DNA of 64,000 bases from assembly GCF_900129645.1 (NCBI RefSeq), contig NZ_FSQZ01000001.1, positions 496,001 through 560,000 of the forward strand, read 5' to 3'. The translations under genes were made by a program, and so were the position numbers. Under the pieces are notes generated by a model. That model made no database searches. It was not told the DNA's origin and worked only from the letters and a program-made list of their open reading frames with translations. Of the stretch, positions 1 to 64,000 are shown piece by piece. Each line of letters begins with the position of its first letter. The first letter of the stretch is position 1. Origin of the DNA: Acetomicrobium flavidum. Lineage in GTDB: Bacteria; Synergistota; Synergistia; Synergistales; Acetomicrobiaceae.

Positions 1-476
1 TGTATCTTGTTTTTGACGGTCTGTTTGGATAACTCACCCTCAGTTACGTTCATCGAACTTTTGGCGTAAGATACCTGGCCTGCCGTCTCTACCAGCTTTA
101 CCGTTACTGTTTTGCTCAACCTTTGACGTTTATCCAACCTTAATGCTTCGTCCAGGGGGTATACATATTTTTTATGACTTTTGTCGAAGTAGTAGGTCCT
201 CTTGAAAGATATATCACCAAAGATGGTATATAAGCTCCTTCTGTCCTCACGCCTTTCTACGACCAATCCTCTTTGCTTTCGAGACGTTTTGTCCTTTAAT
301 ATGGCTTCGTCTACAAGCTCGAAGTAAGCCTTTACGATCTCCCGGATGAAGGCCTTCGTCATGCGAAAAAGCTCATCTTCTATTTCAGCCAGCGTCCTGA
401 CATTGGAACTGCAAAAAAACTTCAATATCTCGGAGATGAAGTTTGAGACAATTTGTAGTAAAATAACCTTGTTCAA
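1..476 (-). CDS. ISLre2-family transposase (UPF0236), 3' part beyond the window edge
   Basis: Transposase of an ISLre2-type insertion sequence, which moves the element by DNA cleavage and joining. I read it leftward from a TTG at 476, placed about eight bases after an AGGAGGG ribosome site near 485-491. The frame stays open to base 1, so only about 158 N-terminal residues are visible. They carry the family's N-terminal pattern: a leucine-rich helix, a stretch reading LAEIEDELFRM, the block VVERREDRRSLYTIFGDI, then FKRTYYFDKS and YPLDEALRLDKRQRLS. The catalytic region lies outside the window. The base composition resembles the neighbours. I cannot define the terminal inverted repeat, but the element end should lie somewhere in 490-600, before the DUF445 gene. 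Whether the copy is intact is unknown. Confidence 0.82.
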   Translation of the reverse strand, partial: MNKVILLQIVSNFISEILKFFCSSNVRTLAEIEDELFRMTKAFIREIVKAYFELVDEAILKDKTSRKQRGLVVERREDRRSLYTIFGDISFKRTYYFDKSHKKYVYPLDEALRLDKRQRLSKTVTVKLVETAGQVSYAKSSMNVTEGELSKQTVKNKI

Positions 477-609
477 GTTGGGACCCTCCTTTATGAGTTT
501 TTGGTCACACAAAGATTCTACCAAAAGGAGCGGTCCCATTATTTTTTACCTCTGAAAATCTCCTACAAATATTTTACGCTATCTTTTCGAAAACGAAAGC
601 CAAAGGCTT

Positions 610-1542
610 CTATATCACAAACCATATGCCCATGAACAAGCCTATGATAGCACCAACTATGCCACCCCACATCTCTATCCAGAAGAGGTACTTGTGGGCC
701 AGCTTTTCAAGGTAAGCCTCCACATCTCCTTCCTCCACTTCGCCTAAAGACCTCTTCGCAAGCTCACCCAAATCGATCCTTTCCAATATCCGGCGAACGA
801 TCCTCTCGAAGGTCTCCCTAAAGACCTTTATGGCATCCCCCTCCTCCCAGGAGATCTTGGAAAGCATCAATGCCACCTGTCTTTGAAGCTCCCTTAAACC
901 CTCCTCCCCCTGCAAGAAATGTATCCACCTGTCCTTCACCAGGGAAACTATCCATTTGGTCAGGTTTTCCACCTGAAACAGGCCCACCTTGGAGGCCAAA
1001 GACAGGACAAAATGCGACCGCTCGACGTCTATCAGCCTTTCTCTTACCATCTGCTCAAATCCCGGGCTGCTGAAAAAATCGGTGAGCGGCTTTTCCAGCA
1101 CCCTCAAAAGTGCCCTTAAGTTATCCCTCCTCAGGTAAAGCCGCATTATCTCGCGCTGCAATACCGGGCTTACGGACTGAAAGAAGGCCTCGTCGCTTAC
1201 GGCCTGCTTCAGGGCATCGGGGGTTAGCAGCCTGTTTCTGACCTCGTTTGCAAAGGTATCCAATATGCGATCCCTGTTTTTGGCTATGACGCCGCTTCCC
1301 GGTATGGGCACGCCTATTAGGGGTATGTATATGGGGCGAAAAAGCATCTTAACGGCCAATATGTTTGTAAATATGCCAACAGCCCCGGATACTCCAACAG
1401 CACTAAGCATTTCCCCCCAGGGACGTCCGGCTTTGGCGAATAAAAAACCGATGACCGAGATCACCACGAAGAACGCCGATGTCAAGTTCTTTATGAAATC
1501 CAATATCTTGGCTTCTCTTACGCTGTCATCCATCCGAGCCAT
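610..1542 (-). CDS. DUF445 family membrane protein
   Basis: Membrane protein of the DUF445 (YheB/YjiN-like) family; its biochemical role is not established. About 310 residues from the ATG at 1542, chosen because AGGGGG lies eight bases upstream; an upstream in-frame start at 1596 has no such site. The N-terminus has one hydrophobic helix, then the family signature GIFTNILAVKMLFRPIYIP, where a TNWLAIKMLFRP-type motif is typical, followed by an amphipathic region rich in charged helices. A second hydrophobic helix (MWGGIVGAIIGLFMGIWFVI) ends the protein. This N- and C-terminal anchoring with a soluble middle is usual for the family. It is divergently oriented from rpsT with about 105 bases between the starts. 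The product name is confident, the function is not. Confidence 0.85.
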   Translation of the reverse strand: MARMDDSVREAKILDFIKNLTSAFFVVISVIGFLFAKAGRPWGEMLSAVGVSGAVGIFTNILAVKMLFRPIYIPLIGVPIPGSGVIAKNRDRILDTFANEVRNRLLTPDALKQAVSDEAFFQSVSPVLQREIMRLYLRRDNLRALLRVLEKPLTDFFSSPGFEQMVRERLIDVERSHFVLSLASKVGLFQVENLTKWIVSLVKDRWIHFLQGEEGLRELQRQVALMLSKISWEEGDAIKVFRETFERIVRRILERIDLGELAKRSLGEVEEGDVEAYLEKLAHKYLFWIEMWGGIVGAIIGLFMGIWFVI

Positions 1543-1574
1543 ATTCCAGCCCCCTAACCTTATAAATCCGGATG

Positions 1575-1604
1575 TTGCCTCAAAGCACAAAACCATGATA
1601 GAAT
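1575..1604 (+). promoter_or_regulatory. Candidate sigma-70 promoter for rpsT
   Basis: TTGCCT at 1575-1580 and TAGAAT at 1599-1604 are separated by 18 bases and lie 43 bases upstream of the rpsT start. The match to consensus is moderate. It sits in the 5' end region of the divergent DUF445 gene. Assignment is by position and sequence only. Confidence 0.4.
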
Positions 1605-1647
1605 GAGCAACGCGCGAATACTAGCGACAGGAGGTGAATCGCGAAAG

Positions 1648-1950
1648 ATGCCCAATACGAAATCGGCAATCAAAAGGATACATGTCACCGAGAGAAACAG
1701 GATCTACAACCGCGCCTGGAAGACGAGGACAAAGACCATCGTCAAGAAGGTGGCCACAGCCGTAGAGCAGAATAACCTCGACATGGCGGTTCAACTTTTC
1801 AATGAGGCCCAATCCGTCATCGATAAAGCCGTAACCAAAGGCGTCATGCACAGGAACACCGCCGCACGCCGCAAAGCCATGCTCGCAAGATTGATCGCCG
1901 GCCTCAGGAAGTCGTCCGAGGCAGAGCCCACTTCTCAAGGAAGCAACTGA
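1648..1950 (+). CDS. rpsT: 30S ribosomal protein S20
   Basis: Small-subunit ribosomal protein S20, a three-helix protein that binds 16S rRNA near the base of the subunit. The start is the ATG at 1648, following a strong GGAGGTGA ribosome site at 1630-1637; the upstream in-frame ATG at 1603 has none. The 100-residue product begins MPNTKSAIKRI and contains ERNRIYNRAWKTRTKT and the C-terminal VTKGVMHRNTAARRKAML block, all typical of S20. A short serine/glutamate-rich tail (EAEPTSQGSN) extends beyond the usual end. Its last 16 bases overlap the 3' end of the convergent holA gene. It appears to be a single-gene transcript. Very sure. Confidence 0.97.
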   Translation: MPNTKSAIKRIHVTERNRIYNRAWKTRTKTIVKKVATAVEQNNLDMAVQLFNEAQSVIDKAVTKGVMHRNTAARRKAMLARLIAGLRKSSEAEPTSQGSN

Positions 1951-2867
1951 TCGGAAAAAGGAGGTTGGGTCCGGATCATCTCTAACAGCACCATCTCCAG
2001 GCCCAACCAGCCCTTCCCCAGCCCCATCTTTTCGGCAGCCGAAGACAACCCGAGCGCCGCCACAGATCTCCAAAGCACATCCTTGCCGTAATGTTTCGTT
2101 GCCTCGCGTGCCATCTTGCCCTGGTAGAACTTTGCATTCAACGCATCAAGACATTGATCACCAAAGGAAGAAACAAGAGCTGCAAGCCTTAGCCTGTTAT
2201 AAAGGGCGGAGATCACCGCAAGAAGCTCCATACGGTCCTCCAGTTGCCTTAAGGCGAGCATGACGGTTATCGCATCTTTTGTGCATACCCCATCAAGCAG
2301 GCGATACATTGCCCGGGCCCCTTCGTCCTTCGACAACTCCCTGACCAAATCGGCGGTAACAATCGCATTGCCGGAAAGAGAGAACTTTTCAATCTCTCCT
2401 TCCAATTCCTCGAAATCCCCCACCCATTCTTCAAGGAGCAGAGCTGCTTCCCTGGTCATCTTCAAGCCCTTGTTTGCAGCAAGCTCTTCGATGGCCCTGA
2501 TGCGGTCCCTTTGACCTCGAGGAACGTCTTTGCCCTGAACTATATCCATCTTGCCCATGAGCTTTTTGGGAAAGGCGCTGCATTTGCCGCCGTAAACCAG
2601 CACGATCACGTTTGAAGCTTCCTTGCCCTCAATCCACTCTTCAAACTTTTCGGGAAAGGGCCCCAGTTCGTCAGCATCGTCGACGACGTAAAACAAACGT
2701 CCCCCAAAAAGACCACGGGTAGTGGCAGCGGCAAAAAGCTCCTCCCAGCCCACTGAGCCGTCGAGCCTGCCTGCCTGCTCGTAACCAAGGGACCGAAGCT
2801 CACCTAAGACATGGGCAATCACGCTCCGCCCTGACGAGGCAAGCTGTACCGCCACCAGGTGTGGCAC
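1935..2867 (-). CDS. holA: DNA polymerase III subunit delta
   Basis: Delta subunit of the clamp-loader complex, which opens the beta sliding clamp and loads it on primed DNA. The 310-residue protein starts with GTG at 2867, whose first base is the last base of the leuS stop codon (TAGTG), implying translational coupling. The N-terminal domain has the AAA+-like delta pattern, with FYVVDDADEL, a strand ending VIVLVYGGKCSAFPKKL, and the helical linker region EELAANKGLKMTREAALLLEEWVG typical of HolA. The C-terminal collar domain follows (LALRQLEDRMELLAVISALYNRLRL). There is no Walker A motif, as expected for delta. It is the last gene of the leuS-holA pair and overlaps rpsT tail to tail. Confidence 0.92.
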   Translation of the reverse strand: MPHLVAVQLASSGRSVIAHVLGELRSLGYEQAGRLDGSVGWEELFAAATTRGLFGGRLFYVVDDADELGPFPEKFEEWIEGKEASNVIVLVYGGKCSAFPKKLMGKMDIVQGKDVPRGQRDRIRAIEELAANKGLKMTREAALLLEEWVGDFEELEGEIEKFSLSGNAIVTADLVRELSKDEGARAMYRLLDGVCTKDAITVMLALRQLEDRMELLAVISALYNRLRLAALVSSFGDQCLDALNAKFYQGKMAREATKHYGKDVLWRSVAALGLSSAAEKMGLGKGWLGLEMVLLEMIRTQPPFSDQLLP

Positions 2868-5338
2868 TACCCCTTCACCACCAGGTTGACCAACTTGTCG
2901 GGAACCACTATTGTCTTTATCAGCCTTTGTCCTTCCAGCCTTCTTTGAACCCTGGGATCGTCAAGCACTCTTCTTTCTATCTCCTCCCGCGACAACCCTG
3001 CTGGGACGGTAAGCCTTTCGCGAACCTTTCCGTTTATCTGAACGACTAAGGTAATTTCGTCCTCGACCAAAGCTGTCGGATCGACATTAGGCCAAGGCTG
3101 CCTTACGACCATCTCCTTATGCCCGAGCCTTTCCCACAGCTCCTCGCATATGTGGGGCACAAAGGGAGAAAGACACACAATAAGCGTCTCGGCGGCCTCC
3201 CGCAACAAGGCCCAATCCGCCCCGTCCTTGGGCTCATAGGAATACATGTCGTTAAAAAGCTCCATGAACCTTGCGACTGCCGTATTAAACTGCCTTTCAA
3301 CCTCTATATCTCTGGTAACCAGCTCTATCGTCCTGTGTATCCTTCGCTTGAGGTCTCGCTTGCGTGGCTCGCTTAAAGCATCCATGGCCACATGCTCAAG
3401 GGCGGCCTTATTCAATTGTTCCATGTTTTCTTCCATGTATCGCCAAAGCCTGGACAAAAACCTGTACACGCCCTCAACGCCCTGGTCCGACCACTCCAGG
3501 TCCTTGTCGGGAGGCGAGGCAAAAAGTATGAAAAGCCTTGCCGTATCGGCTCCATAGCGCTTGATGATATCATCTGGGTCTACCACGTTTCCCTTGGACT
3601 TGGACATCTTCGCTCCGTCCTTGATCACCATGCCCTGGGTAAGAAGATTTTGAAAGGGCTCCCTGAAGCGGATCAAGCCCATATCGGCCAGGACCTTGGT
3701 GAAGAAGCGCGAATATATGAGGTGAAGGCAGGCATGCTCTATGCCTCCGATGTACTGATCGACAGGCGTCCAATAATGCACCTCGTCGTCGAAGGGCTTA
3801 TCGTCGCACCACGGAGAACAGAAGCGCAGGAAGTACCACGACGAACATACGAAGGTATCAAGCGTGTCCGTCTCCCTCTTGGCAGGCCCGCCGCAGTTGG
3901 GGCAAGTGGTGTTGACCCACTCCTCAAGCTCAGGCAGAGGGCTGTGACCATCCTTGGGCATCTGAACGTTTGTCGGAAGAAGGACGGGCAAGTCCTTTTC
4001 AGGCACGGGGACCACTCCACAGCGATCGCAGTAAACGACCGGGATGGGCGTTCCCCAGTACCGCTGACGGGAAATAAGCCAATCGCGAAGCCTGTACTGC
4101 ACCTCCCTTTTGCCGAACCCCTCATTTTCGGCCCATTCGGCCATGGCCTTCAAGGCCTCGCCTGTGGGCAAGCCGTCGAACTGCCCGGAATTGCACGCAA
4201 TTCCCTCTTCTTCAAAGGCGTGCGCCAGCTCGGCCAACTCGCTGCCTTCCGGCCTTACGACGGGTATTATGGGAATGCCGTATTTCTGTGCAAACTCAAA
4301 GTCCCTCTGGTCATGGGCAGGAACGCCCATGACGGCGCCGGTCCCGTACTCCATGAGGACGTAGTTGGCTATCCATATGGGAACTGCCTTGCCGTTGGCA
4401 GGGTTTACCGCATAAAATCCCGTAAAGATGCCTTCCTTTTCGGTCTCGGCTATGCGGATGGTAGCATTGGCCTTAATGATCTTTTCGGCGAAGGACCTTA
4501 TCCTTTGCCCATCGGAGCTTGAGTCGATGATCTTTGAGACCAAGGGATGCTCCGGAGAAAGGGCTATGTAGGTAACGCCGAAGATGGTGTCTATCCTCGT
4601 CGTAAAGGTCTCCAAAGTCTCTCCTAAGCTTGGAACGTCGAACTTTAACCGTACGCCTTCGGAACGGCCTATCCAGTTTCTCTGCATTATCTTGACCTTC
4701 TCCGGCCACCCGGGAAGGTCGTCTAAGCTGTCAAGCAGCTCTTGGGCGTACTTCGTTATCGTGAAAAACCATTGTTTTAGCTTTTTCTTGGTTACCTCGC
4801 TGCCGCACCTCCAGCAGTGACCACCCTCGATGACCTGCTCATTGGCAAGCACCGTCTTGCAGCCCGGACACCAGTTGATGGGAGCTTCCGCCCTGTAGGC
4901 GAGGCCTCTCTCGAAAAACTTGAGGAAAAACCACTGGTTCCAGCGATAATAGCTGGGATGGCAAGTGGCTATGCGCCTTCTCCAGTCATAGCTGCACCCC
5001 ATGCTTTTAAGCTGCTCCGTCATCTTCTCGATATTCTTCCATGTCCATTCGTAGGGATGAACACCGTATTTTATGGCAGCATTTTCGGCAGGAAGGCCGA
5101 AGGCGTCAAATCCCATGGGGTGAAGCACGTTATATCCGCGCATCGACAAAAACCTTGCCATCAGATCTCCTATGGAGTAGTTTCTCAAGTGGCCCATGTG
5201 CAGCGTGCCGCTGGGATAGGGAAACATCTCCAGACAGTAAAATTTCTGTTTTCCTTCATCGGGGCTTACGTTAAAGGTCCCCTCTTTTTCCCATCTCTCT
5301 TGCCATTTTGCCTCGATGGCAGCAAAATCGTAGGGCAT
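2867..5338 (-). CDS. leuS: Leucyl-tRNA synthetase
   Basis: Class I aminoacyl-tRNA synthetase that charges tRNA-Leu with leucine in the cytoplasm. The 823-residue length is normal for the bacterial enzyme. The ATG at 5338 follows GAGGAGGT by about seven bases. Visible are the HIGH-type motif (HMGHLRNYSIGD, about residues 47-58), a zinc-ribbon-like insertion (NWCPGCKTVLANEQV with later CWRCG), the CP1 editing domain with TTRIDTIFGVTY, the catalytic-domain CxxC pair (CDRCG), and the KMSKSKGN loop near residue 580. The C-terminal anticodon-binding helical domain and the small end domain (VVQINGKVRERL) are complete. It is followed by holA with a one-base overlap and preceded by the slipin gene 76 bases upstream. 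Confidence 0.98.
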   Translation of the reverse strand: MPYDFAAIEAKWQERWEKEGTFNVSPDEGKQKFYCLEMFPYPSGTLHMGHLRNYSIGDLMARFLSMRGYNVLHPMGFDAFGLPAENAAIKYGVHPYEWTWKNIEKMTEQLKSMGCSYDWRRRIATCHPSYYRWNQWFFLKFFERGLAYRAEAPINWCPGCKTVLANEQVIEGGHCWRCGSEVTKKKLKQWFFTITKYAQELLDSLDDLPGWPEKVKIMQRNWIGRSEGVRLKFDVPSLGETLETFTTRIDTIFGVTYIALSPEHPLVSKIIDSSSDGQRIRSFAEKIIKANATIRIAETEKEGIFTGFYAVNPANGKAVPIWIANYVLMEYGTGAVMGVPAHDQRDFEFAQKYGIPIIPVVRPEGSELAELAHAFEEEGIACNSGQFDGLPTGEALKAMAEWAENEGFGKREVQYRLRDWLISRQRYWGTPIPVVYCDRCGVVPVPEKDLPVLLPTNVQMPKDGHSPLPELEEWVNTTCPNCGGPAKRETDTLDTFVCSSWYFLRFCSPWCDDKPFDDEVHYWTPVDQYIGGIEHACLHLIYSRFFTKVLADMGLIRFREPFQNLLTQGMVIKDGAKMSKSKGNVVDPDDIIKRYGADTARLFILFASPPDKDLEWSDQGVEGVYRFLSRLWRYMEENMEQLNKAALEHVAMDALSEPRKRDLKRRIHRTIELVTRDIEVERQFNTAVARFMELFNDMYSYEPKDGADWALLREAAETLIVCLSPFVPHICEELWERLGHKEMVVRQPWPNVDPTALVEDEITLVVQINGKVRERLTVPAGLSREEIERRVLDDPRVQRRLEGQRLIKTIVVPDKLVNLVVKG

Positions 5339-5414
5339 TCATCCGACCTCCTCTAGCGTGAAACTTGAGCCCAATTATACATCAAGTCCCAAAGTCCAAG
5401 GAAATAGGCCCGCT

Positions 5415-6215
5415 TTATTGATCGCCATTTCCCGAATTGCCCTTGCCGGCAGCGGGTAAAAAGGCCTTCAGCAGCTCCACCGGGAAGGGAACTATTATAG
5501 TCGCGTTCTTTTCGCTGGACATCTCCTTCAATGTCTGAAGGTAACGCAGCTGCAGCGTGACGGGAGAGACCTCCATGAGCTTTGCCGCTGCCGATAGCCT
5601 CTCTGCGGCCTGGTATTCGCCCTCGGCGTTAATGATCTTGGCCCTACGTTCACGTTCCGCCTCGGCCTGCCTGGCCAGGGCACGCTTCATGTTCTCGGGC
5701 AGCTCGAGTTCCTTGACTTCGACGGCCGAGACCTTGATTCCCCAGGGATCGGTTCGTTCGTCTATTATCTTTTGAAGCTCTACGTTGATCCTCTCCCGCT
5801 CGGACAGCACCTCGTCCAGCTCGCAACGGCCGACGACCGACCTTAAAGTCGTCTGAGAAAGCAGGCTCGTGGCCATTATGTGGTTTTCCACTGCCACGAC
5901 GGACTTAATGGGATCTATGACCCTGAAGTAAACGACTGCATTCACCTTTATCGGGACGTTGTCCTTGGTCAATACCTCCTGCACGGGCACGTCCATGGTC
6001 AAAACCCGCAGGTCAACTTTGATCAGCCTATCGATTATGGGTATGATAACCACGATGCCCGGACCCTTGGGCTCCGTAACCCTTCCGAGCCTAAAGACAA
6101 CCCCGCGCTGATATTCCGGTATTACCTTGATCGCCGAAGTCAGTATCAATACGATTATGATTATTGCGCCCAAATAGCCTCCCAAGCCTAATACCCCCTC
6201 CAATGCCTCGAACAT
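5415..6215 (-). CDS. Slipin / stomatin-like SPFH-domain membrane protein
   Basis: SPFH (band 7) protein of the slipin group, which forms oligomeric scaffolds in the membrane and is a known partner or substrate of NfeD-type proteases. The 266 residues begin with one hydrophobic helix (about residues 13-33, YLGAIIIIVLILTSAI) followed by the slipin pattern IPEYQRGVVFRLGRVTEPKGPG and VDLRVLTMDVPVQEVLTKDNVP. The SPFH core and the alanine/glutamate-rich coiled region RQAEAERERRAKIINAEGEYQAAERL follow, then YLQTLKEMSSEKNATIIVPFP. The start is one base after the nfeD stop, so the two genes form one operon. This is the classic nfeD-slipin arrangement. Confidence 0.93.
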   Translation of the reverse strand: MFEALEGVLGLGGYLGAIIIIVLILTSAIKVIPEYQRGVVFRLGRVTEPKGPGIVVIIPIIDRLIKVDLRVLTMDVPVQEVLTKDNVPIKVNAVVYFRVIDPIKSVVAVENHIMATSLLSQTTLRSVVGRCELDEVLSERERINVELQKIIDERTDPWGIKVSAVEVKELELPENMKRALARQAEAERERRAKIINAEGEYQAAERLSAAAKLMEVSPVTLQLRYLQTLKEMSSEKNATIIVPFPVELLKAFLPAAGKGNSGNGDQ

Positions 6216-6216
6216 A

Positions 6217-7521
6217 TTAATTCCCCCTCTTGTCGTCTCTTTTTACTACAAGGACGAAGCCGTCCACCGACTCAACCACCACCGGTTCGTCTCTGCCTAT
6301 GAAGCTGCCGTCAAGGGACCTTGCCTTCCAGTATTCCCCATGACAAAAGACCGTTCCCTCGGGGTTTAAGTCCTGGACAACCTTGCCTGACATGCCGACC
6401 ATCTCCTCGCGTCCCGAGGTGACTTTGCGCTTCATGGCCCTCAAAACGGCCCAGGCGGCCACGACAAAGAAGGCGGACAACGCCACTATGGCACCTATCA
6501 AAAAAGTGAACGAAAACCTCAAGAGCTCACCCCCAGGTGCTCTGTATATTATGAGGCTGCCAACGACGAGGGCCGCGGCCCCGAAGGCCGTGAGTATCCC
6601 TATGCCCCCTACCAGGAGATCGACGATCATGACGACTATGCCCGCGACCAGGAGAATCACACCGGCCCAATTAAAGGGCAACATCCTCAAACCGTAAGCC
6701 CCAAGCAGTACCATGATCGCCCCGGCCGTGCCCATGACAAAGCCTCCCGGCGAAAGCACCTCGAAGATTATCGCATATATGCCCAGGACCAAAAGCAGGT
6801 AAGCTATGTCGGGGCGCGAGACGAACTCAAGTATTTTAAGGCGCGTTGGCATCTCCTCGTAAACTACCCTGCAGCCCGATAAATTCAATGTCACTTCACC
6901 GCCATCCAGCTTCACGGCGCGTCCGTCTAAGGCAGCAAGGAGGCTCTTTTCGTCGGCCGCCATGAAGTCGATGACCTGTTCCTTTAGCGCCTCCTCGGCC
7001 GTCAACGAAAGGCTTTCGGTGACCATCTTTTCTGCGACCTTGGCATTTCTCTTCCTGATGGAGGAAAGCGAGCGCATCTGTGCCGCCAAATCGCTTGCGA
7101 CCTTTTTCTGCATGATCTCATCTCCGCCTTCGCCCGAGGCAAGCACGGGATGCGCTGCTCCTATGCGTGTGCCCGGAGCCATGGCTGCCACATGGGCAGA
7201 TACGACGAGAAAGGCCCCCGCCGAAGCAGCCCTGGCACCGCTAGGGGAAACCCACATGACAACGGGAACCTTGGATTCGATTATCTGCCTCGTAATCTCC
7301 GTCATCGACGTCACAAGTCCGCCTGGGGTATCGAGCCTAAAGACCACCACGCTTGCCTCGCCGGGGGCTCGTTTCAAGATGTCAGTGACGTAATTTTCCA
7401 TGACGGTCCCCACCGTACCGTCAAGGGGCACGACAAGCACGACGGGGTTATCTTGAGCAGCCGCGGCAGGCAAAGCAAAGATTGCCAACAGCATAACGGA
7501 CAAGCACATGAGGCGCTTCAT
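6217..7521 (-). CDS. nfeD: NfeD-family ClpP-class membrane serine protease
   Basis: Long-form NfeD protein, a membrane serine protease thought to cut the C-terminus of its partner stomatin/slipin, encoded just downstream. The 434-residue product has a signal peptide (about residues 1-22), then a ClpP/SppA-like protease domain containing VFRLDTPGGL and VMWVSPSGARAASAGAFLVVSAHVAAM; the serine in RAASAGAF is the expected nucleophile and the KRNAKVAEKMV segment could supply the lysine. Four to five hydrophobic helices follow (about residues 235-365), then the soluble NfeD OB-fold tail (GMSGKVVQDLNPEGTVFCHG). The ATG overlaps the radA stop (ATGA). Neighbours radA and slipin are probably cotranscribed. 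Confidence 0.92.
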   Translation of the reverse strand: MKRLMCLSVMLLAIFALPAAAAQDNPVVLVVPLDGTVGTVMENYVTDILKRAPGEASVVVFRLDTPGGLVTSMTEITRQIIESKVPVVMWVSPSGARAASAGAFLVVSAHVAAMAPGTRIGAAHPVLASGEGGDEIMQKKVASDLAAQMRSLSSIRKRNAKVAEKMVTESLSLTAEEALKEQVIDFMAADEKSLLAALDGRAVKLDGGEVTLNLSGCRVVYEEMPTRLKILEFVSRPDIAYLLLVLGIYAIIFEVLSPGGFVMGTAGAIMVLLGAYGLRMLPFNWAGVILLVAGIVVMIVDLLVGGIGILTAFGAAALVVGSLIIYRAPGGELLRFSFTFLIGAIVALSAFFVVAAWAVLRAMKRKVTSGREEMVGMSGKVVQDLNPEGTVFCHGEYWKARSLDGSFIGRDEPVVVESVDGFVLVVKRDDKRGN

Positions 7522-8855
7522 GAGAGCATCATCCTTACCGCCTCTTTCAGGCTTTCTACGCCTATTTGTTTTATATTACAGCTCTTTTCTCCCTTTTCAT
7601 ACCGGCTCATGACGATCTTTTTAAAGCCCATCCTCTCGGCTTCCCTGATCCTTAAGGCAGCTCGCGCCACGGGCCTAACTTCTCCCGACAACCCCACCTC
7701 TCCTAAAAAGCACACATCGCGGGGTATGGGCTTGTCAGTTATCGTCGAGGCAATGGCCATGCAGATCGCAAGGTCCACCCCAGGGTCCTTTGTGCTTATT
7801 CCCCCTACGATGTTCACGTAGACGTCGAAATTCCTGGCGCTCAAATTAGCCCTCCTCTCCAAGACCGCCAGAAGAAGGTGAAGCTTGTTTAAGTCCACCC
7901 CGCGTGCCGTACGCTTTGGGTACATGAAGGGAGTTGCGCACGCCAATGCCTGAAACTCGCTCACAAGAGGTCTGGTGCCCTCAAGCATCACTCCCATGGC
8001 CACGCCGGGCTCGGACAAGGCCATCTCGTTCCAAAAGACCTTGCTCGGATCAAATACGGCTGCCAGCCCTCGTTCGGTCATCTCAAATATCCCTATCTCG
8101 TCACAGCCGGCGAACCTGTTCTTCTCGGACCGCAGCACCCTGAAGCGCGACGTTTTGTCGCCCCCAAAAAAGAGCACCACGTCTACCATATGCTCCAATA
8201 ACTTTGGCCCTGCTATCTGGCCGCTTTTCGTTATATGGCTCACAAGTACCGTCGGCAACCCTAGGGCCTTGGCAAGCTCTATGCACTTTTGGGCTACGAC
8301 CCTGACCTGCAAGGGGCTTCCGGGCCAACCGCCTTCGTCCCTGTCCCTCATGGTCTGCACGCTGTCTAAAAACAAAAATTCCACGTCTCCGGCAGCCTGC
8401 AGCGCTTCGTCTATGTCGTCAGTGCAGAGCAAAAATAAATTTCCGTCCCTGGCGTTGAGCCTTTTTGCCCTCATCGCCACCTGGGATGGAGACTCCTCGC
8501 CCGAGACGTAAAGCACCTTTTTGCCGCCCTCGGCCATAGAGATAGCGCTTTGAAGAAGCAGCGTGGATTTGCCAACGCCCGGCTCTCCGCCGAGCAGCAC
8601 CACGCCTCCTTCCACCCATCCTCCGCCAAGCACCCTGTCCAGCTCGTCTATCCCCGTGGGGAAACGCCTGATCTCACCGACTTCGCTTAACGTTATTTTC
8701 TTGGCGTAGGATTCCCTGGGACGCCCAGGCAGGTCCTCTTCCTTTTCCTCAAAGAGCGTCCCCCACCCTCCACAGGTCTGACACCTTCCGCTCCAGGTCA
8801 GGCTTATGGCACCGCACTCGGCACACCTGTATCTTTTTATCTTAGCCTTTGACAT
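7518..8855 (-). CDS. radA: DNA repair protein RadA/Sms
   Basis: RecA-like ATPase that helps process recombination intermediates and branch migration. The ATG at 8855 is preferred, with GGACGGG nine bases upstream; the TTG at 8879 lacks a site. The 445-residue protein has the N-terminal C4 zinc finger (CAECG and CQTCGG), Walker A GEPGVGKSTLLLQ, Walker B VEFLFLDSVQTM, the RadA-specific KNRFG-type motif here read as SEKNRFAGCDEIG, and a C-terminal Lon protease-like domain (DVYVNIVGGISTKDPGVDLA, FLGEVGLSGEVRPV). In the KNRFG motif the glycine is replaced by alanine, an unusual change in an otherwise complete protein. It is first in the radA-nfeD-slipin operon. Confidence 0.96.
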   Translation of the reverse strand: MSKAKIKRYRCAECGAISLTWSGRCQTCGGWGTLFEEKEEDLPGRPRESYAKKITLSEVGEIRRFPTGIDELDRVLGGGWVEGGVVLLGGEPGVGKSTLLLQSAISMAEGGKKVLYVSGEESPSQVAMRAKRLNARDGNLFLLCTDDIDEALQAAGDVEFLFLDSVQTMRDRDEGGWPGSPLQVRVVAQKCIELAKALGLPTVLVSHITKSGQIAGPKLLEHMVDVVLFFGGDKTSRFRVLRSEKNRFAGCDEIGIFEMTERGLAAVFDPSKVFWNEMALSEPGVAMGVMLEGTRPLVSEFQALACATPFMYPKRTARGVDLNKLHLLLAVLERRANLSARNFDVYVNIVGGISTKDPGVDLAICMAIASTITDKPIPRDVCFLGEVGLSGEVRPVARAALRIREAERMGFKKIVMSRYEKGEKSCNIKQIGVESLKEAVRMMLS

Positions 8856-8926
8856 GAATTTTCCCGTCCTTTCCGGCAATTTAAATCATAGCAAAAGCCA
8901 TCGTCAAAGTCGATTTCCCGGAAGCC

Positions 8927-8955
8927 TTTACAGAAGGGCGAGGCCATGATATCAT
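8927..8955 (+). promoter_or_regulatory. Candidate promoter of the histidine operon
   Basis: TTTACA (8927-8932) and TATCAT (8950-8955) are separated by 17 bases; each matches five of six consensus positions. It lies about 80 bases upstream of hisZ and points rightward. A second, weaker pair (TTGAAT and AATAAT, also 17 apart) lies near 8978-9006. No attenuator hairpin with a histidine-rich leader peptide is visible in the 166 bases before hisZ. Confidence 0.5.
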
Positions 8956-9039
8956 AGCCGACAGGCAACTTCTCTTTTGAATATCATATTAGCATGATAA
9001 ATAATAGTCAGGAAATTTCACATGAGGGCAGGGATCACG

Positions 9040-10236
9040 ATGAAACTGACACCGCGAGGATGCAGAAACGTGGGAGGCAATGTTGCCTCGGCAATGGAGG
9101 AGCTGAGAAAGGAGTTCATGGATACCTTCGTCCCCTACGGCTACAAGCCCTTTTGGCCTACGGGACTGCAACGGCTGGACGCCGTAACCGATAAACTGAG
9201 CCCCAATCTTCAAGGCAGGCTCATAGTCGCCAACTCCTTCTATGGAGAGCCGTGCGCTCTCAGGGCTGACGTGACTTTGGGCGTTGCAGATTACTGCGCT
9301 TCCCACTTTGAACCCCACGAAAGGCCGCACAGGCTGTGCTACACGGAGCGGGTATACCGAAGGCCCAATTCTCCGGAACACAACATGGAAAGGCTGCAGC
9401 TTGGAGCAGAGCTCATCGGATGGGAGGGAGAGGGGGCTGACGTCGAGCTCATAGGGTTGCTTTTGGCTTACCTAAACAAGCTCAACTGTCCCAAGATCAG
9501 CATAGCGCTGGGGGACGTATCCTTAATACAGCTGGCACTGGGCAAATTGCCCAAGGGTTACTCAAGTGCATTGCTCAACTGCCTGGAGACCGGAAGGATG
9601 GACGAATACGCAAGGACCGTCCAAGACCTGCCACATTCGGATATGCGTGAATTTTTCGAGGAGCTTCCATGGCTTAAGGGCAACTTCGAGGTCCTATACA
9701 GGGCAGCGTCTCTTCTCGGGGAAACAGGAGAGGCGCTAAAACCGCTGAAATCCATATATTCCGAACTGACGAAGATGGGATACGGCGACTTCATAGTGAT
9801 AGACCTATCGCTTGTGAGGGAGCTTGACTACTACAGCGGCCCCATATTTGACGCCTACTTCGAGGACAGCGGCGTCGTCTTGGGGGGAGGAGGAAGGTAC
9901 GATACCCTCCTTGAGCGCCACGGAATGATGGGGCAGGCCGTGGGATTTGCCCTTGACCTGGAAAAGCTTGCCCTGAACATGAACAAAAAGACCACGCAAG
10001 CTCAGAAAATCCTTCTTTGGGCCCACGGAAATACTCCTTCGTCCGTCATGGCCTGCGCCGACAATCTGATTTCACTTGGATATTGCGTCGAGATCCTGTG
10101 GCGGGAAAGGGAGTGCGAACCTGCAGAGCTTGCCAGGATAAAGGGATGCGACCTGCTTTTGGACCTGAGCAAAAAAAGCATCACGGACCTGCATTCCGGC
10201 GACGAGGCATTCCTTGATGAATTCCTTGGGAGGTGA
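9040..10236 (+). CDS. hisZ: ATP phosphoribosyltransferase regulatory subunit
   Basis: HisZ is a histidyl-tRNA synthetase paralogue that has lost tRNA charging and instead pairs with short HisG to form the first, feedback-regulated enzyme of histidine synthesis. The class II synthetase core is visible: MKLTPRGCRNVGG at the start, motif-2-like FEPHERPHRLCYTERVYRR, and the HisS/HisZ signature LVRELDYYSGPIFDAYF followed by GGGGRYDTLLERHG and AVGFALDLEKL. The ATG at 9040 has AGGG seven bases upstream; an ATG at 9022 in the same frame is also possible. The presence of short hisG immediately downstream supports HisZ rather than HisS. First gene of the his operon. Confidence 0.92.
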   Translation: MKLTPRGCRNVGGNVASAMEELRKEFMDTFVPYGYKPFWPTGLQRLDAVTDKLSPNLQGRLIVANSFYGEPCALRADVTLGVADYCASHFEPHERPHRLCYTERVYRRPNSPEHNMERLQLGAELIGWEGEGADVELIGLLLAYLNKLNCPKISIALGDVSLIQLALGKLPKGYSSALLNCLETGRMDEYARTVQDLPHSDMREFFEELPWLKGNFEVLYRAASLLGETGEALKPLKSIYSELTKMGYGDFIVIDLSLVRELDYYSGPIFDAYFEDSGVVLGGGGRYDTLLERHGMMGQAVGFALDLEKLALNMNKKTTQAQKILLWAHGNTPSSVMACADNLISLGYCVEILWRERECEPAELARIKGCDLLLDLSKKSITDLHSGDEAFLDEFLGR

Positions 10237-10242
10237 AGGGTC

Positions 10243-10890
10243 GTGATAAAGATAGCCATACCTACGGGCAGAGGTCAAAGGGACGCCATAAAGGCCTTAA
10301 AGTTTGCGGGGGTTCCTACCGAAAAGTTGGAAAGGGCCTCCAGGGAGCTTTCCGTGGAAGAGGGAAATTTCATGTTCTTTCTGGCCAAGCCCATGGACGT
10401 GCCGCTCTACGTCTACTACGGCACGACCGATCTTGCCCTGGCCGGAAGCGACGTGCTCATGGAAGCCTCAGCGAACCTCCTTGAACTTGCAGATACAAAC
10501 TTGGGCCGGTGCAGGCTGGTCGTGGCAGGACCCAGAAGCCTGAAACCCAGGTTTGACGGACACGAAAAGGAGCTAATGTGGCTTCGCGTTGCCACCAAGT
10601 ATCCCAACATAGCCGACAGGCATTTTGCCTCCAAAGGGGTGCGCGTCGAGATAGTAAAGCTTCACGGTGCCGTGGAGCTTGCTCCGCGGCTCAACATTGC
10701 AGACTGCATCCTTGACATAACCCAGACGGGAACCACCCTTGAGGCCAACGAGCTCACAGTCCTGGAAGAAGTATCGCCCGTATCGCTTAAACTGGTCTCA
10801 AGGAGGCACGGAAGCGCCTCCTACTGGAAGGAATGTTTAAGGATAACGGAAGGCATAAAAAGCAACTGCAGGGGGACTCAAGATGTATGA
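10243..10890 (+). CDS. hisG: ATP phosphoribosyltransferase catalytic subunit, short form
   Basis: Catalyses condensation of ATP with phosphoribosyl pyrophosphate, the committed step of histidine synthesis. At 215 residues this is the short HisG that lacks the C-terminal regulatory domain and needs HisZ, which is encoded six bases upstream. The GTG start at 10243 follows GGGAGGTGA. The protein begins IKIAIPTGRGQRDAI, and carries YYGTTDLALAGSDVLMEA and the PRPP-binding block ADCILDITQTGTTLEANEL. The last eight bases overlap hisB. The C-terminal RITEGIKSN is ordinary. Confident. Confidence 0.95.
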   Translation: MIKIAIPTGRGQRDAIKALKFAGVPTEKLERASRELSVEEGNFMFFLAKPMDVPLYVYYGTTDLALAGSDVLMEASANLLELADTNLGRCRLVVAGPRSLKPRFDGHEKELMWLRVATKYPNIADRHFASKGVRVEIVKLHGAVELAPRLNIADCILDITQTGTTLEANELTVLEEVSPVSLKLVSRRHGSASYWKECLRITEGIKSNCRGTQDV

Positions 10891-11449
10891 AGCTTTTAGA
10901 AAGACCAACGAGACGAACGTAAACGTTGCGCTCTACCCCGACGGACAGGAAATAGTCATCGATGTGCCCGTCGCTTTCCTGGGCCACATGCTTGAGCTTT
11001 TTTTCTTCAACGCCGGCCTGGGGGCCCGCCTCAAGGCCTCCGGCGACACCTGCGTCGATTACCACCACACGACAGAGGACGTCGCCATAGTATTGGGCAG
11101 GGCCTTAAAGGAGATGTGGATGAGTCAGCCCAGGGAAAGATACGGCTGGGCTGTACTTCCCATGGACGGAACGCTTGTGATGGTCGCCTTAGATTTAAGC
11201 GGAAGGGGAACCTTCGTATGGGAGGCATCTTTTCCGTCGCCCAAGTGCGGAGATTTCGACATGGAGCTGGTGCCCGAGTTTTGGCAGGCCTTGAGTCGTG
11301 AGGCCGCCCTGACGCTTCATATTCGCGCTTTAAGCGTCGACAACTCCCACCACCTGGCCGAAGCCGCCTTTAAGGCCACGGGAAGGGCCTTAAGGGCGGC
11401 TTTAAAGCCGGGCAGCGGCATTGCAAGCACCAAGGGGGTATTGGCTTGA
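10883..11449 (+). CDS. hisB: Imidazoleglycerol-phosphate dehydratase
   Basis: Removes water from imidazoleglycerol phosphate, the sixth step of the pathway, using two manganese ions. The 188-residue monofunctional form has the first metal motif DYHHTTEDVAI (about residues 54-64) and the second SVDNSHHLAEAAFKATGRAL near residue 150. The usual FLDHML substrate-loop sequence reads FLGHML here, so an otherwise well-conserved aspartate is glycine; the metal-binding histidines and glutamates are present. The gene overlaps hisG by eight bases and hisH by four (TTGA). The protein should be active, but this substitution is worth a structural look. Confidence 0.94.
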   Translation: MYEAFRKTNETNVNVALYPDGQEIVIDVPVAFLGHMLELFFFNAGLGARLKASGDTCVDYHHTTEDVAIVLGRALKEMWMSQPRERYGWAVLPMDGTLVMVALDLSGRGTFVWEASFPSPKCGDFDMELVPEFWQALSREAALTLHIRALSVDNSHHLAEAAFKATGRALRAALKPGSGIASTKGVLA

Positions 11450-12069
11450 TAAAGGTGGTAAATTACGGAGCGGGAAACATGGGAAACGTGCTTAGGGCAC
11501 TCAAGGCATTGGGGCTTTCCGCCGAAACGGCAAAAACACCGCAGGGCAACCCTGACCCCAAAGACATCCTGATCCTTCCCGGGGTAGGTGCCTTTCCGGC
11601 GGCTTACGCCAACCTAAAGTCGTCCGGGTGGATAAACTACATCGAAAGACATCACGGCGAAGGCGGGCCCATCTTGGGAATCTGCCTGGGCATGCAGCTG
11701 CTGTGCGAGGCAAGCTTCGAGGACGGCTACACCAGGGGGCTCGGGCTTATTCCCGGAGAGATCGTTCCCCTTGACATCAGGCCCAAACCTCACACGGGCT
11801 GGAACGAGCTTTGCTGGCTAAAAAAGGAGGACGGCTTCGACGTCAGCCCATTTGAGGGCCCTGACATGTACTTCGTCCACGGCTACTGCCTGCTTGATTC
11901 TCCTGCCGCCATGGCCACGACGATCGTCCAGGAGGTTACCTTTATCTCGGCGGTAAAGCTCGGAAACGTCATGGGATTTCAGTTCCATCCCGAACGAAGC
12001 GGCCGCCCGGGCCTAAGGCTGCTTCAGGCATCAATTTCGTACCTTCAGGGCAGGTGCGATCGAGCATGA
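11446..12069 (+). CDS. hisH: Imidazole glycerol phosphate synthase, glutaminase subunit
   Basis: Class I glutamine amidotransferase that feeds ammonia to HisF. The TTG start at 11446 overlaps the hisB stop. The 207 residues begin IKVVNYGAGNMGNVLRALK, carry the oxyanion strand ILPGVGAFPAAY, the nucleophile elbow GICLGMQLLCEAS (catalytic Cys near 84) and the catalytic His/Glu pair in MGFQFHPERSGRPGLRLL. All catalytic-triad residues are present. The ATGA at its end is shared with hisA. HisF lies one gene further down rather than adjacent, a common order (H-A-F). Confidence 0.95.
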   Translation: MIKVVNYGAGNMGNVLRALKALGLSAETAKTPQGNPDPKDILILPGVGAFPAAYANLKSSGWINYIERHHGEGGPILGICLGMQLLCEASFEDGYTRGLGLIPGEIVPLDIRPKPHTGWNELCWLKKEDGFDVSPFEGPDMYFVHGYCLLDSPAAMATTIVQEVTFISAVKLGNVMGFQFHPERSGRPGLRLLQASISYLQGRCDRA

Positions 12070-12779
12070 AAATTTATCCCGCCATAGACATATACGGTGG
12101 TAAGGTCGTAAGGCTTTACCAGGGTGACTTCGATAAATCCGAGACCTTCGGGGATGATCCCCTTGAAGTGGCAAGGATGCTGCGCAAGGCAGGGGCGTGC
12201 TGCGTTCATGTCGTGGACCTGGACGGGGCACGTACGGGCAGGCCTGTCAACATAGAGGTCATAGCGAAATTGAAGCAGATATTCGAATGCGTGCACTACG
12301 GTGGAGGCCTTAGAACTGTTGCCGACATAAAGACGGCCCTGGACAAGGGGGCCGACAGGGTCACCGCGGCAAGCATCGTATGGCAAGACGACGCAAAGGA
12401 TAAGTTGGCCGTCTTTAAAGCAAGGATCATACCTGCTTTGGACGTAAAGCGGGGCACGGTGGCGCTGTCGGGCTGGCAAAGGACGGTTCCGTTAAGCTTT
12501 CGCGAGGCCATGCTTCACCTAAGGGAGATGGGATACGACACCGTCTTGGTCACCTCCGTCGAAAGGGACGGCACCAAACGCGGACCCGACATAAAGCTCT
12601 ACGAAAAGCTCTCAGGAATAGCCCCGGAGGTCAACATCATCGCCGCAGGGGGCATAAGCTCGCTTGAAGACGTAAAGGCCCTTGCCGATATGGGCATTTT
12701 CGGAGCCGTCATAGGAAGGGCCCTTTACGACGGAAGCATAGATCCCAAAGGGTTGTTTGAGGAGGCGGCAAATGCTTAA
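12066..12779 (+). CDS. hisA: Phosphoribosylformimino-5-aminoimidazole carboxamide ribotide isomerase
   Basis: Isomerises ProFAR to PRFAR, the fourth step of histidine synthesis, on a TIM barrel. The ATG at 12066 overlaps the hisH stop (ATGA), which decides this start over an in-frame ATG at 12054. The 237-residue protein has MKIYPAIDIYGGKVVRLYQGDF with the catalytic aspartate in AIDIYGG, VVDLDGARTGRPVN, HYGGGLRTVADI, and the second half-barrel phosphate site IIAAGGISSLEDV. It ends over the hisF start. No sign of PriA-type dual function was searched for. Confidence 0.95.
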   Translation: MKIYPAIDIYGGKVVRLYQGDFDKSETFGDDPLEVARMLRKAGACCVHVVDLDGARTGRPVNIEVIAKLKQIFECVHYGGGLRTVADIKTALDKGADRVTAASIVWQDDAKDKLAVFKARIIPALDVKRGTVALSGWQRTVPLSFREAMLHLREMGYDTVLVTSVERDGTKRGPDIKLYEKLSGIAPEVNIIAAGGISSLEDVKALADMGIFGAVIGRALYDGSIDPKGLFEEAANA

Positions 12780-13533
12780 AAAAAGGGTCATACCTTGTCT
12801 GGACGTCAAGGGCGGATCGGTCGTCAAGGGCGTCCAATTTGAAAATCTGAAATACCTGGGCGACCCCGCGGAGGCAGCCGAAATGTACATGAACGGGGGA
12901 GCCGACGAACTGGTCTTTCTTGACATATCCGCGTCAGAAGAGGGCCGACGCACCAGGAAGGAATGGGTGCACGCCGTGGCGGACAAGCTTTTTGTGCCCT
13001 TCACGGTGGGCGGGGGCATAGGCTCGCCCGAAGAAGCCAGGGACATAGTCGCCCTGGGTGCCGACAAGATATCGATAAACACGAAGGCCATATCAGACCC
13101 CGATCTCATAAAGAGATGCGCCCTTTTGCTCGGGAGTCAGGCCGTAGTGCTTGCCATAGACGCCAAGGCGACGAAAGACGGCAAATGGGAGGTCTACGCC
13201 AAAGGCGGTACCGTCCCTACGGGCAAAGACGCGGTTGAATGGGCAAGACAGGGCTGCAGCCTCGGGGCAGGCGAGATACTTTTAACATCCATAGACCGCG
13301 ACGGAACCGACTTAGGTTACGACCTGAACCTAATCGAGGCAATAAGGCAGGCCGTAGACGTGCCCATAATAGCCTCCGGAGGGGCAGGCAGTCTGCATCA
13401 TTTTGCCGAGGCAATAAGGGCAGGAGCCGACGCCGTATTGGCGGCATCGGTCTTTCACTTCGGCATCTACAGCATATCCCAGGTGAAGGAAGCCATCGAA
13501 AAAGAGGGCTTTCCCGTACGAAAGGTCTGGTGA
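12772..13533 (+). CDS. hisF: Imidazole glycerol phosphate synthase, cyclase subunit
   Basis: TIM-barrel cyclase that uses ammonia from HisH to make imidazoleglycerol phosphate and AICAR. The ATG at 12772 follows GGAGGCGGCAA and overlaps the hisA stop by eight bases. The 253-residue sequence has the catalytic [14 protein letters not shown] (Asp11 type), the ring motif [15 protein letters not shown], the second catalytic aspartate in [18 protein letters not shown], and the phosphate loop [13 protein letters not shown]. The family's hallmark residues are all present. It is followed by hisIE, which probably begins inside its stop codon. Confidence 0.96.
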
Positions 13534-14174
13534 AAAAATTGCAGGAACAGACGAATGACATGAGCGCAGTAACCTTTGACGAACGCGGGCTGGTTCCCGT
13601 GGTGGTGCAGGACTATACGACCGGCGAGGTTTTAATGCTTGCCTACGCCAACGAGGAGGCCTTGCGGCTCACGCAGGAAAGCGGCGAGCTTTACCTTTTC
13701 AGCCGCTCGAGGAAAAGGCTCTGGCACAAGGGAGAAACGAGCGGCAACGTCATGAAGGTGCGCAGGCTGACCCTTGACTGCGACGGAGATGCAGTTTTGG
13801 CACTGGTATGCCCAGAGGGGCCTGCCTGCCATACGGGACACAGGAGCTGCTTTTTCGAGGATATCATGAAAGGCCCCGATGGGGACGCCACATTTCCGGG
13901 TAAGCTTTGGCAGTACCTGCTAAGGCGCAAAGGGGCAGATCCCAAGGAAAGCTACACCGCTAAGCTCATAAGCCAGGGACTTCCCCGCGTGGCCCAAAAG
14001 GTGGGCGAAGAGGGGGTCGAGCTTGCTATCGCCCTGACCTTGAACGACAAGGGCCAAATCATATACGAGGCCTCAGACCTCGTCTATCATGTCCTCGTAA
14101 GCCTGATCGCCGCAGGAGTATCTATAGACGACGTGCGGTGCGAGCTGGCGTCGCGACACGGCGAAAAACTATAG
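13530..14174 (+). CDS. hisIE: Bifunctional phosphoribosyl-AMP cyclohydrolase / phosphoribosyl-ATP pyrophosphatase
   Basis: Fusion enzyme for the second and third steps of histidine synthesis. The HisI domain (first half) has FDERGLVPVVVQDYTTGEVLMLAY, SRSRKRLWHKGETSGN, and the zinc/magnesium site DCDGDAVL with PACHTGHRSCFF. The HisE domain (second half) has VGEEGVELAIALTLN and the helix YEASDLVYHVLVSL. I take the GTG at 13530, which overlaps the hisF stop in GTGA like the other junctions of this operon; an in-frame ATG at 13560 is the alternative and would remove ten residues outside the domain. It overlaps the convergent LivK-like gene by six bases and ends the operon. Confidence 0.94.
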   Translation: MKKLQEQTNDMSAVTFDERGLVPVVVQDYTTGEVLMLAYANEEALRLTQESGELYLFSRSRKRLWHKGETSGNVMKVRRLTLDCDGDAVLALVCPEGPACHTGHRSCFFEDIMKGPDGDATFPGKLWQYLLRRKGADPKESYTAKLISQGLPRVAQKVGEEGVELAIALTLNDKGQIIYEASDLVYHVLVSLIAAGVSIDDVRCELASRHGEKL

Positions 14175-15290
14175 CCTGGCCTCCAGCTCGCTGTCGGGGT
14201 TCAAGCGAAACTCACACAAGGGGACGAAGTTGCCGTTTATCAACTTTAAGACCGCAACCTTGCGCCCCTTTGTCCTGTGCGTCACGGGGTCGGGAAGCAA
14301 GGTTTGAGAGCCAAGCGAAAAGGAAGCGGCTTTTTCCATGCCCGCCCTCAATTCCGATACTTTGTCAACAAGCTTTAGGGCATTCCCGAGCCATGAGGCC
14401 ACGGCGAATGCCCTGGCGGCCATGCCGGGGCATTCGGGCCTTACCCTTACGGCATCAAACACCTCAAGCGTTACGTCTCGAAGAAGGGGATCATTGTCCA
14501 CCGCCCAGCCTTGGTCTGCCACCAATATCCCTTCAAGCGAAGGAGATATGGCCCAGAGAGGAAGGGATGAAAGAAGCGTAAGGCCTAAATTTTTGCACTT
14601 CACCCATAGGTACTGCGTATCCGATGCGTTTAAAAAGCTCGCTATGCCATCCACCCCTCCGGCACGAATCTCCCTGAAGGCCGCATCCAGGGAGATTCCG
14701 GCCTGCACCCAAAAAGGCGCAATGTCACCGGGCAGTTCATATATGAAGCCGTTTACCGCAGGTCTCATGTAGATATCAAGCGGATCGGCCAAAGGGGCAA
14801 ACCGCTCACCCTTTCGGTAGGCCTTCACGTACCTTCCCAAAGCTGACCCCACACATCCCCTGGGAAGGTCCAGGGCAAAGGCATAAGGAAGCACGCCCTT
14901 GCCCTCACGCAACCCGAGGTCCTCGCCAAAGCCCGAGACCACTACGGGCCCCTGTCTGCCATAGGCTTTAACGACATCGTTGCCGCGCCTTCCCTCAAGA
15001 AAGCTGATCACGGCAACGCAATTCTTGTCGAATTCCCGCATGAACTCGAACTCATATCCACCTATCCCGGCCCTAGTCCCGGCAGTTTTCTCCCTGTATG
15101 CCACAAGGCCGCTCCAGACGGACCTGCCCTCCGGCGTGTCCCACCCTCCTTCAGGCGGAAGGACATACACAGGCAGTGCCCATCCCTCCTTTACGGGATC
15201 GTAACCTGTGGCTTGCGAAGGCACCACAAGCAAAAGGACGCAAAGGACCGCCACTTCCAAGGCGCATTTTAAAAACCCTCCGGAACGCAA
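14169..15290 (-). CDS. Orphan periplasmic binding-protein-like protein (LivK/type 1 fold)
   Basis: Exported protein that resembles amino-acid-type (LivK) periplasmic binding proteins but is divergent. After a signal peptide (hydrophobic stretch AVLCVLLLVVPSQATG), it has the SBP-like start SGLVAYREKTAGTRAGIGGYEFEFMREFD and the closing PVTHRTKGRKVAVLKLINGNFVPL, close to the LivK C-terminus. No permease or ATPase genes lie nearby. The start is unclear: the in-frame TTG at 15290 has no ribosome site, while the best site (GGAGGG near 15276-15281) is followed eight bases later by an ATG in another frame (see findings). It overlaps hisIE tail to tail. Ligand unknown. Confidence 0.62.
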   Translation of the reverse strand: MRSGGFLKCALEVAVLCVLLLVVPSQATGYDPVKEGWALPVYVLPPEGGWDTPEGRSVWSGLVAYREKTAGTRAGIGGYEFEFMREFDKNCVAVISFLEGRRGNDVVKAYGRQGPVVVSGFGEDLGLREGKGVLPYAFALDLPRGCVGSALGRYVKAYRKGERFAPLADPLDIYMRPAVNGFIYELPGDIAPFWVQAGISLDAAFREIRAGGVDGIASFLNASDTQYLWVKCKNLGLTLLSSLPLWAISPSLEGILVADQGWAVDNDPLLRDVTLEVFDAVRVRPECPGMAARAFAVASWLGNALKLVDKVSELRAGMEKAASFSLGSQTLLPDPVTHRTKGRKVAVLKLINGNFVPLCEFRLNPDSELEARL

Positions 15291-15321
15291 GGCAAAGGTC
15301 AGCCGTCAGCCCCCCTAAGGA

Positions 15322-15819
15322 TCACCTTTTGTAACCGATTATATCTCGAAGCAGGGATTTTCTCTCTGCGATGTGAGACTCTTCTTCCACGCCTTTGGAG
15401 GCGTATCCGTCGACGACGCCAGCCACTCCCCTGCCCATGTCCGTCTCAAACACCAAAAGCTGCAGAGGGTTTGCCGTGGCGGCGTAAATGCTACATACCT
15501 CCTGAACGGCCTTGATCCTGTTTAAGACGTTAATCGGGTATCCTTTGCGAAGCAATATTACGAAGGTATGCCCCGCCGATATCTTTTGCGCGTTCCTGAC
15601 GGCCGCATCGATCAAATCCTTTGCGTTGCCGTCGTAGCGAATCAGACAAGGGCCCGAGGCCTCGCAGAAGGCAATGCCAAACTCAAGCACCGGAGAAGCC
15701 GTGACAAGCGCTTCGTACAAGTCCTCGACCGTCTTGATGAAATGGCTGTGTCCAACTATTATGTTGCACTCCTCCGGCATCTCCATGTCCACGATTTCCC
15801 ACCTGATCTGCTCAGACAT
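15322..15819 (-). CDS. Adenosine-specific kinase family protein
   Basis: Member of the small family (PF04008) whose archaeal member binds adenosine and has been reported as an adenosine-specific kinase; activity here is unproven. The 165 residues include the family blocks [69 protein letters not shown] and the C-terminal [23 protein letters not shown]. Start ATG at 15819 follows GGGAGGTGTTG. It is four bases downstream of the HAD phosphatase gene, so the two are coexpressed. A nucleoside role next to a phosphatase is plausible but only inferred. Confidence 0.88.
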
Positions 15820-15823
15820 TGCA

Positions 15824-16663
15824 TCAACACCTCCCGTTAACGGTGATCTTGAAATCTCTGCTCAAAAGAAAATCCGCAAGGGCGCAAAAGCCCTTCCTGG
15901 ACGCGGGAGGTATGACGAGATCCGCCATTTCAAGGATGTCCGAGACGGCATCTTCGGGTGCGACCTTAAAGTCGCAAATGCCGAGCATTTCCAGGTCGTT
16001 CATGTGGTCTCCCACGCCCACCACGTAAACATCGTTCAGTCCCGACAACTTTTTAAGCTCCGCCAGGGCCGACCCCTTAGAGGTGCCCAAGGGCAACACG
16101 TCCAAGAAATCGTCTCCGGCCAGCGTTATATTTACCTTACCGCTCAAAGAACCTTCGAGCATCCCTTTTAATTTTGCGACCAACGCGGGTTTGCCGAAAT
16201 AAAGTATCCTAAATACGTCGTCTTTGATGTCCGAAGAAAGCAGTACCGGCTCCAACTTCACATCGAGCGACTTAAAGTAGGCTATGCTAAGAAGGTCGCT
16301 CGGCCTGCAGCGAACGGCCTCGTCGCCGTAGACCTGAACCTCAAGGGGAAAATCAAAGCCAAGCTTTAGTACTTCGCGCGCGACATCCGCAGGCATCCTT
16401 CTTTCAAAGTAAACGGCGCCGCTTTTGGGATCCATCACCCGAGCGCCGTCATAAACGATCGCCGGCCAAAGGGCCCCCAGAGACCTAATGTGCCTCAAGG
16501 CTCCTGCCAGTATCCTGCCCGTTGCCACGATAAGGCTCCAGCCCGACGACTTAAGCAGCTCCGCCGAACGGGCCACATCGCGGGGCACTCTGTCATCATA
16601 GATCACGGTACCGTCCAAGTCCAACACGATCCACTTATCCGTAAAAGAAAGGTCCTTTTTCAT
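15824..16663 (-). CDS. HAD superfamily Cof-type phosphatase
   Basis: Cytoplasmic phosphatase of the haloacid-dehalogenase superfamily, Cof/YbiV subgroup (IIB cap). The 279 residues show motif [13 protein letters not shown] (catalytic aspartates near residue 15), motif II VATGR, a lysine in the [14 protein letters not shown] helix, and motif [15 protein letters not shown], where the common GDNxND has histidine in place of asparagine. The cap domain lies between motifs II and III. Likely substrates are sugar phosphates or FMN-type compounds, which cannot be told from sequence. It heads a two-gene operon with the adenosine-kinase-like protein. Confidence 0.88.
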
Positions 16664-16829
16664 GTCATCATCCTTTTTTAGTTCTTTGTGCCCATTTATT
16701 TTATCCTATGGGGATATCTTTTTAAAACCCCTAGACACAAAAAGCGAATTATGCGATAAAATGGTGAGGCCGTTAACGAAGGCGGAACGTGCAACCGAAA
16801 TGATGCCGGCCGAAAGGAGGTGAACGTCG

Positions 16830-17228
16830 ATGAAAAAAGTGTGGATCGCAATAATCGTCATAGTTCTCATCGTACTGGGAGTGCTGGCCTTGAGGCCAAA
16901 GCAGGCGCCCGTTGAGGTCACTCAACCGACGCAGGAGGAAACGAGCACAGAGGTGACCCAAGAAGAAACGGCAACTCCCGAACAAGAAGCTCCGGCCGAT
17001 GAGGCCGTTCAGCAGGAGGAGCAGCAGGGTGAGCAGCCTGCTACCGAAGCTGCCCCCGAGACCATGAACGCTCAGCCCGAACAGCAGCCGACGGAAGGCG
17101 TAGAGACTCCTTCCGCTGAGACGGGAACGCCTGAGGCCTCACAGGATACGACTCAGACAACTGAGCCTCAGCCTGCAGAGGGCACCGCTCCCACTGAGGG
17201 CGAGCAAACCCAGACGCAACAGCAGTAG
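16830..17228 (+). CDS. Membrane-anchored, disordered Glu/Gln/Thr/Pro-rich protein
   Basis: I do not recognise a family. The 132 residues begin with one hydrophobic helix (VWIAIIVIVLIVLGVLAL, residues 4-21) with no clear cleavage site, then a tail of about 105 residues made almost only of E, Q, T, P and A, strongly acidic and predicted to be disordered. There are no aromatic residues after the membrane segment. A strong AAGGAGGTGA ribosome site precedes the ATG. The gene stands alone, convergent with ompH and ended by a perfect palindrome. It may be a periplasmic linker or spacer anchored in the inner membrane. The absence of homologous domains prevents a functional call. Confidence 0.8.
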   Translation: MKKVWIAIIVIVLIVLGVLALRPKQAPVEVTQPTQEETSTEVTQEETATPEQEAPADEAVQQEEQQGEQPATEAAPETMNAQPEQQPTEGVETPSAETGTPEASQDTTQTTEPQPAEGTAPTEGEQTQTQQQ

Positions 17229-17246
17229 CTTATCAGCAGTTAACAC

Positions 17247-17294
17247 AAAAACAAGTGAGGCGAAGGCCTGCAGGCCTTCGCCTCACTTGTTTTT
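17247..17294. terminator. Perfect 48-bp palindromic bidirectional terminator
   Basis: Two 24-base arms (17247-17270 and 17271-17294) are exact inverted repeats with no spacer. They start with A5 and end with T5, giving a GC-rich stem with a U-tract in both directions. It lies between the convergent disordered-protein gene and ompH. Confidence 0.9.
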
Positions 17295-17317
17295 GCCTTT
17301 CGTCGGCAACGGCCGGC

Positions 17318-17746
17318 TTACTTTTTCTTGCTTAGCTCGACTATCACGTCGTTGGTGATATCGGTGCCTCCAAAGAACACCTGATTTTTGTCCAGGACCA
17401 GCGTGAAGCCCTTCGCCTGAGCAACGGTCCGTATGGCCAGGTCGATGTCCTTGAAGAGAACTTCCATCAGTTTTTGCTCCTCTATAGCGGCCTCTTGCCT
17501 TTTTTGCATGTAGATCCTCTTCTGTTCGTCCTCGGTCTTTACGGCATCCATGGCCATCTTGGCTTCCTGCTGTTTTTTGTCCATCATTGCCTTGATCTGC
17601 TTTTGCGTATCCTGGAACTTCGGATGAGAGTAAAGCACCTTTTGCGGATCGATTATGGCTATCTTTTCGTCAGCCAAAGCGGCTCCCGCAAACGCAACCG
17701 AACAAACGACAGCTACCAAAAACATCAGCACTAACTTGCGCACCAC
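17318..17746 (-). CDS. OmpH/Skp-family periplasmic chaperone
   Basis: Periplasmic chaperone of the OmpH (Skp) family that carries unfolded outer-membrane proteins, as expected in a diderm. The 142 residues start with a signal peptide (cleavage likely after ALA near residue 25), then KIAIIDPQKVLYSHPKFQDT, the family N-terminal strand. The long charged coiled coil (about residues 45-105) forms the tentacle arms, and the C-terminal AKGFTLVLDKNQVFFGGTDITNDVI strand pair closes the domain. GTG at 17746 follows GGAGGG by nine bases. It appears monocistronic, ending at the palindrome. Confidence 0.9.
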   Translation of the reverse strand: MVRKLVLMFLVAVVCSVAFAGAALADEKIAIIDPQKVLYSHPKFQDTQKQIKAMMDKKQQEAKMAMDAVKTEDEQKRIYMQKRQEAAIEEQKLMEVLFKDIDLAIRTVAQAKGFTLVLDKNQVFFGGTDITNDVIVELSKKK

Positions 17747-17839
17747 TGCATACCACCCTCCTACAAGGAATACATAAATAACTTAATGCCCGAAGCTGCA
17801 ACGTGCAAATTTTACTTCTACAAGCCCGTCAAGTCCAGG

Positions 17840-17845
17840 TATAAT
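17840..17845 (+). promoter_or_regulatory. TATAAT -10 element upstream of the DUF3343-MoaD pair
   Basis: A perfect TATAAT sits 30 bases before the DUF3343 start in a divergent gap with ompH. No good -35 is evident at 16-18 bases upstream (TTCTAC at 18). Confidence 0.4.
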
Positions 17846-17874
17846 TACTGAAGGACGGATTATCGACCAAAGAG

Positions 17875-18111
17875 GTGAAGGCCTTGGCCTGCATAGCGAC
17901 CTTTTTCGTGACCCACATGGCCCTGCGGTTTGAAAGGGAGTGCAGAAAGGAAGGCTACGACGTGAGGATCATACCCGTGCCCAGAAGCCTTTCGGCAAGC
18001 TGCGGGCTTGCCTGCAGATACCCCTGCGAGGCCGAAGAAAGGATAAAGGAGCTATGCGCGGCGCACAACATTGAGGTGGAGGGCTTTCACCGCCTGGAGG
18101 GTTACAATTGA
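17875..18111 (+). CDS. DUF3343 family small cysteine-containing protein
   Basis: Small protein of the DUF3343 family, proposed elsewhere to carry sulfur or selenium but not proven. The 78 residues contain the family core ATFFVTHMALRFERECRKEGYDVRIIPVPRSLSASCGLACRY with cysteines in SASCGLACRYPCE, plus an early cysteine. Start GTG at 17875; a TTG at 17884 (MACIATFF) has a better spaced GAGGTG and may be the true start. Its TTGA overlaps the start of the MoaD-like gene, so the two proteins are cotranslated and likely act together in sulfur transfer. This functional link is inference. Confidence 0.8.
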   Translation: MKALACIATFFVTHMALRFERECRKEGYDVRIIPVPRSLSASCGLACRYPCEAEERIKELCAAHNIEVEGFHRLEGYN

Positions 18112-18377
18112 TCGTGAGGTTTTACGCTTCCCTTAGGGATGTAACCGGCACCAAGGAAGCCCGCATCGCGGGCTGTAAAACCGTGGGCGAACTCTTGAAG
18201 CGGATGTGCGACAAATACGGCAAGGCCTTTGAAGACCTGCTTTTGCGGGACGGCTCGCTCATTGTAGGCGTCATGGTGCTTGTAAACGGCACCCACATCG
18301 CACATCTTCAGGGACTCGATACGCCCTTAAGCGACGACTGCGTCGTAGATGTCTTTCCCCCCGTGGCCGGAGGTTAG
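18108..18377 (+). CDS. MoaD/ThiS-family sulfur-carrier protein
   Basis: Ubiquitin-fold sulfur carrier with the required C-terminal diglycine (VFPPVAGG), which is adenylated and thiocarboxylated by a partner E1-like enzyme. The 89 residues show IVRFYASLRDVTGTKEAR, ELLKRMCDKYG, and VMVLVNGTHIAHLQGLDTPLSDDCVVDVFPP, the MoaD-type pattern (long insert before the NG turn). TTG start at 18108 overlaps the DUF3343 stop. No MoaE, MoeB or aldehyde ferredoxin oxidoreductase gene is close by. It could serve molybdopterin/tungstopterin or another sulfur pathway. Confidence 0.88.
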   Translation: MIVRFYASLRDVTGTKEARIAGCKTVGELLKRMCDKYGKAFEDLLLRDGSLIVGVMVLVNGTHIAHLQGLDTPLSDDCVVDVFPPVAGG

Positions 18378-18799
18378 CCGTAAAGCTTTTTCTCGTATTT
18401 TTCCTTGAGCTCGCGGTAAGTCTCTTCGGAGATGCGGCCCTCAAGCAGGGCCTTTTCCAGGGCATCCAAACGCATGTCCAGTTCATCCCTGTCAAGGACG
18501 CTGTCTGAAAAGTCCTTTTTAGAGTCTTGGGGCACCGACACCGGAGGCTTAGGCGGGCTTTGGGTGGGAAAATACTTATGCCAAAAAAGCGACGACAGTA
18601 TCCACCATACCCCCAAGCCCACGACGGCAAGCACCAATGCCATTACGAGCATCCCCGACATGGGCATGGGCATAAAAGCCATCATGCCATGTCCGTATCC
18701 GTAAAAGCCAGCCTTACAGAAGGAGATCCCCCACAGGGCAACGATTGCCACGGCCAAAATGCCAAGGATCAGGGTAAATCCCCTAAAAGGAGCGTTCAT
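18374..18799 (-). CDS. Two-helix membrane protein with C-terminal SHOCT domain
   Basis: Small integral membrane protein. The 141 residues have two hydrophobic helices (about residues 8-28 and 48-70), separated by a glycine/methionine-rich loop (YGYGHGMMAFMPMPMSGM), then a proline-rich linker and a SHOCT-type short helix pair (LDALEKALLEGRISEETYRELKEKYEKKL, often found as a C-terminal oligomerisation tail). Its start overlaps the upstream gene's 3' end by 17 bases and its stop overlaps the convergent MoaD gene by four. The methionine/histidine-rich loop could bind metal, but this is speculation. Function unknown. Confidence 0.8.
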   Translation of the reverse strand: MNAPFRGFTLILGILAVAIVALWGISFCKAGFYGYGHGMMAFMPMPMSGMLVMALVLAVVGLGVWWILSSLFWHKYFPTQSPPKPPVSVPQDSKKDFSDSVLDRDELDMRLDALEKALLEGRISEETYRELKEKYEKKLYG

Positions 18800-19715
18800 C
18801 TTTGAGCTTCACCCCCTCGTCGGGCGATGCAGTCCTAAGGCAGTCTCTAACCAAGCCGCCCAAGGCGGATATGACCTCTCCGTTTTTGGAGAGGTGAAGG
18901 CCGTCCACGAAGGGGCCGCGCTCAAGCGTCTTTCCGTCGACGGCTCCCGCATCCAGCATTGACATCACCATCTGAAGCTCCTCGCCGGCATCGTGAAGCA
19001 AAAACCTTCCGGTAATACACGACATCAAGGCAACCAACCCGTAGGCTCCCCAGTTGGAGACGTCGCAGGCTACGGGCGCATCGCTTCTTACCGCCGAAAG
19101 GCATCGGCCATATTCGGGCAGTAAAAGCGCAAGATCCTGAAGGAAGTTTCCCATGCCCGCCTCGTTTCCGCCGTCGCCTATCCCAAGCACTTTCGCCTTA
19201 GGGCCAACCTCACCGATAAGCGATACCACGTCATCCAGGGGCTCGACCGAGTCCGTGATATCGAGGCCCCTCATGTTGTAATACCTGCCGTCCCTGGCCC
19301 TGCCCGGTCGTTCGATGAACACCAAAAGGTCGGCTCCGAAGCTCAGCAGCTGCCTTCCCTTTGACGCCGCGAAAACTTTGGGGCCCCGCAGGGCAGCAGA
19401 TGCAGCCGATACGACGCTTCGACACCTCCAGTCGGTGGCGATGAGCGGCGACTTTCCCAGGCGCTCCAAAGCCCTGCCCAGGACCGCGGCTCCCATGGGC
19501 CCGTCCGTCTCGCAGGCTCCCGCTTCCTCAACGTAAAACCCCGTGATTATGACGGGGCGCCTGCACGCAAGAAGAAGCCTTAGGGCCACGTGCCACTGGC
19601 TTTCGTCGGACAGGGACGACAAGCCCCTGCCCGTTAAGCCCGAGGCCACCATTGCCATTACGCGCTTCGTCGGAACGCCGTCGCGCATTGATGTTTGCCT
19701 GTTTAACGCGCTCAT
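18783..19715 (-). CDS. Glutamate-cyclase-like protein (DUF4392 domain)
   Basis: Protein related to the DUF4392 domain seen in D-glutamate cyclases. The 310-residue product starts at the ATG at 19715, which overlaps the pfkA stop in ATGA; longer upstream starts have no support. Recognisable blocks are RRPVIITGFYVEEAGACETDGPMGAAVLGRAL and the glycine-rich GIGDGGNEAGMGN near residue 190, both hallmarks of the domain. Operon order is coiled-coil protein, pfkA, this gene, SHOCT protein. The true substrate is unknown and the mammalian-type activity should not be assumed. Confidence 0.75.
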   Translation of the reverse strand: MSALNRQTSMRDGVPTKRVMAMVASGLTGRGLSSLSDESQWHVALRLLLACRRPVIITGFYVEEAGACETDGPMGAAVLGRALERLGKSPLIATDWRCRSVVSAASAALRGPKVFAASKGRQLLSFGADLLVFIERPGRARDGRYYNMRGLDITDSVEPLDDVVSLIGEVGPKAKVLGIGDGGNEAGMGNFLQDLALLLPEYGRCLSAVRSDAPVACDVSNWGAYGLVALMSCITGRFLLHDAGEELQMVMSMLDAGAVDGKTLERGPFVDGLHLSKNGEVISALGGLVRDCLRTASPDEGVKLKDERSF

Positions 19716-20680
19716 ATCGAAAGCATCTCCATCAACGAGAGCACCTCGTCGCTCAAGGGCTTTTTCTCCTCCCAGGCGACGGGCAAGGGATGCGTCACCA
19801 TTTGGCCGCACAGGGATCCTATCATGATGCCTGACTCGCCTTCGAGCAAGGCCTTAACCGCATGAGCCCCCATGCGGGAGGCCAAAGTGGCGTCAAAGGC
19901 CGTGGGGCTTCCGCCGCGCTGTATGTGGCCCAGGACGGTAACGCGCGCTTCGTAGCCTGCCGTGTCCTTTAACTTTGCGGCCAGGTCCTGGGCGCCCATG
20001 ACGCCTTCGGCCACTATGATCAAAGAATGGGTCTTCCCCTGACGCCTGGCGTAATGAAGCTTCTTACACAGGTGATCCAGGTCAAAGGGCATCTCGGGAA
20101 GGAGCACATATTCGGCCCCTGAAGCAAGTGCTACCTGGGCGGCCAAAAAGCCGCAGCGTCGTCCCATGACCTCAATTATGAAAAGCCTGTCGTGGCTTGA
20201 GGCCGTATCGCGTAATTTTCTTACCGCATCCAATGCGGTATTAACGGCCGTATCGAAGCCTATCGTCATGTCCGTTCCCTCTATATCGTTGTCTATGGTA
20301 CAGGGAATACCGACGACCGGGATCCCCCTTTGATGAAGCGCCCAGGCGCCCTTAAACGTGCCTTCGCCGCCTATTAAGATCAGTCCATCAAGGTCCAGCT
20401 CCCTCAAGCGGTCTAAGGCCTCCACCTGCCCCTCGGGTTTCTTGAAGCGCTCGCTTCGGGCGGTGCGAAGGACGGTGCCGCCCCTGTGGATGATGCCCCC
20501 GACGGAGCGGCTAGTCAATGGAATTACGTCACCTTCAAGCAATCCTTCAAAGCCCCTCCTGATGCCTATGACCTCAAGCCCCTTGTAAATAGCGCACCTC
20601 GTTACCGCCCTTATGGCGGCGTTCATGCCAGGGGCGTCGCCGCCGCTTGTTAAGACCCCTATGCGCTTCATTTCCGTCAT
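19712..20680 (-). CDS. pfkA: 6-phosphofructokinase (ATP type)
   Basis: Phosphorylates fructose 6-phosphate in glycolysis. The 322 residues include the nucleotide loop LTSGGDAPGMNAAIR, the substrate loop PCTIDNDIEGTDMTIGF and VMGRRCGFLA. At the donor-specificity positions it has GGEGTF (glycine after the acid) and no lysine before TIDND, which fits an ATP rather than pyrophosphate enzyme. The usual GGDG aspartate is glutamate, an unusual change. The start overlaps the upstream coiled-coil gene (ATGA) and the stop overlaps the glutamate-cyclase-like gene. Possible allosteric sites were not assessed. Confidence 0.94.
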   Translation of the reverse strand: MTEMKRIGVLTSGGDAPGMNAAIRAVTRCAIYKGLEVIGIRRGFEGLLEGDVIPLTSRSVGGIIHRGGTVLRTARSERFKKPEGQVEALDRLRELDLDGLILIGGEGTFKGAWALHQRGIPVVGIPCTIDNDIEGTDMTIGFDTAVNTALDAVRKLRDTASSHDRLFIIEVMGRRCGFLAAQVALASGAEYVLLPEMPFDLDHLCKKLHYARRQGKTHSLIIVAEGVMGAQDLAAKLKDTAGYEARVTVLGHIQRGGSPTAFDATLASRMGAHAVKALLEGESGIMIGSLCGQMVTHPLPVAWEEKKPLSDEVLSLMEMLSI

Positions 20681-21435
20681 TCTTTCTGCAGCTCCTCGAT
20701 GCGGGCTTCGACCGTCTCGATTTCCTTTTCTATGCCCGCCAGCTGCTCCTCAAGCTGGCTTTTTTGGTCCTTGAGCTGGTTTAACCTTTTTATAAGGCGC
20801 TCAAGCTCAAGCTGGGCAGCCACACGACCCTGATAAAGCTTGGAGGGGTCGTCCTGGGAGACATCCCAGAAGAAATCTATCTGCTTTCCCATGGTTATGG
20901 GGCCTATGTTGCCGTCAATGGTAAGCCTCAAGGTCGATACGCCTTGCAAGTACGATTTGCCATTTTCGTCGTAGCGAGGAAAGTAAACGAGCCCCTCTCG
21001 CTTGCCCGAGAGCTTAAAGTTAAATCTCTTGTCGTAGTCGGCGGGGGAAAGCTTTTTACCGCCCACCCAAAGCGTCACCTTGTTGTCGAAGGGTGCCATC
21101 CTCAAGGGTGCACCTTTCATGTTGAAGGAAAGCATTATTGGAATGTACTCCTCAAGCTGCAGGGCCTTAAGCAGCTCAAGCTTGTAGTTTTCAAGCTCGC
21201 TTTCGGTCCAGAGGTTTTTTTCCGCCTCACGCTGGACCAAGGCCTCGATGTACTCAGCCGAATAGTAGGTAGCAACTATGGCGAGCTCATCTCCCATGTC
21301 GCCCTTGGTCATATAGGTCCTGCTCCATTTTTGAAGGATGGAGTCAAAATCAGCGGAAAAAGAGGGGATGCCACAAAAAAGCAACCCAACCAAAACAACA
21401 GTAACGCTCGCTAAAAATCCTGCTCTATTTTTCAT
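20677..21435 (-). CDS. Exported protein with C-terminal coiled coil, unknown function
   Basis: I do not recognise a family. The 252 residues begin with a signal peptide (hydrophobic residues 8-26, cleavage likely after FSA), followed by a mixed domain of about 170 residues with KVTLWVGGKKLSPADYDKRFNF and YFPRYDENGKSYLQGVSTLRLTIDG. The last 55 residues (RVAAQLELERLIKRLNQLKDQKSQLEEQL) form a strong heptad coiled coil, suggesting oligomerisation. It probably sits in the periplasm. It is the first gene in the pfkA operon, overlapping pfkA by four bases. It lies just downstream of the SLH porin's terminator but is a separate transcript. Confidence 0.72.
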   Translation of the reverse strand: MKNRAGFLASVTVVLVGLLFCGIPSFSADFDSILQKWSRTYMTKGDMGDELAIVATYYSAEYIEALVQREAEKNLWTESELENYKLELLKALQLEEYIPIMLSFNMKGAPLRMAPFDNKVTLWVGGKKLSPADYDKRFNFKLSGKREGLVYFPRYDENGKSYLQGVSTLRLTIDGNIGPITMGKQIDFFWDVSQDDPSKLYQGRVAAQLELERLIKRLNQLKDQKSQLEEQLAGIEKEIETVEARIEELQKE

Positions 21436-21515
21436 ACTAAAACCTCCGTGACCCGCAAATTGTCTTTACGTCGATACATGACGTGAAAGATTATAGCTTA
21501 GAAGAATATAAAAAA

Positions 21516-21542
21516 AAAGACCGGGCAATCTGCCCGGTCTTT
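21516..21542 (-). terminator. Rho-independent terminator of the SLH porin gene
   Basis: A 12-base perfect stem (AAAGACCGGGCA, loop GAT on the minus strand) followed by a run of T residues lies 17 bases beyond the porin stop codon, reading leftward. Confidence 0.92.
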
Positions 21543-21558
21543 TGCTGCAAGATTAAGC

Positions 21559-23427
21559 TTAGAAGAATATCCAGGTACGCAGGCGGACTAAGCTGTCGTC
21601 CTTAAGATCCGCATCTACCTCTGTCCATCCCTCGTCGTAGTCCACGTCGTCGTAGGCCAATTCAAACAATACTGTCGGCGTGTACCAGTACTGAACGCCA
21701 AAGGTCCAGTTGGTGATATCAAAGCTGCCGGCGTTCGCCAACCTGCCCTTTTTGGCATAGCCTTCAAGGCTATGGTCAAACTGACCGTAGCGTTGGTACG
21801 TCGCCCATTTGTCGCTCCACTTCTGCTCCAACTTCACGAACAAAGCTTCCGTCTCCCACACGTTAGATACGGCAGGCATGGTCAAGTTTGGAGTAAGCTC
21901 GGCGCCAAAGGCATCCCACGGAGAAAGTGCGGTGTGAAAGTTAGGATCGAACTTAGCGTACTCAACCCACAAGCTCGTGAACTTCAAGGTGTCCTGAGAT
22001 ACGTCGATGATGGCCTTGTAGGCGTTGGGCGAATCGTCGGAATTCTTAGCTCCCGCAGGGAGATCTAGATCTTCCATGTAGTAAGCACCCTTAAACTGGA
22101 AACCCGGTGCAAAGGTGATGCCGAAGTCTGCCCAGTAAACGCCGTAATCCTGATATTTAGACTCAAAAGCAGGAGTAGTAGTAGTATAATTAACTTCAGT
22201 ATCACTGCTAACAGTTATACTAGTACCTGGTATTGATGGTACGTTGATTTCCGTATCTACAGGAACTACAACCTCAGTACCATCACTCAACTTTGCCTTC
22301 AAATCGGCAAGTAATTTATTACTACTATTATCTATAGGTACCATATTGCCATCAGAACCTACTATATACCCACTAGCCGTATTTAGCACAGCTAAAGGAC
22401 TGCCTGAAGCAACTTTCTGAGTCTTAGTCTCTGTTACTGACTTCGAGGGGAAAACGTTATCTGCTACTGGATCATACAGCCACCTCGGATTCTGAGCGCT
22501 GCTATAGGTCATCACAGCAGTTCCATCGTTGTCGTAGTCGTAATACAAGCCACTGATGGCGATGCGGAACTTGTCGCTGGGCTGGAAGTTGAAACGGGCA
22601 CCGTAGTTGTACATATCACCAAGCTCGGTGTAATCATCAACTTTCTCATCATCTTCATTGTGAGCAGCAAATATGGTTATGTCACCCTTCTCAAGGTTCT
22701 TCCTCCAGTAAAACCCTTTCAACGTCTGATCGGTGAACCAGGCATCTTCATCGATGTATAAGCCTGCCTCGTCCTCCCAGTCGTAGTTCCACTGGCCTAC
22801 CATGAGGTAGGAGTCCCAAGGCAACTGAATCGTGGCATAGTAACGCTGCCAGCTGACATCGGAGCCACCAATACGCATGGTTACAGTGGTTTTATCGTCA
22901 ATCTGCTTGCTCATCCAGAGACGGTACCTGTTCAGATCGAATTCTGTTTCGCCGTTGTGCTTGTAACCGCTCTGACTGTCGCTGTTGGCGTATGCTCCGT
23001 CGCCCTCATCGGCCCAGCGGGCATCGAAACGTAGCTCTCCCCAGAATTTCCATCCGCCGAGGTTCTCCTCGAGCACAGCTACGCGCTCATCCAAGGCATC
23101 TACCCTTACGCCCAAGGCCTCGAGTTCGTCCTTGAACTCAACGACGAGTTTCTTCAACATCTCGACGTCTTCCTTGCTGGCCTTCTCCATGTCGACGGTG
23201 GCCAGTGCCCTGGCAACGAGCATGGACATCTCGTACCTGGTCATCGGATGGTTGCCCCTATAGGTGCCATCAGGATAACCCTGAATTATGCCCTTCGCGG
23301 CCAACTGAGAAATGGCGTCATATGCCCAGTGGTTCATCGGCACATCGACGAAGGGATTGGCGGCAAATGCCGGAGCCGCAAATGCCACTAGGGCAAAAAC
23401 GGCTACTAACGCTAGTAACTTCTTCAT
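21559..23427 (-). CDS. S-layer-homology outer-membrane porin (OmpM-like)
   Basis: Abundant-type outer-membrane protein that tethers the outer membrane to the wall: a signal peptide, one SLH domain (about residues 26-75, FVDVPMNHWAYDAISQLAAKGIIQGYPDG and TRYEMSMLVARAL), a periplasmic coiled coil (about 82-120), then a C-terminal beta barrel starting WKFWGELRFDARW and ending in aromatic FF. The start is ATG 23427 (GGGGG ten bases upstream) or 23433. Many alternating, aromatic-rich strands such as YYDYDNDG, WYTPTVLFELAYDD support the barrel. Residues about 330-421 form an AT-rich, low-complexity Ser/Thr/Val stretch unlike the rest. It should bind the pyruvylated polymer made by CsaB. Single transcript. 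Confidence 0.9.
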   Translation of the reverse strand: MKKLLALVAVFALVAFAAPAFAANPFVDVPMNHWAYDAISQLAAKGIIQGYPDGTYRGNHPMTRYEMSMLVARALATVDMEKASKEDVEMLKKLVVEFKDELEALGVRVDALDERVAVLEENLGGWKFWGELRFDARWADEGDGAYANSDSQSGYKHNGETEFDLNRYRLWMSKQIDDKTTVTMRIGGSDVSWQRYYATIQLPWDSYLMVGQWNYDWEDEAGLYIDEDAWFTDQTLKGFYWRKNLEKGDITIFAAHNEDDEKVDDYTELGDMYNYGARFNFQPSDKFRIAISGLYYDYDNDGTAVMTYSSAQNPRWLYDPVADNVFPSKSVTETKTQKVASGSPLAVLNTASGYIVGSDGNMVPIDNSSNKLLADLKAKLSDGTEVVVPVDTEINVPSIPGTSITVSSDTEVNYTTTTPAFESKYQDYGVYWADFGITFAPGFQFKGAYYMEDLDLPAGAKNSDDSPNAYKAIIDVSQDTLKFTSLWVEYAKFDPNFHTALSPWDAFGAELTPNLTMPAVSNVWETEALFVKLEQKWSDKWATYQRYGQFDHSLEGYAKKGRLANAGSFDITNWTFGVQYWYTPTVLFELAYDDVDYDEGWTEVDADLKDDSLVRLRTWIFF

Positions 23428-23806
23428 GTTCATTCAACCCCCTTGGTTAAATTTATATTTTGCGGAAAGACTGCCGAGACTTCTCCGCCTTCGGGGGTAC
23501 GCTTAAAGAAGTTTCCTCGTTTCCTTCTTCCTGTCCCCTCGAAAGGCAAACGTCCGTCTCATGCCATTTCCGCCTTCCTCACCCGCTCTCCCTTTTTGGC
23601 CGGGGGTCGTCGCACCTCCTTTCAGTGCCTTCGGGGATCGACGCAGGTGTTAGAAGCTACACCAAGGTAACATTGTCAAGGTGCTTCGGGGATATGCGCG
23701 GTCGAAGACCGACCATCTCAAACAGCTCCCCATTGACACAGGCTTTTAACTTGCAGCCCTGTTACGCCATATATCGTAGCCACTGCCGCAAACTAAGACA
23801 ATAGGC
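23428..23806 (-). promoter_or_regulatory. Long leader/promoter region of the SLH porin gene
   Basis: A 379-base gap with no conventional gene. On the minus strand TTGACA (23674-23679) is a likely -35, but its -10 at 17-18 bases is poor. From there a leader of about 220 bases would include a purine-rich AAAGGAGGTG near 23615 and a tiny in-frame ORF (23503-23562). The phrase CCCCGAAG recurs three times. The start site should be mapped. Confidence 0.4.
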
Positions 23807-24862
23807 CTAAAGTCCTAATTTGCGATACAGGGCCGCATATTGCTCTGCGATTTTGCCGACGTCAAACCTTAAAGCTCTTTTTACGGCAGCGCAACCCTTT
23901 GCCTTTCTTGCTTCCTCAAAGCTCAGGGCATCCTTTATGGCGGCGGCCAAATCGTTTGGGTCGTTTGGCTTGACGAGCCAGCCGCAGGCTTCGTCGGCGA
24001 AGTCAAGCACCCCTCCTGCCTTCGTGGCAACAAGGGGCAGGCCGCTGGCCATGGCCTCCAGGGCCACGATGCCGAAAGGCTCAGGACTCTTGGAAGGAAG
24101 CACGAAAAGGTCTGCTTCCCACATGAGGGGCCTTACGTCTTCGATAAATCCCCAAAAGGTCATAATGCCCTTTACGGCAAGCCTTAAAGCCAGGTCTTCA
24201 AGGTTTTTGCGCTCAGGTCCGTCGCCTGCAAGCCAGAGGCGGAAATCGAAAAACTTGGCAAGATCGGCGCAGGCTTTGATCAACACGTCAAAGCCCTTCC
24301 AGTCGACGAACCTGCCGGCAGCCAAGATGACGAAAGTTTCTTCAGGGGTGCCGGATTTTTTTCGCATCTTTGGCACGTAACCTTTTGGCCTTTCGTAGCG
24401 GGAGACGTCTATGGGGTTTGAGACCACCGTCACTTTACTTTCGTCAAAGCCTTGGGAGATCATGTGGCTTGCCACGTCGCTTGAGCAGGCAGCCAGGTGC
24501 GTGGCGTACCTGTAGTATTTGGCCTTGGGGTATTTGTCTACGGTGCAAAGCACAGGTATGTCAAGCTTTTTCCCCCAGTATCCGCCTATCAGCGCGGCCT
24601 GCGAGAGGCGGGTATGGATGACGTCGGGCTTTATCCTTTTAATTGCGTCTTTTACGCAGGCACAAAGGGGCGGCGCCCATGAAAGAAAGGGCCTGCAGGT
24701 ATAGGCGGTAAAGCCCCACACGGCAAGCATGTCCTGCAAGGTACCGCCCGGGCGACACAGGATGAAGTTTTCGATATCCCTTTGCCTTAAGGCCTCAAGC
24801 AGCTGTATCCAGGCCTGCGCCCAGGACAGCCTGTTTTCGTCGACGTAATGAAGCACGCGCAT
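23807..24862 (-). CDS. Glycosyltransferase family 4
   Basis: GT-B retaining glycosyltransferase that adds a sugar to a surface glycan, likely LPS core. ATG 24862 has AAGGAG nine bases upstream; the longer ATG at 24898 overlaps the upstream gene without a site. The 351 residues show the GT4 C-terminal signature: VILAAGRFVDWKGFDVLIKA, DGPERKNLEDLALRL, FWGFIEDVRPLMWEADLFVLPSKSPEPFGIVALEAMASGLPLVATKAGG, ending the donor site with the E-x7-E element. It has a TTRLSQAALIGGYWGKKL-type N-terminal domain start. It is the promoter-distal gene of the pair with the upstream GT9. Confidence 0.88.
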   Translation of the reverse strand: MRVLHYVDENRLSWAQAWIQLLEALRQRDIENFILCRPGGTLQDMLAVWGFTAYTCRPFLSWAPPLCACVKDAIKRIKPDVIHTRLSQAALIGGYWGKKLDIPVLCTVDKYPKAKYYRYATHLAACSSDVASHMISQGFDESKVTVVSNPIDVSRYERPKGYVPKMRKKSGTPEETFVILAAGRFVDWKGFDVLIKACADLAKFFDFRLWLAGDGPERKNLEDLALRLAVKGIMTFWGFIEDVRPLMWEADLFVLPSKSPEPFGIVALEAMASGLPLVATKAGGVLDFADEACGWLVKPNDPNDLAAAIKDALSFEEARKAKGCAAVKRALRFDVGKIAEQYAALYRKLGL

Positions 24863-24881
24863 TTTACCATTCTCCTTGGTT

Positions 24882-25883
24882 TTATCTGATAAATTCATGT
24901 AACTTCAGCTTTACCAACGCTTCAAAGGCATCCTTTGGCTTTATCGAGGAAAGACAATCTCTGCCACAGTCCCAGTTCTTGCACCCTGCGCATTTGCAGT
25001 CCGAGATGAGCTTTACGTTTATCCCCTCTAAGCCCACCTGATTCGGTAGCGTCGGGCCGAAAAGGGCCACGGCAGGCTTATGCAAGACCAAAGCCAAATG
25101 CATCGGCCCCGTATCTCCCCCTATGACGACGTCGCAGGCCTTTATCACGGCAGCCATCTCGTCAAGCTTAAGCTTTCCTGTCAGGTCAACCGCTTTTTCC
25201 TGAAATTCCTTGGGCAGCAATGAGGTTATCTCTTTGGCCATATCGCATTCCTGCCCGCCGTGGCCGAGTAAAACGGCGCTTCCGCCCGATGAAGCGACCA
25301 TGGAGGCAAGCTCGGCCCAAGAGCAAACAGGCCACCTTTTTACGGGCTTGCTTGCCCCTATAACGCAGGCGACATGGGGCCTTGGCGTGGCGCTTAAAAG
25401 CTCATCGGCAAAACGGCAAAGCTTGCTTGAAACCTGATAATAAACGCGGTCTTTTTCTACCTTCACGGGACGGCCCAGGATTTGGGCCATATCTTCGCTG
25501 GGCATATTGTAAACGAAAGAGGCCCAGTCGTGCCTCCCAGCACGGTTTTTTATCCCCGAAAACAAGGCCATGACGGCCGACCTGTCCGTGCCCTGCATGG
25601 AAACCATATGCGTAAAGCCGCCTCTTCGGATATTTAAGATGAGGCGGACAAAGCCCTTAAACCCCTGTTTTCTGTCCCACACCAAGACGTCGTCGACGTA
25701 GGGCTGACCTTCGATAAGCTCCTCGTAGGGGTGTACCAAAAGCCACGTTAGCCTTGCCTCGGGCAAAGCTTCCTTTATGGTCGCCGCTAGCGGAATAGCC
25801 CTTACCACGTCGCCCAGGGCGCTGTAGCGTATAAAAAGTATCCTTTCGTCCTTCGTACCTAAAGGGGGATTGTATCCGGCCAA
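24882..25883 (-). CDS. Glycosyltransferase family 9 (heptosyltransferase-like)
   Basis: Heptosyltransferase-type enzyme for LPS core assembly. The TTG start at 25883 is preferred: AAAGGAG lies eight bases upstream, and the reading MAGYNPPLGTKDERILFIRYSALGDVVRA leads straight into the family strand. A longer start at 25928 has no ribosome site. Signature parts are ILFIRYSALGDV, a central AVLLGHGGQECDMAKEI, and DVVIGGDTGPMHLALVLHKPAVALFGPTLPNQ, followed by a C-terminal cysteine cluster (CKCAGCKNWDCGRDC). Divergent from the GT2 gene, with promoters in the 78-base gap. Acceptor is unknown. Confidence 0.88.
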   Translation of the reverse strand: MAGYNPPLGTKDERILFIRYSALGDVVRAIPLAATIKEALPEARLTWLLVHPYEELIEGQPYVDDVLVWDRKQGFKGFVRLILNIRRGGFTHMVSMQGTDRSAVMALFSGIKNRAGRHDWASFVYNMPSEDMAQILGRPVKVEKDRVYYQVSSKLCRFADELLSATPRPHVACVIGASKPVKRWPVCSWAELASMVASSGGSAVLLGHGGQECDMAKEITSLLPKEFQEKAVDLTGKLKLDEMAAVIKACDVVIGGDTGPMHLALVLHKPAVALFGPTLPNQVGLEGINVKLISDCKCAGCKNWDCGRDCLSSIKPKDAFEALVKLKLHEFIR

Positions 25884-25961
25884 AGAGCATGCTCCTTTTT
25901 CCAATAAATATATGCTATCATACCGCATGGTGAATTATAAATTAAATATGGAGGTCGCGCC

Positions 25962-27008
25962 ATGTCGGGTTTGCTTTCCCTGATAATTCCTGTTTATAAC
26001 GGAACCAAATACCTTCCAGGGACGCTTGACTCCCTGGAAAATCAGAACTATGAGCCCATAGAGCTGATACTCGTCGACGACGGCTCGACGGACGACACAT
26101 TGAACATCATGAGATCCTTTGCCGAGAAAAGCAGGCACGCAGTTAAAGTGATATCCCAGGCAAAGGCGGGGGTGAGCGTGGCAAGAAACAGGGGCTTTTC
26201 TGAGGCAGATGGGAAATATGTCGCCTTCTGCGACCATGATGACCTGTTCGATCCCTCCTGCTTTTTAAAGTTAATCGAAGAGATGGAAAGGCACGACTCA
26301 GAAATGGCCTTTTGCGGGCACGACTTCATAGACGAAGAGGGAAAGCCGATAGGCAGATACGACGATAAACACAGCTACCCGAAAGCCAACCCTGCAAAGG
26401 GGATAGATGTGTTATATGACTACCTGGTCGGCAAGGTATCGATATGGGGAGGAGCCGTCCTGTACAGGAGAGACTTTCTTCTTGCAAACGGCATACGCTA
26501 TACCCCAAACTGCATATGTGCGGAAGACAACGAGTTCCTCATAAAGGCCCTGGCCACAGCCGAAAGCGTCGCCTGCGTGAAAGAAAGCCTGGCCTTCTGG
26601 CGCCAACATCCCGGCTCGACAAGCCATTCCTTTCAAAAGCTCAAAATAGAGGCAAACCTCCACGAGCTGACGGCCTACCTAAGATGCAAGGCCTTCATGG
26701 AAAAAATAGGAAAGACCGACACAAAGGCATACAGGACATTAACATCCCTCGTCATCCCAAGCGCTTACGTAGCATATCTGCAAAAGGTCGTGCTGGTCTA
26801 CGGCAAAGAGCGGTTTAGGGCAATGGCCTTTGCTCAAAGCCTGCGAAGCAAGCTGGCGGACGGCTGTAACCTGATGCTTTTTATGAAGAGGACCGATCTG
26901 TACTTTAAGCTATTCCTGGCGATGTATCTCCCGGATGCCTTTGTAAATTTAACGCGCAAAAGATACGAGAAAAAAACAAGGGCCAGACGCATCCAGGATC
27001 AAACATAA
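25962..27008 (+). CDS. Glycosyltransferase family 2
   Basis: Inverting GT-A glycosyltransferase, which transfers a sugar from a nucleotide donor. The 348 residues start MSGLLSLIIPVYNGTKYLPGTLDSLENQNYEPIELILVDDGSTDDT, followed by GVSVARNRGFSEADGKYVAFCDHDDLFD with the DxD-type motif (DHDD), and end in a helical region. The ATG is preceded by ATGGAGGTC. It is the only gene in this glycan block on the plus strand, and overlaps the convergent GT4 by ten bases. It probably has its own promoter in the 25884-25961 gap. Confidence 0.9.
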   Translation: MSGLLSLIIPVYNGTKYLPGTLDSLENQNYEPIELILVDDGSTDDTLNIMRSFAEKSRHAVKVISQAKAGVSVARNRGFSEADGKYVAFCDHDDLFDPSCFLKLIEEMERHDSEMAFCGHDFIDEEGKPIGRYDDKHSYPKANPAKGIDVLYDYLVGKVSIWGGAVLYRRDFLLANGIRYTPNCICAEDNEFLIKALATAESVACVKESLAFWRQHPGSTSHSFQKLKIEANLHELTAYLRCKAFMEKIGKTDTKAYRTLTSLVIPSAYVAYLQKVVLVYGKERFRAMAFAQSLRSKLADGCNLMLFMKRTDLYFKLFLAMYLPDAFVNLTRKRYEKKTRARRIQDQT

Positions 27009-28045
27009 AGGGCCGACTCATACACCTTCAGCAGGTTTTCTGCCATGCTTTTTGCCGAAAAAAGCCCGCTTCTTTTGAGGCTCAAAGACGAAAGCTGCCT
27101 CCTCAGGCTTTCGTCTGCGATTATCCTCTCAAGCGCAGCAGCCAAAGCTCCAACATCTCCCACGGGAAGGAGGAGCCCTTCGTTTCCCATTGCCTCTACG
27201 ATGCCCGGCTCGGCGTAGCCCACTACCGGCAGACCGCAGGACATGGCTTCAATCAAAGTCAGGGGGAAACCCTCTGCGTAAGACGGAACGCACGCGACGT
27301 CCAAGGACTTCCAGAAGGAAAAGGCCTTTTCGGGAGGAACGGCTCCAAGGAAATTTACTTTATCTTCCACGCCCAAATCCGAAGCCAATTTTTTTGCCTC
27401 AAAAAGTAGGGGGCCTTCTCCTCCAAGCAGAAGCTCGACGGGCAAACGCCTACTAAGCCCGCCAAAGGCCTTTATGAGGTCTCTATGGCCCTTCTCGGCC
27501 TTAAAGGAGGCAAGAAGCCCTATCCTAAAGACGTCCCGTTTTTTGGGGATTAGAGGCTCGGCCAAAGGGGCACCGCTCATGTCTATGCCGTTATAGACCA
27601 CCCAGGTCCGCTTCACCCAGGGCATGGCCTTTTTAACGTAATCTTCCACGGCCTTCGAGACGCAAATTATCTGCCCTTGGCCTTTGTAATGCTTGGGCTT
27701 GTGGTAGAGATGCATATGGCAAAAAAGCTTTCTTCTAAGCTCTTCGGGCAGAAACTTCGCCGCATAGCCGCTTAAAAGCGCTGCACGGCCCAGGTGCACG
27801 TGGACTACGTCAAAGGTCTTAAGAGCCCTTGCAAAAAGAAGGGGCGTAAAGGGCTCGTAGTCGTTGATAAAGGGCATGACCCTGACTTTGACCTCGGAAG
27901 ACAAATGCTCCACCAAGAGGGAGCCCCTTCTGACCCAGACTTCCACGTCGTGACCCATGCCGGCAAGCTCGTTTGATATCATCACAACTACCTTTTCGGC
28001 GCCACCCCAGCCTCCCGCGTCAATGGCCTGAAGGATCTTTTTCAT
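26999..28045 (-). CDS. Glycosyltransferase family 4
   Basis: GT-B retaining glycosyltransferase. The ATG at 28045 follows GGAGGCAGAGCA and overlaps the upstream GT9 stop in ATGA, so the 50 residues upstream are excluded. The 348-residue protein has MKKILQAIDAGGWGGAEKVVVMISNELAGMG at the N-terminus (acceptor side) and the GT4 donor block FRIGLLASFKAEKGHRDLIKAFGGLS, LLLGGEGPLLFEAKKLAS, VACVPSYAEGFPLTLIEAMSCGLPVVGYAEPG. It probably extends an LPS core or surface polysaccharide. Its 3' end touches the convergent GT2 gene. Confidence 0.88.
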   Translation of the reverse strand: MKKILQAIDAGGWGGAEKVVVMISNELAGMGHDVEVWVRRGSLLVEHLSSEVKVRVMPFINDYEPFTPLLFARALKTFDVVHVHLGRAALLSGYAAKFLPEELRRKLFCHMHLYHKPKHYKGQGQIICVSKAVEDYVKKAMPWVKRTWVVYNGIDMSGAPLAEPLIPKKRDVFRIGLLASFKAEKGHRDLIKAFGGLSRRLPVELLLGGEGPLLFEAKKLASDLGVEDKVNFLGAVPPEKAFSFWKSLDVACVPSYAEGFPLTLIEAMSCGLPVVGYAEPGIVEAMGNEGLLLPVGDVGALAAALERIIADESLRRQLSSLSLKRSGLFSAKSMAENLLKVYESALYV

Positions 28046-29238
28046 TGCTCTGCCTCCTCGCCTGAAAGCAACAAGGTTGCGGCCTCGTATAAAATCCGGG
28101 GCGTAATCCCCTTTACGCACCAACGCTCTTGCCCGCAGGCCTTCATGTTTCTGTCGGGACAGGGCGAGCAATCTATTTTGGGATAAATGCTCCAAACCTG
28201 TCTCCCCACAGGCATGAACTTATCGACGCGCGACAGCAAGCTGATCACCAATGTCTTCGTGCCCAAGGCGGCGGACAAATGTGCCCCGCCCGAATCCACC
28301 GATACGGTCAAAGCAGCCTTTTTAAGCAAAGCCATGGAAAGATACATTTCACGGTCTATCGAAAGATCCGTGAGAAGATATGGGACATAAGCTCCCTTGC
28401 CCATGAGATCGGCCAGGTTCCTTAATTTATCGAAATCCCCGGGACCGCCGAACAAAAGCACTTTGAAACCCTCTTTAAGCAGCATGCGACCCAGGGAAAG
28501 GAAATATTGGCTGTTCCAATCCTTTACGGGCCTGGCGCTGTAGGGAAACATGGCAACGGCCTCGCCAAAGCCGTACCTTTCCCACAGATCACCGGCAATC
28601 TGCTCGAAGTTTTCGGGTATGAGGATGCGGTGCAGCGGATCGGGCGGTTCGATGCCAAGCCTCCTTGCCAGGATCAAAGTTTGAAAGGTATCGTGCACCT
28701 TGTGCCTGTCGGGCTCCTTGAACTTCCAGTCGCTGAAGAAGCATTTGCTAGAGTAGCCTATGCGATGTTTATATTTGAAGCACAAAGAAAAAAGCAAGGA
28801 CGGAACGAACTGACGTTGGGTGTCTATGAATAAATCCGCCTCGCCCATTCGCCTGCCATCGCGCCACCACCTGGCGTACTCGGGAAAGGCGGAAGGCCTG
28901 TGTTTTCTTACTACAGTATAAAGCACGTCGTCTATGAGCCCGTTATCCTTTAACAAACACTTAACGGGGTTGGAAAAGCCTCCTATCCAGGTGATATGGC
29001 TTTCAGGCCATGCCTTTTTCAAGGCGTTGAATAAGGGATTTATCATGACGACATCCCCCATGCCTGCGCCTCCGACGTAGACTAAAATGCTTTTTACGTC
29101 AAGGTGCTTGTACAGGGGGTCTTCATACCACGGTTCGTAAAGCTCCTTGGGATAATCATCGGGCCTTACCCTGTAAAGGACAACCTCAAAATCCTTGCCC
29201 GATACGGACGTAGGCCAGCTTTTAACTGCGGTCAGCAT
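28042..29238 (-). CDS. Glycosyltransferase family 9 (heptosyltransferase-like)
   Basis: Second heptosyltransferase-like enzyme of the cluster. About 398 residues from ATG 29238 (GGGGAAG ten bases upstream); an earlier in-frame start at 29295 would overlap the upstream gene by 74 bases. The family signs are VYVGGAGMGDVVMINPLFNALKKAWPESHITWIGG, VAMFPYSARPVKDWN, and LTVSVDSGGAHLSAALGTKTLVISLLS. The C-terminus has a cysteine cluster (IDCSPCPDRNMKACGQERWC), as in the other GT9. It ends in the ATGA shared with the downstream GT4. It is probably part of the long leftward transcript. Confidence 0.87.
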   Translation of the reverse strand: MLTAVKSWPTSVSGKDFEVVLYRVRPDDYPKELYEPWYEDPLYKHLDVKSILVYVGGAGMGDVVMINPLFNALKKAWPESHITWIGGFSNPVKCLLKDNGLIDDVLYTVVRKHRPSAFPEYARWWRDGRRMGEADLFIDTQRQFVPSLLFSLCFKYKHRIGYSSKCFFSDWKFKEPDRHKVHDTFQTLILARRLGIEPPDPLHRILIPENFEQIAGDLWERYGFGEAVAMFPYSARPVKDWNSQYFLSLGRMLLKEGFKVLLFGGPGDFDKLRNLADLMGKGAYVPYLLTDLSIDREMYLSMALLKKAALTVSVDSGGAHLSAALGTKTLVISLLSRVDKFMPVGRQVWSIYPKIDCSPCPDRNMKACGQERWCVKGITPRILYEAATLLLSGEEAEQ

Positions 29239-30286
29239 TCCGTCGCTTCCCCTTTCCGGTTTCCTTGATGCATAATTGGTATACACTAGCGACATCTCTT
29301 GCCATATCGTCGATGGTACCTATTTTATCTCGGTCGAAAAGCTGCAAGGCCTTTCTTTCGCGAAGGATATCTTCAATACCCTTTTTCCATGACCCTTTGT
29401 CTTTTGGCTCAAGCAGAGCCTCTGGGTTAAGGCACAGCTCCCTGACGGAGGGAATGTCCGAGGCAAGGATGGGAACCCCCATATCTATCGCCCGAATCAG
29501 CGTCATGCTCATCCCCTCCTCGAAGGAAGGAAACAGAAGGCAGGAACAGCGGGCGATCCACTCGTCGGCGTCCTCCCTGAAGCCCCAAAACTTCACCTTA
29601 TGGGAAAGCCCAAGTTTTTCGACGAGATCCTCAAGCTCTGCCCGCATGGGGCCGTCTCCCACCACGTCTAAAAGCCATCTGCCCTCCACGTCAGCTAACG
29701 CCTTTAAGGCGACCTGCAACCCCTTTTTGGGACTCAGGCGTCCGACGAAAAGAAACTTAAAGGGGTCGTCCCTTAGGCTGCCCTGCCACCTGACGTCAGT
29801 CGGCAAAAGCCCGTTATATATCACAAAAGCTTTGTCCGACAGAAATGGCACAAGGTGGTCTTTAACGGTTTGGCTTACCGCTATGCAGGCACAGGCCTTT
29901 TTTAATGGAACCAGGGCGCGGGAGTGCCTGAAGGTAGCGTGTAAAGTCGCAACCCAGGAAACGCCGCTTAAAGAGCTTGCCCACCAGGCGATCCAAAAGG
30001 GAACGCGCGAGTGGGCGTGAATTATCTGCCAGCCTTCCCTTTTTGCTCTTCGGGCAACAAGCAAAGCACACCAAAGGGCGGTAAAGGGATTTTTGGCGTG
30101 AACGGGAAGGTGCCAGACCTTTACTGTTTCGTCAAGAAACCTTTCAAGCTTTCCACCCTTGCTTACGACCATTACCTCGTGACCCTGCTTTGCCAGCGCA
30201 CCGGAAAGCCAAAGGACGTGGCGCTCCACGCCGCCTTCGTGAAACTCCGGAAGCATCTGAATTACCTTAAGCGACTCCCCTTTCAC
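29222..30286 (-). CDS. Glycosyltransferase family 4
   Basis: Third GT4 enzyme of the cluster. The GTG start at 30286 overlaps the ELM1 stop (GTGA) with GGGGAG eight bases upstream. The 354 residues read LKVIQMLPEFHEGGVERHVLWLSGALAKQGHEVMVVSKGG in the acceptor domain, and FKFLFVGRLSPKKGLQVALKALADV, VGDGPMRAELEDLVEKLGL, CSCLLFPSFEEGMSMTLIRAIDMGVPILASD in the donor domain. It has an ADP/UDP-sugar type fold; donor unknown. It precedes the GT9 gene by a 17-base overlap. Seems complete. Confidence 0.88.
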   Translation of the reverse strand: MKGESLKVIQMLPEFHEGGVERHVLWLSGALAKQGHEVMVVSKGGKLERFLDETVKVWHLPVHAKNPFTALWCALLVARRAKREGWQIIHAHSRVPFWIAWWASSLSGVSWVATLHATFRHSRALVPLKKACACIAVSQTVKDHLVPFLSDKAFVIYNGLLPTDVRWQGSLRDDPFKFLFVGRLSPKKGLQVALKALADVEGRWLLDVVGDGPMRAELEDLVEKLGLSHKVKFWGFREDADEWIARCSCLLFPSFEEGMSMTLIRAIDMGVPILASDIPSVRELCLNPEALLEPKDKGSWKKGIEDILRERKALQLFDRDKIGTIDDMARDVASVYQLCIKETGKGKRRNADRS

Positions 30287-31524
30287 CTTGCCGTCTCCCC
30301 TTCCTCAAAGGCCGAGACAATCCATCGGGCAGCGTTTTTGGCCTCGCAAAACTGCAGGCCGTGTTTGGCCGGGCTGTTGCCGTTTAAGAAAGCCCGCAAT
30401 TCGCTTGCGCTTTTAATCCATCGGGCAAGGCCCAAGCTGCAAAGCTCGTCGATGGCCAAGACGAACTTTGGCACCCCGAAAAGCCGTTTGGGCGACAAGA
30501 CCTTGGTCGAGATCAAAAAGCTGCAAAGACCTTCCACGGCCCTCTTTAGGCTTTTTTTCCGCTCAACGGGCAAAACCCCCACGCAGAAACCTGCCGTGGC
30601 GGCCTCGGATATCATGGATACGGAATCCTCCGTGGCCAGCAGGTGCGTGGCAAGCCCGAAGATGCCATAGACGGGGTTGTAAGGGTCGCATGAGGCGATG
30701 CACAAATATCTGATGCATGGGTATTTGTCGCGCATCTTCCTTAGCATGTCTTCCACATCTCGTGGAGTGCGCCTCGATGTCGTAACGTAGAGGTCCATGC
30801 CCTCATCGGATGCATGCTCAAACAGGGGCTCAAGGTTTTGTCCGACCCACCGGGAGGTCAGCTCGTAATTTCCGTCGCTTCCGCCCAAAAGAAGGCCTAT
30901 CCTTTTATGAGACAGGGGAGGATAAAGCCTGCTTAAGGCATCGGCTTCGCTGCGTATTTTTTGGGGGGTTACCATGTTTGGTGCACCTAAGGTGACATAT
31001 ACGTTGCAGGCCGGCTTGGGACAGTCGTGCTTTGGCACGATGGCAAAATCAAAGGGACTCACTCCCAGGCCGGAGGGGGTCATTATGGTTGCACACCTGC
31101 ATTTAAGCAGTCGAGCAAGGGCAAAACAGTAAAGCGACGCACTGCTTCCCGCTGACAGGAAAAGGGCGTTTTCTTGCTTTACTCCCGAGGCGTCAAGCAG
31201 ATTTTTTGCCCTATCAAGCAGGCTAAGTGCCCCTGCGCGGGCAAGCCATCGGCGGATGAAACCTTCGTCTTTTGCCGCAAGCCTTCGCCCAAGAACCTTA
31301 AGCAGGTAAAAGCCCTTGAGTCCGGCCGATAAACTTTTGTGGCCTAAGGAGGCCTCAGGTAAATTTGTCGTTGCTTCGTTAATTTCAAGCTCATATACAC
31401 GGCAACCTGTAAGCTCGGATAAAAAATGAGCGACGCCGCGGCTTTGATTGACGTGTCCGCGGATGCCGTCGCTTATTATGAAGACTGCCTTTAAATTTTT
31501 GCCCTCGACTTGCGATTTAGACAT
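30283..31524 (-). CDS. ELM1/DUF1022 family protein
   Basis: Bacterial member of the family that includes plant ELM1 (mitochondrial fission). In bacteria the function is not established, although genes often sit in LPS clusters, as here. The 413-residue protein shows the family start AVFIISDGIRGHVNQSRGVAHFLSELTG, KPACNVYVTLGAPNMVTPQKI, GLLLGGSDGNYELTS, LYVTTSRRTPRDVEDMLRKM and ATEDSVSMISEAATAGFCVGVLPV, which resemble GT-B glycosyltransferases with a donor-binding half. It is followed by a four-base overlap with a GT4 gene and preceded by purA. A glycosyltransferase-like role is an inference. Confidence 0.82.
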   Translation of the reverse strand: MSKSQVEGKNLKAVFIISDGIRGHVNQSRGVAHFLSELTGCRVYELEINEATTNLPEASLGHKSLSAGLKGFYLLKVLGRRLAAKDEGFIRRWLARAGALSLLDRAKNLLDASGVKQENALFLSAGSSASLYCFALARLLKCRCATIMTPSGLGVSPFDFAIVPKHDCPKPACNVYVTLGAPNMVTPQKIRSEADALSRLYPPLSHKRIGLLLGGSDGNYELTSRWVGQNLEPLFEHASDEGMDLYVTTSRRTPRDVEDMLRKMRDKYPCIRYLCIASCDPYNPVYGIFGLATHLLATEDSVSMISEAATAGFCVGVLPVERKKSLKRAVEGLCSFLISTKVLSPKRLFGVPKFVLAIDELCSLGLARWIKSASELRAFLNGNSPAKHGLQFCEAKNAARWIVSAFEEGETAR

Positions 31525-31541
31525 ATCGACGAAAAGCTCAC

Positions 31542-32828
31542 CTAGACTTCCCTATAGATGGTTTCCTTTCTGTCGGGACCTACGCCCAACATCATGACGG
31601 GAAGCCCCGTCTGATCCTCTATGAACTTAACGTAATCGCGTGCGGCCTGAGGAAGGTCCTCCATGGCCTTTGCCCCACTGGTATCCTCGCTAAACCCCTT
31701 AAACGTCCTGTAAAGGGGCTTGACCTGGGATAGCATCCAGGTGTCTGCCGGATAATCCTCGAGCTTTTTACCCTCGTACTCGTAGGCCACGCACACCTTT
31801 ATCTCCTCAAGTCCCGACAACACATCAAGCTTGGTTAGCGCAAGGTGGGTAGCACCGTTGATCCTCGCAGCATATTTCAAGGCGACCAAATCAAGCCAGC
31901 CGCACCTCCTGGGGCGTCCCGTCGTAGCGCCGTACTCACGGCCCTTTTCCCTCAGGTATTTGCCCATTTCGCCCAGGTCCTCGGAAGGGAAAGGGCCCTC
32001 GCCGACCCTGGTACAGTATGCCTTGGCCACGCCTATGATCTTGTCAATGCTTTTTGGCCCCACGCCCGTGCCCGTGAACACCCCGCCGCAGGTCGGATTG
32101 GAGCTTGTAACGTAGGGGTAGGTGCCGTGGTCTATGTCAAGCAATGTACCTTGAGCGCCCTCAAAGAGGACGCATTTGCCCTCGTTTAAGGCCTTTGCGA
32201 TAATGGCTGAACCGTCACCGATATAGACGGACAGCCTTTCGCTCCAGGACATGGCCTTTTCGTAAACCGCATCGAAGGACATTGGCGTTTCCTTGTATAT
32301 CCTGGTTATTATCTGGTTTTTCAAGCCCAGGATGTAATCCAGCTTATCGCGAAGCATATCGGGATGCATCAGGTCGTACACCCTTATGCCCGTCCTGTTG
32401 AACTTATCGACGTAGCAGGGACCTATGCCCTGACCCGTCGTTCCTATTCGTTTTTCCTTGGATCTCACGCTTTCTTCCAGCTGGTCCAAGACCTTATGGT
32501 AGGGCATTACGACGTGAGCCGAACCGCTCACTACCAACCTGGCCCTGTCCATGCCCTGCGATGAGAGCTCGCCCAGCTCCTCAAATAACCTGTCGGGGTC
32601 AACCACAACGCCGTTGCCCACGACGCAGACCTTGCCGGAGTAAAGCATGCCCGAGGGCAGGATATGAAAGACGTATTTTTTGCCCTCCACTATGACCGTG
32701 TGTCCGGCATTGGCACCCCCCTGATAGCGCACTACCACATCGCACTTTGGCATTACGGCGTCCACGACCCTGCCTTTACCCTCGTCTCCCCACTGCATTC
32801 CTACGATGACTTCAGCTGTGCCCCTCAT
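31542..32828 (-). CDS. purA: Adenylosuccinate synthetase
   Basis: Converts IMP and aspartate to adenylosuccinate with GTP in purine synthesis. The 428-residue length is normal. GTP-binding GMQWGDEGKGRVVDAV, the loop YQGGANAGHTV, IGTTGQGIGPCYVDKFNRTGIRVYDL, the substrate block GAQGTLLDIDHGTYPYVTSSNPT and the RPRRCGWLD element are all visible. ATG 32828 follows GAGGGGAG. Its start overlaps the upstream deacetylase gene by 17 bases, so a purine gene is embedded in an envelope operon. Complete and probably functional. Confidence 0.97.
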   Translation of the reverse strand: MRGTAEVIVGMQWGDEGKGRVVDAVMPKCDVVVRYQGGANAGHTVIVEGKKYVFHILPSGMLYSGKVCVVGNGVVVDPDRLFEELGELSSQGMDRARLVVSGSAHVVMPYHKVLDQLEESVRSKEKRIGTTGQGIGPCYVDKFNRTGIRVYDLMHPDMLRDKLDYILGLKNQIITRIYKETPMSFDAVYEKAMSWSERLSVYIGDGSAIIAKALNEGKCVLFEGAQGTLLDIDHGTYPYVTSSNPTCGGVFTGTGVGPKSIDKIIGVAKAYCTRVGEGPFPSEDLGEMGKYLREKGREYGATTGRPRRCGWLDLVALKYAARINGATHLALTKLDVLSGLEEIKVCVAYEYEGKKLEDYPADTWMLSQVKPLYRTFKGFSEDTSGAKAMEDLPQAARDYVKFIEDQTGLPVMMLGVGPDRKETIYREV

Positions 32829-33765
32829 GATTACGCTCCCCTCTCAAATGGCGCACTAACTCCTCCACGGTCACAAATTTTACACCAACTACGGGATTTT
32901 GACTTAACTCCTTCAAAAAGACCAATGTCTTGGGGCGTGCATGACATATGACAACGGCATAGCCGTTCTTTTGCGCCTGTCTTGCGGCTCGCTCAAGCTG
33001 CGATCGCATAAACTTAACGTCCTCAAGATGGTCGACAAAGGCGCCGTTTTCCAAGGCCAGCAAGCCTGCCCTCTTTGCCTCAGCTGCAGCCACCGACGAA
33101 GAGGCCGTCCTGCTGTCGACAAATACCTTAAAATTTCCCCTTTGGGCTTCTTCCTTGAGACCTTCCATGGCGGCGCGCATTACCCTCATATCGGAGGTGG
33201 CAGCCGAACCGCGGTGATTGTTTGCGCCTATGGCTCCGGGAAGCGACCGAAAGGCCTTACGCACGTTTTCCTTGATCTCCTCGTCTCTCATGGAGGTTGC
33301 GACCATATAACCCTTTCCGTCCTTATCGCTGAAGGCCTGCATGGGTATATGGACCAAAAAGGGGATCCCCTTTTGGGTCGCAAGCCTTGCCGTCCTTTCG
33401 CTTGCGCTCTGAAAGGGTATTATGGCCCACGTCAGAGGCAGATTTATCCTTGAAAGCTCCTCGGCCCTGGCGTAGGAAAACCCCAGATCGTCCACCACGA
33501 TGGCGATGAAAGGCCCATCGAGAAGGGTATCTTCATTGCCATTTGAGGTTGGCTCGTCTTGCAGTTTGTCTGCCGTCTTCGTCCCGCTAGAACGTTCCCC
33601 AGACTGATTTGACGGGTCAGAAGCAGACGTGCTTGAGCTTACGGCTGTAGATTGAAGCGAGCGCTCTAGCAAGGCATCCCTTCTTAGGGCACAAAATATC
33701 AAAGCCAGCCCCAATCCCAATATGAACGCAATTACAGCCCATTTGAACCTATCCGATGTCTTCAT
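32812..33765 (-). CDS. Divergent polysaccharide deacetylase family protein (YibQ-like)
   Basis: Periplasmic protein of the divergent polysaccharide deacetylase family (YibQ), often linked to EnvC and Ctp genes; activity is not proven. The 317 residues have one N-terminal membrane helix (WAVIAFILGLGLALIFCAL), a Ser/Thr/Gly-rich linker (about 38-80), then FIAIVVDDLGFSYARAEELSRINLPLTWAIIPFQ, PFLVHIPMQAF, GAIGANNHRGSAATSDMRVMRAAMEGLKE and DSRTASSSVAAAEAKRAG. The paired aspartates (VVDDLGF) and the NNHRGS histidine look like the metal site. It is ten bases downstream of the ctp gene. Confidence 0.85.
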   Translation of the reverse strand: MKTSDRFKWAVIAFILGLGLALIFCALRRDALLERSLQSTAVSSSTSASDPSNQSGERSSGTKTADKLQDEPTSNGNEDTLLDGPFIAIVVDDLGFSYARAEELSRINLPLTWAIIPFQSASERTARLATQKGIPFLVHIPMQAFSDKDGKGYMVATSMRDEEIKENVRKAFRSLPGAIGANNHRGSAATSDMRVMRAAMEGLKEEAQRGNFKVFVDSRTASSSVAAAEAKRAGLLALENGAFVDHLEDVKFMRSQLERAARQAQKNGYAVVICHARPKTLVFLKELSQNPVVGVKFVTVEELVRHLRGERNHEGHS

Positions 33766-33775
33766 AGTACCCGGG

Positions 33776-34987
33776 TTATTTGTCTGATGCCTTGGCCAGC
33801 AGGCCTTCGACCTCTTTTAGGGCACGCTGCAGTTGGGCGTCGTCCTTTAAATCTCCCGTGTACTTGCCCTTCACCTCTATGTCGGGCTTTATGCCCACGC
33901 CGTCGATGGTAACGCCGGAGGGCGTGTAGTATTTGGCGATCGTGACAAAAAGTCCCGAACCGTCGGGAAGTTTAAAGAGCGTCTGCACGGAGCCCTTGCC
34001 GAAGCTCTTTTCGCCCACCAAGACGGCCCTGTTTCTGTCCTTGAGAGCACCGGCCACTATCTCGGAGGCGCTGGCACTTCCTTCGTTTATGAGGACGCTC
34101 ACTGGGCCGGCAAAAAGCACCCCAGGCTTGGCCTCGTAGACTTCGTTTGCCTTCTCCACCCTGCCTTTGATGCTTACCACTTCGCCGCCGTCAAGAAAGT
34201 AGTCGGCCACGGCGACTGAGGCGTCAAGCAACCCGCCGGGGTTGTTTCTTAAGTCCAAAACCAAACCCTTGGCCTTGGTCTCAAGGGCCGTATTTAAGGC
34301 CCTTTGCATCTCCTCGGCCGTCTTCTGGGTGAAATGCGTGATCCTTATGTAAGCGACGTCGTTCGTCAGCCGCTTTTGATTGACCGAATCGATCTTTATC
34401 AGCTCTCTCGTCATGTCAAAGCGGAGCAGCTCGTCGTGTCCTTCGCGCCTCACCCAGACGGTCACGCTAGTGCCGGGCTTTCCGCGCAACTTTTCAACGA
34501 CGTCATTTATGTTCCATCCCAGCACGACGTCGTCGTCCACCTTGACTATCTCGTCCATGGGCTGCAAGCCCGCCTTATCGGCAGGAGTTCCCTCGATGGG
34601 GCTAACCACCAGGATTTTTCCGTCCCTGCTTCCTATGTAAAGGCCCAACCCTCCATATTCTCCTTCTATGTCTATCTCTTCCTGCTTTAGCTCATTAGGG
34701 TCTACAAATCTGCTGTAGGGATCTCCCCAGGCAGCCACCATGCCCTTCATGGCTCCGTAGAAAAGTTCCTCGTCACTTTTCTTGTCCTTATCGCCGTTTA
34801 CATGATAGGTCTCAAGTATCGTCCTTGCCTGCTTCATCATCCAGACGTATTGAGTTTCGAAGGGCAATATGTCCTTAAGCTGTATCTCGCTGCCGGTCCC
34901 ATCAGCCATAAACCAGCCGCCGATAAGCGCAATTATGGCAATTAAACCGAAAATGAAACGCTTATTCTTGTCTGTAAGCTTTTTCAC
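33776..34987 (-). CDS. S41-family carboxy-terminal processing peptidase
   Basis: Periplasmic serine protease with a PDZ domain (Ctp), that trims C-termini of wall enzymes. The 403 residues have a signal-anchor helix (FIFGLIAIIALIGGWF), a PDZ domain (about 90-180, IEGEYGGLGLYIGSRDGKILVVSPIEGTPADKAGL), the S41 core with GLVLDLRNNPGGLLDASVAVADYFL, the catalytic serine in LINEGSASASEIVAGAL, and the lysine in VGEKSFGKGSVQTLFKLPDG. GTG start at 34987, AGGG upstream. Sits between envC and the YibQ-like gene. Confidence 0.93.
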   Translation of the reverse strand: MKKLTDKNKRFIFGLIAIIALIGGWFMADGTGSEIQLKDILPFETQYVWMMKQARTILETYHVNGDKDKKSDEELFYGAMKGMVAAWGDPYSRFVDPNELKQEEIDIEGEYGGLGLYIGSRDGKILVVSPIEGTPADKAGLQPMDEIVKVDDDVVLGWNINDVVEKLRGKPGTSVTVWVRREGHDELLRFDMTRELIKIDSVNQKRLTNDVAYIRITHFTQKTAEEMQRALNTALETKAKGLVLDLRNNPGGLLDASVAVADYFLDGGEVVSIKGRVEKANEVYEAKPGVLFAGPVSVLINEGSASASEIVAGALKDRNRAVLVGEKSFGKGSVQTLFKLPDGSGLFVTIAKYYTPSGVTIDGVGIKPDIEVKGKYTGDLKDDAQLQRALKEVEGLLAKASDK

Positions 34988-35012
34988 CTATATCCCTGCC
35001 TTTAAAAAATTA

Positions 35013-36218
35013 TCACCTTGCCAGATATTTGAGCGGATCGACGGCATTAGCGTTAATGCGGACCTCAAAGTGCAAGTGCGGGCCCGTAGCCACGCCCGTA
35101 TTTCCGACCCTGCCTATTGTGGACCCCTGCTCTACCACTTGACCTTCCCTTACGTCTATCCCGGAAAGGTGGGCGTAAACCGTCGTCATGTTCCCGCCGT
35201 GATCAAGTATTATAACCTGTCCGTACCCCTTAAGCCAACCGGTAAAAAGGACCTCCCCGCGCGCCGCCGCCTTAACGGGTGTGCCGTGAGCAGCCTCTAT
35301 ATCCAACCCCGTATGGACTGTCTTCGTCTTAAAGACGGGATGCACCCTCGTCCCAAAGGTGCTGTTTATGGGACCAGTGACAGGCCACAACAACTTCCCC
35401 TTGGGCGCCGTCAACGTCGCCGTTCGTCCCTTTGAGGCAGCAGCCCTTCTTCTTTTTTCAGCAAGAAGCGATTTTATCTTATTCTGCAGCTCCCTCTGCG
35501 ATGCCGCAAGCTCGGCAGCTGCCTGTTCGTGCAGCTTTTTTTGACGCCTTATCTCTGCAAGGAGGCGCTTTTGCTCGCTTTGCGTTCGAAGAAGTTCGCT
35601 CCGCTGGGCCTCCAGGGCCTTTTTGTTGGACACTAGCTCCTGTCTTTGGCCCTGAAGCTGTCGTTTGGAGGACTCAAGGGAGGCCTTTTTTTCCTTTACC
35701 TCCAATATAAGCTCGCTGTCGGCCCTGGCCACCCTGCCAAGCAGGTAACTCATGCTCAAGGCTTCCTGCACGTTTTCTGCAGCAAAGAGCAGTTTATACT
35801 GACTGAGCGACCCGTACTTGTAAAGTGAAATGACGCGGCTGCGCAAGGCATCCTTGGCCTTGGCAAGGACTGCTTCCTCGCGCTTTATCTTCTGCGTAAG
35901 TTCTGCTATCTTGGCGTTGAGCTTTTTTTCCTTCAGCTCAAGCACCTTGATCTTTTGCTTGGCAAGCTCTTCCCTTTGGTTTACCTCTTCAAGCTTGGTC
36001 AACAAGTTCTGTTCCTGTTTACCGTAGGAAGCGGCCTGGTTTCTGTGTTGGGAGATCTTTTTTTGTATGTATTCCAACTTTTGCTGTTCCCTTTGTATCT
36101 GAGTTTCCAGGTCGTCGGCAAGGCAATAAGAATTGGGCATAAGAAGCCCAATGCAGACAAATACCGCAAAAAGGGCGGCCCAAATTTTACTTTTTCCCCC
36201 TGCTTTCACGACCTTCAC
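35013..36218 (-). CDS. Murein hydrolase activator / EnvC-like M23 endopeptidase
   Basis: Periplasmic protein with a signal peptide (hydrophobic KIWAALFAVFVCIGLLMP), long coiled coil (about residues 40-250, KLEEVNQREELAKQKIKVLELKEKKLNAKI), and a C-terminal LytM/M23 domain. The LytM domain has both zinc-ligand motifs: HTGLDIEA (H-x3-D) and GPHLHFEV (HxH), so, unlike E. coli EnvC, it may itself cut peptidoglycan. The start is GTG 36218, or the GTG at 36209, both near weak sites. It lies directly after ftsX, the usual partner that activates it through the periplasmic loop. Confidence 0.91.
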   Translation of the reverse strand: MKVVKAGGKSKIWAALFAVFVCIGLLMPNSYCLADDLETQIQREQQKLEYIQKKISQHRNQAASYGKQEQNLLTKLEEVNQREELAKQKIKVLELKEKKLNAKIAELTQKIKREEAVLAKAKDALRSRVISLYKYGSLSQYKLLFAAENVQEALSMSYLLGRVARADSELILEVKEKKASLESSKRQLQGQRQELVSNKKALEAQRSELLRTQSEQKRLLAEIRRQKKLHEQAAAELAASQRELQNKIKSLLAEKRRRAAASKGRTATLTAPKGKLLWPVTGPINSTFGTRVHPVFKTKTVHTGLDIEAAHGTPVKAAARGEVLFTGWLKGYGQVIILDHGGNMTTVYAHLSGIDVREGQVVEQGSTIGRVGNTGVATGPHLHFEVRINANAVDPLKYLAR

Positions 36219-36231
36219 CTCGCCTTTCGCT

Positions 36232-37116
36232 CTACCTTGGTTTTAACGCCCTTCGGATATGCTGATATACAGCCGTCCAGCTGCACAGCCACCCCAAGGC
36301 CACCCCGCCCCCCACAAGCAAACAGAAAAGCCAAAGCGTGATCTGCGGCGAATCGAGCATGTTGAAGAAGGGAAGGGCCTTGGACAAGACTTCCAAAAGC
36401 CACCTGTAAGCCTTGATCAGGAAAAGGAGCGCCACAAGGGCTCCGCTTCCCCCCAATATCACGCCCTGCAAGAGGAAGGGAAGGGACACATAGGTTGGCG
36501 TTGCGCCGACGAGCAGCATGACGCCTATTTCCTCTCTTCTCGAATAAAGGGCTATCCTTATGGTGTTCATCATCACCACCAGGCTGGTCACCAGGGCGAT
36601 AACGAAGACGGCCAGGGCAAACCTATTCAAAAAGTAAGCCAACGACGCAAGCCGTTCGGCCACCTCGCCAGCGTATATCACGTCTTCGACCTCCGGAAAG
36701 GCCTCGACCTCGCGGGCTACGTCATTCAAATTTTCTGCCCTATCAACTGTTATTATAACGCTTGGAGGAAGCGGATTGTCCCCAAGAAGCGATATTATCT
36801 GATCGCCTTGGCCCAACTTTTCGTCAAGCCTTTTTAGGGCTTCCTCCGGGGAGACGTAACGGGCGTTTTTAATCTGGGGCATTTCCGCAAGCTTTCCCAT
36901 AACCGCCTCTACGTCCGCCTTAGCCTTGAGGTAGGCCTCGATGGTGAGGTCGCTTTCGATCTGAGAGGCCAGCGAGGTTACGTTCACCGACAGCAGTATG
37001 CTCATCCCCACCGCCAGAAAGACGGCAATTATGGTAAGCAGCGTCAGAAAGACCACAGCGAAGTGGCGCGTGAGAAGCCTTGCCGTATCCCTCAATATAT
37101 ACCTAAAGGTCGCCAT
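36232..37116 (-). CDS. ftsX: Cell division protein FtsX
   Basis: Integral membrane subunit of the FtsEX complex, which relays ATP hydrolysis to EnvC-type amidase activators at the division site. The ATG at 37116 follows GAGGTGGAACTTT and overlaps ftsE by 14 bases. The 294 residues have a first TM helix (VVFLTLLTIIAVFLAVGMSILL), a large periplasmic domain of about 110 residues (DLTIEAYLKAKADVEAVMGKL, YVSPEEALKRLDEKLG), and three C-terminal TM helices with NTIRIALYSRREEIGVMLLVGATPTYVSLPFLLQG. The order ftsE-ftsX-envC is classic. Confidence 0.95.
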   Translation of the reverse strand: MATFRYILRDTARLLTRHFAVVFLTLLTIIAVFLAVGMSILLSVNVTSLASQIESDLTIEAYLKAKADVEAVMGKLAEMPQIKNARYVSPEEALKRLDEKLGQGDQIISLLGDNPLPPSVIITVDRAENLNDVAREVEAFPEVEDVIYAGEVAERLASLAYFLNRFALAVFVIALVTSLVVMMNTIRIALYSRREEIGVMLLVGATPTYVSLPFLLQGVILGGSGALVALLFLIKAYRWLLEVLSKALPFFNMLDSPQITLWLFCLLVGGGVALGWLCSWTAVYQHIRRALKPR

Positions 37117-37798
37117 AAAGTTCCACCTCACCCTTCGGCTCGTCCCTTGCGATGCGCCCCCTGTCAAGTTCGACCACCCTTGCCCTGAAGGCATCGACTA
37201 TGTATTGGTTGTGCGTGGCCATGAGCACGGTGGTACCCGTGGCGTTTATGGAAAAAAGTATCTCCATTATGGATTCTGCCGTCTCCATGTCCAGGTTGCC
37301 CGTAGGCTCATCGGCGATCAAAAGGGAAGGCATGTTCACCACGGCCCTCGCTATGGCAAGCCTCTGCTGCTCCCCTCCCGACATCTGTTCGGGATACAAA
37401 AACCTCCTCCTCCAGAGGTCAAGCCTGCTTAACACGGCCTTGACCCGCTCTTCGACCTGCCTTTTGGGAACCCCTATCGCCTCCAGGACGAAGGCCACAT
37501 TTTCTGCCGCGTTCAAGTGCGGAAGGAGCTTGAAGTCCTGGAAGACTACGCCTATCTGCCTTCGATAGTAGGGGAGCTGCCCCAGCCTCAACTTCCTTAA
37601 GTTGTACTTCCCCACCATTATCTGGCCCGACGTGGGGATCAATTCCCTGTTTATCAGCCTAAGCAATGTCGTCTTTCCCGAGCCCGTGTGCCCGACGAAG
37701 TAGACGAATTCGCCCTTCTTGACGTTGAGGTACACGTCCTCCAGGGCAACTATATCGGGGTCGAAGATCTTGGATACCCCGGCCATCCTTATCTCCAT
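37103..37798 (-). CDS. ftsE: Cell division ATP-binding protein FtsE
   Basis: ABC ATPase that energises FtsX. The 231 residues have Walker A GHTGSGKTTLLRLI, signature MSGGEQQRLAIARAV, Walker B LLIADEPTGNLD, and switch histidine in TVLMATHNQYIVD. The start ATG 37798 follows GGCGGTGA; the gene is four bases after the transketolase C-terminal subunit stop. The N-terminus (VSKIFDPDIVALEDVYLNVKKGEFVYFVGHTGSG) is FtsE-like. Cotranscribed with ftsX and envC. Confidence 0.96.
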   Translation of the reverse strand: MEIRMAGVSKIFDPDIVALEDVYLNVKKGEFVYFVGHTGSGKTTLLRLINRELIPTSGQIMVGKYNLRKLRLGQLPYYRRQIGVVFQDFKLLPHLNAAENVAFVLEAIGVPKRQVEERVKAVLSRLDLWRRRFLYPEQMSGGEQQRLAIARAVVNMPSLLIADEPTGNLDMETAESIMEILFSINATGTTVLMATHNQYIVDAFRARVVELDRGRIARDEPKGEVELYGDL

Positions 37799-37802
37799 CT
37801 TT

Positions 37803-38750
37803 TCACCGCCTTCTAGTGGCCCAGACTTGGGCTACAGCTCCAACGATCTCGCGAAATTTAATGGAATAATACTCCTGCAGCTCGGCAGGCGTCCCGCTTT
37901 CGCCGAACCGATCATCTATGGCCACAAACCTGACGGGTACCGGATAATTAACGCACAAGCTCTCGGCCACCGCGCCGCACAATCCGCCTATCCTATTGTG
38001 TTCCTCGGCCACTACGCAGCAGCCCGTTCGTCTTACGGAGGATTGGATCAGGTCCTCGGGCAAGGGCTTTATGCTGTAACAATCTATGACCTCTGCCTCT
38101 ATCTCCTGGCGTGCCAATATGTCTGCGGCCTTCAACGCCTCAAACAACATGATACCACAAGCCACGATCGTGACGTCCTTGCCCTCCCTCACTATCCTGC
38201 CGCCGCCAATGGCAAACTCGTCTCGCGGCGAGTAAAACATCGGAACTTCGGCCCTTCCGAGCCTAACATAAAGCGGCTTATCGCTTTTCAGAGACGATAT
38301 GATCATGTTTCTAGCGGACCAGTAGTCGGCAGGGACCATCACGCTCATGTTTGGCAAGACGCGCATCAGGGCAACGTCCTCCAGCATCTGGTGCGTGGCG
38401 CCGTCTTCTCCCACCGTTATCCCGGCATGAGTGGCTATGAGCTTTATGTTTAAATTGGGCATGGCAACGCAACATCTTATCTGATCGTAGGCCCTTCCGG
38501 CCAAAAAGGAAGAAAAGGCCGTGGCATAGGGTTTCTTGCCAACTAAGGCCATGCCGCTTGCCACCTCTATCATGTTTTGCTCGGCTATCCCGACGTTGTA
38601 GTACCTGTCCGGAAACCCGTCGGCAAAGGCCTTGACATGGGTGGAAGAAGCGGCGTCGGCATCTATAACTACGACGTCCCCGTCGAGACCTCCAAGCTCT
38701 ACCAGCGCGTCGCCCAAGGCTTCCCTGGTGCTTCTCGTTTCCATCGTCAT
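37803..38750 (-). CDS. Transketolase, C-terminal subunit
   Basis: Second half of a split transketolase, carrying the pyrimidine-binding and C-terminal domains, which works with the N-terminal subunit in the pentose phosphate pathway. The ATG 38750 overlaps the N-subunit stop (ATGA). The 315 residues show MVALVGKKPYATAFSSFLAGRAYDQIR, LIATHAGITVGEDGATHQMLEDVALMRVLPNMSVMVPAD, and GRIVREGKDVTIVACG. The split architecture is common in Thermotogae and Synergistota. Located just before ftsE; not obviously linked in function. Confidence 0.92.
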   Translation of the reverse strand: MTMETRSTREALGDALVELGGLDGDVVVIDADAASSTHVKAFADGFPDRYYNVGIAEQNMIEVASGMALVGKKPYATAFSSFLAGRAYDQIRCCVAMPNLNIKLIATHAGITVGEDGATHQMLEDVALMRVLPNMSVMVPADYWSARNMIISSLKSDKPLYVRLGRAEVPMFYSPRDEFAIGGGRIVREGKDVTIVACGIMLFEALKAADILARQEIEAEVIDCYSIKPLPEDLIQSSVRRTGCCVVAEEHNRIGGLCGAVAESLCVNYPVPVRFVAIDDRFGESGTPAELQEYYSIKFREIVGAVAQVWATRRR

Positions 38751-39607
38751 CTTCCTTCCTCGCTTAAGGCCATGGATTCCCTGTTCAATTCGTCGAGCAG
38801 CATGGTGACTTCGTTTCGGGACAAGCTCGCCTTGACGGGTATTCCGCCATTTTCCGCCAAGGTTATCCCTCTGCCCCATTTGGTGTGGGCTATTATCGCC
38901 TTGGGAAGGCCTTTGGCTAAAGAAGCCTGCGCAAAGGCCTCATCTATCAAGCTGAAGTCATGCCCATCCGTCTCAAAACACACCAGTCCAAAGGACTCAA
39001 GCTTTCTTTTTAACGGCTCCAGGGCCTTTATGGCCTCGGTGTGTCCTTCCATCTGCTGGCCGTTGCGGTCTATCACAAAGAAGAGGTTGTCAAGCTTCCA
39101 GTGCGAGGCGGTCATGAAGGCCTCCCAGCAGGAACCCTCCTGAAGCTCCCCATCTCCCATGAGGCAAAACACCTTGCTGTCCAAGGAAAGGCTTTTTAGC
39201 GCCATGGCCATGCCACAGGATATGCCGGCGCCCATACCAAGAGAGCCCGACGGGGCATCGATGCCCAGGGTGTTTATGTATAGGGGATGTCCCTGAAGCA
39301 GGGATCCGAGCTTCCTGTAGTTCCAAAGCTCCTCCCTTTCAAGGTAGCCCTTTCGCGCCAGGACCGCATAAAGGCTGGGACAGGCGTGACCTTTGCTCAA
39401 GACGAACCTGTCCCTTTCCATCCAATCCGGCTCCGCGGGGTTTACTTTCATAAGATGAAAGTAAAGGTATACAAGTATATCGACGCAGGAAAAAGACGAC
39501 CCCAAATGGCCCGAATCGGCGATCGATATCATCCTGAGCACGTCTTTTCTGACCTCCACCGCTATGCGACGCAACTGCAATTCAAGATCGCGCTCCAACG
39601 CATTCAT
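38747..39607 (-). CDS. Transketolase, N-terminal subunit
   Basis: First half of the split transketolase, with the thiamine diphosphate-binding domain. The 286 residues contain GHLGSSFSCVDILVYLYFHLMKVNP, DRFVLSKGHACPSLYAVLARKGYL, LGMGAGISCGMAMALKSL, and the TPP motif GDGELQEGSCWEAFMTASHWKLDNLFFVIDRN. The order N-then-C matches transcription. ATG 39607 overlaps csaB by 26 bases; the ribosome site is weak (AAGGA twelve bases upstream), so the start may shift slightly. Complete. Confidence 0.92.
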   Translation of the reverse strand: MNALERDLELQLRRIAVEVRKDVLRMISIADSGHLGSSFSCVDILVYLYFHLMKVNPAEPDWMERDRFVLSKGHACPSLYAVLARKGYLEREELWNYRKLGSLLQGHPLYINTLGIDAPSGSLGMGAGISCGMAMALKSLSLDSKVFCLMGDGELQEGSCWEAFMTASHWKLDNLFFVIDRNGQQMEGHTEAIKALEPLKRKLESFGLVCFETDGHDFSLIDEAFAQASLAKGLPKAIIAHTKWGRGITLAENGGIPVKASLSRNEVTMLLDELNRESMALSEEGR

Positions 39608-40619
39608 CTCCCAATATTTTCCTTATTGCAAACGCAAAACCTTCCGTCAAATTTTCTCTTGCCGAATTTATTTCATCGTCCTGGGCGACCTTGGCCTTTG
39701 AGATTAGGTTTCCCAGGTCTGCGCCCTTCTCCCAAAGCGGAATGTCCCAACTTAAGGCAAAGGACCTGACCTTAGGGTCGTAGGGAACGGCAACGACCGG
39801 GACGCGGAAAAGTAGCGCCAGCAGGCAAAAATGAAGACGCATTCCCACGGCATACCTGACGTCTTCAAATGCAGAAGCTATATCCTTCAGGTCTTTGACC
39901 ACGATCGCCTCGTCTAAACGTTCGCCCAGTCGCCTTAATTCTAGCAGGTCTTCCTCGCACAGGCATATCGCCCTCGTGCGATACCCCCGTGCATCGCAGA
40001 AGGCCTTGACCGCTTGAAACAGCAAACCTGCCGTATTCTCGCCGCCGGAAAGGGGCCTGACGTTTAAGGCCAAGACGCTGCCTGATCTAAAGTTTTTGGG
40101 CATACAGGAAGCAAAGTAAAATACAGGGTCCGGCAAGATTTGGCTGTCAAGTCCCATCGATGACAAGAGATCCCTTGAGGCTTCGTCCCTCACAAACCTA
40201 ACGCGGCAGGCCTTTAAGGCGTGCCGGGCAAGAAATCTGGACGTCTTTGACCTTAAAGGCCCCACCGATTGACCGAAGGCCCAAGGCGTAGCGCCAAGCA
40301 GGCGACCCAACAGGGTAACTCCCCAATAATATAAACAGGACCTCAAACTCGTCGAATCCTGAAACAACCCCCCACCGCCCAAAAGCAGGCTCCTGCTTTG
40401 CCTTAATGCCTTAAAAACCTCAAAAAAATTCCACCTGTCCACGGAGTCAACCCCGAGGCTTGATCCCGTAAGGTGAGGGTCGCAAGAAAGAACGCAGATG
40501 CGGCTTCTTTCAAGCCCCAAGCCCACGGCCATTTCGACCAGGGCACGACAAATAAGCTCGTCGCCTAAATTGCCAAAGCCGTAATATCCGCATATGGCAA
40601 GGTCATACTTCCTCGCCAA
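39582..40619 (-). CDS. csaB: Polysaccharide pyruvyl transferase
   Basis: CsaB-type enzyme that adds ketal-linked pyruvate to a wall polysaccharide, the modification SLH domains bind. The 345 residues have the family parts KYDLAICGYYGFGNLGDELICRALVEMA, LLLGGGGLFQDSTSLRSCLYYWG, GQSVGPLRSKTSRFLARHAL, FVRDEASRDLLSSMG, and the C-terminal RYAVGMRLHFCLLALLFRVPVVAVPYDPKV. TTG 40619 follows GGAGGT about ten bases upstream, inside the DUF5693 gene (17-base overlap). The gene pair DUF5693-csaB recurs in SLH-carrying bacteria. A matching SLH porin is encoded at 21559-23427. Confidence 0.93.
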   Translation of the reverse strand: MARKYDLAICGYYGFGNLGDELICRALVEMAVGLGLERSRICVLSCDPHLTGSSLGVDSVDRWNFFEVFKALRQSRSLLLGGGGLFQDSTSLRSCLYYWGVTLLGRLLGATPWAFGQSVGPLRSKTSRFLARHALKACRVRFVRDEASRDLLSSMGLDSQILPDPVFYFASCMPKNFRSGSVLALNVRPLSGGENTAGLLFQAVKAFCDARGYRTRAICLCEEDLLELRRLGERLDEAIVVKDLKDIASAFEDVRYAVGMRLHFCLLALLFRVPVVAVPYDPKVRSFALSWDIPLWEKGADLGNLISKAKVAQDDEINSARENLTEGFAFAIRKILGDECVGARS

Positions 40620-42525
40620 CGAAGAGCAACCTCCTTATGACCTTGAACTTCAAGGCCAAAATGAAGACAAGCACCAAAAGCAGACCGAAAAGCGAGCCCA
40701 CCCACAGGCCGTTAAAAACCCTCCAACATATGAAGTATATCCTCGTATGAAAATGGCAGAAGCTGTTTACGGCCGACGCAAAGGCCAAAGATGAGGCCAT
40801 GCGAAGCAAGAGGTGAAGCTGCGAGCCAAGCCTGGTGAAGTTTACCTTCGACTTCATTGCACCCATGACGAAGGCAAGCCACAGCGCCGGATATCCAACG
40901 AATATCTCCTTGTTTCGCGGCCTTGCCACAAGGTAGCGCTCAAACATATCTCGCATGGCAACCTCCCACCGCGGGACCAGGGAAACGTTATCGCTTCGTA
41001 CAAGCAGTATCGCCGCCGCAAGCAATATCACGAAGAGGGCAAAAAGCTCTCCCCAAAGGGGTGGACGCTTCAATACGTCACAGACGCCCTCGGGATATCG
41101 ACGCTTTGAGGCGTCATGAAGCAAGACGAACAAAGGTGGCAGCAACAACGTGGCCTTGACGCCCGAAAAGGTCGCAAGGCGCAGCATGTAAAGGGGCATT
41201 CCAAAAAAGGATGACAACGCAAAGCCCACGGCGATGACCATCCCGAAGGCCACGCACAGCCCGCTTAGGGGCTTTTTGGCCTCAAGCGCGGCCAAAGCCG
41301 CCGCAGACGCGCCAAAGGCAGCAAGAAGCGCCCCCGCTAACTTGGCAAAAAGGGCGATGCGGTTAGCGCCAAGGACCAAGATGACCACCGCAACAACGCA
41401 AAGCAGCACGAAGTTGCGCGACCTAAAAATTTCTCTTTCTCCCATAGACAACAAAAACGTAATCACGCACAAGCCCGCCGCCAAAAAGGACAGGAAAGCC
41501 CAAGGTGTGTGGCCAAAGTTAGGGTATGGGTCCCCAAACCTAAATGCGAACCCGTCCCTTTGAAGCAAGGCTTTCAAGGAGGCCAGGTCCTGCTCGAAGG
41601 CATCTATCCACGGACCTGAGGATATGTCGTAAGGTCGAAGCAATAAGACACGAACCGACCGTTCCCTAGCCGCCCTGGCAAAGCGTTCGACCAAAGAGGA
41701 ACGGGACAGGTTTCTCGATATGATCTCAGGGGTCGTCACGCTGTGCAGCGAAAGGACGTCGGGAAATGAAGCCCTATATGCCTCGTTTCCGCCTATGAAG
41801 CGGACGAACTCCGGCTGGAGCAAAAGGGCGCCATATTTGTGCATCACGTCGATCAAAGGTGCCATGTCGGGATAGCCGAACATCACGGCACCCTGCGGCA
41901 AGACGCCGCGAAGCCTCCAAAGCGACGCAAACAGTAAGTCCAGGCTTTTTGCCACGTCATCCGAGGACAATCCGAAGGTAGGCGAAGGCCTGTAAACCAA
42001 GGGGACGTTTAAGCGGGCAAGATGCTTGAAGGCCATGGGGTCGGGGATGATCCCAACCTCCAAGAGCTCCTTGGGCTCTCTGGGCAATACGTATATGCTG
42101 CCCTCGGGTACGGCACGGGTCACACATCCGGGAAAGCGGGCCTCCAGGTACTTCTTGAAGAACCAGTCATCGTATTCCTTAGGCACAAGGAGAGCGGCAT
42201 TCCCGGAAAGGCCGTCGAAGTCTCCTTCGGGAAGCAGGTCCCTTAACGTCCCCCAAAGAAGGGGCGTGTCGCCGTCGCGCAGGTCCGTGCCGGTGAGGTC
42301 CTTAAACGAAACTGCAGTGATCCCGTCCTTAAGAAGGCGTTTCAGCATCTCATCAAAGCTTAGGCCTGCCTGGCGTGCCATGACGTCAATGTCTGAGTAT
42401 TCCACCAGGAGGGCTACGTCTTTTTTGGCCATCTCCTCCTTAAATCTGGGGATAAGCCCAACCGCTCCTGCAGCGATTGCCAGGATCAGGAGAAGCAGTG
42501 ATATTTTTTTGAGAAAAGCGTTCAA
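40603..42525 (-). CDS. DUF5693 multi-helix membrane protein
   Basis: Membrane protein of the DUF5693 family, whose genes pair with csaB; suspected to act in polymer export or pyruvylation, not proven. The TTG start at 42525 follows GGAGGTG by seven bases and overlaps the maf stop (TTGA). The 640 residues have one N-terminal helix (ISLLLLILAIAAGAVGLI), an extracytoplasmic domain of about 320 residues (KDVALLVEYSDIDVMARQAG to WIDAFEQDLASLKALLQRDG), and about eight C-terminal TM helices. The soluble domain resembles a TIM-like fold (DVLSLHSVTTPEIISRNLS) but no catalytic residues are certain. Confidence 0.85.
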   Translation of the reverse strand: MNAFLKKISLLLLILAIAAGAVGLIPRFKEEMAKKDVALLVEYSDIDVMARQAGLSFDEMLKRLLKDGITAVSFKDLTGTDLRDGDTPLLWGTLRDLLPEGDFDGLSGNAALLVPKEYDDWFFKKYLEARFPGCVTRAVPEGSIYVLPREPKELLEVGIIPDPMAFKHLARLNVPLVYRPSPTFGLSSDDVAKSLDLLFASLWRLRGVLPQGAVMFGYPDMAPLIDVMHKYGALLLQPEFVRFIGGNEAYRASFPDVLSLHSVTTPEIISRNLSRSSLVERFARAARERSVRVLLLRPYDISSGPWIDAFEQDLASLKALLQRDGFAFRFGDPYPNFGHTPWAFLSFLAAGLCVITFLLSMGEREIFRSRNFVLLCVVAVVILVLGANRIALFAKLAGALLAAFGASAAALAALEAKKPLSGLCVAFGMVIAVGFALSSFFGMPLYMLRLATFSGVKATLLLPPLFVLLHDASKRRYPEGVCDVLKRPPLWGELFALFVILLAAAILLVRSDNVSLVPRWEVAMRDMFERYLVARPRNKEIFVGYPALWLAFVMGAMKSKVNFTRLGSQLHLLLRMASSLAFASAVNSFCHFHTRIYFICWRVFNGLWVGSLFGLLLVLVFILALKFKVIRRLLFVGEEV

Positions 42526-43124
42526 CGGACACACCTCCATTGGTCCTCAAGCGGCCAGCCCAGGTCTTGAAGCATCGCAGAAAGCTTCGCCAGAGGAAGG
42601 CCGACCACGTTATAAAAGCACCCTTCGACCCTTTCGACGAGCAAGGCCCCCTTGCCCTGCACGCCGTAAGCACCTGCCTTATCCAAGCCTTCCTTGGTCT
42701 CGGCGTAGGCCAAAAGGGCTTTGGGACTCATGTTTCTAAACGTAACGCGCGTGACCTCGTGATCTACCCTCAAAATTTCTCCTTTTACGACGGCAATGCC
42801 TGTGTAAACCTCGTGAGTTCTGCCGTTAAGTTCAAGGAGCATCTCGAAGGCTTCCTCCACGGATGAGGGCTTCCCCAGGATATGACCATTGATGTAGACG
42901 ATCGTGTCGGCCCCTATGACAAAAAGGTCGTCGTAAGAAGATGCCACGGACATCGCCTTTTGGGCAGAAAGATGTCTTACCGCATCCTCAGGGATCCTGA
43001 AACCGTTGACGTCTTCTTCTACGCCGGACGTTACGAACAACACCTCCCATCCCAAAAGGTCGGCAAGCAAAGACCGCCGCCTGGGACTGTTCGAGGCCAA
43101 GATTATTCTTGCGGCGTTATTCAT
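42522..43124 (-). CDS. maf: Maf-family nucleoside triphosphate pyrophosphatase
   Basis: Housecleaning pyrophosphatase for dTTP/UTP or modified nucleotides. The ATG 43124 (MNNAARIILASNSPRRRSLLADLLG) is preferred; a TTG at 43151 has no site. The 200 residues show ASNSPRRRSLL, DLFVIGADTIVYINGHILGKP, FEMLLELNGRTHEVYTGIAVVKG and TKEGLDKAGAYGVQGKGALLVERVEGCFYNVVGLPL, covering the active site (SPRR, E, D, K). It ends in an overlap with the DUF5693 gene. The dTTP/UTP subtype (YhdE) fits the AYGVQG block. Confident in family. Confidence 0.94.
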   Translation of the reverse strand: MNNAARIILASNSPRRRSLLADLLGWEVLFVTSGVEEDVNGFRIPEDAVRHLSAQKAMSVASSYDDLFVIGADTIVYINGHILGKPSSVEEAFEMLLELNGRTHEVYTGIAVVKGEILRVDHEVTRVTFRNMSPKALLAYAETKEGLDKAGAYGVQGKGALLVERVEGCFYNVVGLPLAKLSAMLQDLGWPLEDQWRCVR

Positions 43125-43158
43125 GTCTGCAGGTTCACCCTTTCGCTTCAAAGATCAA

Positions 43159-43953
43159 CTACAACAACCCAATGATAAACCCTATGGCAGCTACGACAAG
43201 GCAGTACAGGGAAAAGTATTTCCACTTCCCGAAGACGACGACCTTCCTCATAAAATGAAGCGACACAAGGCCACAGAGGAAGGCCAATGCGCATCCGTAA
43301 GCCCAGCCGTCCGGCAAAAAGACTCCCTCCCGAAGGGCTTTCATTCCCTCAAGAAGGGTGGCTCCCATTATGGCGGGCAAGGAAAGCAAAAAGGAAAAGC
43401 GAAAGGCCTCCTCCCTCCTGACGCCTGCCATCAAGGCCGCCACGATCGTGCTGCCCGACCTTGATATCCCCGGCATCACCGCGATCCCCTGAGCCAGGCC
43501 CACCAGAATTCCGGTGCCGAGGGAAACCTGCTTGTCGCTTACCGGGATGCGCGAAGCAAAACCCAAAAGCGAGGCCGTCACGACCAGCCCGCAGGCCACG
43601 GCCCAGGGAACGGCAAAGGCCCTTGTCGCTGCGCCTTCCAAAGGCAAGCCCAGCAAGGCCGTCACCAAGGTCCCCGCAATGACGGCCCATCCGTACCTCC
43701 AACCCTCGCTTTTCCTCTGATCTCTGCCGGCAAAACCCAATAACCATTCCTTTAGAAGGCTTAGGATATCGCCCATGAAGTACAGAAGCGTCGCAAGCAT
43801 GGTCGCAAAGTGCAGGAACACATCGAAGGCAATCGGCGGATCGCTTAAGCCAAAGAGGCGCTGCGCCAGGGCGAGGTGGCCCGAACTGCTCACGGGCAAA
43901 AACTCCGTAAATCCCTGAAGCGCGCCCAAGACCAAGGATTGAACGAGCGTCAT
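43159..43953 (-). CDS. uppP: Undecaprenyl-diphosphatase
   Basis: Membrane phosphatase that recycles undecaprenyl pyrophosphate, the carrier for peptidoglycan and wall polymers (also gives bacitracin tolerance). The 264 residues have the two family motifs GFTEFLPVSSSGHLALAQ (near residue 15) and VMPGISRSGSTIVAALMAG (near 160), with seven to eight TM helices. ATG 43953 overlaps the rnj stop (ATGA). Its place in a run with DUF5693, csaB and envC makes a wall polymer role plausible. Confidence 0.97.
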   Translation of the reverse strand: MTLVQSLVLGALQGFTEFLPVSSSGHLALAQRLFGLSDPPIAFDVFLHFATMLATLLYFMGDILSLLKEWLLGFAGRDQRKSEGWRYGWAVIAGTLVTALLGLPLEGAATRAFAVPWAVACGLVVTASLLGFASRIPVSDKQVSLGTGILVGLAQGIAVMPGISRSGSTIVAALMAGVRREEAFRFSFLLSLPAIMGATLLEGMKALREGVFLPDGWAYGCALAFLCGLVSLHFMRKVVVFGKWKYFSLYCLVVAAIGFIIGLL

Positions 43954-45704
43954 TTTATCTGCTCCCTTCGGGAAAACTTACAGGCAAAACCGTTGCCGCT
44001 TTGGACCTCGTTCGTCAGGACCAATATCACGGGCGCAGACATGGAAAACCTCTTTAAGACTCCCTTTACCGCGCTTCTGATGCGCGAGGAGACGTCTTCG
44101 TCCTTTCCTTCGGCCTTTGCAGCCTTTATGGCCTTCTCCACGGCGTCCTCTATGGACCTGTAGAGCTCGTCGGCGTCAGCGCGATGAAGAAATCCGCGGC
44201 TTTCTATGGAAACGGGCGCAAGCAGGTTGCCTGCCGGATCATATACGGCCGATATGCACACCAACCCGTCCTCGGCCAAATCCCTTCTTTCGCTAAGCAA
44301 TTGTCCGTTCAGGTCGCTGTAAGCGCGACCGTCCACTATGTAAGCTCCCGAGGGAACCTTTTCAAGCAGCTTGGCCTGTCTTTTGGTCATGCTCAGCACG
44401 TCGCCCTTTTCCATGACGAAGACGTTTTTTGAGGGCAACCCCAGCTCTTCTGCCAACTGCTTGTGCCTGACCAAGTGCCTGTACTCGCCGTGAAGCGGCA
44501 CAAAGTAAGTCGGCTTTACTAAACTTAACATCATCTTCAACTCCTCGCGGGAGGCATGGCCGGATACGTGGATGTTCTGCTCGGCCTCATATATGACCTC
44601 GCAGCCCTGCCTAAAGAGGTCATTTATGGTCCTGTGCACCAGCCGTTCGTTTCCCGGTATGGGAAGGGCACTTATTACGACCAGGTCCTTTGGCCCTAGC
44701 TTTATGTGTTTATGATCTCCGCGGCTCATGAGAACAAGCCCCGAAAAGGGCTCGCCCTGGCTTCCCGTCGTTATGACCACCAGCCTGCTGTGCGGGAAGC
44801 CCTCTATCTCGGACGGCTGGATGAAGACATCTTCGTCCACATTCATGTAGCCAAGCTCCCTGGCACGGGCCACGTTTGCCACCATGCTCCTTCCTATCAA
44901 GGCCACCTTGCGGTTAAACCTCACGGCCGTCTCTATGACCTGCTGGATCCTGTGCAGGTTACTCGCAAAGGAGGACACCACGATGCGCCTGTTCCTGTAG
45001 AGCCTAAAGGTCTGCTCCATGGTCTTTCCCACCATCCGCTCCGAGGGGGTAAACCCGTCGCGCTCGACGTTCGTCGAATCGGACATCATCAATAGCACCC
45101 CCTTGGTGCCGAGGGATGCCAGCAGGGCGTAATCCGTGGCCCTTCCGTCGATCGGGGTGGGATCCAGCTTGAAGTCACCCGTGTGAACCACTACGCCGAC
45201 GGGCGTGTATATGGCATATCCTACCCCATCCGGTATGGAATGGCATACCGAAAAAGGCTGAACCTTGAAACACCCTATTTCGAGGACATCTCCGGCCGCG
45301 ATCTCGTGGGCCTTGAGCTCGTATTTCGGCGCTACCTCCTCGAGCTTGCTCCTTATAAGGCCAAGCGTAAGCCTGGTCGCATATATGGGACAATCAAGCC
45401 TGGGAAGTATAAAGGGCAGGGCACCAATATGGTCGTCGTGACCATGCGTGATGAGGATGCCCTTTATCCTGTCCCTGTTTGCCATGAGGTATGCAGGATC
45501 GGGTATAACGAAGTCCACCCCCAGCATCTCCTCGTCGGGGAACATCAACCCGCAATCTATCACCAGTATGTCGTCTCCGTACTCGAGTACGTTCATGTTC
45601 TTGCCTATTTCCCCCACGCCGCCCAGGGGAATGAACTTCAAAGAAGCGCTTCCTTTACCGCCTCGCGGACGTCGCCTGCGCTTGCCTGTGCTTTTTTGCA
45701 ACAA
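43950..45704 (-). CDS. rnj: Ribonuclease J
   Basis: Metallo-beta-lactamase-fold exo/endoribonuclease in RNA processing and decay. The 584 residues have an Arg/Gly-rich N-terminal tail (KSTGKRRRRPRGGKG), the zinc site THGHDDHIGALPFIL, VVHTGDFKLDPTP, MSDSTNVERDGFTPSE, the beta-CASP block FSGLVLMSRGDHKHIKLGPKDLVVISALPIPGNE, and SGHASREELKMMLSLVKPTYFVPLHGEYRH, followed by the C-terminal domain. TTG 45704 has GGAGGTGAAG six bases upstream. First gene of the long leftward run. Confidence 0.96.
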   Translation of the reverse strand: MLQKSTGKRRRRPRGGKGSASLKFIPLGGVGEIGKNMNVLEYGDDILVIDCGLMFPDEEMLGVDFVIPDPAYLMANRDRIKGILITHGHDDHIGALPFILPRLDCPIYATRLTLGLIRSKLEEVAPKYELKAHEIAAGDVLEIGCFKVQPFSVCHSIPDGVGYAIYTPVGVVVHTGDFKLDPTPIDGRATDYALLASLGTKGVLLMMSDSTNVERDGFTPSERMVGKTMEQTFRLYRNRRIVVSSFASNLHRIQQVIETAVRFNRKVALIGRSMVANVARARELGYMNVDEDVFIQPSEIEGFPHSRLVVITTGSQGEPFSGLVLMSRGDHKHIKLGPKDLVVISALPIPGNERLVHRTINDLFRQGCEVIYEAEQNIHVSGHASREELKMMLSLVKPTYFVPLHGEYRHLVRHKQLAEELGLPSKNVFVMEKGDVLSMTKRQAKLLEKVPSGAYIVDGRAYSDLNGQLLSERRDLAEDGLVCISAVYDPAGNLLAPVSIESRGFLHRADADELYRSIEDAVEKAIKAAKAEGKDEDVSSRIRSAVKGVLKRFSMSAPVILVLTNEVQSGNGFACKFSRREQIK

Positions 45705-45725
45705 TACTTCACCTCCACGTCAAAA

Positions 45726-45751
45726 TGGAGGGCGACATAGGTCTCCCTCCA
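45726..45751 (-). terminator. Possible terminator after the class II aldolase
   Basis: Stem TGGAGGG/CCCTCCA with a 12-base loop, followed leftward by only TTTTG. It sits between the aldolase stop and the rnj start, so it could equally attenuate readthrough into rnj. Weak U-tract. Confidence 0.4.
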
Positions 45752-45803
45752 AGCCAAATCTTAAAAAATGGTCTTTAAAACTTTTTCACCGCTCAAGGCT
45801 TTC

Positions 45804-47075
45804 CTAATCCGAGAAATCCTTGCCTTCCGCCTTCTTTGCCCTGCCTGCGTCGGGAGCCTTTTCGGGAGCGAACTCGCTTCTTGAGTGAAAGATCCTTCGC
45901 TCGGGAGTGGAATTGTAATCCCTCCTGGAAGAGACCACCTCCAAGACCAGCTCTGCCGTGCCCTCGCTGCCAAAGGCCTTTATGTACTTGACGGCCCATT
46001 CCTCAGTCTCGGCGATGATGCGCTCCTGTACATCCTCCGGCAAGGCCATTATCTGGTCGTGGAAGGGCTTGTTTGCCTTCTTGTAATCGCCGGACTTTCT
46101 GCTGTAGCCTTGCTCGTCGGCCCAGGCCACGATCTTGTTCCACAGCTCCACGGGGATGCCCCTGCCGGGGTCTTTTACGTAAGAGCCGTCCTTAATGACC
46201 GCATTTCCGGTATCGGGCTCCATCTCCAGGCCAAATATTATGTTTTGCCACAGCGTAGCCACGTTGCCCTTGTTTATGCCGTACCTGGCGAACATGGCGA
46301 CCTTGTCCAAAGGAGTGCCCGAGATGCCGTGCTGGGCTATGGAAACTCCGTAGCGGGAAACTGCATCGGCTATCTCCTTCGTCCTGTTTAGGTCTATGCC
46401 CTCAATCTGCCCCACGGTCTTGTCGTAGGTGCCGTGCATGCTCCCGTTGGATATGGCAAGAAGGTCCGGGAAGATGCACCAGGAATTGAGCCCACCCACG
46501 AAAAAGAGGGCCTCCTCCACCGTGGTAAGCTCGCCGGGCCCCTTTATCTCTCCCACCTCGACCTCAAGGCCCAGGTAGGCAGGGATGTGCTGTGCCACGT
46601 CGCGTGTATACATGAGGTTTTCCCAGTCCGGGTTGTGGGAGGCATCGACTGCAACCGAGGTCCAGCCGCGCTCCACGATCTGACGGAGATGGGCTATGGC
46701 CTTATATACGTCAGACATGGACTTTATGGCGTAATGATCCACATGCAATCCGAAGACTATGCCGTGGCCCAGTTCACTTGAGTATTTTACCGCGTAATCC
46801 GGGACGTTGTCATAGGTACAGCCGCAATAAGTCGCTTCGGACTTCGCAAGCTCTATCAGGACGGCTGCGTTGAGCTTCCTTGCGGCCCTAAACACGCCCT
46901 TTATCGTCAAGGGATTTCTTGCATTTGCCGCCAAAATTACGGCGCCCTTCTTCCTTGCCGCCTCGATTATGTCCCTGCCGCTGACCAGGCCCACGGGTTC
47001 GTCTCCGTATATGGCCTGGACGTTCAGGGGCCTTTTTTTAAGCAATTCCTTGTAGGACAAGCTCTCCAACTTCAA
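45804..47075 (-). CDS. Class II fructose-bisphosphate aldolase family protein, long form
   Basis: Zinc-dependent TIM-barrel aldolase family (PF01116), probably acting in glycolysis or gluconeogenesis. At 423 residues it is longer than the usual 280-360. Metal and catalytic blocks are GIVFGLHVDHYAI (histidine, aspartate), VAVDASHNPDWENL, VEVGEIKGPGE, AISNGSMHGTYDKT and VSIAQHGISGTPLDKVAMF, the last with HGISG instead of the common HGGSG. The final 30 residues are charged and probably unstructured. TTG 47075 follows AGGAGGTG. A palindromic operator candidate lies upstream (47125-47151). Substrate could also be a tagatose- or other bisphosphate. Confidence 0.82.
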   Translation of the reverse strand: MKLESLSYKELLKKRPLNVQAIYGDEPVGLVSGRDIIEAARKKGAVILAANARNPLTIKGVFRAARKLNAAVLIELAKSEATYCGCTYDNVPDYAVKYSSELGHGIVFGLHVDHYAIKSMSDVYKAIAHLRQIVERGWTSVAVDASHNPDWENLMYTRDVAQHIPAYLGLEVEVGEIKGPGELTTVEEALFFVGGLNSWCIFPDLLAISNGSMHGTYDKTVGQIEGIDLNRTKEIADAVSRYGVSIAQHGISGTPLDKVAMFARYGINKGNVATLWQNIIFGLEMEPDTGNAVIKDGSYVKDPGRGIPVELWNKIVAWADEQGYSRKSGDYKKANKPFHDQIMALPEDVQERIIAETEEWAVKYIKAFGSEGTAELVLEVVSSRRDYNSTPERRIFHSRSEFAPEKAPDAGRAKKAEGKDFSD

Positions 47076-47124
47076 TACAAAACACCTCCTGTTAATTTTT
47101 ATTCTATCGCCTGATCGGACGTAA

Positions 47125-47151
47125 TATTCGCTGTTGAATTAACGGCGAATA
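47125..47151. promoter_or_regulatory. Inverted-repeat operator candidate upstream of the aldolase
   Basis: Eleven-base arms (TATTCGCTGTT ... AACGGCGAATA) separated by GAATT match in ten of eleven positions. It lies 50-76 bases before the aldolase start, in the gap shared with the tRNA-Gln promoter. Symmetry suggests a dimeric repressor or activator site. Confidence 0.5.
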
Positions 47152-47201
47152 AATTGTAACACGCAAAGAAAGATCCGTCTTAAAGATTTTTGCCTCGGGC
47201 C

Positions 47202-47230
47202 TTGCGCTAAGACAAAAGTCATGGTAACAT
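47202..47230 (+). promoter_or_regulatory. Candidate promoter of the tRNA-Gln/tRNA-Glu pair
   Basis: TTGCGC (47202-47207) and TAACAT (47225-47230) with a 17-base spacer place the start near 47237, about 20 bases before tRNA-Gln. Confidence 0.5.
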
Positions 47231-47256
47231 AGCTTTCGCCACAAATAATGCAACCT

Positions 47257-47331
47257 TGGGGGATCGTCTAATTGGCAGGACGCATGACTCTGGATCATGT
47301 AGTGGTGGTTCGAGTCCACCTCCCCCAGCCA
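47257..47331 (+). tRNA. tRNA-Gln (anticodon CUG)
   Basis: Cloverleaf with acceptor TGGGGGA/TCCCCCA, D-arm TCTAATTGGCAGGA, anticodon stem CATGA/TCATG with loop CTCTGGA (CUG at its centre), and T-arm GGTGG TTCGAGT CCACC. CCA is encoded. Reads glutamine CAG. Confidence 0.95.
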
Positions 47332-47339
47332 GTATTTTT

Positions 47340-47415
47340 GGCCCCATCGTCTAGCGGTCTAGGACTCCGGGTTCTCAGCCCGGCAACAGGGGTTCGAATC
47401 CCCTTGGGGCTACCA
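47340..47415 (+). tRNA. tRNA-Glu (anticodon CUC)
   Basis: Acceptor GGCCCCA/TGGGGCT with a G-T pair, anticodon stem CCGGG/CCCGG around loop TTCTCAG (CUC), T-arm AGGGG TTCGAAT CCCCT, encoded CCA. Eight bases after tRNA-Gln, so cotranscribed. Confidence 0.95.
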
Positions 47416-47441
47416 TTTTTATTTGCAGAGGAAGCTAAGGA

Positions 47442-47693
47442 ATGGCCAAAAGTTACCTGCCTGTCGGCATAATCGTTCTCGTCGTAATGGCAAGCTTCGT
47501 GTTGGGCATAGCAGTAGGTTTCTCGGTAAACCTGGGAAGCTCTCTTTTTGCCCATCCCGGCAGGTACAAGCTCATCATAAGGGGCGACAACTCCATGATG
47601 AAGTTCGATTCCTCCTCCGGCAAGCTCTGGATATACGACCCCGCCCATAAGGGTTCTGAGGAAAGCCCCTGGATACTCATAGACGGAGATTGA
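47442..47693 (+). CDS. Small single-helix membrane protein
   Basis: I do not recognise a family. The 83 residues begin with a signal-anchor or TM helix (IIVLVVMASFVLGIAVGFSV, residues 10-29), then about 55 polar residues (YKLIIRGDNSMMKFDSSSGKLWIYD) that look like a small beta structure. It follows the tRNA pair and may be on the same transcript, starting 26 bases after tRNA-Glu. It ends directly at the stop of the convergent amidohydrolase gene. Likely real because of the ordered frame, fit and composition, but the role is unknown. Confidence 0.65.
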   Translation: MAKSYLPVGIIVLVVMASFVLGIAVGFSVNLGSSLFAHPGRYKLIIRGDNSMMKFDSSSGKLWIYDPAHKGSEESPWILIDGD

Positions 47694-49019
47694 TCACCTG
47701 CGAAACATGACCTCACCGCAAGGTTGAAGTACCGTGCCCCTTTGGACTGCAATCTTGCCTCCTATGATCACGTAATCTATCCCCTTTGGGGAAAGCATCG
47801 GATCCTTGAAGGTGGCGCAATCCTTGAGCTTTTTGGGATTGAATATCACGAGGTCTGCCTTGCAGCCTGCCTTTATGCAGCCCCTGTCATCCAGCCATGA
47901 CGACTTTGCCGGCAAGTAGGTGGCCTTGCGTATGACCTCGGGCCACGACAGCCCTTCCTTTATGAGAATGGCAAATGCCCTCGGGAAGGTGCCGCAGACG
48001 CGAGGATGGCCCTGGCCTTTTTCCAAAATGGCATCGGACGCTATCATGCAGTCGGGATGTCTTAAGGCGGCCTTTACCTCTTCCTCGTTCATGACGTGAG
48101 CAATGATCAATGTGTTCGGCTCTTCCTTTCTAAGCTTGACGTAAAGCTCTTGAGTGAGCCTTTTGCCCTTATGTTTGCCCGATGCCACCTGCAGGGCAGA
48201 AAAGCCCTTCTTCCAACGTTTCTCAAAACCGGGATCAAAGACCGCCGATCCGATGTGGGTACAGAAGGCCTTGTAGGGATAGGAATCGAATGTCACGTCG
48301 GCACAGGCCTTTGCTTCCTCAATTAACTTTAATGCCTCATTCAGACAGCCAAAGGACGCCATGCTGGCCAGATGGGATATCTGCACCCTGACGCCGCAAT
48401 CCCTAGAAAGCGCAATTGCCTCCCTGACGGCATCCAGGGACTTGTCGCCGTCGTACCTGATGTGCATGGACACCCACCTTTTGTCGAACTGGGCAACTGT
48501 CCTGGCAAGCTCGTAAATCTCCTCGTAGCTTGCCCCGGGCACGTACTCAAGCCCGAGGGAAAGGCCGAAGCTTCCTTTCGACAATTCCTGCCTCAAAAGC
48601 TCGACCATCTCCTTTATCGAAGACGGACTTGCAGGCATGTAGTTGTCGGTCAAGCCAACCCTTTCCCTCAAGACCTGATGGCCCGTGAAAAACCCGACCC
48701 TCAGATAACGCGGCCTTGAAACGATCTCATCGGATATTATAGGCCCAAGTCCGCAGTTGCCGGCAATGGCCGTCGTCACTCCCTGGAGGAGCAATGCCTT
48801 TTCCACTTCGTTTTCCGAAGGGTCCTCATCGTGCACGTGAGTGTCGATGAAGCCCGGAGCGACAAAAAGGCCCTTTGCGTCTATCGTAATCTCTGCGTCT
48901 TTTGGCGTCTCCTTGCCGATATAGACAATGTTTCCGTCGATGGCCCCCAGGTTTACGTCCATGATTTGACCGCTTTCAGGGTCTACGACCGAACCGTTCG
49001 TTATAAGAAGATCTAACAT
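47694..49019 (-). CDS. D-aminoacylase-type amidohydrolase
   Basis: Zinc amidohydrolase related to N-acyl-D-amino-acid deacylases, possibly recycling D-amino acids. The 441 residues have the metal site VAPGFIDTHVHDEDP, the D-aminoacylase cysteine in TTAIAGNCGLG, the block WVSMHIRYDGDKSLDAVREAIAL, VQISHLASM, and the C-terminal beta domain KADLVIFNPKKLKDCATF. The family usually has a carboxylated lysine or the cysteine bridging zinc; the cysteine is seen. ATG 49019. It forms a probable pair with the malY-like gene upstream. Confidence 0.88.
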   Translation of the reverse strand: MLDLLITNGSVVDPESGQIMDVNLGAIDGNIVYIGKETPKDAEITIDAKGLFVAPGFIDTHVHDEDPSENEVEKALLLQGVTTAIAGNCGLGPIISDEIVSRPRYLRVGFFTGHQVLRERVGLTDNYMPASPSSIKEMVELLRQELSKGSFGLSLGLEYVPGASYEEIYELARTVAQFDKRWVSMHIRYDGDKSLDAVREAIALSRDCGVRVQISHLASMASFGCLNEALKLIEEAKACADVTFDSYPYKAFCTHIGSAVFDPGFEKRWKKGFSALQVASGKHKGKRLTQELYVKLRKEEPNTLIIAHVMNEEEVKAALRHPDCMIASDAILEKGQGHPRVCGTFPRAFAILIKEGLSWPEVIRKATYLPAKSSWLDDRGCIKAGCKADLVIFNPKKLKDCATFKDPMLSPKGIDYVIIGGKIAVQRGTVLQPCGEVMFRR

Positions 49020-49052
49020 CTCATCCTCCCCACCTTGATCGTCCCTTAGCCG

Positions 49053-50210
49053 CTAAGATAAGGCCTTCGTCAGCCTATGAAGGCCCTCCTCAAGCGTCCT
49101 CCTGGGACAACCTATGTTCATCCTGGCAAAACCGGCGCCGTTCGGCCCAAAGGTCAAGCCGTCGTTTAAGCCAAGCCTGGCCCGCTTTACCAAAAATTCC
49201 ATCAGCTTTTCCTGAGACAAGCCCAGGCTTCTAAAGTCCAGCCAAAGCAGATAAGTCCCCTGGGGGCTTGTCACGCCGACGCCGGCTGCGCGCAAAGCAG
49301 AAACCGCTAAGTCGCGATTTTCCTCCAGGTAAAGCAAAAGATCATCAAGCCAATCCCTGCCGTGACGGTAGGCAATCTCGAGTCCAAGTATACCAAAAAG
49401 GTCGCCGGAACCAAAATGCAGCCCCTGCAGGACCTTGGACAGTTTCTCCCTCATCGCCGGGTTTGGCACGATCGCATAGGCGTTTTTGAAGCCAGCTATG
49501 TTAAAGGTCTTGCTTGCAGACATGAAGGTCACCGTGTTCATGGCAGCCTCATGGTTAATCGAGGCTATGGGAATGTGCTTATATCCTCGGTAGACGAAAT
49601 CGCAGTGAATTTCGTCGGAAAACACGGGCACGCCAGCTTTGGCGCACATCGAAGAAAGGGTCAGCAACTCCTCTTTGCTCCATACGCGGCCGATAGGGTT
49701 GTGGGGGCTGCAAAGCATGAAGGCCTTAGCCGAAGGAAGAAGGCCTTTAAGTCCCTCAAAGTCCATGTGCCAGCCGTCCTCAAACTTTAAAAAGTTGCAG
49801 ACGACATGTCTGTCAAGCGACCCGGTAACCTCAAAAAAAGGAGGGTACACGGGCGGCTGAAGCACCACGCCGTCGCCGGGCGAAGTAAATGCCAAAAGCG
49901 CCGCGGCCAAACCGGGCATGACGCTTGGCACGTCAACTATCCATTCCCGCTTTATCTCCCAGCCGTGCCTGACGCGCACCCACTCCATTATGGCCTCGTA
50001 ATAGCTTTCGCTCCTGAAGGGATACCCGAAGATGCCATGCTTCGACCTTTCCGTAAAGGCCTCCACCACTTCATGAGGCGACCTGAAGTCCATGTCGGCC
50101 ACCCACATGGGAAGCACGTCATCTGACCCGAAGGTCTCCATCAAACCGTCCCACTTTTCGCTGTAAGTGTTTCTCCTGTCCGTCACTTCATCGAAGTTAT
50201 ACCGAGACAT
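49053..50210 (-). CDS. MalY/PatB-type cystathionine beta-lyase/aminotransferase
   Basis: PLP enzyme of fold type I, subgroup MalY/PatB, with C-S beta-lyase activity and in some bacteria a regulatory role. ATG 50210 follows AGGAGGAG. The 385 residues show DVLPMWVADMDFRSPHEVVEAF, GVVLQPPVYPPFFEV, LCSPHNPIGRVWSKEELL, SDEIHCDFVYRGYKHIPIA, and the PLP lysine in TFMSASKTFNIAGFKNA. No hisC was found in the his operon; this enzyme is not HisC by its motif but could in principle substitute. Downstream is the D-aminoacylase-like gene. Confidence 0.9.
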   Translation of the reverse strand: MSRYNFDEVTDRRNTYSEKWDGLMETFGSDDVLPMWVADMDFRSPHEVVEAFTERSKHGIFGYPFRSESYYEAIMEWVRVRHGWEIKREWIVDVPSVMPGLAAALLAFTSPGDGVVLQPPVYPPFFEVTGSLDRHVVCNFLKFEDGWHMDFEGLKGLLPSAKAFMLCSPHNPIGRVWSKEELLTLSSMCAKAGVPVFSDEIHCDFVYRGYKHIPIASINHEAAMNTVTFMSASKTFNIAGFKNAYAIVPNPAMREKLSKVLQGLHFGSGDLFGILGLEIAYRHGRDWLDDLLLYLEENRDLAVSALRAAGVGVTSPQGTYLLWLDFRSLGLSQEKLMEFLVKRARLGLNDGLTFGPNGAGFARMNIGCPRRTLEEGLHRLTKALS

Positions 50211-50230
50211 TAAACCGCTCCTCCTCTCCA

Positions 50231-50938
50231 TTAGCAAAAGGCAAACACCTTTGAAACGGCCTCGACGATTTTCTTAGCCGACATTACATCCTCTTTGGCC
50301 TCAAGGTCGGTTATGGCAGGCCAATCGCCCGGATGTCCCGCCTCGACGGCCCACTCGGAAAATTTTGCAAGCTCAGCATGATCCAGCGATAACCCCTCGA
50401 AATGACAGCGTTCCGCAATAAGCTTGTAAAGTGCGTTTAAGTCGTGGCTTCGAGGGAAGGGCACGCCTTTTGAGATCAAAAGGGCTTTCAGGGCCCTTTC
50501 GGCCCCCATTGCGGACAACCAGCAAGCGTGGCGGTTAAAGCCGGATTCGAGCAACTTTTCGGCGGCTTTCACGTCATCGACGGCGCAGTTAAGCCAAGTG
50601 CGGGCTTCCTCCACGTAAGGCGTCATGTCCTCATACAAGACCTTGCCCTCCTTCAGCATGGAATAAAGAAGGGTTCCGGGAATGCTGCCCTTCACCGCCA
50701 ATTCCTCAGGCGTTGCGATGACGACGTCCTTGCCGCAAAGGAAATCGCTTAACGCCGCGCGCATCGCCACCGCCGTCTTCCTTTTGTCGACTTCCTTTGA
50801 AACTACGACCAGAAAATCCACGTCGCTGTCCCACGTCTGGGTGCCCCTGGCATAGGAGCCGTAAAGTATGATTTTAAGCGGACTGAACTTTTCTTTTATG
50901 ACCTCGACGATGGATCGGATGATCTCGTCCATGTCCAT
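50231..50938 (-). CDS. Nucleotidyltransferase-HEPN fusion protein
   Basis: Fused MNT-type nucleotidyltransferase and HEPN domain in one polypeptide of about 235 residues from ATG 50938 (GGGGGTGAGAAC upstream). The N-terminal half has IILYGSYARGTQTWDSDVDFLVVV, the GSxxRG-x-DSD metal motif of minimal nucleotidyltransferases, with a later aspartate (CGKDVVIATPEEL). The C-terminal HEPN half has ARTWLNCAVDDVKAAEKLL, CWLSAMGAERALKALLISKGVPFPRSHDLNALYKLI, where RSHDL is the HEPN-like R-x-H element. These domains are usually separate genes of a toxin-antitoxin pair. Four bases after mscS. Confidence 0.85.
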   Translation of the reverse strand: MDMDEIIRSIVEVIKEKFSPLKIILYGSYARGTQTWDSDVDFLVVVSKEVDKRKTAVAMRAALSDFLCGKDVVIATPEELAVKGSIPGTLLYSMLKEGKVLYEDMTPYVEEARTWLNCAVDDVKAAEKLLESGFNRHACWLSAMGAERALKALLISKGVPFPRSHDLNALYKLIAERCHFEGLSLDHAELAKFSEWAVEAGHPGDWPAITDLEAKEDVMSAKKIVEAVSKVFAFC

Positions 50939-50942
50939 GTTC

Positions 50943-52037
50943 TCACCCCCGCTTCGGTTGGAGCCTTTCAAGCCCTTCGACGGATACGCTTACGGGCTCT
51001 TTTCCCGCCACGTAGATCGTCTGCACGGGATAGGCAAAGGCAACACCAATTTTTTTAAACTCCTCCAGGAGCATGAGGTTTATCTTTTGTTGGATGTCCA
51101 TGTAGAGGTTGTAGTCTGCAGACAGGACGTAATAGACGACCTCGAAGTTGAGCGCAAAGCTGCCGTAGCTTACAAAATGGGCCCTGTCAAAACGAGTGTT
51201 TTCCATGGAGGTGATGACGTCTTTGATGATGTTTGGGATCTCCTTGAGCTTTTCTATGGGTGTCTCGTATGTCACGCCGAATGTGAAGACGACCCTTCTT
51301 TCGTACATGCGCTTGTAGTTTCTTATACGGCATTTGAGGAGGTCGGAGTTTGAGATTACGACCTGCTCTCCCGTCAAGCTCCTTATCCTGGTGGTCTTTA
51401 AGCCAATGTGTTCGACGTTTCCGGAAAGGTCGTCGATGACTATGAAGTCGCCGACGAGGAAGGGCTTATCCAGCACTATGGACCACGAGGCAAAGAGGTC
51501 GCTTAATATGTTCTGTGCCGCTAAGGCCACGGCAATGCCGCCTATGCCAAGCCCTGCTACGAGGGCCGTGACGTCTATGCCCATGTTTTCCAGGCCGATC
51601 AGCACGATTATGCCCCAAAACAGCAGCTTTCCCATGAAGCCAAAGGCCGAAAGCATGGTGGCCGTGGAGGGGTCTTCCGTGACCTTCTTTTTTATCTTGA
51701 TATTAAGCCAGTAGCTTATTACCTTATCTCCCCACAGGCCTATTTGAAAAAGAAGGAAAAGTATGACAAGCACCGATATGATCTTCGAAAGCCTTGCCGG
51801 CAGGTTAAGAAAAGATGAACCAATGAGCAGGGCAAGAAGGAAGATGAAGTAAACGTTTATTTGCCTGACAAGGTCCAGGATAAGGCCTGCAGCAGTGCCG
51901 GGCTTACGCTCAAGCAATATGGAAAGGTACCTGTCGGCTAGCTTTACGGCGTAACAGAAGAGGAAGAAGGAAATTACACCGGCAAATATGGCTACAGCCC
52001 ATGTGCCAAGGCCGTTGCCCCATATCGTCATATGCAT
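50943..52037 (-). CDS. MscS-family mechanosensitive channel
   Basis: Small-conductance mechanosensitive channel family. ATG 52037 follows GGAGG by eight bases. The 364 residues have four hydrophobic N-terminal helices, then the pore helix pattern TALVAGLGIGGIAVALAAQNILSDLFASWSIVLDKPFLVGDFI, typical of MscS TM3, with a beta domain (GNVEHIGLKTTRIRSLTGEQVVISNSDL) and a C-terminal region. Long N-terminal membrane part suggests a larger MscS-like type such as MscM/YnaI. Gene 4 bases upstream of the MNT-HEPN fusion. Confidence 0.92.
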   Translation of the reverse strand: MHMTIWGNGLGTWAVAIFAGVISFFLFCYAVKLADRYLSILLERKPGTAAGLILDLVRQINVYFIFLLALLIGSSFLNLPARLSKIISVLVILFLLFQIGLWGDKVISYWLNIKIKKKVTEDPSTATMLSAFGFMGKLLFWGIIVLIGLENMGIDVTALVAGLGIGGIAVALAAQNILSDLFASWSIVLDKPFLVGDFIVIDDLSGNVEHIGLKTTRIRSLTGEQVVISNSDLLKCRIRNYKRMYERRVVFTFGVTYETPIEKLKEIPNIIKDVITSMENTRFDRAHFVSYGSFALNFEVVYYVLSADYNLYMDIQQKINLMLLEEFKKIGVAFAYPVQTIYVAGKEPVSVSVEGLERLQPKRG

Positions 52038-52076
52038 GGGCAAAACCTCCTCGAGGGTTCGATTTTATCCTACCGC

Positions 52077-52508
52077 TCACTTGCCTTTGTCGGATTCCTG
52101 TCCTCCGTTGGTCCTAAGCTGCTCTTCCCACGTGATCAGGGAGTGGTAGAACTCGCGGTCTCCGTCGTCGAGCCCGCGGGTGATCTCGGTCACATGGGTG
52201 TGTTTTGCCTGCACTCTTTCGAGAACGTAATCAACGGCGACCTCCGGGCGCGTCTCGCTGCCACAGGTGTATATGTCAAGCGCCATGTATTCAAGCTCAG
52301 GCCAGGTATGAACCGAAAGGTGCGATTCGCTTATGACTACCACGCCGCTTACCCCGTTCGGAGGAAAGCGGTGGAAGGAAACGGCCCAGACCTGGGCGTT
52401 CGCACGACGTGCCGCCTCGACGAGGATTTCCTGCATCTTGTCGACTTCCCCAATGATTTCTGCACAGCCGGAGGCTTCGACGATATAGTGATGTCCCTTC
52501 GGATTCAT
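52077..52508 (-). CDS. speD: S-adenosylmethionine decarboxylase proenzyme
   Basis: Makes decarboxylated AdoMet for spermidine synthesis. The 143-residue bacterial class IB form has MNPKGHHYIVEASGC, the autocleavage site SGVVVISESHLSVHTWPE (ES, pyruvoyl serine), and MALDIYTCG. ATG 52508 follows GGGGGTGTTTTGC. The C-terminal tail (YHSLITWEEQLRTNGGQESDKGK) includes the usual short extension. No speE is adjacent. Confidence 0.95.
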   Translation of the reverse strand: MNPKGHHYIVEASGCAEIIGEVDKMQEILVEAARRANAQVWAVSFHRFPPNGVSGVVVISESHLSVHTWPELEYMALDIYTCGSETRPEVAVDYVLERVQAKHTHVTEITRGLDDGDREFYHSLITWEEQLRTNGGQESDKGK

Positions 52509-52612
52509 GCAAAACACCCCCTTTTGTTTATGCATATTTCAATTTCACGGATCGGTTTTAAGTTTAATACAAAGGGGCGGATATAAAAAGCCTTTTCGCA
52601 TAAGAATAAACA

Positions 52613-52651
52613 AAAGCCTCCTTTTGCAGTACATATGCAAAAGGAGGCTTT
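52613..52651 (-). terminator. Terminator hairpin downstream of tRNA-Ala
   Basis: Perfect 16-base stem AAAGCCTCCTTTTGCA with a 7-base loop, followed by TGTTTATT on the leftward strand, nine bases beyond the tRNA-Ala 3' end. Confidence 0.75.
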
Positions 52652-52658
52652 ATTTTCA

Positions 52659-52734
<76 letters not shown>

Positions 52735-52746
52735 AGGACAGTGCCC

Positions 52747-52776
52747 ATTATAGGGAATGGACCAGGCTTTTGTCAA
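52747..52776 (-). promoter_or_regulatory. Consensus promoter of tRNA-Ala
   Basis: TTGACA (52771-52776) and TATAAT (52747-52752) on the minus strand, 18 bases apart, both perfect. The tRNA begins about 12 bases downstream, in line with a stable-RNA gene. Confidence 0.9.
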
Positions 52777-52860
52777 CGGGAATTTTAAAATTTTTTATAC
52801 TGACTTATTCCATTCTCATAGGAGGTAAAGCCAAATGTTCAAGATGTGAACCCCCGAAAT

Positions 52861-53802
52861 TTATCCCAGTAGTTTAAGCACTTCGTCCTTGGATTTGGCG
52901 TCAAGCACGGCTTCGGCTGCGGCGTCAAGCTTGGATTCGTCGGTAACGGAGCGGATCATCTTTTCATCAGAAGATGACAGGCCAAATTTGCGGCGCAGTT
53001 GTTTTATAAGCAAATCTTGTTTGCCTTTGATTTCGCCTTCTTGTTTACCTTGTTTTATCAGCTTCTCTGCCAGAGACGGCATAAGCTCTTCACCTCCAAG
53101 TTCTTTTACTATCCGTTGCATGGTGTCTTGGTCTACGTCTAGAGTGTAGAATAAATATAGGATCAGTATTATCCTTTCCTCTTCGGACAAGCTTATTATA
53201 ACAGCTATCCTCGTGATTTCCTCTATGTCATGTAAGGCTACAAGCTTCATTAAAAGCAGGCTTGCCATCAAAAAGGGCGTGTCTTTTGCCTTTTGTTCTA
53301 TCTCGTCGTTGGGAATTTGAGTCAAGTCTACTAATACGTAGTTGAACTCAGGGATGTAAGGTTTTATGGATTCACCTATATTTCGAAATTGCCCTTGAAA
53401 ATGAGTCGTTACGTTCCAGCTTGAAGAGCCGTGATAGATGACTACGGGGATTATAGGTGTAAGTGGTTTATTTTTCTTTTTCTGCTCGTCCCACGTTACG
53501 GTCATATAGCTCAGTATCTGAAGTAAGACTCCGGGGTCAGGGTATGACTTATGCTCGAATACAAAATAAAGCTGTCCTTTAGTATCTGCTATTTTGCATT
53601 CCACGGCTATGTCCATGTAGTACTTGTTGTAGCCCTTGATCTTTTCTGTTGGAATGAGCTTTATTTCCTTTAGGTCTATCTGGCTTGAAATGTCTTTGGG
53701 TAGAAATTCCTTTATGAACTGTCTTACGTTTGCTTCATCTGACATTACCCTTTTAAAGAGCCTGTCGTGGGGGTCTTTGGGCGTAAGGTCGTCTTTTGGC
53801 AC
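52861..53802 (-). CDS. Rpn-family recombination-promoting nuclease/putative transposase
   Basis: Protein of the Rpn (PF04754, former Transposase_31) family with a PD-(D/E)xK nuclease fold; some members promote recombination. The 313 residues start at GTG 53802 (GGAGG eight bases upstream; TTG 53808 is too close). Seen are PHDRLFKRVMSDEANVRQFIKEFLP, MDIAVECKIADTKGQLYFVFEHKSYPDPGVLLQILSY, IPVVIYHGSSSWN, and a C-terminal alpha region of Rpn type (KQGKQEGEIKGKQDLLIKQLRRKFG). The D-x-E-x-K pattern (DIAVECK and FEHKS) is the likely metal site. Located at the border of the AT-rich stretch. Confidence 0.88.
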   Translation of the reverse strand: MPKDDLTPKDPHDRLFKRVMSDEANVRQFIKEFLPKDISSQIDLKEIKLIPTEKIKGYNKYYMDIAVECKIADTKGQLYFVFEHKSYPDPGVLLQILSYMTVTWDEQKKKNKPLTPIIPVVIYHGSSSWNVTTHFQGQFRNIGESIKPYIPEFNYVLVDLTQIPNDEIEQKAKDTPFLMASLLLMKLVALHDIEEITRIAVIISLSEEERIILILYLFYTLDVDQDTMQRIVKELGGEELMPSLAEKLIKQGKQEGEIKGKQDLLIKQLRRKFGLSSSDEKMIRSVTDESKLDAAAEAVLDAKSKDEVLKLLG

Positions 53803-54214
53803 AAGCAAGGCCTCCTTTGCGTTGAAAGTAATTGACGTAGTTTATTGTACATGAAAAAGCATAACCTTAAAACTGTTGGCAGGCCTTTAAAATACCCGGC
53901 AGGCTTTAAGCTATAGGACGAATATTCTATGTATGGACAAGTGTTACTATGTATTAAGAGATATTCTTGCAACATGATTACCATCTGCATAAACCACAAC
54001 ACTGGCGTTAAGGTATTGTTTGGAATAGAGTGCCAGTAGTGTTGGCCTGCCAGATTAAAGTTCAAAATTTAAGATCACTACTCCTTCGAAAAGCAAACAA
54101 ATATAATTTCATATTATTTTTATAATAGAATTATATTATAAACATCATAATAATGAAAGATTCCAAGATACTGTCTACAAAAATATTAGAAACCTCTAAA
54201 GGGAGTATAGAGGC
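53803..54214. other. AT-rich gap upstream of the secreted nuclease-like gene
   Basis: No gene recognised in these 412 bases. It contains a degenerate 67-base repeat (54017-54083) that resembles one at 60177-60244, and a very AT-rich block at 54095-54170 with short AT palindromes. The promoter of the downstream gene probably lies in the latter. Confidence 0.5.
54017..54083 (+). repeat. Degenerate repeat copy A (paired with 60177-60244)
   Basis: Begins TGTTTGGA, has TGTTGGCCTG after about 15 bases and TTCAAAA near the end, finishing in ACTACTCC. The other copy has the same three anchors in the same order and spacing. I think they are ends of a decayed insertion sequence (IS21-type is likely), but the match is partial. 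Confidence 0.45.
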
Positions 54215-55188
54215 ATGAGTGCAGTACATTCATTAAACAGTAAGAGAATGCATAAGAATACTATGATATTAAATTACATTATCCACAAAATAACCTTACT
54301 ATGTTATTGTATACTATTATTTTTACTTCCGAATTTTAATGAATCTTTCGCTTTTCCAGTTGCGACATTTAACATTCAAAATTTCTGCTTAAAAAATGAT
54401 TCGCACTTGAATGAAGAGGCTTATACTATTGACGAGATATATAAACTTGCCAGTATTATGAAGGAATCTAAAGCCCAACTTTTCGCCTTACAAGAAATTA
54501 GAGACATAAGATCACTTGAATGTCTTATTAGTTGCTTCCCGGCTTGGTGGAGGATGGAGTTTAGCGATGCAGGCGGCAAACAGCAACTTGCCTTTATTTG
54601 GAACAAGAATTATTTTCAGAAAAAACCAGATACAACAAAGCAATGGTTTAGTGATGAGATATTTGAGTATGAATATAATGGTATAATAAAAAAACCAAAG
54701 CTTTTTGACAGGCCTCCTTTAGAGATAACGTTTTTCAGTCAAAAGCTAGGCACTCAAATAACTTTTATAAATGTTCATCTTAAAAGTAAAACATTAAGCA
54801 GGTATATGAATGAGACAGCTGGTAATGACTATAATATAACGAAATGGCATGCGCAGGTTAAAGCGTTGAAATACATTTGTAAACCATACAAAACAAAGAA
54901 TATATTTCATCCCCGCAGAAATTTAATTTTCTTAGGGGATTTTAATAGAGATGATCAAGAAGGAGATAAGCAAATTAGAAAACTAGGAATCCAGGTTTAC
55001 AAATTAAGAAATGGTTTTTCATATGATAAAAATAAGCATAATCTAGATTTCTTGGATTATACAACCTGGATGACAAGTTAAAGAATAAAATATGGAATGT
55101 TTATGAAGTAGAATCGGCTATAAAATCTAACGATTACGGGGATGAAATACCTGATCATGATATTATCGTTTTATCATATGTTAATTAA
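54215..55188 (+). pseudogene. Secreted endonuclease/exonuclease/phosphatase-fold protein with a late frameshift
   Basis: DNase I-like (EEP family) protein with signal peptide (hydrophobic stretch about residues 28-48, likely cut after SFA). Recognised blocks: FPVATFNIQNFC (asparagine), LFALQEIRD (catalytic Glu), ITFINVHLKSKT, and NLIFLGDFNRDDQEGD (GDFN). The reading frame then shifts: the main frame stops at 55081, but a frame one base away runs on from about 55069 as DDKLKNKIWNVYEVESAI to PDHDIIVLSYVN, ending at 55188. That includes the DH pair required by EEP enzymes. One inserted or missing base near 55066-55069 explains this. Either a true pseudogene or a sequencing error. Expressed before the next gene by 12 bases. 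Confidence 0.75.
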
Positions 55189-55200
55189 AGGAGTGATATT

Positions 55201-56904
55201 ATGAATAGGAAAACAAAAGTTTATTTGACCTTATTTATTTTAGTGTGTTTAACATTCGGTGATTGTAGAAAGGTTTTTTCAATAAGCGCGTTGTATAAAT
55301 CTTACGATCAATATGAAGTTTTACAATCGATTAATTATGTGGTATATTCTATATCAAAAATAGTATCATATAATGATAGAATCATATTAACAAATGAGTA
55401 TGATAATATTATTAATAATCTCAATTTTGATGTTATTAATGATAAAAAAATAATTACTCTTCTCACAGATTTAATGGACGTATTAACAGAAGAAATTATA
55501 ACAACCAGACAAAAAGAGCGAATAACAAATCGGTACAAAAAACTTATTGAGAGAGCATTATTTGATAGCATTAAAAATAACATAATAAGTGTAAATATCA
55601 ACCCTGCAAACCTTACATCTGCAATAGCAAACACTATTGTGTCAGCTGGATCAATTTACATTAATTATCAAAATTGTACAGAAGACTATAAAGATGTAAT
55701 GAATGACGCTAACGCTGAACTTGAAGATTATCGAATCAAATATCTAAACAATATGCGATCTTCATTATTAGAAATTTCGTGGGAAATACTCAAGAATTAT
55801 GATATTAATGATAAATATCGCCTTACCGAAAAACAAGCACAAGAATTTATTGAGGCTGTAAAGATAAAGACACCCGATTTGAGATACCGTACAATGAAAA
55901 GACTATTGCAAGATAATCCAGCCTTTCAAGAATTTCCTGAGTTCTGGTATCAATATGGTTTAGCTGCTAAATTATCTAATGCAATCAATTCACCTAATGA
56001 TCTTATTAATATATTATATGAGTATGATAGAACATATAAAAATCTTTTTAGACATAACCCAACTTATGCTGCCGTAGCGATGGAACGCATTATGCTTCGT
56101 CCAAAGAATAGCTATATAAATAAAGAAGATTTAGAAATAATACTCAAAAACTCTACAAATGAGGATTGGCAAAACTATCTATTTGCAGGCATTAAATACC
56201 TTGAGCTGGGCGAAATTGATAAAGCAAGAGACTTATTCCAGCGTAACATTGATAATGGGCATGAAGTCTCTCTCAACGCAAGGCTTTTAAGCGACACTTA
56301 CACCAGTACCGATACCTCTTACAAAAACCTACTAGAGAAAATACTTGCAGATAACAGAGTTTCAAATGCAGATAAACTATACATGATTGGCAAAAGTCGC
56401 GATATTTATTATCTTAATAAATTTAAGGATCAAATTAAAGCCATACAAGTTTCAGCTATTAAATCCAGGAATCCATTCAATGACAGACCCTTATATTTAG
56501 TTCAGATTCCTGTAGACTGGTTTTTAGAAGAGGGACCTTTCGTTGTGTCTTTAAATACAGGAGAAAAAGAATATGAGTTAACATGTGAGTCTTTACATGA
56601 TGACCGCATTGCTATTGACCAAGAAACCAAAAGCGTTCAAATAGAATTTGATAGTATTATCTCTCCATCAGATAAACCTAATGAATCGATAAGGCTTTCC
56701 CTTAGACATCCTCTTATTGATTTAGAATTAACATACATTTGTAACAACCCTAAAGATTTTCAAGACCTAAAAAATAACATCAAAAAAGTTGTAAAATATG
56801 TGCCACTAATTAAATCGACATTAGCGACTTATGAACAAACAAAGATTAAATACCTTGATAACGAATACTACTGGCACGATGGTAATTTTGAAATAGTTGA
56901 ATGA
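55201..56904 (+). CDS. Exported 567-residue protein of unknown family
   Basis: I do not recognise a family. It has an N-terminal hydrophobic segment (VYLTLFILVCLTFG) with cysteine 22 after it (not a classic lipobox), then a mainly helical region of about 350 residues. A TPR-like repeat is seen near residue 330 (FAGIKYLELGEIDKARDLFQRNID). The C-terminal part (after residue 420) reads as beta-rich (YLVQIPVDWFLEEGPFVVSLNTGEKEYELTCES, VQIEFDSI). ATG 55201 follows AAAGGAGTG; 12 bases after the nuclease-like gene, so the two are probably an operon. The whole gene is AT-rich unlike the neighbours, which suggests transfer. Not similar to any catalytic domain that I can name. Confidence 0.75.
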   Translation: MNRKTKVYLTLFILVCLTFGDCRKVFSISALYKSYDQYEVLQSINYVVYSISKIVSYNDRIILTNEYDNIINNLNFDVINDKKIITLLTDLMDVLTEEIITTRQKERITNRYKKLIERALFDSIKNNIISVNINPANLTSAIANTIVSAGSIYINYQNCTEDYKDVMNDANAELEDYRIKYLNNMRSSLLEISWEILKNYDINDKYRLTEKQAQEFIEAVKIKTPDLRYRTMKRLLQDNPAFQEFPEFWYQYGLAAKLSNAINSPNDLINILYEYDRTYKNLFRHNPTYAAVAMERIMLRPKNSYINKEDLEIILKNSTNEDWQNYLFAGIKYLELGEIDKARDLFQRNIDNGHEVSLNARLLSDTYTSTDTSYKNLLEKILADNRVSNADKLYMIGKSRDIYYLNKFKDQIKAIQVSAIKSRNPFNDRPLYLVQIPVDWFLEEGPFVVSLNTGEKEYELTCESLHDDRIAIDQETKSVQIEFDSIISPSDKPNESIRLSLRHPLIDLELTYICNNPKDFQDLKNNIKKVVKYVPLIKSTLATYEQTKIKYLDNEYYWHDGNFEIVE

Positions 56905-57125
56905 ACACACAATTAAAACTCATAAGATTACATTTGCTATCTCATGCTACCGCCGACGTATAATTGACCTAGCATCAACGGATTGAAAATTACCCACCCC
57001 TAGTAGATGATCCCCCTGAAGAGCAATAGATTGGAGGGGAATAAATGCTAAAGAGTGGGTCTGTAATTATGTTACATGAGCTGAGGGCAAGGGAAGTGGA
57101 CATTCATGAATATCCATAGAAAAAG
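56905..57125 (+). mobile_element. IS21-type insertion sequence remnant, left end
   Basis: Contains the stretch GATTGAAAATTACCCACCCC near 56982 followed by GGAGGGG and an ATG at 57045. The short ORF 57045-57119 starts MLKSGSVIMLHELRAREVDI, like the IstA N-terminus, and stops at TAG. The remainder of istA and istB is missing: a second element begins at 57126. Assigned on sequence pattern, no terminal repeat checked. Confidence 0.55.
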
Positions 57126-57301
57126 GTCCTGACTTTATCACCTAACCCTTCAAGATCCACATCGTTATGGGATAGTTAAAATAAAAACGTGCAGAATTGT
57201 TCCTACACGTCTAGCGGGAACTTTATATGAGGTTATCTTTGGCTTATGAGCTTAATGTCCTTCAGTGGGATGACGTTTTTTAGGCTTTTTATTCTCATTG
57301 C

Positions 57302-58252
57302 CTACGGTATCTTTTGGCTTAAGAGAGTCCTTTTGACCTTTACGAGGAAGTTTTCTCCCTTTAAGCTCACCTTCGTGAAGTTCGTGGAGCTCAATGCCCC
57401 CCTGATCTGCTTAGGAGAGGCGGGCCCCCCACGTCCTTTAACTTCAACTCGAGCTTTTTGATGTACTTGTTGCCCCCTCTTGTTGCTCGAATCCATTCGG
57501 CAAGGGCTTTCCAGCAGCTCTTCTACCTTCTGCAGCAAACACATCCTGTCGGCTTTGTCCTTTTCTGCCCGCTTTCTTGAGAAGGTAATGATGAGGCGTT
57601 CCTCCAGCCGATGGCTTTGACCAACTTCATCTTTTACGACGTTTACATGGGGCAATACCTTGTAGCGAAGCTCGTCTTCTCTTCCTTCGTTTAAGAGGGC
57701 GTAACCTTCTTCATCCAGGGCAGATTTCCTAACCCGAGCCATCCATGCTTTTGAGCTTGGCTGCCACGACGTAGTCGTAACCCTTATTCCTAATTGGCTT
57801 TAAGCAACGTCTTTCCGTCGAAGGTGTTACCGGGAAAGAGCTCATAACCTACCGGCCTTCCATCGCAATCCGTAATGAGGCCCAATACAACCTGAACTTC
57901 CTTGAACTTCCCATCCTTACTAAAGCCGAAGTCCTTCGGGGAATCTGCAGATGTGCTCTCAAAGTAGAAGGTCGTCACGTCGTAAAACACCACGTTCACC
58001 TGCATGTTGAAAAGGCTTCTTCCTCGCTTAAAGATGGCCTGTTCCAGCGTCTCCTTGTCTTCCGCCACTACGTCCAAGGCCCTGTATAGGTGGTTGTAGC
58101 CGATGTGCGGTAGCTTCAGGTAACGACTCTGGCCCTCGTAGGTGGCAAGCTTGCTTTTGGGTTCAAGCAGATGCTGGATGACCATTAAAAGGCAGGCTAT
58201 GGTACGGTATCTTACCCTCCCGCCTTCGCGATAAGACTCCACAATGCGTATG
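57302..58252 (-). pseudogene. IS1634-family transposase, multiply disrupted
   Basis: Two fragments read leftward. One (57790-58242) has VNVVFYDVTTFYFES, the first catalytic aspartate region, and GRPVGYELFPGNTFDGKTL; then the frame stops. Another (57302-57742) holds RADR-like remnants and PASPKQI. Between them, GYDYVVAAKLKSM lies in yet another frame, and the second catalytic region is deleted. The N-terminus lacks an ATG (TAG where YIRIVES should start) and about 60-80 residues after RTIA are missing. It cannot make active protein. Confidence 0.8.
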
Positions 58253-58340
58253 TACTAGTTTCCCTTGGATTTTACGACCTTTATTACAAGTAGAATACTG
58301 AAAGAATAAAGTTGTCCATACATTTTTCTCAAAAAAGGCT

Positions 58341-58386
58341 TCTGCCTCCTAAGAATCCCTTAGTTATGGGGTTTTTAGGAGGCAGA
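58341..58386. terminator. Imperfect hairpin inside the IS1634-type unit
   Basis: Arms TCTGCCTCCTAAgAAtCCC and GGGgTTTTTAGGAGGCAGA pair in 17 of 19 positions across an 8-base loop. Could be a terminator-like element that protects the IS from outside transcription. Confidence 0.45.
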
Positions 58387-58481
58387 GCAGCTAAAAAGTG
58401 GGGTTGACTGATAAAGTCGGGAATATCACCATATTATACAACTACGAATTAATAGACTGAAAAAAATTAATAAATATAAAC

Positions 58482-59552
58482 TTAACTGCTAACTGCATAT
58501 ATAACTGTCTCACAAAGGTTTTTGCTATGATGCCCTAAATAAAGCTTATAATCAGGCCGAAGTTCTTTGAGAAACAGCGGAATTTCCCATAAATCCTCAC
58601 AGCGATGGTAAATGCACACTTGAAGTCCGGGGCCATATTTAACAATGGTATTCTTTGCCCCACGCAATGCCGCCATCTCACCGCCTTCTATGTCCATCTT
58701 TATCAGATTGGGCACCATTTTGACTTCGTTACAGAAATCGTCTATGGTTGTGATATTGACCAACAGGGAACCCGTTGATGAAATGCAGTTAGAACTGCTG
58801 AGCTGGGATAACTGAATCCATGCATATCCGTTTCTGTCGCTTACTCCTGCAGCTACCGGAATAACATTATTTTCAAGGCCTTCATCGTGAATATTTTTAC
58901 ATAAATCAGCCATGCTATGTGGTGTCGGTTCAAAGGCCACAACTTTACCATTTTGATCTATAAGTTTTGCAAATTTAATTGCTGTATCCCCAGTCCATGC
59001 CCCAACATCAAATAAAACCTTACACCCCGCAAAATCTATTGAGGGGTGGCAATACTGATCGTACTCGGAAACTATTAAACAGATAGGATCTAGTGATTTA
59101 CGATATTCGATAACGGAAAGAAATGTTTTTTTAGACAAATCGTCATCAAGAAGATTATAAACTGTTTTAAGCTCATCTAAATGGCTTGTAAGCATTTTTC
59201 GGTCAAAATAACAAGTTACATTATTAATGTAATCTTTAATACCCATATCTAGGAGTTGACAAGCTATATCTTTTGCCCAATAGCTGGCAATGCATATCAG
59301 CGGATTGGCAAATGTACTATAAAGAGACAATAATCTCGAAGGAGAAATGATAGGTACGTCATCTATGCTTTTATCCCACTTTTCCGGATCGTTATCGACA
59401 AAACAATGAACTCTAAGTTTCATCTCCCTTTCCAAATATGCTTTGACTTTCTTACCGCTGCCGCCTGCTCCAAAAACAATGATCTCTTTAGCGCTGTTAA
59501 GCTTTTCTTCCACATCTAAAAATTCCTCTTCAAGCTTCCTTATGCTTTCCAT
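58482..59552 (-). CDS. FkbM-family methyltransferase
   Basis: S-adenosylmethionine-dependent O-methyltransferase of the FkbM family, likely acting on a surface glycan. The 356 residues have an N-terminal Rossmann-like part (EIIVFGAGGSGKKVKAYLE and CFVDNDPEKWDKS) and a C-terminal FkbM domain with CKVLFDVGAWTGDTAIKFAKLI, VVAFEPTPHSMADLCKNI, NLIKMDIEGGEMAALRGAKNTI (hallmark D-x-E-G). ATG 59552; the AGGAGG lies 20 bases upstream with an in-frame stop in between, so this start is the only one but its site is far. Probably associated with the downstream glycan operon at 60-64 kb. Confidence 0.85.
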   Translation of the reverse strand: MESIRKLEEEFLDVEEKLNSAKEIIVFGAGGSGKKVKAYLEREMKLRVHCFVDNDPEKWDKSIDDVPIISPSRLLSLYSTFANPLICIASYWAKDIACQLLDMGIKDYINNVTCYFDRKMLTSHLDELKTVYNLLDDDLSKKTFLSVIEYRKSLDPICLIVSEYDQYCHPSIDFAGCKVLFDVGAWTGDTAIKFAKLIDQNGKVVAFEPTPHSMADLCKNIHDEGLENNVIPVAAGVSDRNGYAWIQLSQLSSSNCISSTGSLLVNITTIDDFCNEVKMVPNLIKMDIEGGEMAALRGAKNTIVKYGPGLQVCIYHRCEDLWEIPLFLKELRPDYKLYLGHHSKNLCETVIYAVSS

Positions 59553-60257
59553 GATCTCGCTTTAAGCTAACCTCCTAAAATACTAAGTTATATTACTGAC
59601 ATCACAGACTATGCAACCACACAGCTATATATCTTTTCTAGTAAATGCTATTAAAGCATAAGATTTTGCGCTTTTATTATTTATAATGTCAGGTTGTATT
59701 ACTTACATGATTAATTTATATACAAGCCATGATAAATTCCAAAAATACACCCTCTTGATTTATTATTTTAGTTTTACACCTCCCGAAGGAACCGGTCCTG
59801 CCGGTTACCAAGATGACCTTACAGTTTACATACATTACGCCTATCCCCTGCCTGGCGACATGCAGATACAAATTTCGTATACATTATCGGCACCATTGAA
59901 TTTTTTTATAAGTAAAGGTGCCGTGCCTTTGAATTTATAAAATTTTAAGAATGCGATAACAAATGTAAACTTAACGCGTCAACTTTCCAAATTACCACCG
60001 GCATCCGAGTAATCAAGAAACTTTTCTAGTGCTTTTGTAGCTAGGGAACAAAACACAACAAAAACATGTTCGGTCTAACTTGTTGAAATATAATTCAAGA
60101 TTAAAGATCCGACCCCAGAGTATACTTTATAATATAATCGCCATTTGGATGAGTTGGAATATTAGCATAGATACTCTGTTTGGAGCGGGTTGTCGGCGAT
60201 GTTGGCCTGAAAAAGCAAAAATTCAAAACTAAAATTGTGGCTCCAATGCTCTAATAT
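59553..60257. other. AT-rich gap with no clear gene
   Basis: About 700 bases with no recognised gene. A possible small reading frame at 59686-59940 (+), including TPPEGTGPAGYQDDLTVYIHYAYP, has no ribosome site and no family. A hairpin AACCGG-TCCTG-CCGGTT lies near 59789. The degenerate repeat B occupies 60177-60244. Confidence 0.5.
60177..60244 (+). repeat. Degenerate repeat copy B (paired with 54017-54083)
   Basis: Begins TGTTTGGA, has TGTTGGCCTG at the same offset, TTCAAAA and ends in GTGGCTCC. Direct orientation relative to copy A. Possible ends of an insertion sequence bracketing the AT-rich stretch. Confidence 0.45.
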
Positions 60258-61550
60258 TCATTCTGTAATATCCAACACATCCAATAAATCTGCCGACTTC
60301 AGTTGGTCTATTATTGCATATAGTTCCCAGACTGGAACGCCAATTTTATCGCTTATATCGATCAAATCGTTCTTGCCGTCGGCATAGGCTATGAAGTTCA
60401 TCATATTCCTGACTGTCGAAGCAGAATTTTTAGCACTTAGTGTCGGGTACAAGCCACGCCTTCCCAGTTGTGGTTCGCATAAGCATTTTATCTTGTAAAT
60501 ATGATCATTTTCTATGAGAAAAATGCATTCTTTTATTACATCATATGCTCCATACAAACCTTCAGGGCTGACAAGGCTTAAGTTATCCAAAGAAGTATGA
60601 TATTCAGGATACGTCCCATACTTGCTTCGCATAACCGAACATACGGGTAAATCAACCCCAGGGGCATCATATTGTCTCTCATCGCTTCCTCTGTCCAAAA
60701 ACGAATACTTAACGAAATTTGGATGTTTATGTCTAAGCACATTTAAGGCAACCCTATCAACATAGAGATTGCCCATCCTGGTTGCTAAATAGGAATATTG
60801 CCTGTTATCCCCCATACACGTAAGGTTAAAGCCAGCTATTACGTTTTTCTTCATGCGTTCGAGATTTTTGCTCAAATATACTATGGATCCTATGGTTTCC
60901 GGTACATACACGATACGGTAGGTGTACCGCCTATCTGTGCTCATGATCCATTTGGCGAGGAATGTCGCAACTGTCGGACCTGACAGGTTATCATTAGCCA
61001 TCGAGGGATGACATATGTATGTCGAAAGAAAAACCTCCTTCTGGGATTTTCCCGGAACTACCAGTTCGCCATATGTCAGATATCCATCCTTTAACTCACT
61101 GTCAATAAAAACTTTGTAATTGTATCTTTTTAGCTTGACTCGATCGCTGTGAGCTATGCAAAATCCCCATCTTTCCTGGTAGTAAGAAGTGACGTATGGA
61201 ATTGCATCGGGTTGCTCGGGCAGAGAATATAGGTGCTCCTGGAGTTCGGCGTAAGAAACGACCTTATTTACCGGAATCGAATACCCGAGAACGTGCAGAT
61301 TATTTTTCCTAAAGTCGACCACCTTATTTCCGCTTTCGTCCATAACATAAGCATCTTTGATATTCCATTCCCTAGGAACTGTCCAATCAAACGCTTGAGT
61401 TCCGGTCGGAACTTCACGGATTTCGATCGGTATATGTTTTTGTATCGCCCTTAGCGTCTGCCTAACCCCGCCGCCAGTGATAGACCTGCATATCGGAAAC
61501 AAGTCGCTTAAGAATTCATACATCTGTTTGCCAATTAGATTATGCATCAT
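60258..61550 (-). CDS. DUF4910 aminopeptidase-like protein
   Basis: Member of the DUF4910 family, related to zinc peptidases (M28-like core), with a C-terminal winged-helix-type tail; commonly found in surface glycan clusters, function unproven. The 430 residues show MYEFLSDLFPICRSITGGGVRQTLRAI, EVFLSTYICHPSMANDNLSGPTVATFLAKWI (CHPSMANDNLSG as metal site), VPETIGSIVYL, FLDRGSDERQYDAPGVDLPV, and TYPEYHTSLDNLSLVS. ATG 61550 overlaps the upstream acetyltransferase (ATGA). Terminal gene of the operon. Confidence 0.9.
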   Translation of the reverse strand: MMHNLIGKQMYEFLSDLFPICRSITGGGVRQTLRAIQKHIPIEIREVPTGTQAFDWTVPREWNIKDAYVMDESGNKVVDFRKNNLHVLGYSIPVNKVVSYAELQEHLYSLPEQPDAIPYVTSYYQERWGFCIAHSDRVKLKRYNYKVFIDSELKDGYLTYGELVVPGKSQKEVFLSTYICHPSMANDNLSGPTVATFLAKWIMSTDRRYTYRIVYVPETIGSIVYLSKNLERMKKNVIAGFNLTCMGDNRQYSYLATRMGNLYVDRVALNVLRHKHPNFVKYSFLDRGSDERQYDAPGVDLPVCSVMRSKYGTYPEYHTSLDNLSLVSPEGLYGAYDVIKECIFLIENDHIYKIKCLCEPQLGRRGLYPTLSAKNSASTVRNMMNFIAYADGKNDLIDISDKIGVPVWELYAIIDQLKSADLLDVLDITE

Positions 61551-62371
61551 ATCATTACCTTATCTTTCAAGAAAAAGAAGATATCCTTATCCAACAATTC
61601 ATAACCTACATCGAATATATCATTTGATCTTGCTACCTTTACGGCGCTGTATCCCAACTTTACTTCCTTTAATGCACCGCACTCCAATGCATACCTTTCA
61701 AACCGGGATGCATCGGTTACTACGTTTTTATCCAAATACCTAACGTAATACGTGTAAGTATCTTCGTACTCTTTGTCTCCGACTTTTATCCTTCCGGTGA
61801 ACGATTTCATATACCTGTAGGGAACCACATGTTTTTGCTCAATGTGATGTAAAAAAGTCATGACATGAAAATCTACCCCAAAAAAGACCAGCTTACCCTT
61901 TTTCTTTCGCAACTTCCCAAAGATGGAGTCATCATCGAAAGAGTCCTTGCTTAACCCTTCCGTAAAGTAGGCTTTCTCTTTGCCCCACACTGCTGCCGAA
62001 AATATCGGATGTATGGTCCTTGTGACACCGCTTTGCTTCCTAAAAAACTCCGTAAGTACCCCTACTGTAGAAGGTGAGGTTTCAGGACAATAAGTTTCGC
62101 CCTTGGTAAAGCTGTAGGTGAAGGTAGGCATGATTATCGTTCCTTCTGAGCCAACCGCTTCTTTAAATGCATTCAATATCATGCCCAGGAATTTGTCCCT
62201 ATCCCTTATATTTCCCAGCTTACCAAATACAGAGACATCGGAATGAACAAAGATGATATCGCCTTTTTCGATATTGGCACTGCACAAGGCATCGGCAATA
62301 TCAGCGTAGTATATTTTTTCACTATCATCACAAATATATAAATAATCTTTTCCTCTTTCGTCACAATCCAT
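61547..62371 (-). CDS. AAC(3)-like acetyltransferase
   Basis: Acetyl-CoA dependent N-acetyltransferase with the fold of aminoglycoside 3-N-acetyltransferases. The 274-residue protein has the family start VHSDVSVFGKLGN, TIIMPTFTYSFTKGE, GVLTEFFRKQSGVTRTIHPIFSAAVWGKEK, FFGVDFHVMTFLHHIEQKHVVPYRYMKSF. Located between an FkbH-type gene and DUF4910, it more likely acetylates an amino sugar on a surface glycan than an antibiotic. ATG 62371 (TTG 62374 is also possible; GGGAG 12-15 bases upstream). Cotranslated with DUF4910. Confidence 0.88.
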   Translation of the reverse strand: MDCDERGKDYLYICDDSEKIYYADIADALCSANIEKGDIIFVHSDVSVFGKLGNIRDRDKFLGMILNAFKEAVGSEGTIIMPTFTYSFTKGETYCPETSPSTVGVLTEFFRKQSGVTRTIHPIFSAAVWGKEKAYFTEGLSKDSFDDDSIFGKLRKKKGKLVFFGVDFHVMTFLHHIEQKHVVPYRYMKSFTGRIKVGDKEYEDTYTYYVRYLDKNVVTDASRFERYALECGALKEVKLGYSAVKVARSNDIFDVGYELLDKDIFFFLKDKVMI

Positions 62372-62425
62372 CAATATAATATAATCTCCCGTTCATAAAA
62401 ATCCTAAATTTTGAAGGAACCCTGC

Positions 62426-64000
62426 TTATATCTCTATATTTATCTTAAAATAGTCGGGACAAGATATCCCGGCCTCTTTAACGTTAAGACAATACCTGCC
62501 GTCTATCTCGGTGAAACCCAAATTTCTGTAAAAGTCCTTCGCAGGCATGTTCTTTTTGGTGGGGATGTACTCACCCCAAACGGTTTCTATTCCGCTTTTT
62601 AACGCCTGTTCGCAAACGAATGACATCATGGCATCTTCCACCTTCCTGTTCATCACCCTACAGCTGAGCAGGAAGGTATCGATAAACCATTCCCTGTCAT
62701 TTAATTCCTCTATTATTACAAGGCCTACTATGCCGTAATCGCCAAACTTGTCCTTTACGTCAAAGGCATATATGCGATGTCTGCCGTCTTTTGCCATGGA
62801 CCTTACGTCCTCTTCCGTGTATCTTCTGGTCGTAAGGTTGAACTGGTTGGTCTTTTGCGTAAGCTGGGATATCCTGGGGATGTAAAAGTCGCTCGCTCCC
62901 TTTACGGTAATTACCATGTCAAGGTTTCTGTAAAAATCTTCCAGGCTTTCAAATTGGCTTTGAAGGCTTGCCCTCTTGATCTGGGCTCTGTACATGTTGG
63001 TCCTGTTCAAGTCTTCTTCCGTTATGTCCAGCTTTTCAAAGCAGTCGATGCCTCTTGCGAAATCGACAAACAGGGTTGGATCGTCGGGCATTAAATATGT
63101 CATTACCATTGGAAGCCTTTCTTTGACGAGCTCGCACTCTACGGGATTGTCGTCTATGAAGACCATGCTGTCGAGACCTATGTTAAGCTCGCGCGAGATC
63201 TCCAGGATGTTTGTTGCCTTATCGTTCCAGTTTATCTTGATGCAGGCAAAGTTTTCTTCCCTTAAGACCATGTCGGGGTGACCGTTTATGACCTCCATGG
63301 CATCGTCGTAGTTGTTCTTGCTGTTTACGGCAAGAATTACGCCCCTCTGGGTTAGCTTTAAAAGCTCCCTTTGGAAGTCCTTGTAACATTTGCCGGGGTA
63401 GCTTTCTCCAAGCTTTATGCCGTTAAATCCGTCCTCGCCCACGATACCGCCCCACAGGGTGTTGTCAAGGTCGAGGACGATGCATTTTTTTGCCATTCCG
63501 TAGATCGCCCTTATTATCTTTGCATATTCTTCAGCCAAACCCAGGTAGTAGTTGCTGTTATATGGATTTTTTGCCACATACCACATCCTTCGATCAAGTA
63601 AGTTGTCCAGGCCCTTTTTGGTTACCATGTAATCTACGTCGTTTATATATACCCCGGAGTAAATTTCCTTCAACTCAAGGAGTTTAAGGTTGATGTCTCT
63701 TACAAAGTTAAGGAGGCTTGATTTGGTCTGGTAGTCGTATATCCCAGCACCCGGAAATTCAGGCATGGCAAAGTTGTTTATGATGATGTTAGAAGCCGTT
63801 TTTTGCTTTATGGATTTAACAATTGATTCAATAGTATTAAGTACCTCAGACTCAATAAAGCTCAGCACATCCCTTTCAAGGATGGAGCTTTCAAAAAGCT
63901 TCGGCGCCATGTCCTCAAGCCTTAAGGCAATTATCACTATGTCCGGCCTGGAAGCGTAAAGCTCACTTGTATCGTTTAAGACATACTGAAGGTATTGATT
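62426..64000 (-). CDS. FkbH-like HAD-IIIC protein, N-terminus beyond the window edge
   Basis: HAD-superfamily protein of the FkbH type, which loads glyceryl- or similar groups on a carrier protein in polyketide and surface-polymer pathways. The frame stays open to base 64000, so the visible 524 residues lack the true start. It has KKCIVLDLDNTLWGGIVGEDGFNGIKLG (HAD motif I), AVNSKNNYDDAMEVI, MVFIDDNPVECELVKERLPMV (motif III), and a C-terminal GNAT-like domain with LSCRVMNRKVEDAMM and GEYIPTKKNMPAKDFYRNLGF. First visible gene of the leftward glycan operon. Confidence 0.9.
   Translation of the reverse strand, partial: NQYLQYVLNDTSELYASRPDIVIIALRLEDMAPKLFESSILERDVLSFIESEVLNTIESIVKSIKQKTASNIIINNFAMPEFPGAGIYDYQTKSSLLNFVRDINLKLLELKEIYSGVYINDVDYMVTKKGLDNLLDRRMWYVAKNPYNSNYYLGLAEEYAKIIRAIYGMAKKCIVLDLDNTLWGGIVGEDGFNGIKLGESYPGKCYKDFQRELLKLTQRGVILAVNSKNNYDDAMEVINGHPDMVLREENFACIKINWNDKATNILEISRELNIGLDSMVFIDDNPVECELVKERLPMVMTYLMPDDPTLFVDFARGIDCFEKLDITEEDLNRTNMYRAQIKRASLQSQFESLEDFYRNLDMVITVKGASDFYIPRISQLTQKTNQFNLTTRRYTEEDVRSMAKDGRHRIYAFDVKDKFGDYGIVGLVIIEELNDREWFIDTFLLSCRVMNRKVEDAMMSFVCEQALKSGIETVWGEYIPTKKNMPAKDFYRNLGFTEIDGRYCLNVKEAGISCPDYFKINIEI

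What the first reader, a model, noticed from the sequence alone, without database searches (positions are those of the whole stretch)
54215..56904. Two-gene AT-rich cassette: secreted DNase I-fold protein plus large exported unknown protein
Seen: a signal-peptide EEP-family gene is followed after 12 bases by a 567-residue exported protein, both visibly AT-rich against GC-rich neighbours, with insertion-sequence remnants to the right and a degenerate repeat on each side of the wider stretch. Known: EEP-fold proteins act on nucleic acids or phosphoesters. Inference: an extracellular nuclease working with a helical/TPR-like partner, transferred recently.
Basis: partly seen in the sequence, partly recalled or inferred. 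Interest (0 to 1): 0.6.

Follow-up and report, generated by a model that had tools for sequence, protein, structure and literature searches.

The report
DNase-fold enzyme with unnamed helical partner
A recently acquired stretch of a bacterial genome carries a damaged gene for a secreted DNase-type enzyme beside an exported helical protein of an unnamed family; in other bacteria of several phyla, relatives of these two genes sit together almost without exception, which points to an undescribed two-gene nuclease system.

Summary
The two AT-rich genes are real, but the enzyme gene (54215-55081) is frame-broken: its last active-site motif (PDHD) lies in another frame ending at 55188, and the '12 bases' spacing holds only for that reading. 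It is a DNase I-fold (EEP) protein, nearest to secreted EEPs of the same order. The partner (55201-56904) is an exported helical/TPR-like protein with a C-terminal beta domain; it matches no Pfam, NCBIfam, PADLOC or PDB entry. The pair lies in an 11.1-kb insertion absent from a sister species. In 188 genomes of the phylum the two families are adjacent only here. But searching elsewhere with the partner family alone found a cytoplasmic branch (Bacillota, Bacteroidota, Spirochaetota, one Synergistota) with an EEP gene upstream in 22 of 26 testable loci; in 344 Lachnospirales genomes all 7 with this EEP also have the partner, adjacent. Trees put the window's two proteins outside that branch, so this pairing arose separately. 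I read the family as an undescribed two-component nuclease module in which the helical protein controls or positions the nuclease, possibly for defence, and the window copy as an envelope-targeted, probably decaying version. The window adjacency alone could be chance.

The parts
54215..55081 (+). EEP/DNase I-fold ORF, 288 aa, N-terminal export signal; catalytic N53, E94, H188, D242, N244, D278 present; C-terminal DH motif missing from this frame
55042..55188 (+). C-terminal part of the EEP in the -1 frame, with the last active-site motif (PDHD), ending in TAA 12 nt before the partner start
   Evidence: alignment to intact relatives
55189..55200 (+). 12-nt spacer with a Shine-Dalgarno-like AGGAG between the shifted-frame stop and the partner start
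   Evidence: sequence
55201..56904 (+). Exported partner, 567 aa: signal peptide, helical/TPR-like residues 37-413, beta domain 416-565; no Pfam, NCBIfam, PADLOC or PDB family
57127..58422 (-). IS1634-family remnant: imperfect 22-nt inverted repeats around two transposase fragments (57302-57742, 57790-58242); no other copy in the genome
53827..64000 (.). Insertion relative to sister genome G014; continues to about 64927 in window-extended coordinates, beyond the window end; holds the pair, the IS remnant and glycan-modification genes
52861..53808 (-). Rpn-family recombination-promoting nuclease; conserved left flank, also in the sister species
52660..52734 (-). tRNA-Ala(GGC), part of the conserved left flank

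Best explanation
The pair is an envelope-targeted member, probably decaying, of an undescribed two-component nuclease arrangement: a DNase I-fold (EEP) phosphodiesterase plus a large helical/TPR-like partner that scaffolds, senses for, or restrains it. Shown: the partner family is unnamed in the libraries searched; in its cytoplasmic branch it is an almost obligate neighbour of one EEP subfamily in three phyla plus one Synergistota genome; the partner's C-terminal tails are modular (beta domain, Sel1, WD40, zinc ribbon); the window pair lies in a recent insertion and its EEP is frame-broken. Inferred: the two proteins bind each other, the EEP cuts DNA, the partner's variable tail senses or places the complex, and the cytoplasmic form serves genome defence or a stress response (WYL regulators beside several copies). 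In the window both proteins carry export signals, so an intact copy would act on DNA in the periplasm or outside the cell.
For: Partner-only search found EEPs upstream: 22 of 26 testable cytoplasmic-partner loci, mostly -3 to +37 nt apart. Independent sample: 7 of 8 further testable loci, one of them in a contig of the viral collection. Reciprocal test: 7 of 344 Lachnospirales genomes hold this EEP; all 7 hold the partner, adjacent; only 1 of 8 partner genomes lacks it. Profile of the paired EEPs hits DNase gamma/DNase I (E 1.7e-8); catalytic residues invariant. Partner model: helical plus beta domain, local TPR likeness to MamA. Window pair independent of that branch on both trees. Within Synergistota EEP and partner co-occur by genus more than expected (5 of 7 EEP genera; P about 0.002, not corrected for phylogeny). 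WYL regulator in 6 of 112 neighbours; none among the 25 most frequent families of 113 neighbours of exported partners, a comparison across different phyla.
Against: The secreted pair is adjacent only here among 188 Synergistota genomes and not at Desulfobacterota loci. In relatives the exported partner more often neighbours another protein, c3, so it does not need an EEP. The window EEP lacks its last catalytic motif in frame. No interaction or activity was tested. Defence is weakly supported: neither protein hits PADLOC and neighbours are not clearly a defence island.
Confidence: 0.45

Rival explanations
1. The window adjacency is chance: two unrelated exported genes brought together in an acquired variable region. 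The exported partner is an envelope scaffold working with other proteins such as c3, and the EEP is a stand-alone secreted nuclease that is now broken.
For: No other adjacent secreted pair in 188 Synergistota genomes; where both occur they are 13 kb to over 1 Mb apart or on different contigs. c3 is the recurrent neighbour of exported partners. The region is a variable insertion.
Against: The same two families, in the same order and orientation, form an almost obligate pair elsewhere; spacing with a ribosome-binding site looks like an operon in the shifted reading; genus-level co-occurrence.
Confidence: 0.3
2. The secreted EEP is an ordinary extracellular DNase (ExeM/NucH-like, nutrient or biofilm DNA) and the partner is its surface anchor or chaperone, with no sensing or defence role.
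For: Best curated match of window and relatives is ExeM/NucH; both proteins have export signals; the paired cytoplasmic EEP resembles MnuA membrane nuclease.
Against: Scores far below the ExeM/NucH and MnuA cut-offs (22-33 of 300; 42 of 185); the recurrent pair has no signal peptide.
Confidence: 0.15
3. The EEP is not a nuclease but another EEP phosphoesterase (phospholipase or inositol/nucleotide phosphatase type), with the partner giving substrate access.
For: The EEP fold covers such enzymes; the window protein scores below the Pfam threshold.
Against: Nearest solved relatives of the paired EEPs are DNase I and DNase gamma; nearest curated families of both branches are nucleases.
Confidence: 0.1

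Closest known systems
Endonuclease/exonuclease/phosphatase superfamily (PF03372), DNase I-like
   Same: Fold, motif order and catalytic residues in relatives; a paired EEP scores above the Pfam threshold
   Different: Window ORF is below threshold and lacks the final DH motif in frame; association with a helical partner gene was not found described
ExeM/NucH extracellular endonucleases (NF033681)
   Same: Secreted EEP; best curated match of the window protein and of a relative
   Different: Score 22-33 against cut-off 300; match covers only part of the 546-position model
MnuA-family membrane nucleases (NF045851)
   Same: Best curated match of a paired cytoplasmic EEP (E 9.2e-11)
   Different: 42 bits against cut-off 185; no N-terminal signal or anchor seen in the paired EEPs
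TPR proteins such as MamA
   Same: Local Foldseek alignment (prob 1.0 over about 180 columns)
   Different: E 0.015, 15% identity; whole partner (N-terminal bundle plus beta domain) unmatched; no Pfam TPR hit in the window protein
Nuclease-plus-regulator defence modules (general kind)
   Same: Two-gene operon, patchy distribution, sometimes a WYL regulator nearby
   Different: No PADLOC hit for either protein; defence never tested

Membership tests
EEP superfamily (PF03372) | Profile score at or above the gathering threshold | tested here: not met
   Window ORF 16 bits against 24.5; 11 of 12 aligned proteins match at E <= 0.01, the window ORF not; a paired EEP at 28.1 bits passes
EEP superfamily (PF03372) | Complete catalytic set (N, E, H, D/N, D, final DH) | tested here: not met
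   All but the final DH present in the ORF; the DH lies in another frame. Met in relatives and in all paired EEPs
ExeM/NucH extracellular endonuclease | NCBIfam cut-off score | tested here: not met
   22.2 bits against 300
MnuA membrane nuclease (for the paired EEPs) | NCBIfam cut-off and membrane anchor | tested here: not met
   42.3 bits against 185; no N-terminal hydrophobic signal in 21 of 22
TPR protein (for the partner) | TPR repeats by profile or fold | tested here: inconclusive
   No Pfam TPR in the window protein; weak TPR_2 in one relative; local fold match to MamA, E 0.015
Known anti-phage defence system | Match to a catalogued defence protein | tested here: not met
   No PADLOC hit for either protein or their paired relatives
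Anti-phage defence (functional) | Protects cells from phage | not testable with these tools
   Needs a plaque assay
Polymorphic toxin/immunity pair | Shared trafficking domains with swapped toxin C-termini and a specific immunity gene | not tested
   Partner tails vary but no toxin domain was searched for; the EEP is a separate gene

The most novel reading that the evidence does not exclude
EEP + helical partner is a new, mobile two-component nuclease immunity system found in several phyla, whose partner domain carries swappable sensing tails, and which has been moved to the cell envelope at least once (this window) to destroy DNA outside the cytoplasm.
Probability: 0.15. Interest if true: 0.78.

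Novelty: new variant of a known kind. Interest (0 to 1): 0.52.

Why it matters
If right, it names an undescribed protein family found in more than five phyla, absent from the Pfam, NCBIfam and PADLOC copies searched, and a near-obligate nuclease operon that can be tested at once in a laboratory strain. It would also give a concrete case of one nuclease-partner arrangement occurring both in the cytoplasm and, separately, in an exported form.

Tried and rejected
Partner as known housekeeping protein: no Pfam, NCBIfam or PDB match. Phage or plasmid origin: no match in phage or plasmid records and one contig in IMG/VR. tRNA-Ala as integration site: the insertion lies on the 5' side of the tRNA, 1.1 kb away, and the tRNA is shared with the sister. 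Idea that c3 is a zinc phospholipase/P1 nuclease, so that the partner always sits by a phosphodiesterase: the confident c3 model matches no such fold, dropped. Defence-island context: WYL enriched in a cross-phylum comparison, but known systems also appear near controls, so defence is kept as a weak inference only. A programmed frameshift rather than a break: intact relatives read the motif in one frame and I saw no slippery heptamer by eye; not proven. The first genome-contig scan with the single protein found nothing.

Full report
WHAT IS IN THE WINDOW. Two co-directional, AT-rich ORFs lie at 54215-55081 (288 aa) and 55201-56904 (567 aa). Their GC is 31% and 30.5% (GC3 0.30 and 0.25) against 54% for window 1-50000. 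The first is an EEP (DNase I-fold) protein by weak Pfam and NCBIfam matches; 11 of the 12 aligned proteins match PF03372, the window ORF itself being the one below that limit. It is frame-broken: aligned with intact relatives it stops near residue 283, and the missing C-terminal motif (PDHD) is read in the -1 frame, open from 55042 to the stop at 55186-55188. The '12 bases' to the partner hold only for this reading. An assembly indel cannot be excluded.

THE PARTNER. No Pfam, NCBIfam, PADLOC or PDB family matches it. The AlphaFold model (mean pLDDT 82.7, pTM 0.79) is helical from 37 to 413 and then beta (416-565). Foldseek finds no PDB match at E <= 1e-3; the best are local TPR matches to MamA. 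The conserved part of the family is the N-terminal 340 or so residues; the tails vary: beta domain, Sel1 repeats, WD40, zinc ribbon.

GENOMIC SETTING. The pair is single-copy in its 2.02-Mb genome, and neither protein nor the 3.3-kb DNA has a full match in five other species of the genus. In the sister genome G014, the flank up to 53826 (MscS-like channel, AdoMet decarboxylase, tRNA-Ala, Rpn nuclease) continues after about 0.54 kb of unrelated DNA into the sequence that follows 64927 here (93% identical), so 53827-64927 is an 11.1-kb insertion in this genome, or a replaced segment. It also holds an IS1634-family remnant (57127-58422) and genes for a FkbM methyltransferase, a DUF4910 protein and an AAC(3)-like acetyltransferase. 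It abuts a NeuB-type (sialic/pseudaminic-acid-like) sugar cluster and flagellin. No meaningful flanking repeat was found.

DOES THE PAIR RECUR? Within the phylum, not as an adjacent pair: 69 of 188 genomes have the partner family, 21 have the EEP, 19 have both, but outside the window the genes are 13 kb to more than 1 Mb apart or on different contigs. Genus-level co-occurrence is above expectation (5 of 7 EEP genera among 12 partner genera of 63; P about 0.002), but this is not corrected for phylogeny.

Outside, yes, at family level. A scan with the partner alignment alone found 79 loci in Desulfobacterota, Bacillota, Spirochaetota, Bacteroidota, Hydrogenedentota, Omnitrophota, Synergistota and others. 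One branch of 27 loci mostly lacks signal peptides by a simple hydropathy measure. In 22 of its 26 testable loci an EEP gene of one subfamily is upstream, mostly -3 to +37 nt away. In a separate sample of 344 Lachnospirales genomes, 8 have the partner and 7 have this EEP subfamily; all 7 are partner genomes and the genes are adjacent. This is the strongest result here. These EEPs keep all catalytic residues and their profile hits DNase gamma and DNase I (E 1.7e-8). Searching ten genomes behind partner loci showed a single EEP of this subfamily in five of the six that have it.

ARE THE TWO PAIRINGS THE SAME EVENT? No. On a partner tree of 90 sequences the cytoplasmic branch is one group (SH-aLRT 100) and the window protein is sister to genus g8 of its own order (quick tree, long branch for the window protein). 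On the EEP tree the window protein groups with secreted EEPs of its order, apart from the paired subfamily (100/100; long branches there too). So the window adjacency most likely arose separately. That can be read as convergent support for a functional link, or as chance; one case cannot decide.

OTHER NEIGHBOURS. Exported partners often neighbour c3, a signal-peptide protein of about 270 aa with conserved His/Asp residues: upstream in Synergistota, downstream in Hydrogenedentota and Omnitrophota. Its model (pLDDT 89.8) matches no PDB fold. WYL-domain regulators are in 6 of 112 neighbours of EEP+partner loci and not among the listed families of 113 neighbours of exported partners, but the two sets come from different phyla and each table shows only its 25 commonest families; DUF697 proteins are in 4. 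Known defence systems occur near both sets, so a defence-island claim is not made.

MECHANISM. Shown: fold class of the enzyme, its motif set in relatives, near-obligate linkage of the cytoplasmic pair, modular partner tails, recent gain and damage of the window copy. Inferred: physical complex, DNA as substrate, control of the nuclease by the partner, defence or stress role. Most likely the partner gates or positions a DNase; in the window both parts carry export signals and the enzyme is probably inactive.

LITERATURE. Seven full-text searches were run, of which searches were aimed at such a pair; none returned a paper that by title or abstract describes it. I read no paper in full. ExeM is a characterised extracellular nuclease (PMC6085458, title and start of abstract only); the window protein scores far below that family's cut-off.

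VERDICT.

Noticed in passing
L116:5094-5912, L110:4652-5425, L083:2465-3502, L113:8076-8888: c3, an unnamed exported all-helical protein with invariant His/Asp/Arg residues, next to exported partner genes in Synergistota, Hydrogenedentota and Omnitrophota
   Followed up: partly
L061, L062, L063 (genus g8): The closest partner homologues (about 40% identity) lie directly downstream of an apparent RND-efflux operon; an RND-sized gene also lies near the partner in L058
   Followed up: no
Synergistota genus g16, e.g. G048, G060, G070, G083, G086: Partner family expanded to several copies per genome, some fragmented or with internal stops
   Followed up: no
window 58482-64000 and L181:1-10191: Variable glycan-modification genes next to a NeuB-type sugar cluster and flagellin, suggesting flagellin glycosylation variation between sister species
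   Followed up: partly
L132, L140, L141, L147, L151, L153, L159: WYL-type regulators beside or near the EEP+partner operon; some loci also carry a DUF697 protein
   Followed up: partly
L145:3-4855: Type I restriction genes (MTase and REase) directly upstream of an EEP+partner operon
   Followed up: no
L147:5863-8352: Cytoplasmic partner with a C-terminal region that reads like a right-handed beta-helix instead of the usual tail
   Followed up: no
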